Shown here: positions 1 through 64,000 of the stretch, piece by piece | Layout of the letters: every line of letters begins with the position of its first letter | Position numbering within the stretch: the stretch's first letter is position 1 | Notes under the pieces: model-generated | What the model was told of the DNA's origin: nothing | Seen by the model: the letters and a program-made list of their open reading frames with translations, nothing else | Databases searched by the model: none | NCBI RefSeq assembly: GCF_002797675.1 | Contig: NZ_PGEX01000001.1 | Coordinates: 3,038,001-3,102,000, forward strand | DNA: 64,000 bases | Direction of reading: 5' to 3' | From: Hallerella succinigenes | Lineage (GTDB): Bacteria; Fibrobacterota; Fibrobacteria; Fibrobacterales; Fibrobacteraceae | Program-made: the position numbers and the translations under genes

Positions 1-558
1 TAAAGACACAGCAAGCATATCCGCCAAAGCGAATACAACAAAAGAAACGCCCACAAAGAACGGAATCGCAACCACAGCGGAAATCGAAATCCAGAAGAAG
101 CTCGCAAGCAAAACGGGCAAAAGCGCCTTAAAGCTTGCCACACGCACCACAAAGAAAAGGATCATGCTCAGCAACAAAAAGCCGAGGAAAACATAGGCCA
201 CCGTTTCTTCCACTTCGTTCAGCGCAAGGGCGAGGGCAGAAATAAAGAGCGTCGAAAAAAGGAATGAAAGCGCATTGCGGATTTTGCCGAGCCAAAGGCG
301 CATCACAAAAAGAACCACAAAAAGCGCACCGACCGCGATCAAGAACGGATAATCCGCTTCGGCCACGCCCTTGTCTGTCCAAGAAGCGATCGTCTGAGCC
401 AAAGACTCCCCTGCTCCGAGGATATAGGCGAAAGTAGAACTAAAATCCCTTGCAAAGATTACATACAAAACGGCAAAGATCACTAAAAAAATCAGTCGAA
501 AGCGGAGAAGGCTTTCGCCCAAGATTTGAACCGGCGATGCTTTTTTTCTTAAATCCAT
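1..558 (-). CDS. Integral membrane protein, partial (C-terminus off the window)
   Basis: An open frame runs from an ATG at 558 to the window edge with no stop, giving 186 residues. It is strongly hydrophobic, with about five likely membrane segments after a short basic N-terminus (MDLRKKASPVQ) and few charged residues between them. A GAGGT Shine-Dalgarno lies about 8 bases before the ATG and overlaps the end of the upstream sortase gene, which stops only 5 bases away, so the two are very probably co-transcribed and translationally linked. I do not recognise the family. It could be an inner-membrane partner of the sortase or an unrelated transporter fragment. The reading frame is secure; the function is unknown. 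Confidence 0.75.
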   Translation of the reverse strand, partial: MDLRKKASPVQILGESLLRFRLIFLVIFAVLYVIFARDFSSTFAYILGAGESLAQTIASWTDKGVAEADYPFLIAVGALFVVLFVMRLWLGKIRNALSFLFSTLFISALALALNEVEETVAYVFLGFLLLSMILFFVVRVASFKALLPVLLASFFWISISAVVAIPFFVGVSFVVFALADMLAVSL

Positions 559-563
559 GCGTA

Positions 564-3500
564 TTACCTCGAAATGACAAGCTTCTGTTTTTTGCGGAAC
601 ATCTTTGCCGCAGCCCCGTCTGTAGCAGGGACCTTGGATACGACGATATAATGGTAAAGACCGTTGGCAAGCTTACGTCCGTAGAAGTCTCGACCGTCCC
701 AAGTGGTAACGCCCGAAACCGCGTGGGCAATGCGCTGAACCAAACGACCGTTCTGATTGTAAATGAAAATCGTGACATCGGCGGAACGCCCCACGGCGAG
801 ATCCTTGAAGTAGAAGGTCGTTCCCTTCTTTTTCATCGGGTTCGGAGCCGTAAAGACGTTAGCAAGGCCTTCCGAAAGTCCATCGGTAATATTCAGTCTC
901 AAATAACGAGAGCTTTCATTGCCGACGATGTCCATCGCAGAAACACGGAACGTGTAAAGTCCCGGCGGATACTTGCTTTCGGCAAAGGTCATGCGGGCCA
1001 CAGCCTTTTTGCTCGACTGTTCCGAATACGGCCACGGATGAAACGGCGATGTCGAAACGGTTTCGCCGATGACTTCAAACAAAATGCCCTCGTCCGCTTC
1101 TTCACGGAAGTCAATCGCGGTCGAATCTTCGATCGTCACCTGCAAACAGGCCGGAGAAGCGATCGTCACCATTTCGCCTTCAGCAAAAGAAGTTCCCGAA
1201 GCCGGAGAGAGACAGCTCTGAATGGAAATCGAAGGAGCGGTCGTATCATTTGCAATAATAGAATCTGCATAAGCGGAAGTTCCCGAAATCACAATATCCG
1301 AAACCAGAGCGTGTCCAATGCTCGATGTAGAATTCGAATTTGCCCAAATGCGAATTTCCGCCGCCGTATCGCCAAAAGAAATCTTGCGTGGAGTGATAAA
1401 GTTGAGTGAAAATTTTCCATCCTTGACTTCGGCATCTTCGCTAAAAATCATGGAACCGTCGTAAAGTACAGAAACCGAATCACGATCCGAAGGCGACTGA
1501 CTCAACATCTTTTCGTAGCTCTGCTCCAAAATGGAAAAGTGGATTTTTCCATCCGAAATTCCGGAAACGGTTCCAGAAAGAGTCATGCTGTCCAAAGCGC
1601 GAATCGTATCCACCTGCTGATCGAGTTTGATCTTCAGTTGAGCATTCGGCATCGGCACGACCGGTTCGCCAAAAAGGGCGTAACGGGCATTATTGTAACG
1701 CTGGCTTTCCGGCTTTATGGAAGTCTGGATAGTCAAACCCTTGGCAAGCGCATAGGCCCTGCCTAAAGTTCCACCCGTCGGGAAAAAGGCATTTGTCATG
1801 ACAGACTTGGCAAAGACACGGTTATAGCTACCGTAAGTTTCACGGGTCGCGCCAATCGATGCGATTGCTCCGCGTTTGGAAGCCTGGATAAAGGTTTCGG
1901 AAAGCGAGGTTTCATTACCCATGTCAAAGCGACCAACCGTACAGGAGAAAGATCCGAGAATCGTATAACGGGATTCATTAGCCAGGCTTGAAATATACGA
2001 TGGTTTCATTAATCCTTCAAAAGCCCAGTCCGAAATCGAACCGTGTCCAAAATAAATGGTAAAAAGCGAACCCTGATTGATGCGACTGATTAAATCGCTT
2101 GCCGCTTCCGGCTTTTGGCCTGCAGCATCCGAATTGTAATTCAACAGATAAATCTTGTGAATGTCGAGATGATAACCTTCTTCTGTCGAAGCATTCAAAA
2201 GGGTGCGGGAAAGATCTTCCGCCGGTGACGTATGATCAATGCCGTCCACCATAGAACCCGTCCAGGCATCGTCTGCCGTCACGACAATCGAGTTGCGCCA
2301 TAAAGAATTGTCAGCAGAAGAGGTTTGTTCATGCTCTTGGATCTTTTCATTATAAGCGTTGAAATCCGCTACGTTCGAAAGCGGAAGACGTCCAATGTAA
2401 AGGTCTAAATCATAAGCTCCGCGCAAAACTCTTTCGCCCGAATCCAGCGCAGCAAAGAAGTCTTCGACAACCGCATCTTCCTTCTCAAAAGGCGGCATCC
2501 AGTTCGTCTTAAATCCGGAATGCATTCCTCGGTAGTCAAAGTTTCCGTTGCCGGCAAGAACTGCATAGGTCAAATTTGGGCAAACACTTCGTGCGTAAGC
2601 CAAATAATTACGAATGGCCACCGGATCCATGGAACCACCTGAATAAGCGCGGTAAATGTCTTCCACGAGAACCACGGTCGTGTTGTAGCTTCGGAAAGCC
2701 TTTCCTTCCGAACGGAATTTTGCAAGTTCCACCGCCGGAATCTGGAACGCTTCCGGGGCAATAATTACGTATTCGGTCTTCGAAGAAATGCGAGAAATGT
2801 CGCTGAGCGTTCCCGAAATATGAGCTGGCACGCCTTCGATCTTTGCCGGAGAACGGAAATTCTTTGTGCTGTACACCAGGTAACGTGTATCGACACCCGC
2901 AGAAAGGCTGTCATAGAAGTAGCCGTTCTTCACTTGCAAAATTCCAACCGGTTCAAAGTCCTGGAACTTCATCACTTGCACATTCGAAGACGTCGAAAGC
3001 GGAATGCGAATGCGTCCGTTTCGCTTTCCCGGTAAAATCCATTCAGCAGAATCATTTTCTAATGCAGGGTTCCAGGAATACGCAACAGAAAAGCCGTCGA
3101 AACGATCATAGACAGAACCGTTCGGCAAAAGGGTCATCGAGTAAGAATTCCCCGAGGACTTCAGAGCGACATCTTCAATTACAAAGTTCCCCATCGGGAG
3201 TCTTGCATATTCCGAATAATCCTTCCCATTTACCGTAAAAGTGAATTTAGGCATGATGGACATCGTAAAGCTATGCGGAACATAGGAGACCGTCACGAGC
3301 TTAGTGCCGCTTGGGTTCAAATGCGGAAGGCTCGAAGTTCTAGAATTTGCAAAAGTTGAAGAAGAGATTTGAACTGTTTCTGTCGGCGCATTCCAAATCC
3401 AGAACCATTCCTTGCCCGAAGCCTCTTCCCAAGAACCGTTGTAGCCAAAATAGGTGTCGCGCAAAAGAGCGTCCTTTTCAACGCGTAGATAACGCAAAAC

Positions 3501-4553
3501 ATCCACATCCGAGCCAGAAGTCGGCGACGAGAGCGTTGAAACGCGAGACCCTGTACCGCTCGACGTATAACCGAGCTGGAAATACTGATAGAAGCTGTAC
3601 GGCGAAGAGGAGTAGTAATACTGCATCTTCGAAGACGCCGTCGAATCTTCCAAATCAAAGCGCTTCCACATGGAAGTTCCGTAGCCGACGAAGAAAATCG
3701 TATCGCCTTCGTTAAAGGTTCCATCCTTGTCACGAATATCCAGCGGAATTTCGAAGAGACGGTTCGGAACGGTTTCCGCCGAGCTCCAGATGACATCGGT
3801 CATTGTATCCTGAGGAGCGCCATACATGCGAAGCTTTTTCACGGGAATTCCTTCGCAGTCCGAAGCACGAGCCATTTCCTTACATGCGTTGTAGAACTGT
3901 TTGTAGGTAACCGCATAAAGTCCGTCTTCTGCCGTCGTGCCATTATCCTTATCGCCAACGAGAATTCGGGCAAGCCATGTCATGTTCGCAAGATCGGAAG
4001 ACGCCGCCTTGCGAAGAACGCGGGCCGTATTTGTCGAAGTAGCAAAGGAAGCGGCTCCCTTCGGATTCAAAACCTGGGTGAGCAGACGTTTGCCCGGATG
4101 TTTATTCTGCGGTGTTCCCGCAAAAGAAACGCTTACCTTAAAATTTTTGCGGATCGAAACAGAAGAGCCCGCAACCTGGAGCAGTGGCACCCAAATGTCC
4201 ACTACCCAGACTCCATCGCGGAGTTTCGGGCTAGAAACTTCCACGCTTCCATTCTTTAATGAATCCGCGTTGCACCAAGTCTTTCCAAATGGAACGCGGA
4301 TCGAGTCCTTCACCGAAACCGAAGGCTTGACGTTCGCAGGAATCGCCACACGATAGCTACGGTAAGGCATTCCGGAACCTTCCTTGTAAAAGGCGTTCTC
4401 GGGCAGCAAATGGAAATCGCCCTCTTCGCAGGCAACCGGCGTCGTTTCCGCAATGTAATCGTGAAAGACAAAACGCGACTTGGAATCTTCTACGGTTTCA
4501 AACGACCACAGAAGCGACGCAAATAAAGCGATGAAGAGAGCGGTCAAACGCAC
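564..4553 (-). CDS. porU: PorU-like type IX secretion sortase (C25 gingipain-family peptidase)
   Basis: The protein has 1329 residues and starts with GTG at 4553, after a GGAGG site, 3 bases past the tldD stop. It has a signal peptide (MRLTALFIALFASLLWSF), a long beta-rich N-terminal half, then a caspase-like C25 peptidase domain at about residues 590-960. The catalytic pair is visible: His837 in FGHGS and Cys871 in SFSCTVGRFD, where gingipains and PorU place it. The last 100 residues form a FlgD/T9SS-type C-terminal domain (APNPMKK, then IYNQNGRLVQ, then ANGLYHYIV). PorU family members remove the C-terminal sorting domain of T9SS cargo and anchor it to the outer surface. Another secreted C25 protease is the alternative, but the length and overall design favour PorU. 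Its position at the end of a his/tldD run is unusual. Confidence 0.8.
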   Translation of the reverse strand: MRLTALFIALFASLLWSFETVEDSKSRFVFHDYIAETTPVACEEGDFHLLPENAFYKEGSGMPYRSYRVAIPANVKPSVSVKDSIRVPFGKTWCNADSLKNGSVEVSSPKLRDGVWVVDIWVPLLQVAGSSVSIRKNFKVSVSFAGTPQNKHPGKRLLTQVLNPKGAASFATSTNTARVLRKAASSDLANMTWLARILVGDKDNGTTAEDGLYAVTYKQFYNACKEMARASDCEGIPVKKLRMYGAPQDTMTDVIWSSAETVPNRLFEIPLDIRDKDGTFNEGDTIFFVGYGTSMWKRFDLEDSTASSKMQYYYSSSPYSFYQYFQLGYTSSGTGSRVSTLSSPTSGSDVDVLRYLRVEKDALLRDTYFGYNGSWEEASGKEWFWIWNAPTETVQISSSTFANSRTSSLPHLNPSGTKLVTVSYVPHSFTMSIMPKFTFTVNGKDYSEYARLPMGNFVIEDVALKSSGNSYSMTLLPNGSVYDRFDGFSVAYSWNPALENDSAEWILPGKRNGRIRIPLSTSSNVQVMKFQDFEPVGILQVKNGYFYDSLSAGVDTRYLVYSTKNFRSPAKIEGVPAHISGTLSDISRISSKTEYVIIAPEAFQIPAVELAKFRSEGKAFRSYNTTVVLVEDIYRAYSGGSMDPVAIRNYLAYARSVCPNLTYAVLAGNGNFDYRGMHSGFKTNWMPPFEKEDAVVEDFFAALDSGERVLRGAYDLDLYIGRLPLSNVADFNAYNEKIQEHEQTSSADNSLWRNSIVVTADDAWTGSMVDGIDHTSPAEDLSRTLLNASTEEGYHLDIHKIYLLNYNSDAAGQKPEAASDLISRINQGSLFTIYFGHGSISDWAFEGLMKPSYISSLANESRYTILGSFSCTVGRFDMGNETSLSETFIQASKRGAIASIGATRETYGSYNRVFAKSVMTNAFFPTGGTLGRAYALAKGLTIQTSIKPESQRYNNARYALFGEPVVPMPNAQLKIKLDQQVDTIRALDSMTLSGTVSGISDGKIHFSILEQSYEKMLSQSPSDRDSVSVLYDGSMIFSEDAEVKDGKFSLNFITPRKISFGDTAAEIRIWANSNSTSSIGHALVSDIVISGTSAYADSIIANDTTAPSISIQSCLSPASGTSFAEGEMVTIASPACLQVTIEDSTAIDFREEADEGILFEVIGETVSTSPFHPWPYSEQSSKKAVARMTFAESKYPPGLYTFRVSAMDIVGNESSRYLRLNITDGLSEGLANVFTAPNPMKKKGTTFYFKDLAVGRSADVTIFIYNQNGRLVQRIAHAVSGVTTWDGRDFYGRKLANGLYHYIVVSKVPATDGAAAKMFRKKQKLVISR

Positions 4554-4556
4554 CAG

Positions 4557-5936
4557 TTATCTTCCTCCGACAAGAATAGAATCGACCTTGATCGTCGGCT
4601 GCCCCACGGTCACCGGGACTGAACCCGAAGATGCACCACAGACTCCCGCCGCAATCGAAAGATCGCTTCCCACCATGGAAATGCCACGCAAAACCTGATC
4701 GCCCTTTCCAATGAGCGTTGCTCCGCGCACCGGACGTCCGATTTTACCATGGTCAATTTCATAACCTTCTTCGACAGCAAAATTAAATTCACCCGTCGCC
4801 GGATTCACAGAACCGCCTGCCATTTTAGCGGCGTAAAGTCCATGTTCCACGCTGTGGATCATGTCATCAAAAGAATCCTTGCCCGGAGCGATAAAGGAAT
4901 TTCGCATACGGCTCACCGGAGCGTACTTGTAAGACTCACGACGCGCACTTCCTGTACGAGCGCAGCCCACTTCCATAGCCCCGACCATATCGGACATATA
5001 ATTTTTTAAGACACCGTTTTCAATCAGAACGGTACGTTCCGTCTTCATGCCTTCGTCGTCCACAGCTACACTTCCCCACGATCCGGGAATTGTGCCGTCA
5101 TCGATTGCAGTCAAGCACGGCTGAGCCACGACCTGTCCAAGCTTTCCACAGAACGGGCTTGCCTTGTGACGGATAGCTTCGGTTTCAAGCGGATGTCCCA
5201 CAGCTTCATGGAAGATCACGCCGCCAAAGCCCGGCCCCATCACGACCGGCATGATACCGCCCGAAATGTGCCCGGCATCCAGCATGCGAAGCGAACGTTC
5301 CGCAGCCATCTTCGCAAGTTCCGGCGCATTGAATTTTTCAAGCGCTTCATAACCCGCAAGCGCACCCGGCGCTTCGCGCGAAACGATCTTTTCAGAACCC
5401 GTGCCTGCTGTCACGTTAATGCCTAAGCGCGTATGGCAACGGTAATCGCTCACATTGACGCCACCCGAACTGATGATGTTCACATGGGAACATGAATCGG
5501 TAATGCTTGCCACGACCTGGCAAATGCGATTGGAAACCTTTCGTGCACTATCGTCCGCCGCATGCAAAAAATCCAACTTGTAACCGTTGCCGAGAACACG
5601 CGGATCCATAAAATTCGGATAATTTACACCGAACTTGCAAGGTGTCGGAACGTACTTCACAAGACCCGAGCTGGAACCGTTACGTCCAAAAGCCAAGGTC
5701 TTCACCATATTCAAAAGCGCGTCTTTGCTTTCATCGCTCGTGTAAGCGTACAGCACTTCCGTACCGTACAACAGGCGCACGCCGATTCCAAACTCCGTAC
5801 CAGCCGAAGCGGTTTCGATTTTCTGATCCTTGAGAGCAAGCGTTGAAGAACGCGTTTCTTCCTCAAAGATTTCCACGTAATCTGCGCCATAACTTTTGCC
5901 GGCTTCGAGAATGGATTCTGCGATGTCCTGATTCAT
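4557..5936 (-). CDS. tldD: TldD/PmbA-family metalloprotease, TldD type
   Basis: This 459-residue protein matches the usual TldD length. The zinc-protease motif HEAVGHPLE lies near residue 240, and the C-terminal block CGASSGSVPVTVGQP supplies the conserved cysteine region of the family. TldD normally pairs with TldE (PmbA) to degrade unfolded peptides and process certain modified peptides; no pmbA is seen here, so the partner must lie elsewhere. Its ATG follows the hisF stop directly (TAA then ATG), and the sortase gene begins 3 bases after its stop, so it sits inside a tight minus-strand operon. The identification is firm; the actual substrates in this organism are unknown. Confidence 0.93.
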   Translation of the reverse strand: MNQDIAESILEAGKSYGADYVEIFEEETRSSTLALKDQKIETASAGTEFGIGVRLLYGTEVLYAYTSDESKDALLNMVKTLAFGRNGSSSGLVKYVPTPCKFGVNYPNFMDPRVLGNGYKLDFLHAADDSARKVSNRICQVVASITDSCSHVNIISSGGVNVSDYRCHTRLGINVTAGTGSEKIVSREAPGALAGYEALEKFNAPELAKMAAERSLRMLDAGHISGGIMPVVMGPGFGGVIFHEAVGHPLETEAIRHKASPFCGKLGQVVAQPCLTAIDDGTIPGSWGSVAVDDEGMKTERTVLIENGVLKNYMSDMVGAMEVGCARTGSARRESYKYAPVSRMRNSFIAPGKDSFDDMIHSVEHGLYAAKMAGGSVNPATGEFNFAVEEGYEIDHGKIGRPVRGATLIGKGDQVLRGISMVGSDLSIAAGVCGASSGSVPVTVGQPTIKVDSILVGGR

Positions 5937-6716
5937 TTACACAATTTTCCTTACCGGGATATTTGCCTTGCTCATCTCATCCTTGATCTGAGCTACGGTA
6001 TAATCTCCGAAATGTACCATGCTTGCGACAAGAGCGGCATCGGCGGAAGTCTTCGCAAAAAGATCCGCAATGTGGCAAGGCTTTCCTGCACCACCCGAAG
6101 CGATCACCGGAATGCCCACAGCCTTTGCAACTTTATCTGTAATTTCCAATTCGTAACCATCACGGACACCATCGGTATCCATCGCGTTCAAACAGATTTC
6201 GCCAGCGCCTAGGGATTCCGCCTTCTTCGCCCATTCGACTGCATCAAGACCCGACGCTGCACGACCGCCCTTGATGTAGATCTCGTAGCCGGAAGGAATC
6301 TTTTCCGAAACGCCCACACGCTTCGCGTCCATGCCGAGCACCACGCACTGGTTACCAAAAGCCTTGGCGCCCTGTTCAATGATTTCAGGATGCAAAACGG
6401 CAAGGCTATTCACGCTCACCTTTTCCGCACCCGCGAGAAGCACCTGATGCATGTCGTCCAACGAACGGATTCCACCGCCGACCGAGAACGGGATAAAGAC
6501 ATTCTTTGCAATGTCCTTCACCATTTCAAGATCACACGGACGATTTTCCGCACTGGCCGTGATGTCATAAAAAACGAGTTCGTCCACGCCTTCGGCACTG
6601 TACTTCGCACCGAGTTCCACGGGATCGCCCACATCGATATTGCCCTTGAACTTGACGCCCTTTGTCACCTTGCGGTTGCGGACATCCAAGCAAATGATCA
6701 ATCGTTTGGTCAGCAT
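5937..6716 (-). CDS. hisF: Imidazole glycerol phosphate synthase, cyclase subunit
   Basis: A 259-residue (beta/alpha)8 barrel that makes imidazole glycerol phosphate and AICAR from PRFAR and ammonia in histidine synthesis. The N-terminus has the conserved [19 protein letters not shown] block with the catalytic aspartate, the second catalytic aspartate is in VLGMDAKRV, and the phosphate-binding segments FSVGGGIRS and VIASGGAGK are intact. The start overlaps the hisH stop by one base (TAATG), so the two subunits are translationally coupled as expected for a heterodimer. The rest of the histidine operon is not present in the window. Confidence 0.97.
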
Positions 6717-7339
6717 TATTTTCCGCTCCAGGTGCTAAAGTTTTTTAAAACGCGAAGTCCCACGTCACCGCTCTTTTCCAAATGGAACTGCGTAGCGACC
6801 AGGTTTTCCTTGCAGACAGCCGAAGTGAAGGTCTGCGAACCGTAAGTCGTTTTTGAGAGAGCGTTTTCTTCGCGAATTTTCGCCGGATGGAAGGAATGAA
6901 CAAAGTAAAAATCACTGTTGTTCGGAATTCCTTCAAACAAAGGATGCAACTTCAAGAGTTCCACCTGGTTCCAGCCCATGTGCGGAATCTTGATGCCAGC
7001 TTCATTCTGAAAACGAACTGCCTTACCATCGATCAAACCGAGCGTATCTACGCCGCCATTTTCTTCACTCGAATTCAGAATAATCTGGCAGCCGATGCAA
7101 ATGCCGAGGACGGGACGTTTTCTGTTCACGACTTCGACAATCGCCTTTCCAATGCCCGTTTTTTCCAAAGTTTCCATCGCCGAACGAGCAGCGCCCACAC
7201 CCGGAAAAACAAGGCGGTCTGCTTCAGCGATTTCAGAAGGATCGCGGGAAGCCTTCACATTCGCACCGATATGCTCAAAAGCATTCAGCACCGAAGTCAG
7301 GTTGCCTGCGTTATAATCTACGACGATAAAGCGTTCCAT
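6716..7339 (-). CDS. hisH: Imidazole glycerol phosphate synthase, glutaminase subunit
   Basis: This 207-residue class I glutamine amidotransferase supplies ammonia to HisF. The nucleophile cysteine is in GICIGCQ (usually GICLGMQ), and the His/Glu of the triad are in QFHLEKSG, where most HisH proteins have QFHPEKSG; both substitutions look tolerable. The oxyanion-strand region PGVGAARSAMETL is present. It starts 15 bases after the fumarase stop, so it may be transcribed with that gene, and it overlaps hisF by one base. Confidence 0.96.
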   Translation of the reverse strand: MERFIVVDYNAGNLTSVLNAFEHIGANVKASRDPSEIAEADRLVFPGVGAARSAMETLEKTGIGKAIVEVVNRKRPVLGICIGCQIILNSSEENGGVDTLGLIDGKAVRFQNEAGIKIPHMGWNQVELLKLHPLFEGIPNNSDFYFVHSFHPAKIREENALSKTTYGSQTFTSAVCKENLVATQFHLEKSGDVGLRVLKNFSTWSGK

Positions 7340-7354
7340 AAGGAGCCTTTGCGA

Positions 7355-8992
7355 TTAGAGGAGTCCGTCAAAGAAGTTGTTACCCTTGTCATCCACGAGG
7401 ATGAATGCCGGGAAGTCCTTGATTGTAATCTTGCGAATCGCTTCCATGCCGAGTTCCGGGAAGGCAACGATTTCGTTCGAAAGAATATTCTGTTCTGCAA
7501 GGATCGCAGCCGGACCGCCGATCGAGCCGAGGAAGAAACCACCGTACTTCTTGCAAGCGTCCGTCACATCCTGAGAACGGTTACCCTTAGCCACCATAAT
7601 CAAGGAAGCGCCCTTGCTCTGGAAGCGCATAACGTACGGATCCATACGGCCAGCGGTCGTCGGACCGAAGCTCCCGGTTGGCATGCCATCCGGAGTCTTT
7701 GCTGGACCCGCATAGTAAATCGGATGATTCGAAGCAACTTCGATTACCTTCTTTTCGATATCGGAAAGTTCTTCGCCGCGTTCCTGTTTGTCGAAGATCT
7801 CTGCAATCTTCGCATGAGCCATGTCACGAGCCACAATCATCGTTCCCTTCAGATTCAAACGGGTCTTGACCGGGTACTTGGAAAGATCGGCGAGCACGTC
7901 CTTCATCGGACGGTCGAGGTCGATTTCGACAGCCGGTGCAAGGTTCACCACGTTGCCCTCTGGGATGTAGTTTTCCGGATGGTGTTCCATCTTTTCGAGC
8001 CAAAGGCCATTTGCATCGATCTTCGCCTTGATGTTGCGGTCCGCCGAACAAGAAACACCGATCGAAACCGGGCAGCTTGCCGCATGACGCGGGCAACGAA
8101 TCACGCGCACATCGTGCACAAAGTATTTACCGCCGAACTGAGCACCGATGCCCGTATTCTGGCACATGTGCATCACCTTTTCTTCCATTTCGATATCGCG
8201 GAAGATACGACCGCCTTCACTACCGGAAGTTGGAAGATCATCGTAATAACCACAGCTAGCGAGCTTCACCGTGTGCGTGTTCATTTCGGCAGAAGTACCG
8301 CCGATGACAATCGCCAAATGGTACGGAGGGCATGCTGCGGTACCCAATGTCTTGATTTTTTCGTTGATAAATTTTTCCAAGGACTTCGGGTTGAGGAGTG
8401 CCTTGGTCATCGGCCAGTAATAAGTCTTGTTAGCCGAACCGCCACCCTTGGCCACAAAGAGGAACTTCATTTCATCGCCTTCTTCGGCGTGAATATCGAT
8501 CTGAGCCGGAAGGTTGCAGCCGGTATTCTTTTCTTCGTACATCGAAAGCGGAGCGATCTGACTGTAACGAAGATTTCGGGTTGTATAAGCGTTGTAAACA
8601 CCTTCGGAAATCGCTTCCATGTCATCGCAGTCCGTCCAAACCTGCTGGCCCTTGTGAGCAACGCAGATAGCGGTACCCGTATCCTGGCAGAACGGGAGTA
8701 TTCCCTTTGCAGCAACACAAGCGTTCTTGAGCATGGTCATGGCAACGAATTTATCGTTGTCGCTTGCTTCTGGGTCTTGGAGGATCTTGGCAACCTTGGC
8801 CGTATGTGCAGGACGGAGGCAGAATTCCACCTCTTCGAAAGCTGCCTGCGCGATTTTCGTCAGAGCTTCCTTCGAAACTTTCAAAATCTTTTTGCCTTCG
8901 AACTCGGTAACGGAAACGCCTTCCTTACCTAGATTCACGTATTCGGTGGTATCTGCGCCGTGTTGAACGGTTGCTTCGTATTTAAATGCCAT
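7355..8992 (-). CDS. fumA: Class I (iron-sulfur) fumarate hydratase
   Basis: A 545-residue class I fumarase interconverting fumarate and malate; in a succinate-producing anaerobe it would run in the reductive direction toward fumarate. The [4Fe-4S] regions are recognisable: PFCQDTGTA near residue 100, and the long block [24 protein letters not shown] place the start at the ATG at 8992 (MAFKYEATV), after an AGAGG site, because the frame upstream of it reads through the intergenic region and has no homologous look. Length matches the E. coli FumA class. It heads the minus-strand run leading into hisH. Confidence 0.95.
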
Positions 8993-9147
8993 AGAAACCT
9001 CTAATTGGGAAAATAGATGCATATAGAAGATAGAATTTTCATGCATTTCGGAAAAATCTTTTACCACATTCCAAAGAGAAGAGTTATTTTTCAAACGGAA
9101 TAGGCAGGAGCACTGCCCCGACTTTATCCAAAGAAAAGAGGAAAACA

Positions 9148-9804
9148 ATGAATCTTAAGAAAACTCTCCTGGCTGCAGTGATGCTCTCCGCATTCGCTTT
9201 TGCTGCAGAAACCGCTACTGACCAAAAAACCGCTGAACCGGCTAAAACCGAAGCAGCCGCTCCGACCGCAGAACAAAAGGCCGCTGAACCGGCTAAGACC
9301 GAAGCAACCGCTCCGACCGCAGAACAGAAGGCCGCTGAACCGGCTAAGACCGAAGCAGCCGCTCCGGCTGCCGCAGACACAGCAAAGGCTGCGGAAACAG
9401 CTGCCCCGGCCGCAACAGACACAACTGCAAAGACTGAAGCCGCTCCGGCTGACACAGCTAAGGCAGATTCCGCTGCCGCTGTCGCCGCTGCTCCGGCTGC
9501 AGACACGACCGCCGCAGCTGCTCCGGCTGATACCGCCAAGGCAGATACCGCAGAAGTTCTCGAAGCTAAGGCCGCTCCGGCAGACACCACGAAGGCAGAT
9601 TCCACTGTCGCAGCGGCTCCTGTTGCAGACACGACCGCTGCAGCTGCTCCGGCTGATACCGCCAAAGCAGAACAGAAAGCCGAAAGCAACTCGGAACCGC
9701 GCACCGCTGGTCAGACCATTATGGAAAACCCGCTTGAATTCATCGTCGTGAGCGCTGCCTTCATCGCAAGCGTTCTCGTGATTATCTTCACGGGCAAGGA
9801 CTAA
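9148..9804 (+). CDS. Secreted Ala/Pro/Thr-rich repeat protein with C-terminal membrane anchor
   Basis: A 218-residue protein with a clear signal peptide ([20 protein letters not shown]) and good Shine-Dalgarno (AGAGG). Residues 25-190 are low-complexity Ala, Pro, Thr, Lys, Asp and Glu, built first from a 17-residue unit ([17 protein letters not shown], two copies plus a diverging third) and then from shorter APADTAKAD units. Residues about 194-216 form a single membrane helix ([17 protein letters not shown]), ending in GKD. It resembles flexible periplasm-spanning or wall-associated spacer segments in composition only. No domain is recognised, so I assign no function. A strong terminator follows, suggesting a single-gene transcript. 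Confidence 0.82.
9235..9357 (+). repeat. 51-bp in-frame tandem repeat
   Basis: A 17-codon unit encoding [17 protein letters not shown] occurs twice almost unchanged and begins a third, diverging copy. The copies are nearly identical at DNA level, pointing to recent slippage or unequal exchange; copy number may vary between strains. Confidence 0.75.
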
Positions 9805-9834
9805 TCGTTAAACTTTCCAAAGTTAAAGATTATC

Positions 9835-9868
9835 AAAAAGCGTATGACACCCGTCATATGCTTTTTTG
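9835..9868 (+). terminator. Rho-independent terminator of the Ala/Pro repeat gene
   Basis: A 14-bp stem (left arm AAAAAGCGTATGAC, right arm GTCATATGCTTTTT, one G-T pair) with a 3-4 base loop, followed by T-rich sequence. Confidence 0.85.
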
Positions 9869-9892
9869 CTTTTTTGCTTTTTTGCTTTTTTG
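9861..9892. repeat. Four tandem copies of CTTTTTTG
   Basis: Four perfect 8-base units run out of the right arm of the preceding terminator and directly abut the IS200-like remnant. This is a slippage-prone tract that lengthens the T-rich tail of the terminator. Confidence 0.9.
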
Positions 9893-9903
9893 TATAAACC
9901 GAA

Positions 9904-9926
9904 AACCACCAGCTGGGCTGGTGGTT
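9904..9926 (+). other. IS200 left-end subterminal hairpin
   Basis: AACCACCAGC, a TGG loop, then GCTGGTGGTT: a perfect palindrome of the sort recognised as single-stranded DNA by the HUH transposases of this family. Confidence 0.75.
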
Positions 9927-9954
9927 CTAAAGAAGCCTTCTGGCGGTCATGAAA

Positions 9955-10017
9955 AAATCCTTTGACGATTATTGAAATGCGGTCTGCCAACTGCGTAACA
10001 ATAATCACAAAGGATTT
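9955..10017 (+). promoter_or_regulatory. IS200 tnpA leader hairpin sequestering the ribosome-binding site
   Basis: Outer arms AAATCCTTTG and CAAAGGATTT enclose a second pair ATTATTG / CAATAAT and an inner GCGGT / ACTGC stem. The AAAGGA that would serve the ATG at 10021 lies in the outer right arm, so translation would be repressed, as known for IS200. Confidence 0.7.
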
Positions 10018-10020
10018 AAA

Positions 10021-10248
10021 ATGAATGATAGAAATAAATCGACAGCACATACCACATGGAATTGCAAGTACCACATCGTGTTTGCACCAAAGTTCCGAAG
10101 GGAGATACTCTACAACCAGAAACGGGAAATCGTAGGGAAAATTCTAAGGAAACTTTGTGAATGGAAGGATGTGGAGATTTTTCCACTGTCATTGCAAGGG
10201 AGCAGCCGAAGCAAAAAATCCCGAGCGGACGCCCGGGATTTTTTTTAG
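10021..10248 (+). pseudogene. tnpA: IS200/IS605-family transposase TnpA, N-terminal fragment
   Basis: The first ~52 residues match the N-terminus of IS200-type HUH transposases (TTWNCKYHIVFAPKFRR, then KLCEWKDVEI). After that the frame continues into unrelated sequence (FPLSLQGSSRSKKS) and stops in the adjacent terminator. The HUH motif and catalytic tyrosine that should follow are missing, so the product cannot transpose. The break point is near 10175. Confidence 0.75.
10213..10246. terminator. Bidirectional terminator
   Basis: AAAAAATCCCG and CGGGATTTTTT arms around a ~10-base spacer, with A- and T-tracts on both sides. It terminates the minus-strand lipoprotein gene ending at 10267 and would stop reading from the IS remnant. 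Confidence 0.85.
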
Positions 10249-10266
10249 ATCTAAAGAAGCTGCGAA

Positions 10267-11400
10267 CTACTGAGCGTTCACCACGCAGATTGCGGTCACC
10301 GAAGTCGTCACCGTGTACTTCTTGCCAGCTGCGCAACCGCTCGGGCTAAAGTAGGCAAAGCCGCTCAAGGCGTCATCCGAATCCCAATAAACCTGAAGGT
10401 TCATGTAATCCGAGCTCACACGCGGTTTGCAACCCACCGTACAATTTGCAGGGGCTCCAGCCGGAATTTGGACCGTTGTCGCGGTCTGAGCCGGAATGAA
10501 CAAGGAATCCGGAAGAGTCGGAAGCACCGTTTCCCCATAGTGATCTGCATCATTGATGCTACCCAACTGCAAAACCAGGTCCACCGATTCCGGATCCACC
10601 ACGGCAACCGGATCGCAGCTGAATGTCACCACAGACTTATCCGCATTCGAAACGGCAACCTTCGCCGTCACGTTTTGCTTGTGCATCGAAGAGGTTGCAA
10701 CCATCGAACCACTTGTGCCCGAGCTAACGACATCGCCATAGCTCGAAGTCCAAGTGTAGCCGGTAATCTCCGATTCGGAAGTCGCATCCACCGTCCATGT
10801 AATCGTCTCGCCCGCTTTTGCAGTCGAAGTATTCGGCACGCAAGAATTTACCGTAATAGGAATTCCCTGCACCTGAATCGAATCGCAAGCAATTTCGTTT
10901 CCATCGACACTCAAATAGGTGGCATAAGAGCCAGCCTCTTCGTAGCGAATGTTCACCGTCTGCATGCCGTTGCCCTGAATCGTTGCCGAAGAAACGCCTT
11001 CAAAAACCCAAACAAACGGAGCGAGAATCTGTTCATAAAGGTCGCCCGAAGAGCGATAGAACTTCCAAGTAGCGAGTTCTCCTTTATTAATTGTTGCCGC
11101 TTCCGGCCCACAAGAACCGTTCACCACCTTCTGCGCTTCATTCAACTGTTCTTCGCTGCTCTGCGTTTCCGATGCAGCAGAAGACGTAGCCGTAGAAGCA
11201 CTCGAAAGAGCCGTAGATCCACTCGATCCGCCTGTCGAGGTTGACGAAGAACCCGTCGAAGCCGATGAAGCTTCTAAAGCCGAAGAATATTCCGGGTCGT
11301 TTGATCCCGAACCGGAATCACTTCCACAACCCGCTAAACCAAAAAGAAGCGCAGATGCACCAATCCAAGGCAAAAATTGTAAACAACCGGTCAATTTCAT
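10267..11400 (-). CDS. Lipoprotein with Ser/Thr/Gly-rich linker, unknown function
   Basis: This 377-residue protein has a lipoprotein signal with lipobox LAGC (Cys25), then a ~60-residue Ser/Thr/Ala/Gly linker typical of Fibrobacter surface lipoproteins. The remainder is beta-rich, with Ig/PKD-like stretches (GEIACDSIQ-like strands, AGETITWTVDA, then GYTWTSSYGD) and several cysteines that could pair. The C-terminus (FSPSGCAAGKKYTVTTSVTAICVV) also looks beta-sheet. No catalytic motif is recognised; carbohydrate or cell-surface binding is only a guess from composition. It is divergent from the GH9 gene at 11525, with 124 bases between. Confidence 0.85.
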   Translation of the reverse strand: MKLTGCLQFLPWIGASALLFGLAGCGSDSGSGSNDPEYSSALEASSASTGSSSTSTGGSSGSTALSSASTATSSAASETQSSEEQLNEAQKVVNGSCGPEAATINKGELATWKFYRSSGDLYEQILAPFVWVFEGVSSATIQGNGMQTVNIRYEEAGSYATYLSVDGNEIACDSIQVQGIPITVNSCVPNTSTAKAGETITWTVDATSESEITGYTWTSSYGDVVSSGTSGSMVATSSMHKQNVTAKVAVSNADKSVVTFSCDPVAVVDPESVDLVLQLGSINDADHYGETVLPTLPDSLFIPAQTATTVQIPAGAPANCTVGCKPRVSSDYMNLQVYWDSDDALSGFAYFSPSGCAAGKKYTVTTSVTAICVVNAQ

Positions 11401-11463
11401 AGCCCCAAATATATACTCTATCCCCTAGCATTTGCATGTAATATTTTTAATACGAATGTTCAG

Positions 11464-11492
11464 CGCCCTATGAAAAGAGTTATTTTAGGGCG
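11464..11492 (+). promoter_or_regulatory. Inverted repeat in the leader of the first GH9 gene
   Basis: CGCCCTA (11464-11470) and TAGGGCG (11486-11492) form a perfect 7-bp stem with a 15-base loop, 33 bases before the GTG start. It has no T-tract, so it is more likely an operator or mRNA structure than a terminator. Confidence 0.4.
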
Positions 11493-11524
11493 GGATTGTA
11501 TTTGGATTTAAAAAAGGAGCCTTT

Positions 11525-14500
11525 GTGCCTGTTTTTGCGTTTATACTGCTTTTTTCTGCCGCTCTTTTTGCCGTAGAGCAAGAACAACCGACCCCCTATG
11601 ACCTGATTCGTCCGATTTGGCCGATGAAATGGGATACATCCGCAACAGATGACGGCGGTACGGTGGAAAGCTTTAGCCAATACGTTCCGAATAAAACAAA
11701 GCACAATCCAGTCCCTGCAGTCGGCTCTGTTCCGCAGGACTTTGTCCCAAACGGCATCATTCCGGACTCCTTGAACCAGGCTTACCGTGACGCCCAGAAC
11801 GTCCGTATCGGTCGTATCCGTATCAACCAGGCGGGCTACCTTCCGGAAGATACTGAAAAGCAGTTCTACTATGTGTCGGACGGCAAATGCTCCGAAACAT
11901 ACTCGGTCGTCGATCTGGAAGGTAACGTTGTCGCCGAAGGAGGCGCCTTCACTAGCACCGGCAAAACGACCTCTTCTTCTTGGACAATTATCGCTGGAAC
12001 AAATGCCGCAACAAACAACCAAAAGCGTTATTCCGTGGCAGAAGACGGTCCTTCGGGAACTGTCTGCATCGGTAACCTTGCCCAAATGGCGGGCCTTTCA
12101 ACCGATACCCGTTACCGCGTAAAAGTTTTAAACCAATACTCCTCCACTTTTATTATCAGCGATAAAGTTTACTCGATGGTCCGCGATGCGACCCTCAAGT
12201 TCTACGGCATTAACCGTTCCGGCAATTCGGAATCCTGGTTCCACGACGCAAGCCATACAAAGGATGGCGGCGGTTCTTTTGTAAGCGGCGATGCCGCTGT
12301 GACAGGTTTTACTCCACAAGAAGGCGCTCTGCAGGGCGGCTGGTACGACTGCGGTGACCATTTGAAGGAATCCCAGACTCAAGCCTACGCCTTTATGGTG
12401 CTTGCTGTGATGGCGGCTTCGAACCCGGACCGCGATGAAGATAATTACGCTTACAATATGGGCGAAACAGTCAATACCGATGGCATTCCGGATATTCTCC
12501 GCGAAGCGAAACACGGTGCCGACTTCTTCATGCGCTCTTATGTCTTTGCAAACGGCGTCATCGACAACATGGTCGTTTCTGTCGGTAACTTCGGTGCGGA
12601 CCACGGCTGGTGGGGTCGCCCAGAAAACCAGGACGCTCTCCCGACAACTCTTACGGGTCGTGGAGGCCCACATGAACGCGACTTGCGCTTAGGCGAACTC
12701 GGTTCGAACATTTCCGGTCAGATTGCTGCAGGCCTTGCCATTCTCGGTAAGGATTATCAGGATTACGACAAGCCTTTTGCCGATAGCTGCTTGATGGTTG
12801 CAAAGAAAATGTATGACTTCGCCAAGAACCTGAAGCTCAAGGAAAAAGGCCTTGGCCCGGGAACTTATGACGACGGAAAGCCTTATGTTTACAACACGGT
12901 CGCGGACGGTTGGTCTAGCGCCGCTTATAACGGCAACAACGAATCCCACGACGACTTGGCCATTGCCGCAATCGCACTCCATTATGCGACCTACGAAGAT
13001 ACGAAGGTCATGGATTATTTGAACGATGCGGTCGAAGACAAGACGATCGGTGTAGAACAGGAAGCTTCCGTCGGCTTCTTCAACGGTGGTTGGATGGCCT
13101 GGAACCGCGACGGTATGCGCAAGTCGAGCAAGAACACGAGCTGGGCAAACGCTTACACCTACACGCTATACGGCTTCTACAAGATGCTCCTCAAAGACGA
13201 AGCTACCGGTCTCAAGTACGGCATCGACAACACGACCCGTTTGAAGTACGCCGAAAACGTCGCCTTGATTTTGGGAACCAATATCAGCTATCTCGGCGGT
13301 TCAGGTTCCGAAAGTGTGACAATCCCGACCTTGAACGGTGCAACACCGGTCTCTTATGGCGACCTCTGGTACAACATGCAGACCGACCAGACCTGGATTT
13401 ACAACCGTTACCAGGCAGGCAATATTTTTGAAGTTCTCGCCTATTCCGATGTGACCAAGGATCTCGAAGGCGTAAAGCTCCCCCAGAAAGGCGTTCAGAG
13501 TTGGAAATCCGCCGAGATGAAAAAGCTCGGTATCAACCAGCTGAACTACATGCTCGGCGTGAACCCGTGGGATGTATCCTTCCTCCTCGGCGTCGGCGAT
13601 AAGAACGACGCTCACCCGCACCACCGTGCATCGAATCCAGAAGGGAAGAACATGCCGGGTGCAAATTACAAGTATAATCCTCCGACCGGCGCTCTCTTCG
13701 GCGGTGTCACTCCGAGTGTTTCGGACGGTAACGCTTGGGCACCAAGCACCATGAGCTGGGAAGATTATCACCTTTCGGAAACCTGTATTGATGCTACCGC
13801 TATGTTCGTCGCATCTTGCGCAGTCGCTGTGAAGGAAGAAGACCGCACCAAGGCTCCTGAACAAGTGAATGTGGAAATCCGCTACGTCGGCTATGATTCC
13901 GCCATTGTGAAGATAGCTCAAGACCAGCGCGGTCCGACGATGATCCTTTACAGCACAAGCGAAACCGGTCCGTTCAACCAGATGTTCAAGGATACGGTGA
14001 ACGCGGTGAGCCATGAAGTTCACATGACGGGCCTCGCCAACGGTACGACGTACTACTTCAAGGTGATTGCAATCAACGCTCGCAGTGAAGCCTATACCAC
14101 CAAGTGGCTTGTCGACAGCACGAGCACGCCGTTCTCGTTCACGACTCTCGTGAGCCCGCCGGCTGACGCCAACATTCAGAACATCAAGGTTTGTAACCTC
14201 TCCGCCGACAGCGCAGAACTTATGTGGTACACGCCGAATGGCCAGTATGAATCCAAGGTTTATTGGGATACGCTTTTGACTTCTTACGACCAGATGACCT
14301 GCCCAACATCCCCGACCGGAACCTGTGACTTCGAAGCAAACGCAGACGTTTCGGGTATTCCGACCAGCTTCCATTATGTGAAGTTCGGCGGTTTGAAGGA
14401 ACAGACGACTTACTACTACTGCGTCCAGAGCAACACCTCGATCCGCTGCACAGACGATGAAGGCATGCCGCTCAAGTTTACGACCCCGGTGACATCTTAC

Positions 14501-17500
14501 GATTTCGAAGTCCGTACATACCAGTATGAATTCGGCGGTCTTGACTTCTTGAACATCAACATTTACAATAATGAAGATCGTCAGTTCGATAGCTTGACTT
14601 TACGCCTTTATGTGACAGCAAAGCCGGAACAGATCGAAGCTCTAGCCGGAGAAAACAACCAACCGGGTTCTTGCCCGCTTTTGCTCGACTTGGATATTTG
14701 CCAAGCTTATGACGAAGCAGGCTTTAACAAGCCGTGCGAAACCGACCGCGAAATCCGCGACCTTCTTCGCGGCGCCCTTCCGGTGAAGCTTGAAGATACT
14801 TACAACTCCGCAACGGGAACCTACGACTGGTACATTCCTATCCCGCTCGGATCGACGACCATCAAGTCTTCTTCCCGTATGCGTATGGACTTAGGCTTCT
14901 CCAGGGGTCTTTACCAGAACGGCAAGTGCGATCCGCTCCGTACCGCTCCTGAAAAACGCATGTCCGCGACATCGGGCGACTGGACCTGGGCTCCGCATAA
15001 ACGCGATATCGACGGAGCCGATTATGCCGGTATGCCGGTCTGGGGCAAGGATGATGGCGACCAGGACGAAGCTCCGGTGAACCCGTATGTGGTCGTTTAC
15101 CGCAAGGACGAATTCGTGGTCGGTTTCAGCCCATCTTATTCGGAAATGGCAACGAAGCGCGCAAATTACGAAATTTCTGTCGCCTTCAACGAACCGTTCA
15201 ACGTTTCAAATGGCTCTTACATCCAGATTGACTCTACCACGAGCACCATGCACCTGACGGGCAACGCTACCATTTCGGAAAACGGTTATGTGACCGCCAT
15301 CTGGGTAAACGGTGTCGCCCTTTCCAAGGATCAGCTTTCGAACGCAGCCGTGTACAACTATGCAACCGGTCGCTTTGACTTGAACATTCCGGTCAAGATG
15401 AGCATCGGTACGAACAAAATTGACGTGACGATTTTCGCAGGTCCGGATCCGGATTGCGCCGAATGTCTTGAAAACGGTGGTTGCGCATTTGTAAACCGTA
15501 CTTACTATGTGCAGTTCAGCAAGGGTGACCGTACCGCAGGCAAGATCCAGCTTCTCCGCGAAGATGGAACTTCTGTGTCGAGCCCGGTGACGGACGATCC
15601 GATGAAGTTCAAGGTCTTTGTCAGCGATAAGGACAATGCGCCGAACGAATCGATCCATGTGATGTTCCACAATTCCCGTACCGGCGATTCCACTGAAGTA
15701 ACCTTGAAACGTAAGAATGAAACTCTCGGCTACTTCGAAAGCGAATGGCTCTCTGCTGTGAACTCGGCAGACGCAAGCCTCCCGAACGTTTCGCTCCTCG
15801 GCGGCGATACGGTAACGGTCGTCTACATTGACGTAGAAGATCCGGAAGACTCGACGGCTCAGGCATTCTTCGCCGATCCAACGACTCCGATCCCGCAGAA
15901 GGCAATTCTCACGGATGCAGATTGCGATGCAACGGCAGACGCAATGACCATTACCTTCAGCGGTAGCCAGTTTGATGGATCTTCGATCAAGCTCGACAGC
16001 GTCCGCCTTTCTCTTGATTCCACAAGCACGACCGCCGCAACGGAAATTCTCGTGACGCCCTCGGAAAAGGTCATCGGTGCAACGGCGAACTTCTCGCTTG
16101 CAGGCCTCGGTATTCCGAAGAGTGCGGCTCCGGCAGGTAAGGCTACGATTTACATGACAGAAGACGGAGTTGTGAAGTCATCGGAAAAGACGATTACCGA
16201 TGGCATCGCTCCGAACCTCATAAGCGTCGCCATTCTTGAAAACGAAAATCACGAAAATGTCCAGGATACGCTCCGTATCGCATTCTCGGAACGCATTACC
16301 ATGAGCACATCGTCTTGGCCGCTCGCCATTTACGACAGCGAAGGTGCAGAAATTGACCAGAGCACGATCAAGGTAATCAGCGCCAAGTCTTCCGACAACG
16401 GCAAAATCTGGGAATACGTGGTCGAAGGCAATACCGAAGGCAACTTCATCAAGCAGGGTTACAAGGCCGTGATTAAGGCTGGTTTCTCGGTTGTCGACTT
16501 GGCGACGAATGCCCTCTCCGATTGTAACGGGGCCGTCACGATTATTGAATCTGTACGCCCGGTTCCTGTGAAGTATGCAAATATCATCGACAACGAAGGC
16601 GATGGTCAGCCGGATGAAATCTATATCGAATTCACGAAGCTTCTCCGTGAAAAGGATATGCTCGACACGATTGACGTGTACTGGGGCAAGCCGGAAGTCT
16701 ATATGGCATTCCCAATGCCGAGCTCCGGTTGGGCTCTCGACACCGTTTACGGTGAAAAGGTTGCCAAGTACATTACGAAGATCGACTCTGCAAACGGAAC
16801 CTGGATCAAGGGTTCTGAAAAGAAGATCTGCTCGAGCTATAAGGATGTGGTGATTTACGACAAATTTGACACAACCTTCACAACCGAAGGCGCGATTGAA
16901 AAAATTGACACCATATCTCACCTGTCGCAGATTTGCGAAAGCTACGTGACCACTCAGGATTCGACGTTTGTCCCGGCAATCGATACGATCGGTATCGACT
17001 CGGTCCAGAGTACCATAACGGCAATCCGACTCGCGATTACCGGTGATACGTTCAATAAGAAGACCTACGGAAACCGCAACGGCAACGGTATGATCCTGCC
17101 GCGCCAGGGTTCGCTCGGAGGCTTCTTCGACGACAATACGGCAACCCTTTACGACAAGTGTCCGCCGATTATCTTGAGCGCAACGATTTCGAAGCCGACA
17201 GAATCCTTCTACATTCTCCGTGTGAACCTCTCAGAACCGATGAATGTCAATTCCGCTGCTACGGGCACCAATTACCTGCAGAAGCGCCGTGACGAAAGTC
17301 TCTACTGGTTCACCAATACAGGCAAGCTCACAAATACGGGTACGACTTGGACGTTCTCTTACGCAGACGAAGGTTCTGAAAACGAAGTCCATGTCGGTGA
17401 CTACATCCGTCTCCCGATCGGTACGGAATACTCCATTGCAAGCGATGGTTCATCGAACTTCCCAGGCAAAGAAAACCCGTGGATCCTTGTGCAGGGCGAC

Positions 17501-18127
17501 ATCGAAGAAATCTCCTTCAAGGTTCACATGCTCGCGGGCGTGACCTCGGTCCCGGCAGAAAACGACCTCTATGCAGGCAATCTCCCGAAGCGCGACGAAA
17601 GCTTCCGCCTTTCCTACTTGGTGGACGACAAGGAAACGCTCATCGCTTCAGGTAAGAATAAGTTGCATGAACTTATCCCGGTGACTTACGACACCTTGAC
17701 ATACATCCACGGCGGCCCGACCTTTGATATCGATGTCGAAATTCCGCTGCTCTTGCAGCTCGATTCCCTTGGCGAAGAAGCCTGGAAGGCAACCTTCAAG
17801 ATGTCCGCAGATATCTACAGCAACACGGGTAGCCTTGTCGCGCAGACTACCTACTCGTTCACGCTTTCGGATATCGCAAAAACCGCCATGAGTACCGACG
17901 GTGTAATCAAGCTCCGCCTCGAATGGGTCACGCATGATGGAATTGCTCCGTTCTCGGAAGCTGGCCGCCACATCGGCACAGGCGCTTACATTTCGAACTT
18001 CTCCTTCAAGGCAAACGAAGTCGCTGTGGGCAACACCGCAAACGGCAAGTACAAGAAGGGACAGACGAAAAAGCAGTCTGCAAGCAAAACGAAGACCTTC
18101 GGTTTCCGCCGCGTCAAGGGCAAATAG
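11525..18127 (+). CDS. Giant secreted GH9 cellulase, 2200 aa, with FN3 and Ig-like modules
   Basis: It starts at GTG after AAGGAG and has a signal peptide ending near LFAVE. Order: N-terminal Ig-like (CelD_N) domain at ~residues 95-205 (RIRINQAGYLPED); GH9 (alpha/alpha)6 catalytic domain ~220-775, with the catalytic base/nucleophile block GGWYDCGDH at ~271-279, HPHHRASNPEG near 697 and the acid-bearing WEDYHLSET near 745-753; two fibronectin type III domains (~777-995); a beta-sandwich module that may bind carbohydrate (~996-1220); several Ig-like/BIG modules, two opening with acidic DxDxD-type strings; and a C-terminal TGAYI ... TFGFRRVKGK ending. All GH9 catalytic residues look intact, so it should be an active endo- or processive glucanase. 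It is far longer than typical GH9 enzymes. Surface sorting by T9SS is inferred from the tail. Confidence 0.93.
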   Translation: MPVFAFILLFSAALFAVEQEQPTPYDLIRPIWPMKWDTSATDDGGTVESFSQYVPNKTKHNPVPAVGSVPQDFVPNGIIPDSLNQAYRDAQNVRIGRIRINQAGYLPEDTEKQFYYVSDGKCSETYSVVDLEGNVVAEGGAFTSTGKTTSSSWTIIAGTNAATNNQKRYSVAEDGPSGTVCIGNLAQMAGLSTDTRYRVKVLNQYSSTFIISDKVYSMVRDATLKFYGINRSGNSESWFHDASHTKDGGGSFVSGDAAVTGFTPQEGALQGGWYDCGDHLKESQTQAYAFMVLAVMAASNPDRDEDNYAYNMGETVNTDGIPDILREAKHGADFFMRSYVFANGVIDNMVVSVGNFGADHGWWGRPENQDALPTTLTGRGGPHERDLRLGELGSNISGQIAAGLAILGKDYQDYDKPFADSCLMVAKKMYDFAKNLKLKEKGLGPGTYDDGKPYVYNTVADGWSSAAYNGNNESHDDLAIAAIALHYATYEDTKVMDYLNDAVEDKTIGVEQEASVGFFNGGWMAWNRDGMRKSSKNTSWANAYTYTLYGFYKMLLKDEATGLKYGIDNTTRLKYAENVALILGTNISYLGGSGSESVTIPTLNGATPVSYGDLWYNMQTDQTWIYNRYQAGNIFEVLAYSDVTKDLEGVKLPQKGVQSWKSAEMKKLGINQLNYMLGVNPWDVSFLLGVGDKNDAHPHHRASNPEGKNMPGANYKYNPPTGALFGGVTPSVSDGNAWAPSTMSWEDYHLSETCIDATAMFVASCAVAVKEEDRTKAPEQVNVEIRYVGYDSAIVKIAQDQRGPTMILYSTSETGPFNQMFKDTVNAVSHEVHMTGLANGTTYYFKVIAINARSEAYTTKWLVDSTSTPFSFTTLVSPPADANIQNIKVCNLSADSAELMWYTPNGQYESKVYWDTLLTSYDQMTCPTSPTGTCDFEANADVSGIPTSFHYVKFGGLKEQTTYYYCVQSNTSIRCTDDEGMPLKFTTPVTSYDFEVRTYQYEFGGLDFLNINIYNNEDRQFDSLTLRLYVTAKPEQIEALAGENNQPGSCPLLLDLDICQAYDEAGFNKPCETDREIRDLLRGALPVKLEDTYNSATGTYDWYIPIPLGSTTIKSSSRMRMDLGFSRGLYQNGKCDPLRTAPEKRMSATSGDWTWAPHKRDIDGADYAGMPVWGKDDGDQDEAPVNPYVVVYRKDEFVVGFSPSYSEMATKRANYEISVAFNEPFNVSNGSYIQIDSTTSTMHLTGNATISENGYVTAIWVNGVALSKDQLSNAAVYNYATGRFDLNIPVKMSIGTNKIDVTIFAGPDPDCAECLENGGCAFVNRTYYVQFSKGDRTAGKIQLLREDGTSVSSPVTDDPMKFKVFVSDKDNAPNESIHVMFHNSRTGDSTEVTLKRKNETLGYFESEWLSAVNSADASLPNVSLLGGDTVTVVYIDVEDPEDSTAQAFFADPTTPIPQKAILTDADCDATADAMTITFSGSQFDGSSIKLDSVRLSLDSTSTTAATEILVTPSEKVIGATANFSLAGLGIPKSAAPAGKATIYMTEDGVVKSSEKTITDGIAPNLISVAILENENHENVQDTLRIAFSERITMSTSSWPLAIYDSEGAEIDQSTIKVISAKSSDNGKIWEYVVEGNTEGNFIKQGYKAVIKAGFSVVDLATNALSDCNGAVTIIESVRPVPVKYANIIDNEGDGQPDEIYIEFTKLLREKDMLDTIDVYWGKPEVYMAFPMPSSGWALDTVYGEKVAKYITKIDSANGTWIKGSEKKICSSYKDVVIYDKFDTTFTTEGAIEKIDTISHLSQICESYVTTQDSTFVPAIDTIGIDSVQSTITAIRLAITGDTFNKKTYGNRNGNGMILPRQGSLGGFFDDNTATLYDKCPPIILSATISKPTESFYILRVNLSEPMNVNSAATGTNYLQKRRDESLYWFTNTGKLTNTGTTWTFSYADEGSENEVHVGDYIRLPIGTEYSIASDGSSNFPGKENPWILVQGDIEEISFKVHMLAGVTSVPAENDLYAGNLPKRDESFRLSYLVDDKETLIASGKNKLHELIPVTYDTLTYIHGGPTFDIDVEIPLLLQLDSLGEEAWKATFKMSADIYSNTGSLVAQTTYSFTLSDIAKTAMSTDGVIKLRLEWVTHDGIAPFSEAGRHIGTGAYISNFSFKANEVAVGNTANGKYKKGQTKKQSASKTKTFGFRRVKGK

Positions 18128-18158
18128 CCTCTTCGTTTCCGAATCCTTACAATTCCAA

Positions 18159-18190
18159 GGAAACCGAGTCATTCGGTTTCCTTTTTGTTT
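18159..18190 (+). terminator. Rho-independent terminator after the first GH9 gene
   Basis: GGAAACCGA and TCGGTTTCC arms (9 bp) with a 5-base loop, followed by TTTTTGTTT. It separates the two GH9 genes into distinct transcripts unless it is leaky. Confidence 0.85.
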
Positions 18191-18321
18191 TTGAAAACAC
18201 TTCGGGAACAGATTCTCCTACCCCACTTTGGAAATTCATTTTTTGGGGATTCTAAAAAAGGTATTTTTGGAATAGGTGTGTTGGTAATTTGAAGGTTTGG
18301 GTTTTTAAAAAGGAGTCCCCA

Positions 18322-21300
18322 ATGGTACGCCTCATTTTTCTGCTTTTAACGTTTGCCGCGCTTTTGTTTGCGGACGATCGCATTCCCAATATCGACTTTA
18401 CCTGTGACACGTGCAGCCGTCGTTATCTCGACAGTTTGAACGTTTACGACCGCCCCGTAATCCGTGTAAACCAGATCGGTTTCCGTCCCTCGGATAATCA
18501 CAAGTTCGCCTTTGTCGCAGAACCGACAGCGATGACGTTCAAGGTAGTGGACGCTTCGAGCGGAACATCTGCATGGGAAGGCAACCTGACACCGCTAGGA
18601 ACTTGGACAAAGCCCGGCATTTGGGTCAATGGAGCATTCTCCTCTATCCATACGGTTTATGAATTTGGCGATACCACTTCTTCGGGAACAGAAAATCTCT
18701 ACAGTGCTGATTTTTCGGGCTTGAGTGCACCAGGAACCTACTTTATCGTTGTCGGCCAAGACACCTCTTTTAACTTTATCATCAACGAATACATTTTCAA
18801 CGCGGTCTTTGAAACGACCTTGAAGTTCTTTGGAATTCAACGTTGCGGCAATACAAATTCACATCTTCACGGAGCTTGCCATACAAAAGACGGTTCCGCG
18901 ATCGGTTTCGATTTGAGCGGCGGTTGGCATGACTGCGGAGACCATTTCAAGGTGAGCCAGACCCTCGGTTATGCAGCCTTCGTGCTTTCGATTGCATATA
19001 ATGTATATTCCGAACGTGCGGAAGACCGTTTTGGCGCTTCTTATGCGGACACGGTGACGACGGACGGCATTCCGGACATTCTTTGGGAAGCGAAGATCGG
19101 TGTGGACTGGATCTACAAGATGTATAAAGCTTCGAAGGCCGACGGTTTGATTGAACAGGGAGACATGTATCATTCCGTTGCTGTCAGTTCTGCTGACCAT
19201 CAGTTCTGGGATGTGCCTGAGCATCAAGATGCCCAGAGCCCCGCCAAAGGCGGCGCTCCGCGACCTGTCGCGGCCGGGATCGGTACGAACGCGGCGGGCA
19301 TGTTTGCCGCTGCGATGGCCTTCTTTGCCGTTGGCTGGGAAATGTATGAAGACGACAACTATTCGGATTCTTTGATTGCAGCCGCCGCCGATATTTACAA
19401 GAATATCATTGCAAAATACGCTCCGGACGGCAAGAATACCGATAATCTCGAAGGTTTTTATACCGGCGGTGGTCCGCTTTATGACGACGCAGCGGCCGCT
19501 GCCCTCGCCCTTTGGTATGCCACGAAGGACACCACTTACGCATACGACCTTTACAAAAATCCGGCGATTAACAACAACGCAAGCAATTACAAATACAACC
19601 TTCCATATTTCCGCGGTGGTTACATGGGCCACACGAGCGGCTTCTATCCGGGCGGTTGGATGACGGACTATGAAAACATCCACGCCTATGTGCTTTTTGC
19701 TTTCGATAAGCTCATTCTTCCGACAGTGGCCAAGGCCCAAAGCTACGGCATTTCTTCCGAAGAACGCGACACTCTTTTGACTCGCATCATTGCGACCATG
19801 ACCCGCTTGACCGACGACGGAACACAGGGCGATTCCACCGTCAGCACAAACCCCTACGGATCCTTTACCATTGTGCCTCCGTACAACCTGGTTTGGACTT
19901 CGAGCGACTGGGGCTTTAACCGTTACAACATGGGTGCCGCAAACGCCGTATTCATGCTCTACGACATGACTGGCGATGAACAGTATTTGAACGTTGCACT
20001 CGATAACTTCTATTACAACATGGGCGCAAATCCATGGGGTCTTTCCTTCATCATGGGCACAGGAACCCGTAATGAAAACCACCCGCATAACCGCGCCGCA
20101 AACCCGGACGGCTATAATGCAGGCGGCATGCCATATGAATACACCTGCCCGAAGGGCGCTCTCATGGGCGGCTCCGCTCCGGAAAAAACTTTGAAGGACG
20201 ACTGGAACGACTACACCGCCACTGAAACCTGCATCGACTTCTCAGCCCAGTTCGTGATTCCTGGCCTGAGCCTCTCCAAAAAAGTTCCGGAAGATGTCGA
20301 CGGGCCGATCTTCTCGAATATTGCGGGAACAGCCATCACGGATACATCTGCCGTCATCAGCTGGAATACAGACGAACGAGCGATCGTGACCGTTTACTAC
20401 GGAACCTCTACCGACGCAGCCAAGGTAGACTCCGTGACAGCAACAGCGGGCGTCGGAGGTTCGGTAACGATTACAGGCCTTACCGCAGGAACGACTTACT
20501 ACTTCTACCTCGTCGGTCATGACGTAAAACAGAATTATACAACCGACGACAATCACGGTCTGTGGTATTCCTGGACGCAGACGACGACCTCGGTCAATAT
20601 TTCGGGGGTGACGATTTGCCAGGTGACGAACAACAGCGCCCACATTTACTGGTGGACGGGAGACGTCGCCATGACGGGTCTTGTACAGTACGGCACCTCT
20701 TCCGCTGCGCTTTCGAATTCGACCATAGCGGATTCCGGCAAGGCGGTTCGCTTCCATGAAGCGATCCTCACCGATCTCGATCCGGGTCAAACCTATTACT
20801 TTGACGTGGTGTCCGGTGCGACGACCGAAAACAATTCCGGTTCGCACTACAGCTTTACCACATCTTCGGAAGCGACTTTTGTGGATTTCCGCGTTTACGT
20901 GAAGCCCGCAAAAAAGAATTCCTCTTGCACCGACTGGAAGAGCTGCAACACGTTCTTTGTGATCGTAACGAACAGCGATACGCTCCCCTACTCGGACGTG
21001 GAACTTCGTTTCTACTTGAACCAGAGCGTTTCTGCAACAGGCTGGGGACAGCTTGTAAAGGTCTCTTACGACGACACTTCGTCGATGTCGCTTGCCTATG
21101 GTGCAGCAGAGTTCGACGCGACAAGCGGAGGATACTACTTGCCGATTACCTTGAAAGGCACTATCGGCGTTTCGAGCAGCTTCCAGTTTGAAATGCAGTT
21201 TACAAATGCCACCTACGGAGATTTGGACGGATCCTGGTCGCTGCGCGCTCATACGGATTCCACGGATCCGGAATACTTTGCAGGAATTGACCTCACCAAG

Positions 21301-24060
21301 GGGCCTCTTTACACGGGATCGGAATCTTCTTTCCTCGAAGAAGTAAACGGCGTCACAGAAACCGCTTATACAAAGGATCCGTACGTAACGATCTTCTACC
21401 ACGGCACGCACATCTACGGCTACCCGCCTGATTACGACGCCTCTTCGAGCGATCTTTCGATTTCCCGGACCATCACGCTCGATTTCGTGACCCCGTTTGA
21501 ATCCCCGGCAACGTCCAAGGAAGATACGGTCAATACGGCAACGTACAGCGGAGAAAGCACCGTTTCTCCGTCGGGCTTCCTCGACGACTTCGAAGGCAAC
21601 GGCGTTTCTTACTTCAGTTCAAATACGCAGTACGTGAACAAGTACGACGATTATATTTTCTCGATTTCCAAGAACCTCGCCTACGGCAACAACATGATTG
21701 ATTGGGTCTCTTGGCACAATCACGGTGCAAACGCCAAGGGCAGTTACGATTGCGCCTGTAAGGTTGTCCGTTCAAATGTGGAATGGGACTCCATTGTGAC
21801 TCCGCTCGAAAAGCGTTACCTTGTATTCAACAAGGATACCGCCAAGGCTTATATCGGCAAGCGCGCCCAGGTGATCGTGACTTTGCACGATTCTACCGGA
21901 GCGGTCATTACGGATGACGACATCACGATTTCACTCTCGGTCGAAAACGGTTCCGCGTTTTTCTACACCTCGGCGACAGCGGATATCTCAACGACGTCTC
22001 TAACTCTGGTGAACGGCACCGCGACCTTCTACGTCACCAGTGATACGCCTCTCGAAACGATTCTGTACGCAAGCTCGATTTCTTCGAGTTCCAAGTACAA
22101 TTACACTTCCGCAAAGGCAGTCCTTTTGATTGAAGAACTTCCCCCTTGGCCGATCATCGACTATGCCAGGATGCTCGACTCGGACTGCGACAACATTCCG
22201 GATCAGTTGCAGATTCTCTTGACCGCTTCCTACCAGAGCGAACAGAGCTTTAGCTCCGTCTCCTTCGAATACCGCGGCGATACGATTACCGTTTCGAGTG
22301 CAGATACTCAGGATTCGCTGATCACGATTCACTTTACCCCAAAGGACTTTTCTGTGTATACGAACCCGGAAGGTTTCATCACCCTCAAAAGCAACATCAG
22401 CGGCGAAACGAAAACGCACACCGATTACTACCAGGACGGCATTTCTCCCGCGCTTCTTTCGCTTTCCGTTTTAGAACGTTTGGATACCGCCACGGTGGAC
22501 CGAGTCTACCTCCAGTTCTCGGAACCGATTTCTGCACCAGGTCTCGCGTGGCCGCTCGCCCTGTTTGACGCAAGCGGGAATCCGTTAGACATCACCCCAA
22601 GCGTTACAAGTTCCAAACTTTACAACGAATCCTTGAACGTTTGGGAATACACGATTTCCTTTGATGCAAATGGCAACTCTCTCATCACCGAAGGCATGAA
22701 GGGTCAGCTGCTCGCCTCTGCATCGATTACAGACAAATCGGGCAATGGCATTTCGACAATCTGCTCGCAGCCGATTCTCACGTTCACGCTGAAGATTATG
22801 CCTATCCCGCTCAAGTACGCAAGCATTACTGACAGCGACGGCGATGGCCTCGCCGACCAGGTCTTTGCCGAATTCACACAGGAAGTGGACAGCCGTCATG
22901 CGCCGGACAGCGTCTCGGTGATCTTCGGCAGTGCCGTTCCGGAAACACTCTGGACGAACACCTTTAGCTGGAATTCCGAAAGAACCGCAGCGACGATCAA
23001 GCTCGACCCTGCATTTAAGCTCGGCAACACGAACGGCAACTACTCGGGGATTTCTTCGAAGGGAGGCGATATCGTCGGCGCAGGCCTCTTGACCCAGCAC
23101 AAGGGTAACGGCGCAAACTACGAAAGCGATTCCACTCTCGCCGAAGACAAGACAGGTCCTGTAATTGTCGCCGGAACGATTAACGAAGCGGGTTCCTTTG
23201 TTTCGCTCCTTGTCGAAGCGAGTGAACCGCTTGTCGTCAGAGACTCGACTTTGGACTTGATCCAGCGTGAACGCAGCGGTCCGGTAAACGTCCGCGCCTA
23301 CCGTTGGACTCTTGGCTCGAACACGTTCAACATGCTTTACGAGCAGAGCTCGGAAACCGCAGTCCAGGAAGGCGACCGTATTCGCTTCACACCGCAAGAC
23401 GGAAGCCTCTTCCTCGACAAGAACGGCAACCAGCCGTCGCTTGAAAATCCTTGGGCAACCGTTGTAGGTTCGGGCAATCCGCAGATTACGTTCGATGTCC
23501 ACCCGGCACATCCGATTTCCGACATTTCTTCGTCCATGTCCGAAACCTGTACCGAAGCAAAGGAACCGTTCCGCCTGATCGTTTTGAACCAGGAAACGCG
23601 CAAATGGGATATTTACAAAAAGGATCAACTCGTGGAAAGCGTCGATACCAACGCCTACCAATTTGACGGAATGCTTTATGTCATCGATATGGGTATTCCG
23701 CGCGGCACAAGCTTCGGTGAAGATCCGGCATGGAAATCGATCCTTCTCAGTGTCGATATGCCGTTCTACACGAACCTTGGAACCTTTGTAAACCGTTATG
23801 ACCGCGACTTCAACCTGACGCCGACATATCTGTCGAGCGATAACCAGGTCGTGATGCGCTTGCAGTGGCTCTCGAACTGCACCAAGGGACTTTCCTCGGA
23901 AAACGGACGCGCCATCGGTACAGGCGCATATATTTCGAAAATCGATATCGGAGCGAAGTTCATTCCGAATACCGAACTGGACGACGAAACGGTCAAGCGC
24001 TTCTCGTCGAAGGATAGCTACACCAAGACGCAAACTTTCGGCATCCGTCGCATCCAATAA
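18322..24060 (+). CDS. Giant secreted GH9 cellulase, 1912 aa, paralogue of the preceding gene
   Basis: I choose the ATG at 18322, preceded by AAAGGAG at the right distance and starting a clean signal peptide (MVRLIFLLLTFAALLFADD), over an in-frame TTG 33 bases upstream. Order: Ig-like CelD_N (~50-155, VIRVNQIGFRPSD); GH9 domain ~165-655, with GGWHDCGDH at ~200, HPHNRAANPDG at ~587 and WNDYTATET at ~628-636; two FN3 domains (~660-850); a beta-sandwich possible carbohydrate-binding module (~855-1100); a BIG-like domain (~1160-1265); two DSDGDG-type modules; C-terminal GTGAYISK ... TFGIRRIQ. The catalytic residues are present. Architecture matches the upstream enzyme module for module, indicating an old tandem duplication with divergence. 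The terminator between them suggests separate expression. Confidence 0.93.
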   Translation: MVRLIFLLLTFAALLFADDRIPNIDFTCDTCSRRYLDSLNVYDRPVIRVNQIGFRPSDNHKFAFVAEPTAMTFKVVDASSGTSAWEGNLTPLGTWTKPGIWVNGAFSSIHTVYEFGDTTSSGTENLYSADFSGLSAPGTYFIVVGQDTSFNFIINEYIFNAVFETTLKFFGIQRCGNTNSHLHGACHTKDGSAIGFDLSGGWHDCGDHFKVSQTLGYAAFVLSIAYNVYSERAEDRFGASYADTVTTDGIPDILWEAKIGVDWIYKMYKASKADGLIEQGDMYHSVAVSSADHQFWDVPEHQDAQSPAKGGAPRPVAAGIGTNAAGMFAAAMAFFAVGWEMYEDDNYSDSLIAAAADIYKNIIAKYAPDGKNTDNLEGFYTGGGPLYDDAAAAALALWYATKDTTYAYDLYKNPAINNNASNYKYNLPYFRGGYMGHTSGFYPGGWMTDYENIHAYVLFAFDKLILPTVAKAQSYGISSEERDTLLTRIIATMTRLTDDGTQGDSTVSTNPYGSFTIVPPYNLVWTSSDWGFNRYNMGAANAVFMLYDMTGDEQYLNVALDNFYYNMGANPWGLSFIMGTGTRNENHPHNRAANPDGYNAGGMPYEYTCPKGALMGGSAPEKTLKDDWNDYTATETCIDFSAQFVIPGLSLSKKVPEDVDGPIFSNIAGTAITDTSAVISWNTDERAIVTVYYGTSTDAAKVDSVTATAGVGGSVTITGLTAGTTYYFYLVGHDVKQNYTTDDNHGLWYSWTQTTTSVNISGVTICQVTNNSAHIYWWTGDVAMTGLVQYGTSSAALSNSTIADSGKAVRFHEAILTDLDPGQTYYFDVVSGATTENNSGSHYSFTTSSEATFVDFRVYVKPAKKNSSCTDWKSCNTFFVIVTNSDTLPYSDVELRFYLNQSVSATGWGQLVKVSYDDTSSMSLAYGAAEFDATSGGYYLPITLKGTIGVSSSFQFEMQFTNATYGDLDGSWSLRAHTDSTDPEYFAGIDLTKGPLYTGSESSFLEEVNGVTETAYTKDPYVTIFYHGTHIYGYPPDYDASSSDLSISRTITLDFVTPFESPATSKEDTVNTATYSGESTVSPSGFLDDFEGNGVSYFSSNTQYVNKYDDYIFSISKNLAYGNNMIDWVSWHNHGANAKGSYDCACKVVRSNVEWDSIVTPLEKRYLVFNKDTAKAYIGKRAQVIVTLHDSTGAVITDDDITISLSVENGSAFFYTSATADISTTSLTLVNGTATFYVTSDTPLETILYASSISSSSKYNYTSAKAVLLIEELPPWPIIDYARMLDSDCDNIPDQLQILLTASYQSEQSFSSVSFEYRGDTITVSSADTQDSLITIHFTPKDFSVYTNPEGFITLKSNISGETKTHTDYYQDGISPALLSLSVLERLDTATVDRVYLQFSEPISAPGLAWPLALFDASGNPLDITPSVTSSKLYNESLNVWEYTISFDANGNSLITEGMKGQLLASASITDKSGNGISTICSQPILTFTLKIMPIPLKYASITDSDGDGLADQVFAEFTQEVDSRHAPDSVSVIFGSAVPETLWTNTFSWNSERTAATIKLDPAFKLGNTNGNYSGISSKGGDIVGAGLLTQHKGNGANYESDSTLAEDKTGPVIVAGTINEAGSFVSLLVEASEPLVVRDSTLDLIQRERSGPVNVRAYRWTLGSNTFNMLYEQSSETAVQEGDRIRFTPQDGSLFLDKNGNQPSLENPWATVVGSGNPQITFDVHPAHPISDISSSMSETCTEAKEPFRLIVLNQETRKWDIYKKDQLVESVDTNAYQFDGMLYVIDMGIPRGTSFGEDPAWKSILLSVDMPFYTNLGTFVNRYDRDFNLTPTYLSSDNQVVMRLQWLSNCTKGLSSENGRAIGTGAYISKIDIGAKFIPNTELDDETVKRFSSKDSYTKTQTFGIRRIQ

Positions 24061-24076
24061 TTTTCTTTTTCTACTA

Positions 24077-24115
24077 AATTTAAAGTACGTCGTTTCTGGC
24101 GTACTTTCTTAAATT
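24077..24115 (+). terminator. Terminator after the second GH9 gene
   Basis: AATTTAAAGTACG and CGTACTTTCTTAAATT form a long stem (one bulge) with a ~10-base loop; the tail is AT-rich rather than a pure T run. Confidence 0.65.
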
Positions 24116-24139
24116 ATTTCGGTAGGGAATTTTTCAAAA

Positions 24140-26383
24140 ATGGAAGCATTTAAATTCAGCATTCACTTTTTGCATGGGTTTATCGCCCTTCTGACTTGCA
24201 TTGTTTTGCTTCCCATGATTCTTTCGACGACTCTTTCGAATACGTTTGCAAAGCATCTTCAAAGAAATCTGATTTACCTGCTGATTCTAAACATTTTATG
24301 GAATGTTCTTGCGTTTATTGAACAGCTCCCCCGCGTTTATATTTCCGATGAAATCCGCTATACGATCTACATTCTAGGCGTCCTTTGCTGGGTACAGTAC
24401 GGTTATGCGATTTTCCGTGTTGTTTACGGAATGGCGGGTGAAAATCTGAGACCGATTTGGCGGAAGGTCCGCATATTTCTCAACATCTGGAATTTCATCG
24501 GCGTAATTTTTTGCCTTATTACTGGCTTTGCGGGTAAATTTTACACCGGTATCGTGTCGACGTGGTACGGCTTTACAGCCGCAAACTCGGTTCTTGCAAA
24601 CATCGCCATTTTAATTTTCTTGATTATTCCGGTATTCTTTTCTGCAATTATTTCTTATCAGCAGATGCATACCACCCATGCGGAAAAGATTTTCCGTTCT
24701 ATTTTCGTTTCGCAGATGTCTGCAATCATTGCAGGCTTTATCATGGACGCGATTCTTCCGGCCTTGGGACTTTTTATCTACGGCGAAAGCGCTTCCATTT
24801 TCCTTTTTATCATCACCCTCTTCCTGTACCGAGCCAACACAATTCTTGCCCGAACAGGCATCGACATGCCGAAGTCCTTGAAGCATGTGATTCAGGAACT
24901 CGATGAAGGCATTCTCATTTTGAATTCCAAAGGAAAGATTGAACTTTCAAACCGTGCGGCTTGCAAGCTTTTTGGCGTCGGTGAAAAAGCGCTTCTGCAA
25001 AAATCGATTACCCAATTCATTCCGGACATCACTGTGCTCGGACCGATGAACAACATCCCGATTTACCTCAAGAACAATTCCGTTTCAGCGACAATCACGA
25101 TTACCCCGCTCACCTCGAATGGAATCCTCTATGGCTACAAGGCGCTTCTGCGAGACCTTCGCAAGAACAACGACATGCAGCAGAGGTTCTCCCGCTTGCA
25201 GGCAGAATTCAACGACGAACGCGATTCCATCCGACTGCGCATTGTGAACCTGCAACAGCTCTACCAGCAGCAACAGATTTTCTTGAATTCCCTCTTGAAC
25301 AATCTTCCGTCGCGCCTCTGGGCTAAAAATTTGAAAGGCGCTTACACCCAGCAGAACAACAAGGACATCGCCGTCCGCGGAAACATCAAAAGCCATATCG
25401 AAGACCCGATTTTTACCCCACAAGAAGCCCAGGCGATGGAAAGCCCCGGCAAGACTGTTGTGCAAAACGAAACAACCATCGACGAAAACGGCAAGAAGCA
25501 TTGGGAAAAGCATACCGTGGTTCCTTTGTACGACGAAGCCTTCCGCATCAAAGGCGTTTTGGGCCTGATCGAAGATACGACTGATTTCCACGCTCTCGAA
25601 GAAGAACGTAACCAGCTCCGAGAAAACCTCGTTAAGGCTTCTACCTTCGAAGACATGAGCAATGTCGCCGGCGGTCTCGCCCACGACTTCAACAACTTGC
25701 TCGCCGGCATCATCGGCTACCGCGATCTCGCCGAAGCGACTCTTCCTAAATCTGAAGATTGCGCCCGTACAAAAAAATACTTGGGCAATATGCAAAAGTC
25801 TTTGACAAGCGCAACGGAACTCATCAAACGCACCTACGACCAGCTTAGGGAACGTCAGGACGACCAAAAGAACGTCGCCGTCAATTTCAACGTGGGACTT
25901 GTTTTCGACGAAGTGCGCAATGCGCTTTCCGCAACGCTTCCAGACAACATTCAAATTCTCAAGAATGCGACAGACGACATGATCGCCTTCGGCAACCAGA
26001 CGGACTTCCACCGCATTATGCTGAACATGGGCAAGAACGCGATTTTCGCCATGAAGCAAGGCGGAACGCTCACCTATGGCTGTCACGAAGTCGAAGTCAC
26101 CGAGCAGATTGTGACCCAGTTCTCTACGATTCCTGTCGGAAAGTATCTCTACGTTTCGGTCATGGATACCGGTGTAGGCATGGCACCCGATGTGGTCAAG
26201 CACATCTTTACCCCATATTTCACGACCCGAGCGCCGGGTCAGGGCATGGGAATTGGCCTTGCAGTCGCTATGCGACTCATAAAAGCAGCCGGTGCGTATT
26301 TGAATCTGGAAACAACAATCGGAAAAGGAACTAAATTTATCTTGTATTGGCCTATTGCTAAAAAAATGGGAGGAATTTCTTAA
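24140..26383 (+). CDS. Membrane sensor histidine kinase (7TM, PAS, HisKA, HATPase)
   Basis: A 747-residue kinase. Residues ~8-225 contain about seven hydrophobic segments, a probable membrane sensor. A PAS domain follows (~245-350, LNSKGKIELSNRAACKLFGV), then a coiled-coil (~350-390), a second PAS-like region (~395-490), the dimerisation domain with phospho-acceptor His ~515 in LAHDFNN, and an ATPase domain with N box (MLNMGKNAIFAM), G1 (DTGVGMAPD) and G2 (GQGMGIGLAV). LAHDFNN-type kinases commonly partner NtrC-like regulators, which fits the gene two places downstream. Its stop overlaps the next start (TAATG). The Shine-Dalgarno is weak (TAGGGA, far from the ATG). Position right after the cellulases suggests, but does not prove, control of them. 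Confidence 0.92.
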   Translation: MEAFKFSIHFLHGFIALLTCIVLLPMILSTTLSNTFAKHLQRNLIYLLILNILWNVLAFIEQLPRVYISDEIRYTIYILGVLCWVQYGYAIFRVVYGMAGENLRPIWRKVRIFLNIWNFIGVIFCLITGFAGKFYTGIVSTWYGFTAANSVLANIAILIFLIIPVFFSAIISYQQMHTTHAEKIFRSIFVSQMSAIIAGFIMDAILPALGLFIYGESASIFLFIITLFLYRANTILARTGIDMPKSLKHVIQELDEGILILNSKGKIELSNRAACKLFGVGEKALLQKSITQFIPDITVLGPMNNIPIYLKNNSVSATITITPLTSNGILYGYKALLRDLRKNNDMQQRFSRLQAEFNDERDSIRLRIVNLQQLYQQQQIFLNSLLNNLPSRLWAKNLKGAYTQQNNKDIAVRGNIKSHIEDPIFTPQEAQAMESPGKTVVQNETTIDENGKKHWEKHTVVPLYDEAFRIKGVLGLIEDTTDFHALEEERNQLRENLVKASTFEDMSNVAGGLAHDFNNLLAGIIGYRDLAEATLPKSEDCARTKKYLGNMQKSLTSATELIKRTYDQLRERQDDQKNVAVNFNVGLVFDEVRNALSATLPDNIQILKNATDDMIAFGNQTDFHRIMLNMGKNAIFAMKQGGTLTYGCHEVEVTEQIVTQFSTIPVGKYLYVSVMDTGVGMAPDVVKHIFTPYFTTRAPGQGMGIGLAVAMRLIKAAGAYLNLETTIGKGTKFILYWPIAKKMGGIS

Positions 26384-26757
26384 TGCCTAAAGTACTTATC
26401 ATCGACGACGAAAAAGATATTCGTTCCGTTCTGAAGGACATGCTCGGCATGTCTGGTTATGACGTGGATACCGCCGAAGACGGTCGCAAGGCAAAAGAAC
26501 TTTACGACAAGACGGATTATGACGTAGTCATCACCGACATCATCATGCCGGAACAGGATGGTTTTGAAGTGATTTTGGACTACCGCAACAAGAATCAGCT
26601 CGACCGCATTATTGCAATCAGCGGCGGCGGACGTACTTCTTCGGAAGACTACCTGAACATCGCAAGTCACTTTGGTGTGTCTTCGATTTTCTCCAAGCCG
26701 CCTAACTACAAGGACCTGATTGCCAAGGTCGACGAAATCGTTGCATCTCACGCTTAA
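26383..26757 (+). CDS. Stand-alone response-regulator receiver (CheY-like)
   Basis: 124 residues, a single receiver domain: acidic pair in LIIDDEKD, phospho-acceptor Asp in VVITDIIMPEQDG, the Thr/Ser position in AISGGG and the conserved Lys in FSKPPN. There is no output domain. It overlaps the kinase gene by one base, so it is very likely that kinase's partner, acting either as a phosphate sink/relay or on a protein target; it could pass phosphate on toward the sigma-54 activator that follows after 14 bases. Confidence 0.93.
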   Translation: MPKVLIIDDEKDIRSVLKDMLGMSGYDVDTAEDGRKAKELYDKTDYDVVITDIIMPEQDGFEVILDYRNKNQLDRIIAISGGGRTSSEDYLNIASHFGVSSIFSKPPNYKDLIAKVDEIVASHA

Positions 26758-26771
26758 GGATTAGCAAACAG

Positions 26772-28196
26772 ATGAACGTCCTGTTGGCAGACGCAGACAG
26801 GAGGGTGATAGACCATGTGACTTCCACGTGGTCCCTTTCTGATGTGTCTTTATTTACAGTTTTGAACTCGACAGCCCTTTTCAACACCATCGAAGAAAAT
26901 CACATCGACTTTGCCTTTATCGATATTTCTTTGCTGTTGCATAAAGACGTCGATGTCATCAGTTTCTTAAAATCGCACAATCCTGATGCGGAGGTGATTC
27001 TTCTTTGTACGCAATCCACAGCGAAAGAAGCAGAAAAAGCCCTTTCCCATGGAGCGGCTTCGTATCTCGTCAAACCGGTCGAAGTCCGTACCTTAGAAGA
27101 TGTCGCCAAAAAGTATTTGCAGGGCCTCGAACATTCGAGCAGCTACCGTGAACTGCAAGACCATTTGCTGGGTAACCTTCTCGGCGATACGCCCGAGATG
27201 CAAAAGATTCTCCGTCTGCTGAACAAGGTCGCTCCGACGACTAGTTCCGTGCTGATTACGGGCGAATCCGGTTCGGGTAAGGAATTTATCGCCCGCATCG
27301 TGCACCGTCTTTCGAAGCGCGCGAACGAACCGTTTGTCGCCGTGAACTGCAGCGCGATTCCGGAGAACCTGGTTGAAAGTGAACTCTTCGGCAGCAAAAA
27401 AGGATCCTTCACCGGTGCAACCGCCGACAAGAAAGGCCTTTTTGAAGAAGCGAACGGCGGCACCCTTTTCCTCGACGAAATCGGAGACCTTTCGCTCGCC
27501 ACGCAGGTGAAGCTTCTCCGCTTTTTGCAGAGCCACGAAACCCGTCGCGTCGGCGAAACCGAAACACGTTACTTGGACGTCCGCATTATTGCGGCTACGA
27601 ATGCGGATCTTTCGAAAGCGATGGCGAACAAGACCTTCCGCGAAGATCTTTACTACCGCCTGAACACGTTCCATTTGAACGTACCGCCACTCAGAGAACG
27701 CCGTTCGACGATTCCGAGCCTCGTCAAGTACTTTATTCTCCAGTTCGAAAAAGAGCAGAACAAGCTCATTCAAAAAATCGAGCCTGCCGCTCAGATGGCG
27801 CTTGCGACTTACAACTACCCGGGCAACGTCCGCGAACTCGAAAACATTATCGAACACGCGATCGTGCTTTCTGAAAACGGAACCATCCGTTTAGAAGACT
27901 TGCCCGAAGAACTAAGTTCGCAGCCTTTGCGCCAGAATAAAGAACTTTTGCCCGCTCCGAAAAAACACTCTCCTTCGAACGAAGAGCCTTTCGAATCCGT
28001 ACAAAGTAATTCCGAAGTCAAAGCAATCGGTTACGGAAATCCGGAAGAAATCATCACCCTCGACGAACTGGAAAAGCGCCACATTCTGCACGCACTGGAT
28101 GTATGCAAAGGCAACAAGACGGAAGTCGCAGAACGTTTAGGCATTAGCCGCGCCACGCTTTGGCGTAAGCTCAAAGATCACAAAATCGAAATTTGA
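26772..28196 (+). CDS. Sigma-54-dependent response regulator (NtrC family)
   Basis: 474 residues with the full NtrC plan: receiver (~1-115, phospho-Asp in AFIDIS, Lys in LVKPVE; the acidic pocket LLADADRR is slightly atypical), AAA+ domain (~140-375) with Walker A GESGSGKE, sigma-54 contact loop GSFTGA (~211-216) instead of GAFTGA, Walker B GGTLFLDEIGDL and arginine-finger region; and a Fis-type helix-turn-helix at the end (NKTEVAERLGISRATLWRKLK). It would activate sigma-54 promoters as a hexamer. I saw no convincing -24/-12 site in the window by eye. It probably shares a transcript with the kinase and receiver. Confidence 0.94.
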   Translation: MNVLLADADRRVIDHVTSTWSLSDVSLFTVLNSTALFNTIEENHIDFAFIDISLLLHKDVDVISFLKSHNPDAEVILLCTQSTAKEAEKALSHGAASYLVKPVEVRTLEDVAKKYLQGLEHSSSYRELQDHLLGNLLGDTPEMQKILRLLNKVAPTTSSVLITGESGSGKEFIARIVHRLSKRANEPFVAVNCSAIPENLVESELFGSKKGSFTGATADKKGLFEEANGGTLFLDEIGDLSLATQVKLLRFLQSHETRRVGETETRYLDVRIIAATNADLSKAMANKTFREDLYYRLNTFHLNVPPLRERRSTIPSLVKYFILQFEKEQNKLIQKIEPAAQMALATYNYPGNVRELENIIEHAIVLSENGTIRLEDLPEELSSQPLRQNKELLPAPKKHSPSNEEPFESVQSNSEVKAIGYGNPEEIITLDELEKRHILHALDVCKGNKTEVAERLGISRATLWRKLKDHKIEI

Positions 28197-28199
28197 TTT

Positions 28200-28826
28200 T
28201 TATTTGACGCAACGAACCGAAAACCCAAAGGTTTTCGGTTTTGTCATATAGGAAAATCCCATCGATTTGGAACTCATGTACCAAACGTTTGCCTCTTCGC
28301 CTTCAGCACTTGCACTCCAGAAGAAAGCGATCTTGCTCAAATTTCCATAATTGCCATCATCAAAGCGATTTCCGGCAGGCATGGCGCTGAATTTGAGAGT
28401 ATCGTTGCCGTTCGTTTCGCCCGACCAACCATAATCGGTTTTCAAAAGATAGGCGACGTTGAAGTCCGCACCGGCTGCGGTCCAAAGGCTTTCAAAATCT
28501 TCGTCCGTGGGCAAGCGATATCCCGCAGGGCAAGCCTGTATTGCCGCCTCCCAAGTATAAAGCCTTCCGTAAGCCATGCAGTTGTTTTCATCTTCTGCAT
28601 AGCAGTAACTGTTAGGCACATTCAAATTCAGATTGTCGGCAAACCATTCGCGGTCGGCGATTTTTACCGTACGATACTTTTGCTTGTCGCGGGAATCCGT
28701 CACTTCCGACTTTTTCAATTTTGCGACCTTGGCCGTTTTTGCCTTGCCGGACTTCGACGTTTTTGCCGCTTCGGATGTGCAGAACAAAAGAAGAACCAAA
28801 CAAAGGAGAACCTGGACGGATTTCAT
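28200..28826 (-). CDS. Secreted FISUMP-domain protein
   Basis: 208 residues from the ATG at 28826 (an in-frame TTG lies upstream, inside the neighbouring methyltransferase gene). A signal peptide (MKSVQVLLCLVLLLFCTSEA) is followed by a Lys-rich stretch and then one FISUMP domain: YRTVKIADREWFADNLN, CYAEDENNCMAYGRLYTW, CPAGYRLPTDEDFESLW, and FWSAS ... FGFSVRCVK at the end. This domain is massively duplicated in Fibrobacter succinogenes; its fold is related to formylglycine-generating-enzyme/C-type lectin-like proteins but its role is unknown. It starts 4 bases after the methyltransferase stop, so it may be the last gene of that transcript. Confidence 0.92.
   Translation of the reverse strand: MKSVQVLLCLVLLLFCTSEAAKTSKSGKAKTAKVAKLKKSEVTDSRDKQKYRTVKIADREWFADNLNLNVPNSYCYAEDENNCMAYGRLYTWEAAIQACPAGYRLPTDEDFESLWTAAGADFNVAYLLKTDYGWSGETNGNDTLKFSAMPAGNRFDDGNYGNLSKIAFFWSASAEGEEANVWYMSSKSMGFSYMTKPKTFGFSVRCVK
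28215..28240. terminator. Perfect hairpin inside the FISUMP 3' coding end, candidate terminator
   Basis: AACCGAAAACC and GGTTTTCGGTT form a perfect 11-bp stem with a CAAA loop, 19 bases after the sigma-54 regulator stop and wholly inside the convergent FISUMP gene. The following T run is short (TTTTG with interruptions), so termination strength is uncertain. Confidence 0.5.
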
Positions 28827-28830
28827 TCGA

Positions 28831-29787
28831 CTACCCCACTTCAATCATGACAGCAGAAAGGGCGCTTTCCTTGCGTTTGCCAGAACCCGGAAAATCCATT
28901 CCCTGTCCACGTGCCCAGGCGATTTTCGCCTGCGGGAATTGTTCTTTGACTGTCGCCAAGGTTTCTTTCGCAAGGCTTTCCGGCGTAAATGCGCTGTAAT
29001 TGGTGCTCGCGAGAAAGAACGCTCCCGGAGCAAGAAGTCCTGCGACTTCGGCGACCAGGGGCTGAAAATCTGTTTTCACCGAAAAGACCTTTCCCTTGTT
29101 CCGGGAAAAACTCGGCGGATCAAGAACAACGCCATCGAATTTAAAGCCTTTGCGCAGGCACCACGCCAAATATTCTCGACTGTCGCCTTTAAAGAATTCT
29201 CCCTTCAACGGTTCAAGGCCGTTCAACCGGTAATTCTCCCTGCCCTTTTCCAAAATTTTTCCGCTGATGTCCGCATTGACCGCACGGGTCGCTCCACCGA
29301 TACGGGCGTGCACCGCAAAGCTGCAGGTGTAGCTAAAAAGGTTCAGCACTTCTTTTCCCCGGGCGCGGGCTTCTACATCCAAGCGTCCATCTCGCATGTC
29401 CAAAAAGAGGCCCGGATTGACCGTATCGAGAAGGTCTACGTGAAAACGGCAATTCCCTTCGCGGACAACCGTCGAAGAGTTCGTTTCGCTGCCGAGTTCT
29501 ACATGCATTTCGGGCTTTTCCAAAGATTTACCCGACGGAGAAAGGCGGAACTTGGAGACAATAAATTTCGGAGCAAAAACCTTTTTGACCGCTTTCGCGA
29601 TTTCATGCTCACGGGAAAGCAGTTCCGGGCCAAAATATTGAACTTGAAAACGATCTCCGTACTGGTCGATTGCAACGCCCGGAAATCCATCGTCCGAGCC
29701 ATTGACAACGCGAAAAGCATCGGTCAATTCTAAAAGAGAAGAACGCTTGGAAAAAGCTTTTTCAAGAAGGCTTTGAAAATCGTTCAC
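28831..29787 (-). CDS. Class I SAM-dependent RNA methyltransferase, RlmI-like
   Basis: 318 residues, GTG start at 29787. A shortened N-terminal half resembles the PUA/EEHEE region of RlmI-type enzymes (GFPGVAIDQYGDRFQVQYF); the Rossmann methyltransferase core has NLFSYTCSFAVHA as SAM motif I and VVLDPPSFSRNKGK as the NPPY-like catalytic motif (DPPSF), the hallmark of the 23S rRNA m5C1962-type family. Homologues are usually ~390 residues, so this one is shorter at the N-terminus. The exact target base is inferred from family only. It sits between nrdR and the FISUMP gene on the same strand with 2- and 4-base gaps. Confidence 0.85.
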   Translation of the reverse strand: MNDFQSLLEKAFSKRSSLLELTDAFRVVNGSDDGFPGVAIDQYGDRFQVQYFGPELLSREHEIAKAVKKVFAPKFIVSKFRLSPSGKSLEKPEMHVELGSETNSSTVVREGNCRFHVDLLDTVNPGLFLDMRDGRLDVEARARGKEVLNLFSYTCSFAVHARIGGATRAVNADISGKILEKGRENYRLNGLEPLKGEFFKGDSREYLAWCLRKGFKFDGVVLDPPSFSRNKGKVFSVKTDFQPLVAEVAGLLAPGAFFLASTNYSAFTPESLAKETLATVKEQFPQAKIAWARGQGMDFPGSGKRKESALSAVMIEVG

Positions 29788-29789
29788 GG

Positions 29790-30260
29790 CTACTTTTCTT
29801 TGACCGAACTGGCGACCGGCGGATCGAGCTGCATCACCTGCTTCACGAATTCGTTAACTTCCTTGAACTCGCGATAGACAGAGGCAAAGCGAACATAGGC
29901 GACGGCATCGATCTTGCGAAGCTCTTCCATCACCAAATTGCCGATTTCATCGTAGCGCACTTCCTGGCTTTCACTTGTCATCAAAGCGTTCTCGACTCGA
30001 GTCACGATTTCTTCAATGAGGCGACGGCTCACGGGGCGCTTTTTACAAGCTGCATCGATACCGGAGATAAGCTTTTCCCGCTTGAACGGTTCATGACGGC
30101 CATCCCTTTTTGTAACGGTCAACGGGACAACTTCGACATATTCGTAAGTTGTAAAACGCCTTCCGCAGGCAAGGCATTCGCGGCGACGACGGATCGAAAG
30201 ACCGCTGGAGCGACTATCGACAACTTTGTCTTCTGTATGGTGGCAATAAGGACAAATCAT
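29790..30260 (-). CDS. nrdR: NrdR, ATP/dATP-dependent repressor of ribonucleotide reductase genes
   Basis: 156 residues from the ATG at 30260 (MICPYCHH), the conserved start for this family; an in-frame TTG 27 bases upstream is less likely. The zinc ribbon has CPYC near the start and CLAC about 25 residues later, followed by RRFTTYEYVE; the ATP-cone domain begins with VTKRDGRHEPFKREKL. NrdR represses nrd operons when dATP is high. No nrd gene or NrdR box was noticed here, so its targets lie elsewhere. Confidence 0.96.
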   Translation of the reverse strand: MICPYCHHTEDKVVDSRSSGLSIRRRRECLACGRRFTTYEYVEVVPLTVTKRDGRHEPFKREKLISGIDAACKKRPVSRRLIEEIVTRVENALMTSESQEVRYDEIGNLVMEELRKIDAVAYVRFASVYREFKEVNEFVKQVMQLDPPVASSVKEK

Positions 30261-30331
30261 ACGCAACGAATATAGTTTTTTCGCCAAACCTTTTCTAACT
30301 TTTCAAATGAAATTCCCTTCTGGAGAACATT

Positions 30332-32008
30332 ATGGATATCCCGGAATCTACCAACTTTATTCAAGATATCATCGTTGACGATTTGAAGACCGGAAAACGC
30401 GATCACGTTTTGACCCGTTTCCCGCCGGAACCAAACGGTTATATTCACATTGGACACGCCAAAAGCATTTGCTTGAACTTCGGCACCGCGAAAAAGTTCT
30501 GTGGCAAGACAAACCTCCGTTTTGACGATACGAACCCGACAAAGGAAGACACCGAATACGTCGATTCCATTTACAACGACGTGCATTGGCTCGGTTTCAA
30601 CTGGGAAGAACCGGTGCACTATGCTAGCGACTACTATGACCAGCTTTATGATTTTGCAGAACAGCTGATCCAGCTCGGCAAGGCTTACGTCGATGACCTG
30701 TCTCCGGAAGAAATGCGCGAATACCGCGGCAATGACGCAGGTAAGCCGTCGAAGCCGTCGCCGTACCGCGATCGAAGCATCGAAGAAAACCTGGACCTTT
30801 TCCGCCGCATGAAGGCGGGTGAATTTGCCGACGGCGCAAAGACGCTCCGAGCAAAGCTCGACCTCTCAAGCCCGAACATGAACATGCGTGACCCTGCGGT
30901 CTACCGCATTAAGCATGCGACGCACCACCGCACCGGCGACAAGTGGTGCATCTACCCGATGTACGACTTTGCCCACCCGCTTTCGGACTGGATTGAAGGG
31001 ATTACGCACTCGATCTGCACTCTCGAATTCGAAGCACACCGTCCGCTGTACAACTGGTTCCTCGAAACCTTGAATTTGAAAAACCGTCCGCAGCAGATTG
31101 AGTTCGCCCGCTTGAACCTCTCCTACACGGTGATGAGCAAGCGCAAGCTTTTGGAACTCGTGAAGAGTGGCCGCGTGATGGGTTGGGACGACCCGCGCAT
31201 GCCGACGGTCTGCGGTTTCCGCCGCCGTGGCTACACCCCGTCTTCAATCCGTGAATTCTGCGACCGCATCGGCATTTCCAAGGCAGACAGCATGGTCGAC
31301 ATCAACCTGCTCTACTTCTGCATCCGCGAAGAATTGAACAGAACCGCTAGCCGCGCCATGGCCGTTCTCGATCCTATCAAGGTTGTGATCGACAACTGGG
31401 AAGACGGCAAGGTCGAAGAAGTCGATGTCGAAAACAATCCGGAAGATCCGAATGCGGGTACCCGCAAGGTTCCGTTCGGCAAGGAACTCTTCATTGAACG
31501 CGACGACTTCATGGAAAATCCGCCGAAAAAGTACTTCCGACTCAAACCGGACGGCGAAGTCCGTCTCAAAGGCGCTTACTTCGTCAAATGCGTCAGCGTG
31601 GAAAAAGACGCCGATGGGAACGTGACGACCGTTCACTGCACATACGACCCGGCCACCAAGGGAGGCGACTCTCCGGACGGACGCAAGGTCAAGGGCACGA
31701 TCCACTGGGTCAACGCTTCTACCGCAGTCGATGCAGAAGTGCGTCTTTTCGATAACCTCTTTACGCTGGAAAATACGGGAGACGTTCCGGACGGAGAAGA
31801 TCCCCTGAACTACCTGAACCCGGATTCCATGATCGTGAAACAGGCGAAGCTTGAACCTTCCCTTGCGAAGGCAAATTTGAACGATCGATTCCAGTTTATG
31901 CGTCAGGGCTATTTCTGCCTGGATTCTCGCGATTCCAAGCCGGAACACCTCGTCTTCAACCGAACCGTGGGACTCAAAGATTCATGGGGTAAGGCTCAAG
32001 CGAAGTAA
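30332..32008 (+). CDS. glnS: Glutaminyl-tRNA synthetase
   Basis: 558 residues. Class I signatures are intact: HIGH as [15 protein letters not shown] near residue 35 and the KMSKS-type VMSKRKL near 270. The downstream beta-barrel anticodon-binding region is present to the expected C-terminus ([11 protein letters not shown]). The TNPxKE motif ([10 protein letters not shown]) and [16 protein letters not shown] are typical of GlnRS rather than GluRS. It is divergent from nrdR with about 70 bases between starts and is followed by a strong terminator, so it is probably a single-gene transcript. Confidence 0.97.
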
Positions 32009-32105
32009 CAAGTCCTGGTTACAACTGTATACAAGAATTGTTTGGTACAAAGACTCTTTTAATTCGATATTAGATAAATTAAGTAATACCAAACACTCCC
32101 CCTTT

Positions 32106-32149
32106 AACTCCTTCCAAGGCTCTCCTTTCCTTGGAGGGAGTTTTTTTTT
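32106..32149 (+). terminator. Rho-independent terminator after glnS
   Basis: AACTCCTTCCAAGG pairs with CCTTGGAGGGAGTT, followed by eight T residues. Its tail touches the stop of the convergent gene at 32148. Confidence 0.9.
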
Positions 32150-33509
32150 ACCACATTCCATCGAATTCAAATCCAAACCGCCACAAGTGCAAATCTTGAA
32201 AGCGTTCCGAGCGCAGTTCCAAGGAACTTTTGCCGTATAATTTCGTAGAAAAAGTCATTTGCGTTTCTAGGCGCACCACCAAAGGTTTTTTCTGAGGGCC
32301 GCGCAAAATACACAGCACCGTTGCACGCACCGCCTCTTCAATCGGAATCGAAAATCCCGGACGGATTTCATACAACGTTGTCTTCAAAGAATGCCGAGGA
32401 GTAAGTCTCCATTCCGCAAAAAGGCTGTCCTTTTTGAACAAAGAAATTCCACTTTGCATCAAGAGCGTTGTCGAGAAATCTTCCCCGACAGCAGACACGC
32501 GCGTTCCCATTCCCAACGAGGCGTATTCCTGACGCCGCAGGCAGGAAATCTCTGCCACAGAGCGAGCCTTCCCCGTATCCAGCGGAACGGCAACACTCAA
32601 AAGCAGCCGAAGATTCAAGTCCCCAAGGGCTATCTGTACTGTGGAATTTCCCACAGCACGGTGCGTTTCCACAATCTTCGGCAGTCGAAAAATCCCGTGC
32701 AGCGTATCGTTCTTGTGCAGATAAGCGCGAAAGCGCAATCGCAGCGGAAGCGAATTTTTTCCTTTTTCAGACGTTCCGGAAACGTACAAGAGAGGCGTAT
32801 TCCAATGCTTGGAATAAAGAACCTGCACGTCGGCGGTAGAGTTTTTTGCGCGCAGAAAGGCTCCCCGGAATCCGTCCAAAGAAAAATTTCCCATTCCGAA
32901 GAGCTGAATATTTTTCGGCGAACCGATTGCCGTATGAAATCCAGCAGTCGAATCTTCCCACGCAAAAGCGCCTACCGTCAAAGGCTTTAAGCGAACCGTG
33001 AGAATACCGCCGAGCCTTTTTTGCAACGCAACGGCACTGCCCACGTCTATCGAAGAAAGATTCCCCGCCGCAAAAGAAAAGCGCCTGCCCTTGTACTGCA
33101 AGCGCCTGTATTGCACAGTCGGACTTTGGGCGCCTTGCGATTTGAAACGGACTTCGCCAGAGATTCGCCAGAGCCCTAGCGCAAGGCGCATCTGCTGATT
33201 CCGCAGATTTCCCGCCGAATCTAAAGAAAGAGCCTCTTGAAAAGCTCCTCGAAAATTCAAACCGTCCAAACGTTCCGTCCAAGATTTTTGACAGGGTTCA
33301 AGGCCCAAAGCTTCCCATTCTGTACAAGCTTCTTCCCCGTCGCCCGCTTCGATCAGGCGCAAAAGTTCTTCCAAGTCTTCTTCGCCAATTTTGCCATCGT
33401 CATAAGCCCAAAATGCGTCTTCAACAGAAACGCTTTCCCGTTCCGCCGACCAAAGCATTCCCTGCAGAGCTAGCAGGATTCCCAAAATTATTCCAATGTC
33501 ACGCCGCAA
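32148..33509 (-). CDS. Exported protein of unknown function, possibly an outer-membrane beta-barrel
   Basis: 453 residues with a signal peptide (MRRDIGIILGILLALQGMLWSA). Residues ~25-80 are acidic and helical (YDDGKIGEEDLEELLRLIEAGDGEE). The rest is a long series of alternating beta strands with frequent aromatic and Gly residues (QYRRLQYKGRRFSFAAGNL, LFGMGNFSLDGFRGAFLRA), and the protein ends in an aromatic residue (GFEFDGMW), as outer-membrane barrels often do. I recognise no family. A barrel is an inference from the strand pattern and terminus; a periplasmic beta protein is the alternative. It is divergent from rsmG. Confidence 0.75.
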   Translation of the reverse strand: MRRDIGIILGILLALQGMLWSAERESVSVEDAFWAYDDGKIGEEDLEELLRLIEAGDGEEACTEWEALGLEPCQKSWTERLDGLNFRGAFQEALSLDSAGNLRNQQMRLALGLWRISGEVRFKSQGAQSPTVQYRRLQYKGRRFSFAAGNLSSIDVGSAVALQKRLGGILTVRLKPLTVGAFAWEDSTAGFHTAIGSPKNIQLFGMGNFSLDGFRGAFLRAKNSTADVQVLYSKHWNTPLLYVSGTSEKGKNSLPLRLRFRAYLHKNDTLHGIFRLPKIVETHRAVGNSTVQIALGDLNLRLLLSVAVPLDTGKARSVAEISCLRRQEYASLGMGTRVSAVGEDFSTTLLMQSGISLFKKDSLFAEWRLTPRHSLKTTLYEIRPGFSIPIEEAVRATVLCILRGPQKKPLVVRLETQMTFSTKLYGKSSLELRSERFQDLHLWRFGFEFDGMW

Positions 33510-33598
33510 TCTTTTCTCCTATCCAAAAGACATTTCCTTTATAAGACGTCCGAAATTCGGATTGGAAGAAAAAACGTTTATTTTTCTACTTTTAAAAC

Positions 33599-34309
33599 AT
33601 GCCTTCTAAATTTTCCAAACGTCCAGTCAATCAGGTTTTTCCCCTTTTCAACGGCAAGCGTACCGTTCCTTCCGTTGCAGGTTTAAAGCAACTGTTGGAA
33701 TATCACGGAGTCGATCTCCAAAAGGAAACCCTTGAACAGTTGTGGGCTTACCACCAGCTTTTGCGCGAGCACAACAAGGACCAGGATCTGACCCGTCTGA
33801 ACGCTTTTGAAACGATTGTAGAACGTCATTATGCGGACTGCACACTCATCAACGCCTACGTGCCGGAATGGCCAAAGCGCATGATCGACGTCGGCAGCGG
33901 CGCAGGCTTTCCGGGAATTCCGTTAAAGCTCGTGAATCCGGACATTCGCCTGACTCTTTGCGAACCGCGCCCGAACCGCATTGAATTTTTGAACCTCGTC
34001 ATCCAAGAACTCGGTCTCAAAGGCATCGACGTCTTCGGCCACAAGGTGACCAGCCGCAGCCTCACTTTCCCCGTACAAGGAGTCATTAGCCGAGCCTTTG
34101 AACTGATCGAGCTTACGCTCCCGAGAATTCAGAAAGCTCTCGTTCCGGGTGGACGCGCTTACTTTATGAAGGGGCCTGCCGTCAAAGACGAACTCGCGAC
34201 TCTGCATCCGGAAGATTACGGATTCAAGCTTGTTTCCAAGCATTTCTACCGCATTCCACGCAGCACGCAGGACCGCGCCCTCGTGATCTTAGAAAAAGAA
34301 CAGGAATAA
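33599..34309 (+). CDS. rsmG: 16S rRNA (guanine-527-N7)-methyltransferase
   Basis: 236 residues. The SAM-binding motif MIDVGSGAGFPGIPLK is diagnostic for RsmG, followed by LCEPRPNRIEFL and the SRAFELIELTLPRIQKAL segment. The N-terminal extension (~35 residues, basic) is slightly longer than usual. RsmG methylates G527 of 16S rRNA. It is not beside parA/parB or mnmG as in many bacteria; its right neighbour is a decayed FISUMP gene. Confidence 0.94.
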   Translation: MPSKFSKRPVNQVFPLFNGKRTVPSVAGLKQLLEYHGVDLQKETLEQLWAYHQLLREHNKDQDLTRLNAFETIVERHYADCTLINAYVPEWPKRMIDVGSGAGFPGIPLKLVNPDIRLTLCEPRPNRIEFLNLVIQELGLKGIDVFGHKVTSRSLTFPVQGVISRAFELIELTLPRIQKALVPGGRAYFMKGPAVKDELATLHPEDYGFKLVSKHFYRIPRSTQDRALVILEKEQE

Positions 34310-34321
34310 TTTTTTCCTCCG

Positions 34322-35995
<1,674 letters not shown>

Positions 35996-35998
35996 CTA

Positions 35999-36017
35999 CA
36001 AAATAGGCTTTATTTTG
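35999..36017. promoter_or_regulatory. Inverted repeat between tgt and the ECF sigma gene
   Basis: CAAAATA, five bases, TATTTTG: a perfect 7-bp dyad just upstream of the tgt start and ~97 bases before the sigma gene. Candidate operator or AT-rich promoter element; no protein assigned. Confidence 0.3.
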
Positions 36018-36113
36018 TCATTTCCAACAAAACTAGCCCAAAAATCCGCTTTTTTTTCATATTTCTTATTTTGAAAGCAACCGATCCTTTTTGAAAAGCA
36101 TCCAAAGGATTGA

Positions 36114-36659
36114 ATGAGCGAAAAAGAGATTATCAAAAAGCTCCAAAAAGGAGATTTGAGCGCCCTCAAGCGCGTCTGGGACGAGCACAGCCAGCATGTG
36201 CTGAACCTCGCCTTCCGCATGCTCTTGGACCGCGAACAGGCAGAAGACATTCTGATGGATGTCTTTGTCCAGATTTCGGAAGCGATTCAAAAATTCCGTG
36301 GAGAATCGAGCCTTTCGACGTGGCTTTACACGCTAACGAAAAACGCCTGCCTGATGAAGCTGCGCAGCGACAAGGTTCACTTGACAATCGAAACTGACCG
36401 CCATCTAGAAATAGAAGAACGCGCCATCGGACGATCCGAAAGGGCTGATGCAATCCTCGACAAGGATGCTCTCGCTTACGGTCTCTCCATTCTCACGCCC
36501 GATCAGCGCAGTCTTTTATGGCTGAAAGATGCGGAAGGTCTCGATATCAAAATCCTTTCTGAAATATACAACGCGCCGGAAGGCACGCTGAAAGCCCGAC
36601 TTTCCCGTGCCCGCGCACAGGTCCGTCAGGTCCTCGATAAGGAGACTGCTTATGCGTAA
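36114..36659 (+). CDS. ECF-type RNA polymerase sigma factor
   Basis: 181 residues with sigma region 2 (LAFRMLLDREQAEDILMDVF, then GESSLSTWLYTLTKNAC) and region 4 (LSILTPDQRSLLWLKDAEGLDIKILSEIYNAPEGTLKARLSRAR). There is no region 1 or 3, as expected for extracytoplasmic-function sigmas. It overlaps the next gene by 8 bases and heads a three-gene operon with a single-TM protein and a Spy/CpxP-like periplasmic protein, a layout typical of an envelope or metal stress module in which the membrane protein holds the sigma inactive. Confidence 0.93.
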   Translation: MSEKEIIKKLQKGDLSALKRVWDEHSQHVLNLAFRMLLDREQAEDILMDVFVQISEAIQKFRGESSLSTWLYTLTKNACLMKLRSDKVHLTIETDRHLEIEERAIGRSERADAILDKDALAYGLSILTPDQRSLLWLKDAEGLDIKILSEIYNAPEGTLKARLSRARAQVRQVLDKETAYA

Positions 36660-36981
36660 AGAAATCGATTTTTCCAAGTCCCGAAGACTCAAGCCTCGCA
36701 GCGATTCCTGGGCAAAGGTCGTTGCCCGAATCGAAGCTAGACAAGAAGAAAGCCGGTTCATCTTGTTCCGCAAGCTTTCCTCTGTGGCTGTCGCAGCAAG
36801 CGTTCTGCTTGTCGCCGGCGCTTTCTTCCTCGGAATGAACACGCGTTCGATCTCTCAAGAAATTCTCGACGATTCCGATTCTTCGGTGGAATGCCTCTCT
36901 TGGTATTCTTCCCTGGGTTCCGGTGAATCCGTCAGTACCTTTGCCACCGCTGTTGACAATTACTACACAACAGGAGAATAA
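36652..36981 (+). CDS. Small single-pass membrane protein, candidate anti-sigma factor
   Basis: 109 residues from the ATG at 36652, preceded by AAGGAG inside the sigma gene. A basic cytoplasmic N-terminus (~1-45, RKEIDFSKSRRLKPRSDSWAKVV), one membrane helix (~46-65, VAVAASVLLVAGAFFLGM) and an acidic ~45-residue periplasmic tail with one Cys. There is no zinc HxxxCxxC motif, so it is not a ZAS-type anti-sigma. Assignment as anti-sigma rests on topology and coupling to the sigma gene; the sequence family is not recognised. Confidence 0.75.
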   Translation: MRKEIDFSKSRRLKPRSDSWAKVVARIEARQEESRFILFRKLSSVAVAASVLLVAGAFFLGMNTRSISQEILDDSDSSVECLSWYSSLGSGESVSTFATAVDNYYTTGE

Positions 36982-36984
36982 ACC

Positions 36985-37611
36985 ATGCAAAAAAGCTACA
37001 CACTTCTTTGGATTTGCGGACTTGTCTTAGCCGCCGCTGTCGGCTTCTTTGCAAGTTCAGTCGTCTTCTGCCACAAGAATCCAGAGCCGCCTACTGCACC
37101 GGAATTTGCAAAGGACAAACCTCAAAACGAATGGCACGCCTTTAAAAAGCAACGGCACTTCAACTTTAAACACAAAATGGACAGCGCTCTCGGACTTTCC
37201 AAGGAACAGATTGCAAAGCTCGACTCCAACGGTCGCGCCTGTAATGCATTCCGACGCGAAATGAGCCGCCAGATCAGGCTTGCCGAACAAGAACTCCACA
37301 CGCTCCTCAAGGCGGACATAATCAACGAAGCGGCGCTCCAGTCCACGCGCGCCAAGCTTCTCCTGTTGAATGAAAAGCGGCTCGATCAGCGCATTCAAGA
37401 CGTTAAATTTTTCAAGAGCGTCTTGACCGCCGAACAGCACAAAAAGTTCAAAGATCAGCCATCCAAATTCGACCTGATGCCCCCCAAGGTCAATAGGATG
37501 GAACAAATGCAAGGAGAACATCCCAAAATGGATTACCCCAACATGGAAGGTCCGCGCATGGGTCCCCCGCCGCAGCGTGACGGTGCTCACAATTCGCCTC
37601 CGTGTGAGTAA
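36985..37611 (+). CDS. Spy/CpxP/CnrX-like periplasmic sensor protein
   Basis: 208 residues with an N-terminal membrane anchor or uncleaved signal (LWICGLVLAAAVGFFASSVVF) and a helical core containing two LTxxQ-type motifs (LGLSKEQIAKLD and LTAEQHKKFKD), the mark of the Spy/CpxP and metal-resistance sensor fold. The C-terminal ~45 residues are rich in Met, Pro, His and Gly, which could bind soft metals. Three bases separate it from the single-TM gene. By analogy to CnrYXH it would be the periplasmic sensor that releases the ECF sigma; that is inference. Confidence 0.8.
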   Translation: MQKSYTLLWICGLVLAAAVGFFASSVVFCHKNPEPPTAPEFAKDKPQNEWHAFKKQRHFNFKHKMDSALGLSKEQIAKLDSNGRACNAFRREMSRQIRLAEQELHTLLKADIINEAALQSTRAKLLLLNEKRLDQRIQDVKFFKSVLTAEQHKKFKDQPSKFDLMPPKVNRMEQMQGEHPKMDYPNMEGPRMGPPPQRDGAHNSPPCE

Positions 37612-37710
37612 TTGTAAAGATTTTTGCAAGGAAAAAGTACCTATCCTATCCTTGTCCACCCGCCTTAAAATGTCTATATTTTAATTGTAATTGATTTCCT
37701 CCATACCCCA

Positions 37711-37750
37711 AACAAGCGTAGGCTCTTCGGAGACCTACGTTTGTTTTTTT
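37711..37750 (+). terminator. Rho-independent terminator after the ECF operon
   Basis: CAAGCGTAGG pairs with CCTACGTTTG (one G-T pair) around an 11-base loop that can itself fold, followed by TTTTTTT. Confidence 0.85.
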
Positions 37751-37763
37751 ACGGTTCTGAATT

Positions 37764-38759
37764 TTAAGGAAATCCAATTTCTTCGACAGCATCCATCGCC
37801 GTGCGAATCAAAGCGGCTCCATCCAAAGCCTTAGGGGCTCCTTCCGAAAGAATCTGGCGAAACTTTCTGCCGCCCGGAAAGCCGGTAAAGATTCCATACA
37901 AATGTTTTGTGAGAACCGAAAGTGGACATCCTTCTGCCTGCGCCTTTTGCACATAAGGCAAGAAGGCTTCGAGCAAAGCCTTGCGCGTTTGCGGTGCAAA
38001 GTCTTTCCCGCCATAGATTTCAGAATCTGCCGTGGCAAGCATCCAAGGGTTTGCGTAAACGGCACGTCCCATCATGACTCCATCGACATGCTTCAAATGT
38101 TCCTTCGCCTGGTCAATGGTTCTGATGTCCCCATTCACAGAAATATTCAACTGCGGGAAAACTTCCTTGAGCTTGTAAACGGTCTCGTAATGGATCGCCG
38201 GCTTTTCGCGATTTTCCTTGGGCGAATATCCTCGGAGCCTTGCCGTGCGAGCGTGGATGATGAACGTGTCGCATCCGGCGGAGTGGACCGTGCGAATAAA
38301 GTCTTCAAAGAATTCCCAGCCGGTGAAGTCATCGACGCCGATGCGGGTCTTGACCGTTACCGGAATCTGAACTTCCTTTTTCATCGACTGCACGCATTCT
38401 GCGACCAGATCCTTTTGCTTCATCAACATGGCGCCAAAGGAGCCGCTCTGGACACGTTCCGAAGGGCAACCGCAGTTGAGGTTCACCTCGTCAAAACCTG
38501 CGCCTTCCACGATCTTTGCACATTCCGCAAGCATTTTCGGATCGCTACCGCCGAGCTGTAACGCAACGGGATTTTCCACCGGATCGTGCTGCAAAAACCT
38601 GGGACCTGCGTGCAAAAGCGCATTCGCCACGATCATCTCCGTGTACAGCAAAACGTTCTTGGACAGGAGTCTCAAAAAGAAACGTTCGTGCCGATCGGTA
38701 AAATCGAGCATGGGAGCGACCGAAAGGCGTCTATGGAAGTTCAGGTCTTTACAAATCAT
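37764..38759 (-). CDS. dusA: tRNA-dihydrouridine synthase, DusA type
   Basis: 331 residues. Conserved blocks: SVAPMLDFTDRHERFFLRLL at the N-terminus (FMN site), NLNCGCPSERVQSGSFGAMLM with the catalytic Cys, KTRIGVDDF, IIHARTARLRGYSPKENR and GVMMGRAVYANPW. The GxSPKENR and TDRHxR signatures assign it to DusA, which reduces U20/U20a of tRNA. It is divergent from the aspartoacylase gene with only 27 bases between starts. Confidence 0.94.
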   Translation of the reverse strand: MICKDLNFHRRLSVAPMLDFTDRHERFFLRLLSKNVLLYTEMIVANALLHAGPRFLQHDPVENPVALQLGGSDPKMLAECAKIVEGAGFDEVNLNCGCPSERVQSGSFGAMLMKQKDLVAECVQSMKKEVQIPVTVKTRIGVDDFTGWEFFEDFIRTVHSAGCDTFIIHARTARLRGYSPKENREKPAIHYETVYKLKEVFPQLNISVNGDIRTIDQAKEHLKHVDGVMMGRAVYANPWMLATADSEIYGGKDFAPQTRKALLEAFLPYVQKAQAEGCPLSVLTKHLYGIFTGFPGGRKFRQILSEGAPKALDGAALIRTAMDAVEEIGFP

Positions 38760-38772
38760 GCGCCAAATTTAG

Positions 38773-38778
38773 TATAAT
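38773..38778 (+). promoter_or_regulatory. TATAAT element just upstream of the aspartoacylase start
   Basis: An exact TATAAT ends 8 bases before the ATG at 38787. If used as a -10 box the transcript would be leaderless or nearly so; an AAGG also overlaps the gap as a possible Shine-Dalgarno. Which is real cannot be told from sequence. Confidence 0.35.
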
Positions 38779-38786
38779 AAGGATAT

Positions 38787-39680
38787 ATGAGCCAAATTAA
38801 GACTATCGTCATCGCCGGCGGAACTCACGGAAACGAACTGACTGGAGTCAAGCTTTACAGTAAATGGGCCGCCGATAACCACTATTACAAGCACGCATGC
38901 CCTTCGGCAAAAATTGAACTTGTCCACACGAACATCGAAGCGACTCAAGTTTGTCGCCGCTACGTGGATCTGGACTTGAACCGCAGTTTTGCAAACAGGC
39001 TTTTAGCCCTCGAAAATCCGAGCGCCTACGAAATTCGCCGTGCCAAGGAATTGAACGACCGCTTTGGCCCGAAAGGCGAAAATACAAAGACCGACCTCAT
39101 CATCGATGTCCACAACACGACGTCAAACATGGGCGTCTGCCTGATTCTTTCCACCCGAGATCCGTTCACCATGCGCGCGAGCGCCGAACTCGTCCATGAA
39201 TTTCCGAACTGCTTTATTTACTACCAGCCGGAAGAACGTGGCGAATCCCCCTATTTTGGAACGATCGCGAAAGCGGACATCTGCTTAGAAATCGGTGCAC
39301 AGCCGCATGGGACTCTCGATGCAAGCCTCTTCGCTGAAACCGAAAAGATCGTTCTTCGCTACCTGGAAATGGCAGAAGAATGGAACCAGGGGATCTTGCA
39401 AAAGAAGCCGAAGAAAACCGTGGACGTCTATACGCAATACAAAGACATCGACTATCCGCGAGACAAGTTCGGCGAAATCCGTGGCATGGTCCATCCGAAC
39501 CTGCAAAACGGCGATTACAAAGAAGTCAAATCGAGCGACCCGATTTTTATTTCCTTCGATGGAAAAGATATTCCAAACGAAGAAGACAAGAGCGTTTGGC
39601 CGATTTTCATCAACGAAAGCGCTTATTACGAAAAGAAGCTCGCCATGAGCCTTACCCTTAAAACCACAGAGGAATGGTAA
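38787..39680 (+). CDS. Aspartoacylase / succinylglutamate desuccinylase-family deacylase
   Basis: 297 residues. Zinc and substrate motifs of the ASPA branch are present: GGTHGNELTG near residue 12, the DLDLNRSF block, DVHNTTSNMG near 105, and the catalytic Glu region ICLEIGAQPHG. These match N-acetyl-aspartate deacylases better than AstE. Substrate in this organism is not certain; deacylation of N-acetyl amino acids is the family activity. It overlaps the following gene by one base (TAATG). Confidence 0.9.
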   Translation: MSQIKTIVIAGGTHGNELTGVKLYSKWAADNHYYKHACPSAKIELVHTNIEATQVCRRYVDLDLNRSFANRLLALENPSAYEIRRAKELNDRFGPKGENTKTDLIIDVHNTTSNMGVCLILSTRDPFTMRASAELVHEFPNCFIYYQPEERGESPYFGTIAKADICLEIGAQPHGTLDASLFAETEKIVLRYLEMAEEWNQGILQKKPKKTVDVYTQYKDIDYPRDKFGEIRGMVHPNLQNGDYKEVKSSDPIFISFDGKDIPNEEDKSVWPIFINESAYYEKKLAMSLTLKTTEEW

Positions 39681-40300
39681 TGTCCGAAGAAAATCAGGAA
39701 CTGCACTCCCCGACGACAGACGAAAAAATTTCGAGTCTTCTCGCTTTGATTGAAGAGCAGCGCAACTCCCGTTACGAATCCCACTTTGACGAAATCCTCG
39801 ACGGTTTTGAAGACTTTTTGATCAGCCGTCCGGAACCTCCAAGAGAATGGCAGGAACGCTTTGACGCTTCGGGCAAAAAATTCGACTACTGGCAGATCGT
39901 GCTTCCGCAAGATTTCCAGGATCCGTTCGAAGACGACCTCGGCAATATTCGCCGTCTGCGCAATGAATTTTCGGACACAAAGCCGACGATGGCTTTGGAA
40001 CACATGCTCATTTCGCGCAATTACTTCTTGTACGAAAACGGTCACGCAGCACCAGTTCCCGCTCCACAGCCGATCCTGATGCTCGAAAGCATGGACGACG
40101 AAAATTCAAAAATCGACTGGGACTGCTGCTTTACGCTCTTCGGAGATGGCAGTTTTTACGCTTACAATCTAAACCAGGATGACGAAGAAGAACTCGGTGA
40201 AGATTTCAAGAGTATTTTAAAGGATAGAATCGGCGTTCTTTCGGAATTGCGCATGATCGTTCCGGCAGAAGGTCGTGACTACGGTTTTTTGCACAGCTGA
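39680..40300 (+). CDS. Conserved-type hypothetical cytoplasmic protein, acidic
   Basis: 206 residues from the second ATG (39680), which overlaps the aspartoacylase stop and has AGAGG 7 bases upstream; an ATG two codons earlier is the alternative. It is acidic, with no signal peptide or membrane segment. Visible features are an N-terminal helical region, a Pro-rich bend (PVPAPQP) and a C-terminal mixed region (DWDCCFTLFGDGSFYAYNL). I do not recognise it. It is translationally coupled to the aspartoacylase and 9 bases upstream of a secreted protein gene. Confidence 0.8.
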   Translation: MSEENQELHSPTTDEKISSLLALIEEQRNSRYESHFDEILDGFEDFLISRPEPPREWQERFDASGKKFDYWQIVLPQDFQDPFEDDLGNIRRLRNEFSDTKPTMALEHMLISRNYFLYENGHAAPVPAPQPILMLESMDDENSKIDWDCCFTLFGDGSFYAYNLNQDDEEELGEDFKSILKDRIGVLSELRMIVPAEGRDYGFLHS

Positions 40301-40309
40301 GAAGGTCGG

Positions 40310-41560
40310 ATGAAACTCGGAATTCGGACATGGGCTTTACTCTGCGGAATGCTTCCGGCATTCGGATTTTCCGCATTTATCCAAAGTCCGATACCCCCGT
40401 CCACGTCCAAGAATTTTTTCAAGGACATGAACGGCGACAGTCAAATGGACCAGGTGGAAATCGTTTTTTTGGGGAATCTTTCCCGTGAATATCTCGATTC
40501 CACTGTCGCCCGTCTAGAACTCAACTGGAAGGATTCGAACGGGATTTCCCAGGTTCTGACTTTCCCAGGCTCCGAACTTCCGTTCAACGCTTCTAACGTG
40601 AATTCGATCGTTCTCGACCTTTCCCAAAATCCGAACCTTTACCGCAACACATCCCTCACCGAAAAATCCAAGACAGCAAAAATCGTTTTCCGCGATTCGT
40701 CCGAGTTGCCGATTTCGATGAGCGAAAAGCTCTCGCCGATTGTCGAAAGCGCTTACCTCGCTCATCACGGTTCGGGGAAGGATTCCCTGCGGGTGCGCTT
40801 TTCGGAACCGGTTTCTGAAACTTCTCCGAATGCGGACTTTTTAGAATTCAAGCATGCTGGAGACGTGCAAACCATTTCTGCCGCTCAAGTCGAATGGGAT
40901 GCAGACCGTTCTTCAGTTCTGCTCATTTGGGATGCAGGTCAAGGTTTCCCCCTTCCGCGTGACAGCATCCGCGTTCTCGCCGGCATGTTGCAGGATTCCC
41001 TTTTGAACAAATCCCTGGCGACTGCTCCTTATGCAAAAATAGCCGGAGCCTATCCGTTTGAATTGCAAACAAATTCACTCGCAATGATACGGGAATCCGA
41101 TACACTGGACCATGCTCCGATCTTTGAACGCGTCTTTGCCGATACTTCGGCAAAACTTCCCTCTTCCGCAGAACACGGCGTCGCCTTAAAAATCGGCGGG
41201 AAGGACTTCCGCGAATACGTTCAAGAATTTGCAAACAGCTCTACGGAAAAGGTTCTCCCGAGCGACATTTCCATTCACCTATCACTCCGCCTTTACACAA
41301 CGTCCGGCGCCTACGTCACCAGTGTCACATCCGAAACTTCCTGCTCGGACTCTCACTTTTTAAACGGTAACTGCCTCGAAAATCCGCAGACCTTCTTCCT
41401 CAAATGGAACCTGATGGCGAACGACCGTTCCATCGTTGCGACCGGCGCCTACCTCGCTAAAATTTTTGCCACCATCCGTTACAAAGACAAAGTTCTCTGG
41501 AAAAGCGACAGCGGAAAGAACGCCGCGCAGATCTGGGGAGTCAAAAGGAACTTGAAATAG
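40310..41560 (+). CDS. Secreted protein with DxNxD-type module and GH9-like C-terminal tail
   Basis: 416 residues with a signal peptide (MKLGIRTWALLCGMLPAFGFSA). An opening acidic module (FKDMNGDSQMDQVEIVF) is the same kind as the DSDGDGLADQVFAEF modules in both GH9 enzymes of this window, then Ig-like segments (ESAYLAHHGSGKDSLRVRFSEPVSE parallels ISxxxxL...LxxSEP in the GH9s). The C-terminus ends LKWNLMANDRSIVATGAYLAKI ... IWGVKRNLK, matching the GH9 TGAYI ... FGxRR endings. It carries no catalytic domain, so it may be a structural or binding surface protein using the same export route. It is followed after 1 base by the HAD gene. Confidence 0.85.
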   Translation: MKLGIRTWALLCGMLPAFGFSAFIQSPIPPSTSKNFFKDMNGDSQMDQVEIVFLGNLSREYLDSTVARLELNWKDSNGISQVLTFPGSELPFNASNVNSIVLDLSQNPNLYRNTSLTEKSKTAKIVFRDSSELPISMSEKLSPIVESAYLAHHGSGKDSLRVRFSEPVSETSPNADFLEFKHAGDVQTISAAQVEWDADRSSVLLIWDAGQGFPLPRDSIRVLAGMLQDSLLNKSLATAPYAKIAGAYPFELQTNSLAMIRESDTLDHAPIFERVFADTSAKLPSSAEHGVALKIGGKDFREYVQEFANSSTEKVLPSDISIHLSLRLYTTSGAYVTSVTSETSCSDSHFLNGNCLENPQTFFLKWNLMANDRSIVATGAYLAKIFATIRYKDKVLWKSDSGKNAAQIWGVKRNLK

Positions 41561-41561
41561 C

Positions 41562-42425
41562 ATGGAATCTTTTGAGCGCGAAATCTACGCCCATTATTTT
41601 GAAGTCGAAAATTTTCAACCCATGCCGAACGAAACGAAGTCTGTCAGCCTAGACTTTTTGCTCGAAAATTACGAAGCCTTTTTCTTTGACGCCTTCGGCA
41701 CCTTCTACTGCCAAAATGAATACGTTTACCCCGGAGCCGTCGAAATGTACAACAAGGTTCGCGCTTCGGGAAAGCCGATGCGCCTCGTGACAAATGCGGC
41801 TTCCACATCCATTCCGCTGATGGTCGAAAGCCTTGCCCGCATGCAAATTCCTTTCGAAGCCTCGGAAATTCTTTCTTCGGGCGATCTTTTTGCGCCTTTC
41901 GCCAAGGAAAAAGGCATTCACGAAGCCTTTTACATCGGACGCCCCAATGGGACGCATTTCGTGGAAAAAGGCGGGGTCCAAATTTCGGACAATCCTTCCG
42001 AGAACACGGTAATCGTTTCGGCGACGGGAAAAGAAGAGCACCTTTTTGAAGACGCGCTGAAGATTCTCCGTCGCCCTGGAGCCAAAATGGTCGTTTTGAA
42101 TCCGGACGCCTGGGCTCCCCGTATTCACGCGCCGAGAGAAGGCGTTTCGGGCTGTTATGCGCATCGTCTTTACAAGGAAGCCCATCCCGAGACTTTCTAC
42201 TTCGGAAAGCCCTTCAAAGCCTTGTACGAAAAGGCTCTAGCCTCTCTTCCGCGCAAAATGAAGACCGTGATGATCGGAGATACGCTCGCCACGGATATCG
42301 GCGGTGCAATGCATGCTGGAATCGATGCGGCACTCCTCATCGGCAGAAACCAGCCCGCCGCGGAACTCGAAGACGATGAAAAATTCTTGAAACTTCGCCC
42401 CACTTATTATCTGGATAAGCTTTAA
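41562..42425 (+). CDS. HAD-superfamily phosphatase (NagD-like, type IIA)
   Basis: 287 residues. HAD motifs: I as FFFDAFGTFYC (nucleophile Asp; DxFGT rather than the common DLDGVL), II as LVTNAAS, a Lys region, and III/IV as MIGDTLATDIGGAMHAGIDAALL. The insert between motifs II and III matches the C2A cap of NagD-like enzymes. Substrate unknown, probably a small phosphate ester. It begins 1 base after the secreted protein gene, closing the aspartoacylase cluster. Confidence 0.88.
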   Translation: MESFEREIYAHYFEVENFQPMPNETKSVSLDFLLENYEAFFFDAFGTFYCQNEYVYPGAVEMYNKVRASGKPMRLVTNAASTSIPLMVESLARMQIPFEASEILSSGDLFAPFAKEKGIHEAFYIGRPNGTHFVEKGGVQISDNPSENTVIVSATGKEEHLFEDALKILRRPGAKMVVLNPDAWAPRIHAPREGVSGCYAHRLYKEAHPETFYFGKPFKALYEKALASLPRKMKTVMIGDTLATDIGGAMHAGIDAALLIGRNQPAAELEDDEKFLKLRPTYYLDKL

Positions 42426-42466
42426 ATAGCTTGCCAAAATTGTCAAATTTTAACTAAATTAAACAT

Positions 42467-42537
42467 CTCCCTGATATTCTAGGGAAACTTAGCTAGCCCA
42501 AAAAGTTTTTGGACCGGTTTTTTTGTTTTCCAGGGAG
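42467..42537 (+). promoter_or_regulatory. Structured leader of the ornithine carbamoyltransferase gene, possible attenuator
   Basis: CTCCCTG at 42467-42473 is the exact complement of CAGGGAG at 42531-42537. Between them CCAAAAA / TTTTTGG forms a hairpin followed by a run of seven T residues (42518-42524), which looks like an intrinsic terminator placed 30 bases before the argF ATG. A plausible promoter (TTGCCA at 42431, 17 bases, CTAAAT) would start RNA near 42466. It may instead just end the upstream cluster. Confidence 0.45.
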
Positions 42538-42553
42538 AAGAAGGAATAACTCA

Positions 42554-43507
42554 ATGATCGAAAAAAACCGTCATCTTTTACGTCTCGCCGACTGGAGCGA
42601 GGAACGCATCCTCGAAACGGTCGACATTGCTATGCGCCTGAAAAAAGAAGTCCACAATGGACAGTTTTCTGATCGATTCCACGGTCAGACGATTGGCATG
42701 TTCTTTGAGAAACCTTCTCTCCGCACGATTACGACTTTCCAGGTCGGCATTCACCAGCTCGGCGGTGCCGCCGTTCTGCTCGCACCGGATTCCATCGGTC
42801 TCGGCAAGCGTGAAAGCGTCCATGACGTAGCCACGTGCCTTTCCCGCTGGGTCAATGCTCTCGTCGTTCGCTGCTTCAAACAGGAACTCGTCGAGAAGCT
42901 CGCCGAATACGGCAACATTCCGGTCGTAAACGCCTTGACCGACGACTCCCATCCTTGCCAGGCCTTCGCATTCGCCCAGACCATCAAGGAACAGGTCGGC
43001 GACTTCAAGGGCAATACGATTGCCTTTATCGGTGACGGCAACAACGTCGCCAACTCCTTCCTCGTTCTTTGCGCAAAGCTCGGCATGAACTTCACGCTCG
43101 CTTGCCCGAAGGGTTTTGAACAGCCGACTTCCGTCATCGACGAAATGCAGCCGTTCTTCAAGCAGCACGGCACGCAGTACCGCGTATTCAACGATCCGAA
43201 GGAAGCCGTCAAGGACGCAGATATTCTTTACAGCGACGTCTGGGTCTCCATGGGCCAGGAAGGCGAAAAAGACTCGAAGCAGAGCCACTTTCTTCCGTTC
43301 CAGATCAACGACTCCCTTCTGAAGCTTGCTCCGGCTCACTGCAAGGTCAGCCACTGCCTCCCGGCTCACCGTGGCGAAGAAATCACGGATTCCGTGATGG
43401 ATAACCTCAAGGTAAACCTCTCCTTCGAAGAAGCGGAAAACCGGCTGCACGCTCACAAGGCTGTGCTCTGGCAGTTGATGACTCCGACTTCCGAACTCGG
43501 CAAGTAA
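42554..43507 (+). CDS. argF: Ornithine carbamoyltransferase
   Basis: 317 residues from the ATG at 42554, preceded by GAAGGAA; an in-frame upstream start would read through the leader hairpin. It makes citrulline from ornithine and carbamoyl phosphate. Carbamoyl-phosphate site FEKPSLRT is present but the next residue is Ile instead of Arg (consensus SxRTR); HPCQ and the ornithine-site Cys in HCLPAHRGEEI are intact. FEKPS rather than FFNPS argues against the N-acetyl- or N-succinyl-ornithine variants. It is flanked by its own leader and terminator. Confidence 0.9.
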   Translation: MIEKNRHLLRLADWSEERILETVDIAMRLKKEVHNGQFSDRFHGQTIGMFFEKPSLRTITTFQVGIHQLGGAAVLLAPDSIGLGKRESVHDVATCLSRWVNALVVRCFKQELVEKLAEYGNIPVVNALTDDSHPCQAFAFAQTIKEQVGDFKGNTIAFIGDGNNVANSFLVLCAKLGMNFTLACPKGFEQPTSVIDEMQPFFKQHGTQYRVFNDPKEAVKDADILYSDVWVSMGQEGEKDSKQSHFLPFQINDSLLKLAPAHCKVSHCLPAHRGEEITDSVMDNLKVNLSFEEAENRLHAHKAVLWQLMTPTSELGK

Positions 43508-43522
43508 TCCATTTGAGATTCA

Positions 43523-43553
43523 AAAAAACTCCGCAGATGCGGAGCTTTTTTTT
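43523..43553. terminator. Bidirectional terminator between argF and the phoR-like kinase gene
   Basis: AAAAAACTCCGCA and TGCGGAGCTTTTTT flank a GA loop; the tracts on both sides allow termination in both directions for these convergent genes. Confidence 0.9.
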
Positions 43554-43570
43554 GGAAACGATTTAAAAAA

Positions 43571-44914
43571 TTAACGGAATTCGACGCGAATTTCAGTTCC
43601 CACGCCAACCGTCGAATGCAAAACGATTTTTGCCCCATGGACTTCGGCAATATGCTTCACAATGGCAAGACCTAAGCCCGTGCCGCCTGTCGCCTTGGAA
43701 CGGCTTTTGTCCACACGGTAAAAGCGTTCAAAAATACGCGGCTGATTTTCTTCGGGAATTCCGATGCCCGTATCTTTGACTGTAAAAGTTTTGTTCCGCA
43801 CCAAGACCTGCACATTTCCGCCTTCTTCCGTATAACGGATGGCGTTATCGATCAGGTTATAGAACATTTCAAAAAGTAAACGGGAATTCCCCTGGATTTC
43901 AGAAGCCTCTTCGACTTTCAAAGAAACTGGCACCTTCTTCTTTTTCGCATTCAAGGAAAGCTCCTCGATGCAGTTCAAAGCGATCTTTTCAAGGTTCACC
44001 GATTCTTTCAAGTCCAAGGATGCATTCGGCGCATCCAGTTTCGAAAGCGTCATGATATCGTTTGCAATCGAAAGCAAGCGATTCGCTTCCTTGTGAATTT
44101 TCCCTGCAAAGTCTTTGATGTCTTCGGGCTTCGCGATGCCACTTTCGATGAGTTCTGCATATCCCGAAATAGACGTAAGCGGAGTTTTCAATTCATGCGA
44201 TGCGTTTGCGGTAAATTCATCGCGCATCTGTACCGTTTTAAGCTTTTCATTCGAAAGCTGTTCCACGGTATTCTGCAGTTCACGGTTCTGTTCGCGGATC
44301 GTTTTCACAAGCGGAGCGATTTCCGGGTAAATGCCCTCGTCATCCATCAGCTCGGGCTGTCCCAAATTTTGAGCGAGCTTCTGCACCGGCCGCACAAAGG
44401 CGCGCCCAAGTCCAAAAGCGAGCAAAATAGCCGCAAGGACAATCGCCAGAAGCAAAGCGAGCAAATACGGCATCGTCTCGGAAAAGGCTTCGTGCAAGCT
44501 TGCCTGTTGACGGCTCAAACGCAAAACCTTTCCATCCTTCAGCCGAATGGCGCAGTAAAATTCATTTGCATTCGACGTTACCGAATACCGAAAATCTTCG
44601 CCAAAGCCTTTGGTAAACGCTTCCACGACTTCAGGGCGATTTTTATGATTTTCCATTTGCGCCGTTTCTGCATTGCTTTCAAAAAGCACGTTTCCCGGTT
44701 CATCGATCAGGGTAATGCGCAAACTGTCACTCGCATACGGTGCGAGAGATTCTGCATTTTCATAAGCCAGTGCAACGATATGCGCCGTTTCACGCAAATC
44801 GCCTTTCAGCTGCTCGGTCATTTCTTTTTCAAAGACCTGCGACGTAAAATACACCGCAAACAGAGCAGCCAACACTCCGACATAAATCAGACTGAATCTT
44901 AAACTGTTCTTCAT
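43571..44914 (-). CDS. phoR: Phosphate-responsive sensor histidine kinase (PhoR-like)
   Basis: 447 residues: N-terminal membrane helix, ~130-residue periplasmic sensor region, second membrane helix (LLALLLAIVLAAILLAFGLG), a HAMP-like linker (VRPVQKLAQNL), HisKA with phospho-His in ANASHELKTPLTS and HATPase motifs FYNLIDNAIRYT, DTGIGIPEE and GGTGLGLAI. The start overlaps the response regulator stop (ATGA), so the pair is coupled. Assignment to PhoR rests on the regulator type and on the phosphate transporter heading the operon; the sensor domain is larger than the minimal PhoR. Confidence 0.88.
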   Translation of the reverse strand: MKNSLRFSLIYVGVLAALFAVYFTSQVFEKEMTEQLKGDLRETAHIVALAYENAESLAPYASDSLRITLIDEPGNVLFESNAETAQMENHKNRPEVVEAFTKGFGEDFRYSVTSNANEFYCAIRLKDGKVLRLSRQQASLHEAFSETMPYLLALLLAIVLAAILLAFGLGRAFVRPVQKLAQNLGQPELMDDEGIYPEIAPLVKTIREQNRELQNTVEQLSNEKLKTVQMRDEFTANASHELKTPLTSISGYAELIESGIAKPEDIKDFAGKIHKEANRLLSIANDIMTLSKLDAPNASLDLKESVNLEKIALNCIEELSLNAKKKKVPVSLKVEEASEIQGNSRLLFEMFYNLIDNAIRYTEEGGNVQVLVRNKTFTVKDTGIGIPEENQPRIFERFYRVDKSRSKATGGTGLGLAIVKHIAEVHGAKIVLHSTVGVGTEIRVEFR

Positions 44915-45582
44915 TCTGCTTTATACCCCACGTTTCGAACTGTCTGGATCAAAAAAGCCTGTTCGCCGAGTTTCTGTCGAAGCGTTTTCACATGCATGTC
45001 TACGGTACGCGTGTCCATATCAAAATCAATCCCCCAGATTTTTTCAAGAATCTGCTGTCTCGAAAAAACAATTCCGGGATTTCCAATCAGGAGCTTTAAG
45101 AGTTCATATTCTTTGAACGTGAGTTCCACCGGATTTCCGCCTACCGTCACCGCATGGCGTTTGTCGTCAATACTCACGTCTCCCAAAGAGACCTGCACAG
45201 CATCTTCCGCACGCCCCTTTCCAAAACGGCGCAGAACCGCTCTCACGCGGGAAATCAATTCAAGGATTCCAAAAGGTTTTGCCATGTAATCGTCTGCGCC
45301 GAGGTCCAAGCCCTTGACCTTGTCGAGTTCCGTTCCTTTGGCGGTCAACATAATGACTGGAATATTCCGCGTATTTTCTTGACTGCGGAGTCGCTTGAGA
45401 ATGCTCAAGCCATCTTCTCCTGGCAACATGATGTCCAAAATAAACAGCTCTGGAAGATCCATTTTTAACTGTTCGTCCATCGCCTTTCCGCAGTCAAAAG
45501 CCATGACTTCAAAGCCACTGCTTTTTAAAGCGTAGCTTTCCATTTCACGCACTTCCGCATCATCTTCTACGATATAAATCAT
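44911..45582 (-). CDS. phoB: OmpR/PhoB-family response regulator
   Basis: 223 residues from the ATG at 45582 (MIYIVEDDAEV), which overlaps the transporter stop by ATGA; a longer reading would begin inside the transporter gene. Receiver: acidic pair EDD, phospho-Asp in LFILDIMLPGEDG, Lys in AKPFG. The winged-helix output has LTFKEYELLKLL and DTRTVDMHVKTLRQKL. With its kinase and the phosphate transporter it forms a probable PhoBR system; four TTTACA repeats upstream of the operon are its candidate binding site. Confidence 0.92.
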   Translation of the reverse strand: MIYIVEDDAEVREMESYALKSSGFEVMAFDCGKAMDEQLKMDLPELFILDIMLPGEDGLSILKRLRSQENTRNIPVIMLTAKGTELDKVKGLDLGADDYMAKPFGILELISRVRAVLRRFGKGRAEDAVQVSLGDVSIDDKRHAVTVGGNPVELTFKEYELLKLLIGNPGIVFSRQQILEKIWGIDFDMDTRTVDMHVKTLRQKLGEQAFLIQTVRNVGYKAE

Positions 45583-47837
45583 ACGTTTGCCGCTGAGGTT
45601 TGAGGTTTCACCGTTAAAAATTTTTTGCTGGCTTTGGCAACGGAGCAGACTGCATCGATCAAAGCCCAAGACTCATAAAGAATAGTTAAATAAAGTATTT
45701 CGGAACGAATGTTCTCGGAGCTTTTCCGCATCATTTCGGATTTACGCTCTGCAAAAAATTTCGAACCTTCCGCACGGAGCTTGTCTCGCACGGCGTCGTA
45801 AAGTTCAAACTGCATCGATTCTACCATGTCGGCGGTTTCTTCGACAAGGGCCTTTACCCTTATTGCCGAACGCAGTAAAAATTTCCGCTTATCGTTCCCT
45901 TCAATGACGCAGAACGCATTGTCTACGTGCATTTTGCAAGACGAAGAGATTTGCTGTAAGCAGAAGAGAGCGTCTCCCATGAAATCATTTGCCTGGTAAA
46001 GGAAGAAGTTTTTCACAACCATGTCTTCTTGAGCAAGGCGTTCCGTGCAGAGCGAACCATGGCGACGGTTCCGTTCGATGTGCTTTTTCAAAATCTTAAT
46101 TTGTTTGTGTACCGAGCGGAGTTTGCTTAAGTCTTCCCGCAAAAAACCGACAATGATTTTTTCGTAGCAGTCCGCACTCCAACGAAGGACTTCACTCCAT
46201 TCGCCACGGCTGTAATCCTGAATTAACGGGTAAACCTTGGTTTCGGGACTTGCCGCTAGAATCTTTTCAAAGCGTTCCGCCGTTTTATCCTTTTTATTTT
46301 CACGATACTTGAGATTTGAGCGCACCAGAATAAAAATCACCACGGCAAAGAGTGCAAAAATCACCGGAAGGCCGCCAAAGTAAAGCACAGAAGCAACCAG
46401 CGAAGCACTTGCAAAAGCGGCAAACGCGGTCAAGAACCAGCCACCGATCACCGAAAGCACTCCCGTAATGCGATAGACCGCCGTTTCACGATTCCAGGCT
46501 CTATCTGCAAGGCTTGTACCCATCGCCACCATGAAGGTAACATAGGTTGTCGAAAGGGGAAGTTTTAACGATGTGCCAAGCGCAATCAAGGAACTGGCAA
46601 GCATCAAGTTCACACAGGCGCGCAGCAAATCAAAGGCCGCCCCATCCTCTTCCAAGATCATTTCCTTCGTATTGAAGCGCTCTTCAATTTTAGAAGAAAG
46701 GCTTTCCGGAATTCGAGCCGAAATGAACTTTGCAACGCCGTTCGAGCCACGGACCAGAGCTCTCGCCACCGGATTCGTTCCAAAGATTTCATCGGAAGAA
46801 GTCTGCGAAGCGAGCGATACCGAAGTCTGCACCACCTTCTTTGCCTTTTTCGAAAAAACGAGCGAAATCACCATGGTAACTCCGGCAATCATCAACAAGT
46901 ACCACTGCCCAGGTTCCGACTTGAGCAAGAACGCCATATTGTAATTCGCCGGCGTTCCCGAATCTTCAAGCAAATGCTGCAACGAAGAAAGGCTCGTCAG
47001 CGGAACGCCCACAAAGTTCACCAGGTCGTTTCCCGCAAAGGCGAGAGCCAGCGAGAAAGTGCCAAACGCAATGATCAACTTCAGCACATTGACTTTGATC
47101 GCATGCAAAAGATGGCAAAGCAGAAAGAATCCAACAAACATGAAAACAAGCAAAGCTCTTTCGTTTTCCGCCATAAAAGCCCTGTAGCCATCACCCACAA
47201 AGCTCATGTTCTTCAAGCCCTTCACAAGGATAAAGTAAAAGATCGAGGTCAGGGAAATACTTCCAAAAATACCGACGAAATACCGCAGATTCTTGCGATA
47301 CCCGAACGAAAATACAAGGCGCGTCACATACTGCACCGCAAGCCCCACCACAAAAGCGATCGCCACAGAAAGGAAAATGCCCATGATCACGGTGAACGCT
47401 TTCGTCGTATTGATCAAATTCCCCAGTTCCAAAGTATCATCGCCGATAATTTTTATGCAGGCAATCGCCACCGAGGCGCCCAACAGTTCAAAGACCATCG
47501 AAACCGTTGTCGAGGTCGGCATCCCCAGCGTATTGAAAATATCGAGCAAAATCACATCGGTAAACATCACCGCAGCAAAAACGCACATCAGTTCCGCAAA
47601 GGTGTAATACTGCGGCATGTAAATACCATGCCTTGCGATATCCATCATTCCGCTGCTGAACGTCGCTCCGCAAAAAACGCCAATCGCTGCAAAAACCATC
47701 AACGTTTTGAATCGGAACGCTTTACAACCGACAGCCGAACTCAAGAAATTGACCGCATCATTGCTCACGCCCACAAAAAGATCAAAAAGGGCTAAAGTTA
47801 AAAGCATGGCTACAAGAATTACGTAAAAAGTCATCAT
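45579..47837 (-). CDS. pit: PiT-family inorganic phosphate transporter with C-terminal PhoU-like cytoplasmic domain
   Basis: 752 residues. Two PiT signature repeats: GVSNDAVNFLSSAVGCKAF with LGMPTSTTVSMVFELLGASVA in the N-terminal half, and KLPLSTTYVTFMVAMGTSLADRAW in the C-terminal membrane half; about ten membrane segments. Residues ~520-745 are soluble and helical, with spacing like PhoU domains. Such long PiT proteins are known outside Proteobacteria. It probably imports phosphate or metal-phosphate and its tail may signal to PhoR. It is first in the operon with phoB and phoR. Confidence 0.9.
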   Translation of the reverse strand: MMTFYVILVAMLLTLALFDLFVGVSNDAVNFLSSAVGCKAFRFKTLMVFAAIGVFCGATFSSGMMDIARHGIYMPQYYTFAELMCVFAAVMFTDVILLDIFNTLGMPTSTTVSMVFELLGASVAIACIKIIGDDTLELGNLINTTKAFTVIMGIFLSVAIAFVVGLAVQYVTRLVFSFGYRKNLRYFVGIFGSISLTSIFYFILVKGLKNMSFVGDGYRAFMAENERALLVFMFVGFFLLCHLLHAIKVNVLKLIIAFGTFSLALAFAGNDLVNFVGVPLTSLSSLQHLLEDSGTPANYNMAFLLKSEPGQWYLLMIAGVTMVISLVFSKKAKKVVQTSVSLASQTSSDEIFGTNPVARALVRGSNGVAKFISARIPESLSSKIEERFNTKEMILEEDGAAFDLLRACVNLMLASSLIALGTSLKLPLSTTYVTFMVAMGTSLADRAWNRETAVYRITGVLSVIGGWFLTAFAAFASASLVASVLYFGGLPVIFALFAVVIFILVRSNLKYRENKKDKTAERFEKILAASPETKVYPLIQDYSRGEWSEVLRWSADCYEKIIVGFLREDLSKLRSVHKQIKILKKHIERNRRHGSLCTERLAQEDMVVKNFFLYQANDFMGDALFCLQQISSSCKMHVDNAFCVIEGNDKRKFLLRSAIRVKALVEETADMVESMQFELYDAVRDKLRAEGSKFFAERKSEMMRKSSENIRSEILYLTILYESWALIDAVCSVAKASKKFLTVKPQTSAANV

Positions 47838-47921
47838 AAAAACCTCTTGCTATTAAGGTAAAATGACGCCAAAACAACCTCAAGTGAACAAAGCAAGGAT
47901 TTCCAAAGGTTTTATTCTCCC

Positions 47922-47959
47922 TTTACAAATAATTTACCCGACTTTACATAGATTTTACA
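47922..47959 (-). promoter_or_regulatory. Candidate Pho box: four TTTAC(A/C) repeats at 11-10-11 bp spacing
   Basis: TTTACA at 47922, TTTACC at 47933, TTTACA at 47943 and TTTACA at 47954 (plus strand). Read toward the transporter the units are TGTAAA separated by about 11 bp, the helical pitch used by PhoB/PhoP tandem sites. They end ~85 bases before the transporter ATG, and ~100 bases before the divergent gene at 48063. Confidence 0.6.
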
Positions 47960-48062
47960 AAACAAGACTTAGCCAATTCCATCCCCTTCCTTTAGGTTTC
48001 TGTGGAAAAAACGCATTTACCTTGTAAAATAGTGTTTATATTCTAAATAAGGTGTAAAACCG

Positions 48063-51000
48063 ATGAGGTATTCGGTGAGTCGATTTTTTGTTCTGTTTTT
48101 GTGTTTTTCTTGTTCCGTGCTCTTTGCCCAGGTCCGTTTTCCCCATGGATCTGGTGTCGTAGACATTACTAAAGCTCCCTATAACGCCAAAAATGACGGT
48201 AAAACAGATATTACCGATATTTTGCAGCAGGCTTTGGACGACCATCCGAACGGAAACTACATCATTTACCTTCCCCACGGTAATTACCTTATTTCTAAAC
48301 AAATCAGCTGGCCGCAGGCGGAAAAGGAAAAAGAATCCTATCGCAGAACGATCCTTCAAGGCGAAAGCATGGGCGGAACGATTATCACCATGCAAAACGA
48401 AGCCTATGGATTCGATAATCCAGACGCTCCCCGAGCCATGTTCTACACCGGCATGGGCGACTATTCACATGAACGAAACGCCATCCGTGACGTTACCATG
48501 CACACGGGTAAGCGCAATCCGGGTCTCATCGGCATTCGTTTTAACGCAAGCTACCAGGGAAACATTACCAATGTGAAAATCATTTCCGATGACGGCAAAG
48601 GCGTAGCCGGTATCGACATGAATTATACAGACAACATCGGTCCGCTGTACATCAAGAATGTGGAAATCCGCGGTTTTGACGTCGGTATTCTCACAGGTTT
48701 CCCCATGTCGGGCATGACGCTTGAACACATTTCTCTTCAAAACCAAAAGAAATACGGTATCGAAAATCACGACCAGGTTTTGACTATCCGCAACCTGAGA
48801 AGCCGCAACTCCGTTCCTGCCATTGCGAACTTTGGCGAAAACGCACTGCTCACAATGATAGGCGGCGCCCTAGAATACAACGGCAAAAAGAAGCCGAATA
48901 TTCCGGCGATTTACAACGAAGGGTATCTCTTTGCCCGAGACATTGCTACGAGCCGCTACGCCCAGGCGATTGAAGAACGCGGCCCTGCAAGCGGTGAAGG
49001 CCTCAAAGGCCCGGAAATCATTGAATACTCTTCCGATATTCCGACCAACCTTTGTCATTCTCCGCAATATTCCTTTAAGCTTTCCGTCGCCGAAACCCTG
49101 ATTCCGATGGAACAGGATGCAGACCAGTGGGTCGGCATTCAGGGCGATTACGGCGCAACCGCCGGAACGGGTAGCGACGATTCCAAGTCCATTCAGCAGG
49201 CGATCGACGACGGTGCAGAAACCATTTACTTCACCCCGGGCGGCCGTTACACCATCAACCGAGATATCCATATTCGCAACCGCGTCCGCCGTTTGATTGG
49301 TACCGAAGCAACCATCGACGGAACCGGCAAATTCATCATCGAAAACAGCGCATTTAAAGAAATCACTTTCGAACGTTTTGCCGAATTCGGCGCAGGTATT
49401 GTCCACAAGGCTCCGCAGACCTTGATCTTAAAGAATATGAAAGTCAAGGAATACGAAAGCGCCCCGAAAGGCGCGGGCGACCTTTACATGGAAGACATCG
49501 CCATCAACCGACTCGTAATCAACCTGCAACATGTCTGGGCTCGCAGCCTTTACATGGATAACGACATCAAAACAAAGATTGTGAACAACGGCGGCACCCT
49601 TTGGGTACTCGGCCTCACCGCCGCAAACGGCAATACGGTGCTGCACAACCGCGACCACGGCGAAGCGGAACTTCTCGGCGTCCATGTGATTTCAAACCGC
49701 AAAGCAAAGCTTTACCCGATGTTTGTCAATGATAGCGCAAGCCTCTCCGTGGAAGGGCTCCGCGAATCCTTGATGCACGGGAACGCCTTCCCGAAAATCG
49801 CCGAAGAAACCCGCAACGGCAAAACCAAGATTCTCGAATCCAAGAACCTCTTAAAGAATCCGTCCGGCGGTACCATGATGACGCTCTTCGTCGGCTATGT
49901 TCCCAAAGTAGGCTCGAACGAAGCTCCGGAAGTCGAAAGTGCAGAAGACATGATTCTTTTGCAGTCCGACAAGGCAAAGCTTTCTGGCAAAGTCTATGAC
50001 GATGGCCGCGGAAGCAAAGGTTACTGCATCGATCCGGTCGTTTGGAAAAAGCTTTCCGGTCCGGGCAAGGTCGTTTTCTCGGACGAAAAGGATTACGAAA
50101 CCGATGTCACATTCTCTTACAGCGGGCGTTATAACATCACCTTTACCGCAAATGACGGCGAGCTAAAAGCCACCGACACAACGCACATCTACGTCTTTGA
50201 CCTGCGCACGACCACCAAGGACCACAGCGGAAACGGCGTAGCATCGGGGCGCGGCATGGATACCTGGATTTCGGAATTCGACGGCTACATGACTCACGCA
50301 GACGATTCGCTTTTGCAAATCGGTTACAGCAAGGAGGGTGCAAGCGCAAAGATCTACCTCAAGTTCGATGTTTCCGCCATTCCGGGCCCGATTTCCGATG
50401 CGGCCCTGCAGCTCTCTGTTCCAGAGGATCCGCGCTACAAAAACAAGAAGCAACCGGTTCTTTGGAACGTCTTCGGTCTTTTGGAAGAACCGGGCAAGGA
50501 TTTCGGTGACGGCATCGCTCCTGCAGACTGGCAAGAAACCGAAATTACCTGGTACACGGCTCCTGCAAACCAAGACGGTCCGGGTGGCGCATACGTTCCC
50601 AAAAAGAGCCGTGGTGGTGGAATCGATCCGCGTTACACGACCTTCCTCGGTACGATTAAACCCAATCCGAATGCCGCTTTCGGCACCTTCCTCAAGAGTG
50701 CAGCCCTCACGGACTTCATGAAACGCAAGCACAAATCAAAGCTCTTCACGTTCATTCTTTCGGCTGTCGCTCCAAGCGATTCAAGCTATTACGTTTACTC
50801 GCGCGATGCGGGCAAAGATGTCGCCCCGGCGCTTTACATCAGCTATTTCGATTCGAACCGAACCGTCAGCGGTGCGCGGACCGAAAGCGCGATCCAGCTG
50901 TCGAAGGTGAACATCAACATCGTTTCACTCGACTGCAACTTTGATTTGACCATCGGCGAACCGCAGTATGTGAAAATCGAAATTTTTAACGAATCGGGAA

Positions 51001-51152
51001 AGTTCATTCAGCAACTGTGCGGACGTGAACTCGAAAGCGAAAAGAAGTACACGTTCAAATTCAAGGCACGAGACTTCCCCACGGGAAAATACACTCTCAA
51101 GGTTTCTGGCGAATCCTTCTCCAAGGAAGAAAAGTTCTATATCTTGAACTAG
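48063..51152 (+). CDS. Extracellular double beta-helix protein (pectate-lyase/GH55-like) with T9SS tail
   Basis: 1029 residues with a signal peptide (LFVLFLCFSCSVLFA). Two copies of the N-terminal cap typical of Pectate_lyase_3/GH55 right-handed helices occur: YNAKNDGKTDITDILQQAL near 40 and YGATAGTGSDDSKSIQQAI near 375. After the second helix come a PKD-like region (~620-720), a DNRLRE/CBM96-like sandwich (~740-935, DTWISEFDGYMTHADDSLL ... AKIYLKFDVSAIPG) and a C-terminal T9SS type A-like domain (VKIEIFNESGKFIQQL, then FPTGKYTLKVSGES ... EEKFYILN). It may cleave or bind a plant-wall polysaccharide; no catalytic residues can be assigned. Ten bases separate it from the lipoprotein ATG that follows. 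Confidence 0.85.
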   Translation: MRYSVSRFFVLFLCFSCSVLFAQVRFPHGSGVVDITKAPYNAKNDGKTDITDILQQALDDHPNGNYIIYLPHGNYLISKQISWPQAEKEKESYRRTILQGESMGGTIITMQNEAYGFDNPDAPRAMFYTGMGDYSHERNAIRDVTMHTGKRNPGLIGIRFNASYQGNITNVKIISDDGKGVAGIDMNYTDNIGPLYIKNVEIRGFDVGILTGFPMSGMTLEHISLQNQKKYGIENHDQVLTIRNLRSRNSVPAIANFGENALLTMIGGALEYNGKKKPNIPAIYNEGYLFARDIATSRYAQAIEERGPASGEGLKGPEIIEYSSDIPTNLCHSPQYSFKLSVAETLIPMEQDADQWVGIQGDYGATAGTGSDDSKSIQQAIDDGAETIYFTPGGRYTINRDIHIRNRVRRLIGTEATIDGTGKFIIENSAFKEITFERFAEFGAGIVHKAPQTLILKNMKVKEYESAPKGAGDLYMEDIAINRLVINLQHVWARSLYMDNDIKTKIVNNGGTLWVLGLTAANGNTVLHNRDHGEAELLGVHVISNRKAKLYPMFVNDSASLSVEGLRESLMHGNAFPKIAEETRNGKTKILESKNLLKNPSGGTMMTLFVGYVPKVGSNEAPEVESAEDMILLQSDKAKLSGKVYDDGRGSKGYCIDPVVWKKLSGPGKVVFSDEKDYETDVTFSYSGRYNITFTANDGELKATDTTHIYVFDLRTTTKDHSGNGVASGRGMDTWISEFDGYMTHADDSLLQIGYSKEGASAKIYLKFDVSAIPGPISDAALQLSVPEDPRYKNKKQPVLWNVFGLLEEPGKDFGDGIAPADWQETEITWYTAPANQDGPGGAYVPKKSRGGGIDPRYTTFLGTIKPNPNAAFGTFLKSAALTDFMKRKHKSKLFTFILSAVAPSDSSYYVYSRDAGKDVAPALYISYFDSNRTVSGARTESAIQLSKVNINIVSLDCNFDLTIGEPQYVKIEIFNESGKFIQQLCGRELESEKKYTFKFKARDFPTGKYTLKVSGESFSKEEKFYILN

Positions 51153-51161
51153 GTGATTATG

Positions 51162-52775
51162 ATGTTGGTATCGAAGCATTTTTTTAGACTGTTTCCGTTT
51201 GCACTCCTTTCCGCGCTGATCGGCTGCGGAAGCGACAGTAGCACATCGGCAGGCGAAGAATCCTCTTCTTCGGAATCTTCCTCCTCGGTGGAACCCTCCA
51301 GTTCCTATTCAAATCGCTTGGACGTCGCTTATGCAGACTCTTTGACAAATGATACGTTGAAGATTACCCAAGGAGATTCCCTGCGAACTTCGTACAAATT
51401 ATTCCTCGGCGAATATTCCAAGGGAACGCTCATCCGCATCATCGGTAAAAAATCCGGCGGCCATGCGGATTCGCTCTTTGTCCGTGAAGAACAGGGTACA
51501 ATCCTTATCCCGGAATCTTATACGCTCGATGAGAACGGCGATACCACTTATAGCACCCAGAACCTTTACACAGTTCTCGGCACCGACGAATACACTGTGA
51601 CAAATTTCGTCACGACAGCAGAATCCGGATTCTACTATGTCGATATTCCTCAAGTCAGCTTGGACAAGGATTCGACATACACAATTCGCATCGCCGCTGA
51701 AATGTACCCGGGATACTTCTCCTACACAGGCGACTCGTCCACCGTGGATCTTTCCCTCGGCGATACAATCCACGGAGTCTTCCTGCTCGGCGAATCGGCG
51801 AAAAAAGCGATCATCCACTTCACCGCAGAAACCGGCAAGAGCATTAACGTGAACGTCACCGGAAAGTCTCTTGTCAGCATCGACCTCCAGAAGGAAGATG
51901 CAACCATCGCGACAGGCACTTCTTCGATCGACGAACAGATTCTCCCGAAAGCTTCGTGCGATTACTCGGTCCAAATCACTCCGCAATCGTTCCCCAACTA
52001 CCAGACAGGCCCATACGCCTATTTCACAATCATCACCACTTCCCGAAACTTGGAACAGGGCGAATACTTTGCAAACCCGGACTCCATTCAAAAAGTCGGC
52101 GACACGCTCACCATTGTCCGCGAACGTAACGACGCCGCCAAGTATTACTTGTATCAGGAGCAATACGTTTGGCTTGCCGACCTCGCCCAGGGCGATAGCA
52201 TCCTCATTTATCACGATATCGAAGGCTATTACACCGGAGCAAGCTACCCGGCAACCTACACCGTGTTGAATGCAGAAGGCGATTCCGTGGCAAACATTAC
52301 CGCCACAAGCCCCGAATTCATCGCCCCGGAAAAGGGAGCCTATTACCTGCACTATGTGCGCCTGAACTCCCCACCGAAAACCGAAAGCCAGGAACTCACC
52401 CTCAAAGCGGTCATCCAGCGTTTGAACTACGTGACGAAGTTCAGCTTCTACGATGAAGAAAAGGAAAAAGAACTCCAAAGCAAGAGCGCATCCATCGGCG
52501 ATACCCTCTACTTCGAAAGCCTGACTCTCCGGGCAGAACCTTCCGACGTGAGCAACTACGCCCTCTGGTACACCCCGTGCGCAGATCTAAACTTTATCCA
52601 GTCCTCCTACACGGAAGGTTCCTGCGAAAGCTACGGAACGGAACAGCTTTTGAGCGCAACGAACATCGCTATCACAAGCGACGCCTCCCATGCAGGCGAA
52701 ATTATCCGCCTAATTGCCCAAAGCAAGGCCGATCCGCGTGCCAGAGACACCTTAATCGTGTACATCAACGAATAA
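51162..52775 (+). CDS. Lipoprotein with Ser-rich linker, beta-rich, unknown function
   Basis: About 537 residues from ATG 51162, six bases after an AGGTG site; ATG 51159 or GTG 51153 are alternatives. Lipobox LIGC is followed by a Ser/Glu linker (SSSSESSSSVEPSSSYS). The body is beta-rich with at least three similar sandwich-like segments, each with a TYxxxTY or YYxDI-like strand and LxxGDS turns (TQGDSLRTSY, LAQGDSILIY, SIGDTLYFE), suggesting degenerate repeats such as bacterial pre-peptidase-type domains. It probably shares a transcript with the beta-helix protein. No function assigned. Confidence 0.83.
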   Translation: MLVSKHFFRLFPFALLSALIGCGSDSSTSAGEESSSSESSSSVEPSSSYSNRLDVAYADSLTNDTLKITQGDSLRTSYKLFLGEYSKGTLIRIIGKKSGGHADSLFVREEQGTILIPESYTLDENGDTTYSTQNLYTVLGTDEYTVTNFVTTAESGFYYVDIPQVSLDKDSTYTIRIAAEMYPGYFSYTGDSSTVDLSLGDTIHGVFLLGESAKKAIIHFTAETGKSINVNVTGKSLVSIDLQKEDATIATGTSSIDEQILPKASCDYSVQITPQSFPNYQTGPYAYFTIITTSRNLEQGEYFANPDSIQKVGDTLTIVRERNDAAKYYLYQEQYVWLADLAQGDSILIYHDIEGYYTGASYPATYTVLNAEGDSVANITATSPEFIAPEKGAYYLHYVRLNSPPKTESQELTLKAVIQRLNYVTKFSFYDEEKEKELQSKSASIGDTLYFESLTLRAEPSDVSNYALWYTPCADLNFIQSSYTEGSCESYGTEQLLSATNIAITSDASHAGEIIRLIAQSKADPRARDTLIVYINE

Positions 52776-52816
52776 AAAAGACATTTGGCGAAAGATTTAC
52801 TATCTTTTCCCTACCC

Positions 52817-52855
52817 TGAAATGCCGCGCCAAGCTCTGCCAGCGTCTCAGGTTTA
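52817..52855 (+). promoter_or_regulatory. Possible S4 autoregulatory leader hairpin
   Basis: CCTGA (~52817) can pair with TCAGG (~52850) around a GC-rich loop containing GCGC and GCG segments, ~30 bases before the rpsD ATG. S4 represses its own operon through a leader pseudoknot in other bacteria; this fold is only suggestive. Confidence 0.3.
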
Positions 52856-52882
52856 ACTAAAGAGCTTCCTTTCGAGGTAACA

Positions 52883-53488
52883 ATGTCCTCTTATCGTGGA
52901 CCCAAAGCTAAGGTCGCCCGCTCTCTCGGGCTCGCAACCACCCAAAAGACCCAAAAGGTTCTGGACCGTCGCAATTTCGGACCTGGCCAGCACGGTCAAG
53001 ATCGTAAGAAGTCCGCTTCCGTTTACAAGCAACAGCTTGTTGAAAAGCAGCGCCTTCGCTTTACATACAACATTTCCGAAGCACAGATGGCTAAGACTTA
53101 TGCCGAAGCCAACCGTCGTGAAGGTTCTGCAGGTGATAACCTGATGGTTCTTCTCGAAACCCGTCTTGACGCACTCGTCTTCCGTATGGGTTTTGCTCGT
53201 ACCATTTTCGCTGCTCGTCAGTATGTCGCTCACGGTCACTTCTCCGTGAACGGTGTTCGTAGCTTCTCCCCGAGCCGTCTCGTTAAGGTCGGCGACGTGA
53301 TCGCTGTTCGTGAACGTTCCAAGAACCACGTTCAGATCAAGGAAGCTCTCGAAAACGCTCCGGCTCTCCCGGAATACGTGACCGTGGATAAGGACAAGAT
53401 GGAAGGCAAGCTCGTGGCTACCCCGCTCCGCGCTCAGATTCCGGTCCAGCTCCAGGAACAGCTCGTGGTCGAATACTATTCTCGTTAA
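52883..53488 (+). CDS. rpsD: 30S ribosomal protein S4
   Basis: 201 residues. S4 blocks are clear: the RLGLA-like start (ARSLGLATTQ), FGPGQHGQ, KQQLVEKQRLRFTYNISE, and the RNA-binding S4 domain (LDALVFRMGFARTIFAARQYVAHGHFSVNG). The N-terminus lacks the four zinc cysteines, as in the non-zinc form. The gene is alone, not in the rpsM-rpsK-rpoA cluster usual in many bacteria, and has its own terminator. A ~100-base leader with a CCTGA/TCAGG pair might carry autoregulation. Confidence 0.97.
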   Translation: MSSYRGPKAKVARSLGLATTQKTQKVLDRRNFGPGQHGQDRKKSASVYKQQLVEKQRLRFTYNISEAQMAKTYAEANRREGSAGDNLMVLLETRLDALVFRMGFARTIFAARQYVAHGHFSVNGVRSFSPSRLVKVGDVIAVRERSKNHVQIKEALENAPALPEYVTVDKDKMEGKLVATPLRAQIPVQLQEQLVVEYYSR

Positions 53489-53510
53489 TAGTTCAGCAAC
53501 CAGCTTTTAC

Positions 53511-53543
53511 AAAAAACGCCCGCAGTCCTGCGAGCGTTTTTTG
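53511..53543 (+). terminator. Rho-independent terminator after rpsD
   Basis: AAAAAACGC-CCGCAG and CTGCG-AGCGTTTTTT arms with a TC loop and one bulge. Confidence 0.9.
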
Positions 53544-53613
53544 TTATCCGTTAATGGGTATTCAGTATATACCTAAAGGTTTCCCTTCCGAGCTTTAGAA
53601 TCATGGATAATTG

Positions 53614-54714
53614 TTAATTTATTATCAAACTTTCCCTATAAATTTCCCATACGTCTTCTTTCGAAAGTTCACACGGGGCAAGCTTTAACTTCGAAGAGTT
53701 TTCACACATACGCTGTGCAAAGCATTCGACCGTCGCACGGGGAAGCTCATACGTTCCAATCATAGCCTTCACCATTTCCGCAAACGCGGCGACGTCTTTA
53801 AGCTTAAGCAGATCCAAGATTGTGCGCACGTCCGCCGGCACCGACTTTTCGCAGGCTTTCATGTATGCGGCAAGAAAATACCCCACCGCCTTTCCATGCG
53901 GAACACAAAGATTGTACGTAAGATCGTAACTCATTCCATGTGGCAAAGCGGTACTCGTATGCACAATGGACATTCCAGCAAGCGTCGAAGCGAGCATCAA
54001 ATTCTCGTAAAGTTTTTCATCGATCGGCGCATCCGAAAGGAGCGCATTCTTATTTTGTTCCCAAATTTTTAATCCGTATTCCGGGAACATGCGATTATAA
54101 ACATTCGACTGGCTATTCAAATAACTTTCAACCATGTGCGAAAGCGCATCGACAGCGGTATTCAGAATCAATTCTTTTTCGGCAAAGGCTAAATACTTGC
54201 CGTCTACCAAGGAAAGCGTCGGAAAAATCTTGCAAGCAATACTCTTCTTGAATCCGCCTTTGCGGTTCGTCAAAACCGATACTGGAGTCGCTTCGGTTCC
54301 CGTTCCACAGGTTGTCGGAACAGCGAGCAGCGGAAGCGTCTTCAAATCCTTCGGCGTATAAAGGCTCGTTTCTGTTTCAGAAGGATTCGCTATCAAAAGC
54401 GCAATCGCCTTCGCAGCATCGATTGGCGAACCTCCTCCGATTCCAATGACAAAGTCTGCGGCGAAAGCCTTTCCCATTTCTGCCGCACAGGCGACGGTTT
54501 CCACCGAAGGATTCTCTTCGACTTCGTTAAAAATTTGATATGGAACATTTCCCGACTGCAAAATTTTTAAAACATCATCCAAGGATCCATTTGTTTTTGC
54601 GGAATGTTTGCCGGTCACAATCAACGCTTTTTTGCCTAAGGCAAGCACGTCTTTAGCGTGATGTTGCACGCAATTCTTTTCCACGTAAATATTTGTCGGA
54701 ATATAAAAACGCAT
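53614..54714 (-). CDS. Iron-containing (type III) alcohol dehydrogenase
   Basis: 366 residues from the ATG at 54714 (MRFYIPTNIYVEKN), with GGAG upstream; a longer reading would enter the divergent promoter region. NAD-site GIGGGSPIDAAKAIA and TTCGTGTEATPV are present, and the four metal ligands Asp and His appear in VDALSHMVE, LPHGMSYDL and VPHGKAVGY. The family reduces aldehydes or ketones with NAD(P)H; the particular substrate (butanol/1,3-propanediol/lactaldehyde type) cannot be chosen. It faces away from the lipoprotein phosphatase gene. Confidence 0.92.
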   Translation of the reverse strand: MRFYIPTNIYVEKNCVQHHAKDVLALGKKALIVTGKHSAKTNGSLDDVLKILQSGNVPYQIFNEVEENPSVETVACAAEMGKAFAADFVIGIGGGSPIDAAKAIALLIANPSETETSLYTPKDLKTLPLLAVPTTCGTGTEATPVSVLTNRKGGFKKSIACKIFPTLSLVDGKYLAFAEKELILNTAVDALSHMVESYLNSQSNVYNRMFPEYGLKIWEQNKNALLSDAPIDEKLYENLMLASTLAGMSIVHTSTALPHGMSYDLTYNLCVPHGKAVGYFLAAYMKACEKSVPADVRTILDLLKLKDVAAFAEMVKAMIGTYELPRATVECFAQRMCENSSKLKLAPCELSKEDVWEIYRESLIIN

Positions 54715-54846
54715 AAACGCTCCACGGATTATTTCCAATTTTCCATAATATAATTTACGCATCCAAAATTTTGCAAAAGCTTTTTCAAACGCGATTTATA
54801 TTTAGAATGCTCGTTATCCGTATCATATGTTTTGTGGAATCTTCCT

Positions 54847-55626
54847 ATGAAAAACCTGACTCTTCGTATGACTGTCTTTTTTACAGCCACCATCATAGCA
54901 CTGTCTTTCGCCGCTTGTGGAAATTCCTCTTCATCCGCGTCCTCTTACGATCCTGGCGAACTTGAAAATGACGGATTCTACACTATGGCCGAAATTTATG
55001 CACGCCTGGATTCCACAGAAAGCGTTGTCTTTGTGATTCGCCATGCGAAACGCTCTTCGGATTACAGCCGTACCGCTCAGCTGACCCGCGAAGGAAAAAA
55101 ACAAGCCAAGTACGTGGGCACGACTTTAATCGATTCAAACGTCACCGCTTACTACGCTTACTCAGGATTCGTTCGCACTATGCAGACCGTTTTCGGTATC
55201 GCCGACGGACGTAATGAAAAATGCGATGCCGAAGTCTTAGACGGTTTGGACGGCAACTGGTTCGTCCAAGATACGACAAAGTTTGAAGAATACAAAAACA
55301 GCTATGGCGGCGGTTGGACAGTCGTTTCCAAGTACGCTTACCTCGGCGAATTTGCAGACGCCTTCTACACCTTAGCGGACCGTGCCGAAGAATTTGTGAA
55401 CGATCAGGTTTTGCCGAATGTCCAAGGTCATAAGCTTTCGATTATGGCAACGCACGATACCTTCCTCGTTCCATTCCTCGTCTATGCGACAAACGGAACC
55501 GTTGACGTCAAGCAGTACGAAACCGGCCGTTGGCTGAACTATCTCGCAGGCGTCGCCATCATCCTCAAGAATGACGGTTCCATTCGCTACCTGCCGACTA
55601 AGGGTCTGAACAAAGGACAGATGTAA
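54847..55626 (+). CDS. Lipoprotein of the histidine phosphatase superfamily
   Basis: 259 residues from ATG 54847 (MKNLTLRMTVFF); an in-frame TTG upstream is less likely. Lipobox SFAAC gives a surface or periplasmic lipoprotein with a Ser-rich linker. The catalytic motif VFVIRHAKRSS has RHxxR, and a second His region lies in SIMATHDTFLVPFL; SGFVRTMQTVFG matches the usual R-containing helix. The family removes phosphate from small molecules or phosphoproteins; the substrate is unknown. The next lipoprotein gene begins 34 bases downstream. Confidence 0.88.
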   Translation: MKNLTLRMTVFFTATIIALSFAACGNSSSSASSYDPGELENDGFYTMAEIYARLDSTESVVFVIRHAKRSSDYSRTAQLTREGKKQAKYVGTTLIDSNVTAYYAYSGFVRTMQTVFGIADGRNEKCDAEVLDGLDGNWFVQDTTKFEEYKNSYGGGWTVVSKYAYLGEFADAFYTLADRAEEFVNDQVLPNVQGHKLSIMATHDTFLVPFLVYATNGTVDVKQYETGRWLNYLAGVAIILKNDGSIRYLPTKGLNKGQM

Positions 55627-55660
55627 ATTCCTCCCTAGGATTTTTTGTATCTTAGGGTTG

Positions 55661-57964
55661 ATGAAATCATTACTGCAGACATTTGCCGTTTTACTGGTTA
55701 CACTCGCCCTTTTTGCCTGCTCGGACAAAACAAGCGAAGACGACTATCGCTTTGAGCGTGCCGTTCAGGATTTATCCATTATCCGCGGGTGCACTTCGAA
55801 AAGCGACACGACCAGCTACTGCTACCAGATGCGCTGGAGAATTCCAATCGAAACGGATGATCTCGTCCAGTTCCACATCTGGATCGATACCGTCTACGTC
55901 AACGATTCCACGACGAACGTTCCCAGCGGCGCTACCGAACATTCGATCAAGGTTCCGTTTAAAAACTCGGAAAAACTCTACGACACGCTCGACCTGACCG
56001 AGTACGTTTACCAATACTTGGAACGCGACAGTCTTGCAATCGCCATCTGGAGCGAATACAACGACAACGACAAGGAAGGCGATGTCCAGCATGTTTTCGT
56101 CCACTTCGGCGATGACCTTGCCCCATCCCTCGTCACGATCAGCGATTCCGTCTGGACGACAGGCGTAGCCATCGACTGGGCGCGTCCAACCGATCAGCGT
56201 GATTATTACGCGCCCGAAAGCCTTTCCGGACCAATCGCCGGCTACAACATTCTCCTTTGGGCCGAAAACGAAGAGCAAGACATTCGCAATGTGAAGGTGA
56301 AAATCACCCACAACGGCAAAACGGATTCCACCGGCAAAGCCTTTTGGAAAAGACATCACCGTTTCCGCTTCACCAACGATTCCCTTTGGATCGATGAAAC
56401 CTCTTCGTCTGTGACAAACAAAAACTATCTGCGCATCGCCGTAATCGATGGCGATGGATTCGACTTTTCAAATGACAAAGCAAACCGTTACCGCATGATC
56501 ATCGAAGGTCTTCAGCCCGAAAGCAAGTACACGATCGGTATCATCGCCTATGATTCCGCAGGAAACGCTTCCGGCACTGGATCCGTGGAAACGAACCAGC
56601 TCTTTATGACAACCGACAAGATCGCGCCGCTCATTGGGAACAAGCTCTGGGTGCGCTCCGACACGACCGATTCCACCAAGGCATTCCTCAATTCGAACCG
56701 AGTCCTCATCTATTGGGCCCGTAGCGTTGATCCCCTAACCGATACAAGCGGAATTACAGCCGACTCGATACTCCACTACCCCACGTACTGTTTTGAAGAA
56801 TACTGCTACCGCGAAGTGAAGAGCTACGTCGTAGAACTTTGGAACGGCAAAGAATGGGAAAAGGCGACGAACGCCGGCGGCGAATCCGAAGAAAAATATA
56901 TCAAGTCCTATGACATCGACGGCGACACCATGAAGGTTTCCGCGACAGGCGCATACGTCGTCGACACGCTCCGCTGGGTCATCCCCGGCGACACACTGAT
57001 CGTCCGCGTCCGTTCAATCGATTCCTCGGGCTATTATTCCAAAGCTCTAATCGACACCATCCAGGTGACGCTCGGACCTGAATCCGATCTTAAATGCCCA
57101 GACGGATTTGTACCTGTCCGCACAAGCGACACAACGCGTTTCTGCATCGAAAAGTACGAGCACATGGACACGGACAGCACCTTCGCCCATAACGTTCTAC
57201 ACGCAGAAGCAGTCGCAGCTTGCGAAGGCATTTCGGCGAGCGGCTTCACCGTTTCCCTTTGCAAATCCGCCGACTGGAAAGCGGCCTGTACCGCCCAGGG
57301 CAGAACTTCTTACGGTGTCATCGAAGAAGGCGACTTCAGCGCTTCCGATTACCTGTACAAATACTGCGACGTCGGCAACAACGATTCCACAAGCGCCACG
57401 GATCTCTCCAAACGCAACAAGCTCTGCGTAAGCCCAGACGGAGTCCGCAATTTTTCAGGCGGCTTCCAGGAATGGGTCATCGGCTCGGATGATACAACTC
57501 TCTACGTTCTCCGTGGTTCGAGTTACATCTATTACTCGGGAGAATCCCGCGAATCGCTTTCCAAGTGTACCACATATTCGATTCCGAACCGCACCCGTGC
57601 CGGTTACACGCAAGAAACCGTTTACCTGTACCGTGAAGGCGCGAAAGTGGACACGAGCTACACCGAAGACACGACCCGTACCCTGTACAAGATCTTGACC
57701 CAAAAGGATTTCACGGATTCCGTGCAGTTCTTTAAGGTTTCTAATGCAGACGGAGACTCCCTCGGCGAAGATTACGCGCCCCTTTCCGAATACAAGAGCG
57801 GTGGCGAAAAATGGCTCAAGGAACTCGCAGGCAACTTGACTTACGAACCGGTCCGCACCGAAGCCGTATTCTTCACCGGTGAATCTGTTGCGTACAAGAG
57901 AGCCGCAGCCTTTTACACGGACGCATCCATTTCGTTCCGTTGCTGCGCTTACCCAAAAGAATAA
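55661..57964 (+). CDS. Lipoprotein with FN3-like domains and C-terminal SUMF/FGE-like fold
   Basis: 767 residues from ATG 55661 (the TTG just before is not needed). Lipobox LFAC. Two to three fibronectin-type sandwiches follow (ELxPxSKYTIGIIAYDSAGN is a typical FN3 end). Residues ~485-765 resemble the formylglycine-generating-enzyme/C-type-lectin family: FVPVRTSDTTRFCIEKYEHMD, HAEAVAACEG, LCKSADWKAACTAQG, and GGFQEWVIGSDDTTLYVLRGSSY. The catalytic cysteines of true FGE cannot be confirmed, so a ligand-binding role is as likely. It ends 2 bases from the convergent acyl-CoA ligase stop, with no terminator between. Confidence 0.84.
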   Translation: MKSLLQTFAVLLVTLALFACSDKTSEDDYRFERAVQDLSIIRGCTSKSDTTSYCYQMRWRIPIETDDLVQFHIWIDTVYVNDSTTNVPSGATEHSIKVPFKNSEKLYDTLDLTEYVYQYLERDSLAIAIWSEYNDNDKEGDVQHVFVHFGDDLAPSLVTISDSVWTTGVAIDWARPTDQRDYYAPESLSGPIAGYNILLWAENEEQDIRNVKVKITHNGKTDSTGKAFWKRHHRFRFTNDSLWIDETSSSVTNKNYLRIAVIDGDGFDFSNDKANRYRMIIEGLQPESKYTIGIIAYDSAGNASGTGSVETNQLFMTTDKIAPLIGNKLWVRSDTTDSTKAFLNSNRVLIYWARSVDPLTDTSGITADSILHYPTYCFEEYCYREVKSYVVELWNGKEWEKATNAGGESEEKYIKSYDIDGDTMKVSATGAYVVDTLRWVIPGDTLIVRVRSIDSSGYYSKALIDTIQVTLGPESDLKCPDGFVPVRTSDTTRFCIEKYEHMDTDSTFAHNVLHAEAVAACEGISASGFTVSLCKSADWKAACTAQGRTSYGVIEEGDFSASDYLYKYCDVGNNDSTSATDLSKRNKLCVSPDGVRNFSGGFQEWVIGSDDTTLYVLRGSSYIYYSGESRESLSKCTTYSIPNRTRAGYTQETVYLYREGAKVDTSYTEDTTRTLYKILTQKDFTDSVQFFKVSNADGDSLGEDYAPLSEYKSGGEKWLKELAGNLTYEPVRTEAVFFTGESVAYKRAAAFYTDASISFRCCAYPKE

Positions 57965-57966
57965 AC

Positions 57967-59739
57967 TTATTCGAGATACATCTTTTCAATCTGGTCGTGG
58001 AAACGTTTTTCTACGGCACCACGGCGCAGTTTGAAAGTCGGCGTCATCATTCCCGATTCAACAGCAAGCGGTTCCGCCACAAGCGTCCACTTCTTAATTT
58101 GTTCCCAACGATTGAACTTGCGATTCACCGCATCCACATAGGCCTGTAGTGTTTCCAGAATTTCTGGATTTTGGCAGGCTTCTTCCGCATTGAAATCGGC
58201 ACGCCTTTTTCCCAAAATTCGCATAGCTTCGTCATAGCCTATAAAGAGAAGCGCAGAAACAAATTTGCGATTATTCGCTTCAATCATCGCCGCATCGATC
58301 AGCGGATGACGGACGAGTTCAAGTTCAATCGGCACAGGTGACACGTACTTTCCCGTACTCGTCTTAAAGATTTCCTTGATGCGGCCTGTCAAAAAGAGAA
58401 AGCCGTCCTTGTCCAAAAATCCCTGGTCACCGGTACGGAAGAATCCATCTTCTGTCCAGGCGGCTCGATTCATATCAGGCATGTTGCGATAGCCTTGGAA
58501 AACACTCATGCCTTTCACTAAAATTTCATGCTTTTCGCCGATTTTCACTTCGAGGCTTTCCAGAGGCTTGCCCACGGATCCCATGCGATTTGCCTGAGGC
58601 ACGTTCACGCTGATCACCGGGCAGCATTCCGTGAGGCCGTAGCCTTCAAAGATCGGGAACCCAATGTTCACCAAAAAGCGGTAAACCGTTTTGTTCAAAG
58701 CGCTACTGCCCGAAATAATCCACTTGAACTTACCGCCCAAAGCTTCTCGGATTTTTACATAGACAAGCTTGTCGTAAATCGCACGACGCATCTTGCCGTG
58801 TCCCGGAATGTTCTTTTTGGCAAAACGGATTGCGCGATGCACCAGCATGCGCTTTGCACCTGTCAACCTATACTCTCTCGACGTAATCACGTCAGCAAAC
58901 TTTTCAAGAATTCTCGGCACAAACGTTCCGATTGTCGGGTGCACTTCGTGCGCGATGACGCCTATATTCTTTGGAGAATCGGCAAAGTAAACCTTCAAAT
59001 GCTTGCGCATGTAAAAGCAGATTACCATGCGTTCAAACACATGCGCCACCGGGAGCACGCTCAAGCCCGCATCCGTTTCAGGCTTTGGATCGATCATCGA
59101 TTCCAAAGAACCGACCATCGAGAGCATGTTGCGATGCGAAAGTTCCACACCTTTCGGGCATCCCGTCGAACCGCTCGTATAAATGACCGAGAACAAATGG
59201 CTGCGCTTGATCGTATCGATCTTGTATTTGAACCATTCCTGCGTTCCGTATTCCCTGGAAAGAATTTCACCCTCTTTCAAAAGGCTCTTCCAGTAAATCC
59301 CATTGACCGGAAGCTTTGCATGATCATCAAAGCAAATGATATAGCGGAAACGCGCCATGTGCTTGCGGATTCCCGCATCCAAAACATCCACATTGTCCAC
59401 GGCCAAAAAACCGATTTCGGAATCATCACACTGGAACTGAAAATGTTCTTCGCTAATGTTCGGAAACAGCGGAACGGTAGGCGCATGGCACACTTCACAG
59501 GCTAAATCCGCCACAATCCAATTCGGAGAGGTAGAAGCAATAATGCCAAGACTTTTCCCCTCTCCTACGCCGTATTTCGCAAAAGCAAGCGATGCAAAGA
59601 AAAGCAGCTCTTCCAAACGTTTTCCCGAGTATTCTTCCCAAGAACCGTCCACTCTCCGAAACCAACCCGGAAAGTCTTTCGAGCGACACATGTCCAGAAA
59701 CATGGCCGGAATGGAGTGAAATTGACTCATTTGCATCAT
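57967..59739 (-). CDS. AMP-forming long-chain fatty-acyl-CoA synthetase family
   Basis: 590 residues. Adenylating motifs: A3 YTSGSTGCPKGVELSH, A5 FEGYGLTECCPV, A7/A8 FRTGDQGFLDKDGFLFLTGRIKEIFKTSTGKYVSP, and a conserved Lys region (EQIKKWTLV). FadD/LACS-type ANL enzymes activate fatty acids to acyl-CoA; the substrate is not fixed here. Start at ATG 59739 is preceded by AAAGG; two more ATGs follow at 59736 and 59730. Its promoter region was entered by the ISL3 element 45 bases upstream. Confidence 0.92.
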   Translation of the reverse strand: MMQMSQFHSIPAMFLDMCRSKDFPGWFRRVDGSWEEYSGKRLEELLFFASLAFAKYGVGEGKSLGIIASTSPNWIVADLACEVCHAPTVPLFPNISEEHFQFQCDDSEIGFLAVDNVDVLDAGIRKHMARFRYIICFDDHAKLPVNGIYWKSLLKEGEILSREYGTQEWFKYKIDTIKRSHLFSVIYTSGSTGCPKGVELSHRNMLSMVGSLESMIDPKPETDAGLSVLPVAHVFERMVICFYMRKHLKVYFADSPKNIGVIAHEVHPTIGTFVPRILEKFADVITSREYRLTGAKRMLVHRAIRFAKKNIPGHGKMRRAIYDKLVYVKIREALGGKFKWIISGSSALNKTVYRFLVNIGFPIFEGYGLTECCPVISVNVPQANRMGSVGKPLESLEVKIGEKHEILVKGMSVFQGYRNMPDMNRAAWTEDGFFRTGDQGFLDKDGFLFLTGRIKEIFKTSTGKYVSPVPIELELVRHPLIDAAMIEANNRKFVSALLFIGYDEAMRILGKRRADFNAEEACQNPEILETLQAYVDAVNRKFNRWEQIKKWTLVAEPLAVESGMMTPTFKLRRGAVEKRFHDQIEKMYLE

Positions 59740-59776
59740 TTTGCCTTTTTTTCAAAAATACCTTTTTTCTTTCAAA

Positions 59777-59784
59777 AAAAAATT
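59777..59784. repeat. 8-bp target duplication, left copy
   Basis: AAAAAATT directly abuts the left inverted repeat and is identical to the copy at 61256-61263. Confidence 0.85.
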
Positions 59785-59812
59785 GAGGCATCATCAATAT
59801 GTGTGGTAGCAT

Positions 59813-61129
59813 TTAGGCAGCCTTGCTAGATGATTCTCTCGATTCCGATTCCCATTCGTAGGCTATCTTTACATCGACATAGGAACAGCTCAACATTATC
59901 AGCGACAGCATGTTGTTCATGTTCCTGAAGCCATAGGCAGTCCGTATCAGTAGCTTTATCTTGTTGTTCGTCGCCTCGATCCTTGCGTTTGACACGCCCA
60001 GCCTGATTGTGTTGAGGATTCCGTCGTAGTTACGCTTGATCTTTGCGTACAGATCCTTGACTGAGCCGATGCGTGAGTGGCTTGCACGCCACAGCCACCT
60101 GTCCAGATTTTCCCTGGCATCGTCATAGCCCATCTTCAGGATGATGCGCAGTTCCTCCTTGAGCTGGTATGCCCTGTAGAGACGCGGATAGCGGCTTGCT
60201 ATGAGTTCTATTTTTCTCTGCTGGCTTTCGTTAAGGTTCTCTGGAGCCTTGCCCAGAGCGTACCTGGAGTTCTTTATCCCCTCCGCGGTGCGGTCCTTCG
60301 GGACGCTATCCTTCGTGGGCCTGCCTCGGCCCCGTTTCTGATTGCGGTTTTCCTTGCGGGCCTCCTTCCAGGCTTCCACACGGACCTTGTCCAGGGCTTC
60401 TGTCGCCCACTGTACGACATGGAAGCTGTCCACGCACCGTTCGGCATTGGGCAGGAACTCCTCGATGCTTGACCTTATCCACTTGGCTCCGTCACAAGTC
60501 ACAAGCTCCACGCCCTTGCGCTGCTCTTCGCTGAGTTCCCTCATGAAGAGGTCCAGCACCTCCTTCCCGTAGCCCTCGTGGACCCAGATCACGCAGCGCC
60601 TGTCGTGATCCACTACCACCGTTATGTACTTGTGCCCTTTCTTGTAGCTGGTCTCGTCGATGCCTATGCGCCTGAAGATGCAGCCTGCCTTGATCGGCCT
60701 TGTGTCCAGGCGATCCCATACGCGGTCGGCAATTTCCCCCACGGTATTCCAGGCGATGCGTAGCTGCTTTGCGACAGCCTTTTTCGACATGCTGCATACG
60801 GCCCATGCGACCTGCTGCTCGAAGGCGTCGGTGAAGCCTGACCTGTGGCTTGCCCACGGCACCTTCACCGTTTTTACGCCGCATTTCTTGCACTTCACCC
60901 TGTAGGTGTCCATCCTGATGAAGCCCATCTTCGTGCCGAGATCGAGCGTCCGCCATACCCTCTGTTCCCGGCCGTTGTCGTAGAGCTTCCCTTTTCGCCC
61001 ACAACAGCCGCACCTGCTGGCGTTGCCCTTGGTGAGTCTTACCGTGATGGTGACCGTGGTGTCGGTTTGCTCCTGCTTGACGACTGAACAGCCGTTGACA
61101 TTGAAGATGGATTTGTATAATTTTGACAT
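59813..61129 (-). CDS. ISL3-family transposase
   Basis: 438 residues from ATG 61129 (MSKLYKSIFNV); an in-frame ATG at 61180 would give 455. An N-terminal zinc-finger region has CGCC and CKKC pairs. The DDE core shows Asp in IGIDETSYKKGH, Asp in CVDSFHVVQWA and Glu in NARIEATNNKIKLL, with the ISL3-type insertion between. A Lys/Arg-rich segment (KRGRGRPTKD) lies mid-protein. All catalytic residues are intact, so the element is probably active. Confidence 0.95.
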   Translation of the reverse strand: MSKLYKSIFNVNGCSVVKQEQTDTTVTITVRLTKGNASRCGCCGRKGKLYDNGREQRVWRTLDLGTKMGFIRMDTYRVKCKKCGVKTVKVPWASHRSGFTDAFEQQVAWAVCSMSKKAVAKQLRIAWNTVGEIADRVWDRLDTRPIKAGCIFRRIGIDETSYKKGHKYITVVVDHDRRCVIWVHEGYGKEVLDLFMRELSEEQRKGVELVTCDGAKWIRSSIEEFLPNAERCVDSFHVVQWATEALDKVRVEAWKEARKENRNQKRGRGRPTKDSVPKDRTAEGIKNSRYALGKAPENLNESQQRKIELIASRYPRLYRAYQLKEELRIILKMGYDDARENLDRWLWRASHSRIGSVKDLYAKIKRNYDGILNTIRLGVSNARIEATNNKIKLLIRTAYGFRNMNNMLSLIMLSCSYVDVKIAYEWESESRESSSKAA

Positions 61130-61218
61130 GGGCTTTTTCTTCTGTTTTTTTTGGCGATTAAATTTTAGAAAATAGCCCATTTTTTTTTGTTTGATTTAGG
61201 CGAAAGTCAACAAAAAAA

Positions 61219-61235
61219 GGGTGGCGAAGCCACCC
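61219..61235 (+). other. Perfect hairpin near the ISL3 right end
   Basis: GGGTGGC, GAA, GCCACCC: a 7-bp stem between the transposase start and the right inverted repeat. It may block transcription entering the element or mark the transposase leader. Confidence 0.55.
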
Positions 61236-61255
61236 ACACATGTTGATGAAGAGCC

Positions 61256-61263
61256 AAAAAATT
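61256..61263. repeat. 8-bp target duplication, right copy
   Basis: AAAAAATT immediately outside the right inverted repeat, matching the left copy. Confidence 0.85.
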
Positions 61264-61359
61264 TTTAGGCGGATTACATTTTTGTCATTTTTTGAAACGT
61301 AGCTTTTTGGCGAAATTCCAACAAAAGCCACTTTTGAAAATCTCGCGTTTTTAATTTAA

Positions 61360-62814
<1,455 letters not shown>

Positions 62815-62830
62815 TCGACATTTTATCCCT

Positions 62831-62869
62831 AAAAAAGGCGCTTGGCAAAAAACCAAGTGCCTTTTTTTT
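62831..62869 (+). terminator. Rho-independent terminator after gdhA
   Basis: AAAAAAGGCGCTTGG pairs with CCAAGTGCCTTTTTTTT around a 7-base loop. Confidence 0.92.
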
Positions 62870-62871
62870 AA

Positions 62872-63117
62872 GGCGTGCTTCCGAGGAATCAAGACGCTCT
62901 TCAACAGGTATACCGACCGTCGCATCATCACGGACATTTTGACCTGAGGAAAACGGCCACATCCCCGTTCCATCCGCAAAGCAACGGAAAGGTTGCTCTC
63001 GGCTATCGGGTTCCTGACCCCCGATGCAGTTTTTGCGGGCAAGATGGACTATCTTATTAGCTTTGCCAAAAATGTCCAAGTTCAACTTGGGCGGGACACT
63101 AGGGTTGGCAAACAGCA
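62872..63117 (+). pseudogene. Remnant of a DDE (integrase-core) transposase
   Basis: Short, frame-shifted pieces of an integrase-core transposase tail: TSPFHPQSNGKV in one frame (~62962) followed by AIGFLTPDAVFAGKMDYL (~62999) in another, matching the FHPQSNGKxER ... ALGYLTPxEVF pattern of IS3/IS481-type enzymes, with the part between deleted. No start, catalytic core or second end survives. The match is by pattern only. Confidence 0.5.
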
Positions 63118-63147
63118 CATAAATAATGTATATCCCTATTTAGAAAC

Positions 63148-63381
63148 ATGGAGCGACCTGTGGAAACCGTCCTGAACCCGACTCAATTGCATCTTCTGAA
63201 GATGTTTTCCTTTGCCAAGGATTCTAAATCTTTGGAAGAGATTCGTGTTGCCCTGACGGATGTTTTCGCCAAGCGTGTCGAGAACGGCATGGATGCTCTA
63301 TGGGAGTCCGGCGAGTGGGACAACGAAAAAAATGAAGCCGTCCTGAACGAACACCTTCGGACGCCTTACAAGAACATATGA
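63148..63381 (+). CDS. Probable antitoxin of a PIN-domain toxin-antitoxin pair
   Basis: 77 residues, helical (LHLLKMFSFAKDSKSLEEIRVALTDVFAKRVENGMDALWESGEWDNEK). Size, composition and the WESGEW-type end resemble small antitoxins found before COG1569-type PIN toxins. The stop overlaps the toxin start by ATGA. No classic DNA-binding motif is evident by eye. It is flanked by transposase remnants. Confidence 0.65.
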   Translation: MERPVETVLNPTQLHLLKMFSFAKDSKSLEEIRVALTDVFAKRVENGMDALWESGEWDNEKNEAVLNEHLRTPYKNI

Positions 63382-63783
63382 GAATTGTTCTTGATACGAA
63401 TTGCCTTTTAGCATCCCTTTCTAAACGGGGTGCTTATTTCAATGTCTGGCGCGGCCTTACAGGAAGGCAAATACACTCTTTGTGTTTCAAACGAAATCCT
63501 TGACGAATATGAAGAGATTATTGGACAAAAGACAAATTCAATAATCGCTTCGAACGTTATCCAAACCCTATTGAACGCGCCTTCCGTAGAACTTATCGAC
63601 ACTTTCTTCAGGTTCAACCTTATAAAGGATGATCCAGACGACAACAAGTTTGTCGACTGCGCCATTGCTGGGAATGCAACCTTCATCGTATCGAATGATT
63701 CACATTTCAGCGTTCTTCGAGAAATAGATTTTCCGAAACTAATCTTGAAGAGTTTGCAAGAATTTTCCGTCATGCTGCAATAG
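63378..63783 (+). pseudogene. PIN-domain toxin gene with a one-base frameshift
   Basis: The ATG at 63378 overlaps the antitoxin stop. Frame 1 reads MRIVLDTNCLLASLSKRGAY then leaves the family after VWR and stops; from ~63454 the next frame continues the protein as ALQEGKYTLCVSNEILDEYEEI ... DPDDNKFVDCAIAGNATFIVSNDSHF. Removing one G near 63453 restores a single ~134-residue PIN ribonuclease with the expected acidic residues (D6, E in ILDEYEE, D-DD-NK-D, ND). Either the toxin is inactivated or the base is a sequencing error. Confidence 0.7.
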
Positions 63784-63833
63784 CTTCAAGCCGTGTCCAC
63801 ACCCACTAACAAAAATATACATTCGTCAAGACA

Positions 63834-63854
63834 AAAGCCTTTTCAAGGCTAAAT
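63834..63854 (+). terminator. Possible terminator-like hairpin after the toxin remnant
   Basis: AAAGCCTT, TTC, AAGGCT: a short 6-bp stem with AT-rich flanks and no clear T run. Weak. Confidence 0.3.
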
Positions 63855-63857
63855 AAC

Positions 63858-64000
63858 TTGGTACATGAAGATGCAGCCCTCGTCGTACTTTGGCTTAACA
63901 TGACGCTGCAATTATGGGGAAGCTTACACTGCCACTACATCCTGCAGGACGAACGCGTCCGCAGGGCTACAATGCACATCAACCGCAAACCCGGCGAGCA
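63858..64000 (+). pseudogene. Fragment of an IS21-type IstA transposase (runs off the edge)
   Basis: One frame reads HCHYILQDERVRRATMHINRKPGE to the last base, matching the segment just before the DDE core in IS21 IstA-like proteins (QDE..RATMHI.RKPGEQ). Upstream residues back to ~63858 do not resemble the normal N-terminus, so it is probably 5'-truncated; what follows is outside the window. Confidence 0.45.

Follow-up and report, generated by a model that had tools for sequence, protein, structure and literature searches.

A candidate Pho box of four tandem TGTAAA-type units upstream of the pit-phoB-phoR operon of Hallerella succinigenes

Results

In the 64,000-nucleotide stretch of the Hallerella succinigenes genome that was analysed (the window), three overlapping genes related to phosphate uptake and sensing are located on the minus strand. 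The first gene of the operon, pit (45579..47837), encodes a PHO4-family phosphate transporter of 752 amino acids (PF01384, E 5e-22, with matches in relatives). It is followed by phoB (44911..45588), which overlaps the end of pit and codes for an OmpR/PhoB-family response regulator of 225 amino acids (PF00072 and PF00486), and by phoR (43571..44914), coding for a histidine kinase of 447 amino acids with an sCache-like sensor domain (PF00512, PF02518 and PF16736). The top NCBIfam model for the regulator was TIGR02154 PhoB, with 231.9 bits (under the cut-off of 296.2), and those for the kinase were PnpS and PhoR, both under the equivalog cut-off. The first-pass annotation had proposed a Pho box upstream of a pit-phoB-phoR operon, and these gene assignments agree with it. 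The last approximately 425 residues of the Pit protein fall outside the Pfam PHO4 match. A divergent gene encoding a pectate-lyase-like protein begins at position 48063, and no RNA family was detected when the window was scanned with Rfam.

The candidate Pho box (47922..47959, minus strand) consists of four direct units located 85 bp from the start of pit and about 104 bp from that of the divergent gene. On the plus strand these units read TTTACA (47922-47927), TTTACC (47933-47938), TTTACA (47943-47948) and TTTACA (47954-47959). Four TTTACA repeats had been described previously at these starts; three of the copies are exact and the second one carries one mismatch, whereas the steps of 11, 10 and 11 bp were confirmed exactly by reading the sequence. 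On the coding strand of the operon the units are TGTAAA (47959-47954), TGTAAA (47948-47943), GGTAAA (47938-47933) and TGTAAA (47927-47922), and the whole array is TGTAAA-N5-TGTAAA-N4-GGTAAA-N5-TGTAAA. With up to three mismatches allowed, this four-unit pattern was found once in the window and never in 100 dinucleotide shuffles, and a search of the whole genome (3,127,022 bp) also yielded a single match, compared to none for the reversed control pattern. The exact pair TGTAAA-N5-TGTAAA has only one occurrence in the 3.13 Mb genome, which is the pit array.

The array was found again upstream of pit in all five of the same-genus genomes, as well as in two other relatives, G017 and the metagenome-assembled genome Fibro_02, whose Pit proteins are 73% and 82% identical, respectively, to that of H. 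succinigenes. When the regions preceding pit in six genomes were aligned, the four GTAAA cores proved almost invariant within diverged flanks. The 11-10-11 spacing is kept in H. succinigenes, G002, G003, G017 and Fibro_02; in G004 it is 11-9-11, with CGTAAA as third unit, and in G001 and G005 it is 11-11, the units becoming less recognisable beyond the second or third. Among the six genomes of the genus, exact TGTAAA-N5-TGTAAA pairs occur 12 times, nine of them just upstream of pit homologues. The remaining three all belong to G005, where an identical TGTAAACAATTTGTAAA is present at C64:59020, C92:18507 and C116:6508 (L049, L057 and L059), and they probably represent a repetitive element and not Pho boxes. 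When the flanking DNA of pit homologues was examined, seven homologues without the array also lacked an adjoining phoB. However, it is pit and not phoB that the array accompanies, because the pit gene of G017 and the second pit gene of G001 have it with no neighbouring phoB.

Just downstream of the array, a promoter-like block ATAAAACCTTTGGAAA (47900..47915, minus strand) is near-invariant in the six aligned regions upstream of pit. Two candidate -10/-7 elements are found on the minus strand in this block, ATAAAA (47915-47910), which is the better conserved of the two in the alignment, and just after it AACCTTTG (47911-47904), which begins 16 bp after the start of the last unit. At this same distance the elements are TTCCTTTG in Bacteroides pit, CATCTTTG in Bacteroides phoB and TATTTTGC in Escherichia coli pstS, and the block is in register with the Bacteroides TTTG elements and with the TATTTT of E. 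coli pstS. The 16-bp spacing is thus common to pit, Bacteroides and E. coli pstS if AACCTTTG is the -10 element, and it is not conserved at the pst locus of G001 and G005. The distance between the last unit and this element would fit an activator bound beside RNA polymerase.

A general role of the Bacteroidota-type word TAnnTTTG as a Fibrobacter promoter was considered and rejected, since 116 upstream regions showed no enrichment of it (14 sense and 12 antisense occurrences, against 9.3 in shuffles, sd 2.8). The sample for these promoter statistics was ten 20-kb stretches of the same genome. The words TATATT, CTATAT and GGCTAT were over-represented upstream of genes in the window and in these stretches (L229-L238), a hint that the -10 element of this genome may be TATATT-like. 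As TATATT-like words are enriched and TAnnTTTG is not, AACCTTTG has been kept as one of two candidates.

The first-pass annotation had named the absence of such repeats before other phosphate genes as part of the grounds for abandoning the proposal, and the search for them gave a favourable result at the pst locus. In this locus pstS is encoded on one strand and the genes for a beta-barrel-like protein, PstC, PstA, PstB and PhoU are divergently oriented. The intergenic region carries TGTAAA-type units at 0, 23 and 34 bp toward pstCAB and a mirror set toward pstS in five same-genus genomes. In H. succinigenes these units score 17 of 18 matches, and 5,000 shuffles reached 16 at most. The pst arrays are degenerate, and their spacing to the promoter varies in G001 and G005. 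The beta-barrel-like protein encoded between the divergent pstS and pstC (L085:2422-3435; G000:C1 about 1075921-1076934) has 337 amino acids and no Pfam match, and it may be a phosphate porin. Pairs of TGTAAA with one mismatch were found 27 times in the genome versus 18 for the reversed control; this excess is modest, so a wide regulon with the exact TGTAAA unit is not visible. A genome-wide regulon list from patterns with one or two mismatches was dropped, as the counts barely exceeded those of reversed controls.

Apart from Fibro_02, named genomes yielded Pit homologues with an identity of 41-47%, most of them from Bacteroides and its relatives. In 72 Bacteroidota regions upstream of pit, TGTAAC was the direct hexamer repeat seen most often at 10-12 bp, being present in 15 of them, with no hexamer above 0.3 in shuffles. 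In these regions TGTAA pairs are separated by 11, 22 and 33 bp, and the units are placed at -53, -42, -31 and -20 relative to TTTG. The 72 regions are related to each other and these counts are therefore not independent; a genome-wide search with the layout is a better test. Carried out in six Bacteroidota genomes, this search produced 26 matches, compared to two for the reversed control. The 12 exact matches were the six pit sites themselves, five phoB genes and one site before a gene of unknown function, and the 14 matches with one mismatch included ppk, alkaline phosphatase, pstS, a Porin_O_P protein and a calcineurin-like phosphoesterase. Altogether, layout matches were located at phoB in five of the six genomes, with single ones at ppk, alkaline phosphatase, pstS and a phosphate porin.

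In B. fragilis, PhoB binds the pst promoter, and pstSCAB, alkaline phosphatase, polyphosphate kinase and a phosphate/sulphate permease are among the genes that depend on it (PMC3547664). Most of the gene types recovered with the Bacteroidota layout are thus PhoB-dependent in this bacterium; no Pho box consensus was found in the text of that study.

Two side observations concern the Bacteroidota comparison. In two Bacteroidota genomes, a Pho-box-like array is followed directly by the gene for a protein of unknown function of about 292 amino acids (L181:1584-2459, with a counterpart in L184), which is a candidate for an unrecognised member of the Pho regulon. The similarity of Pit to Bacteroides-group proteins (41-47%) extends over almost the full length, and many closer relatives have no match to Pit; an exchange of pit between gut phyla is possible.

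Discussion

The array upstream of pit consists of tandem direct units with a pitch of about 11 bp, as in PhoB/PhoP-type operators, and this arrangement is kept in relatives. It is placed in the promoter region of phosphate-acquisition genes (pit-phoB-phoR, with pstS and the putative porin-pstCAB-phoU genes elsewhere in the genome), and a PhoB-family regulator is encoded in its own operon; the unit is TGTAAA and not the CTGTCAT of the E. coli type. Taken with the pst arrays, the conservation across the genus and beyond, the TGTAAC/T arrays of Bacteroidota and a geometry that is probably that of E. coli pstS, these features support the candidate Pho box that had been proposed. The array is very probably the operator of pit-phoB-phoR, to which the PhoB of the same operon would bind to activate it at low phosphate, and this regulator probably acts on pst too.

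One or more different OmpR-family regulators could bind the array, its place before a phosphate operon being incidental. Tandem sites near an 11-bp pitch are commonly used by OmpR-family regulators, and the PhoB encoded here scores under the NCBIfam equivalog cut-off. However, the array is present at pit and on both sides of pst, phoB itself lies within the operon, and the matching Bacteroidota layout picks out known types of PhoB targets and phoB, which makes another regulator improbable. It is even less likely that the array governs the divergent pectate-lyase-like gene instead of pit. The two gene starts lie at comparable distances from the array and the lyase gene still adjoins it in G002, G003 and G004, but the array has remained next to pit in G017, Fibro_02, G001 and G005, where the lyase gene was not found beside it, and the conserved promoter-like block is on the pit side. 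Such a short and AT-rich unit might suggest that the repeats arose by coincidence in AT-rich DNA, or that they form an UP-like element to which no specific regulator binds, but this can practically be discarded for an array that is absent from shuffles, unique in the genome and near-invariant amid diverging DNA.

The PhoB operator reading leads to the following model. When phosphate is scarce, PhoR would phosphorylate PhoB, and two PhoB dimers would bind head-to-tail to the four TGTAAA units, on one face of the helix and adjoining the promoter. Bound PhoB would recruit RNA polymerase, and pit would be switched on together with phoB and phoR through autoregulation. The divergent promoters of pstS and of the putative porin-pstCAB-phoU genes are probably under the control of PhoB too, via weaker three-unit arrays. 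In this model, the established features of the DNA are the array itself, how rare and how conserved it is, its association with pit and pst genes and the fixed distance between it and the promoter-like block, and from them we infer the binding of PhoB, activation as the direction of regulation and the dependence on phosphate.

An open-access literature search found no Fibrobacter Pho boxes or promoters, no description of the TGTAAA unit or of the layout shared with Bacteroidota, and no Bacteroidota Pho box sequence. What is new is the TGTAAA unit for Fibrobacter-like bacteria and a layout shared across phyla. Fibrobacter-like gut bacteria thereby gain a Pho box that can be tested. Bacteroidota, in which the importance of PhoB for growth and survival is already established, gain a layout that matches it, and the phosphate regulons of both groups become predictable from sequence.

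Compared to known systems, the Pho box of E. coli pstS also has four direct units at 11 bp (TGTCAT, TGTCAT, TTACAT and TGTCAC, from the E. coli record), and its -10 element begins 16 bp after the start of the last unit, like the candidate AACCTTTG at pit. The pit array differs in its central step of 10 instead of 11 bp, in the -10 sequence and in the unit, although the difference from CTGTCAT pointed out previously is limited to the 3' half (TGTAAA versus TGTCAT). The PhoP box of Bacillus subtilis consists of tandem TT(A/T/C)ACA units, often four, with spacers of about 5 bp. The plus-strand TTTACA of three of the four array units would fit this consensus, Bacillus being a member of a different phylum.

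The Bacteroidota Pho promoters of pit, phoB, pstS, ppk and phosphatase genes resemble the pit array in their tandem TGTAAC/T units with an 11-bp pitch, and in the 20 bp that separate the last unit from TTTG. They differ in the sixth base of the unit (C/T and not A), in the central step of 11 bp and in phoB, which is located elsewhere in the genome with a separate array. A shared recognition helix was rejected as the reason for TGTAAA: the helices differ (RTVDMHVKTLR in Fibrobacter and RTIDVNITRLR in Bacteroides), and for this reason no recognition code is proposed. Tentatively, and at somewhat less than even chance, Fibrobacter-like bacteria and Bacteroidota may have a common ancestral Pho box of four TGTAAA/C units, the last of them 20 bp before TTTG, in which the 10-bp central step of Fibrobacter would set the two PhoB dimers slightly differently from those of E. 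coli.
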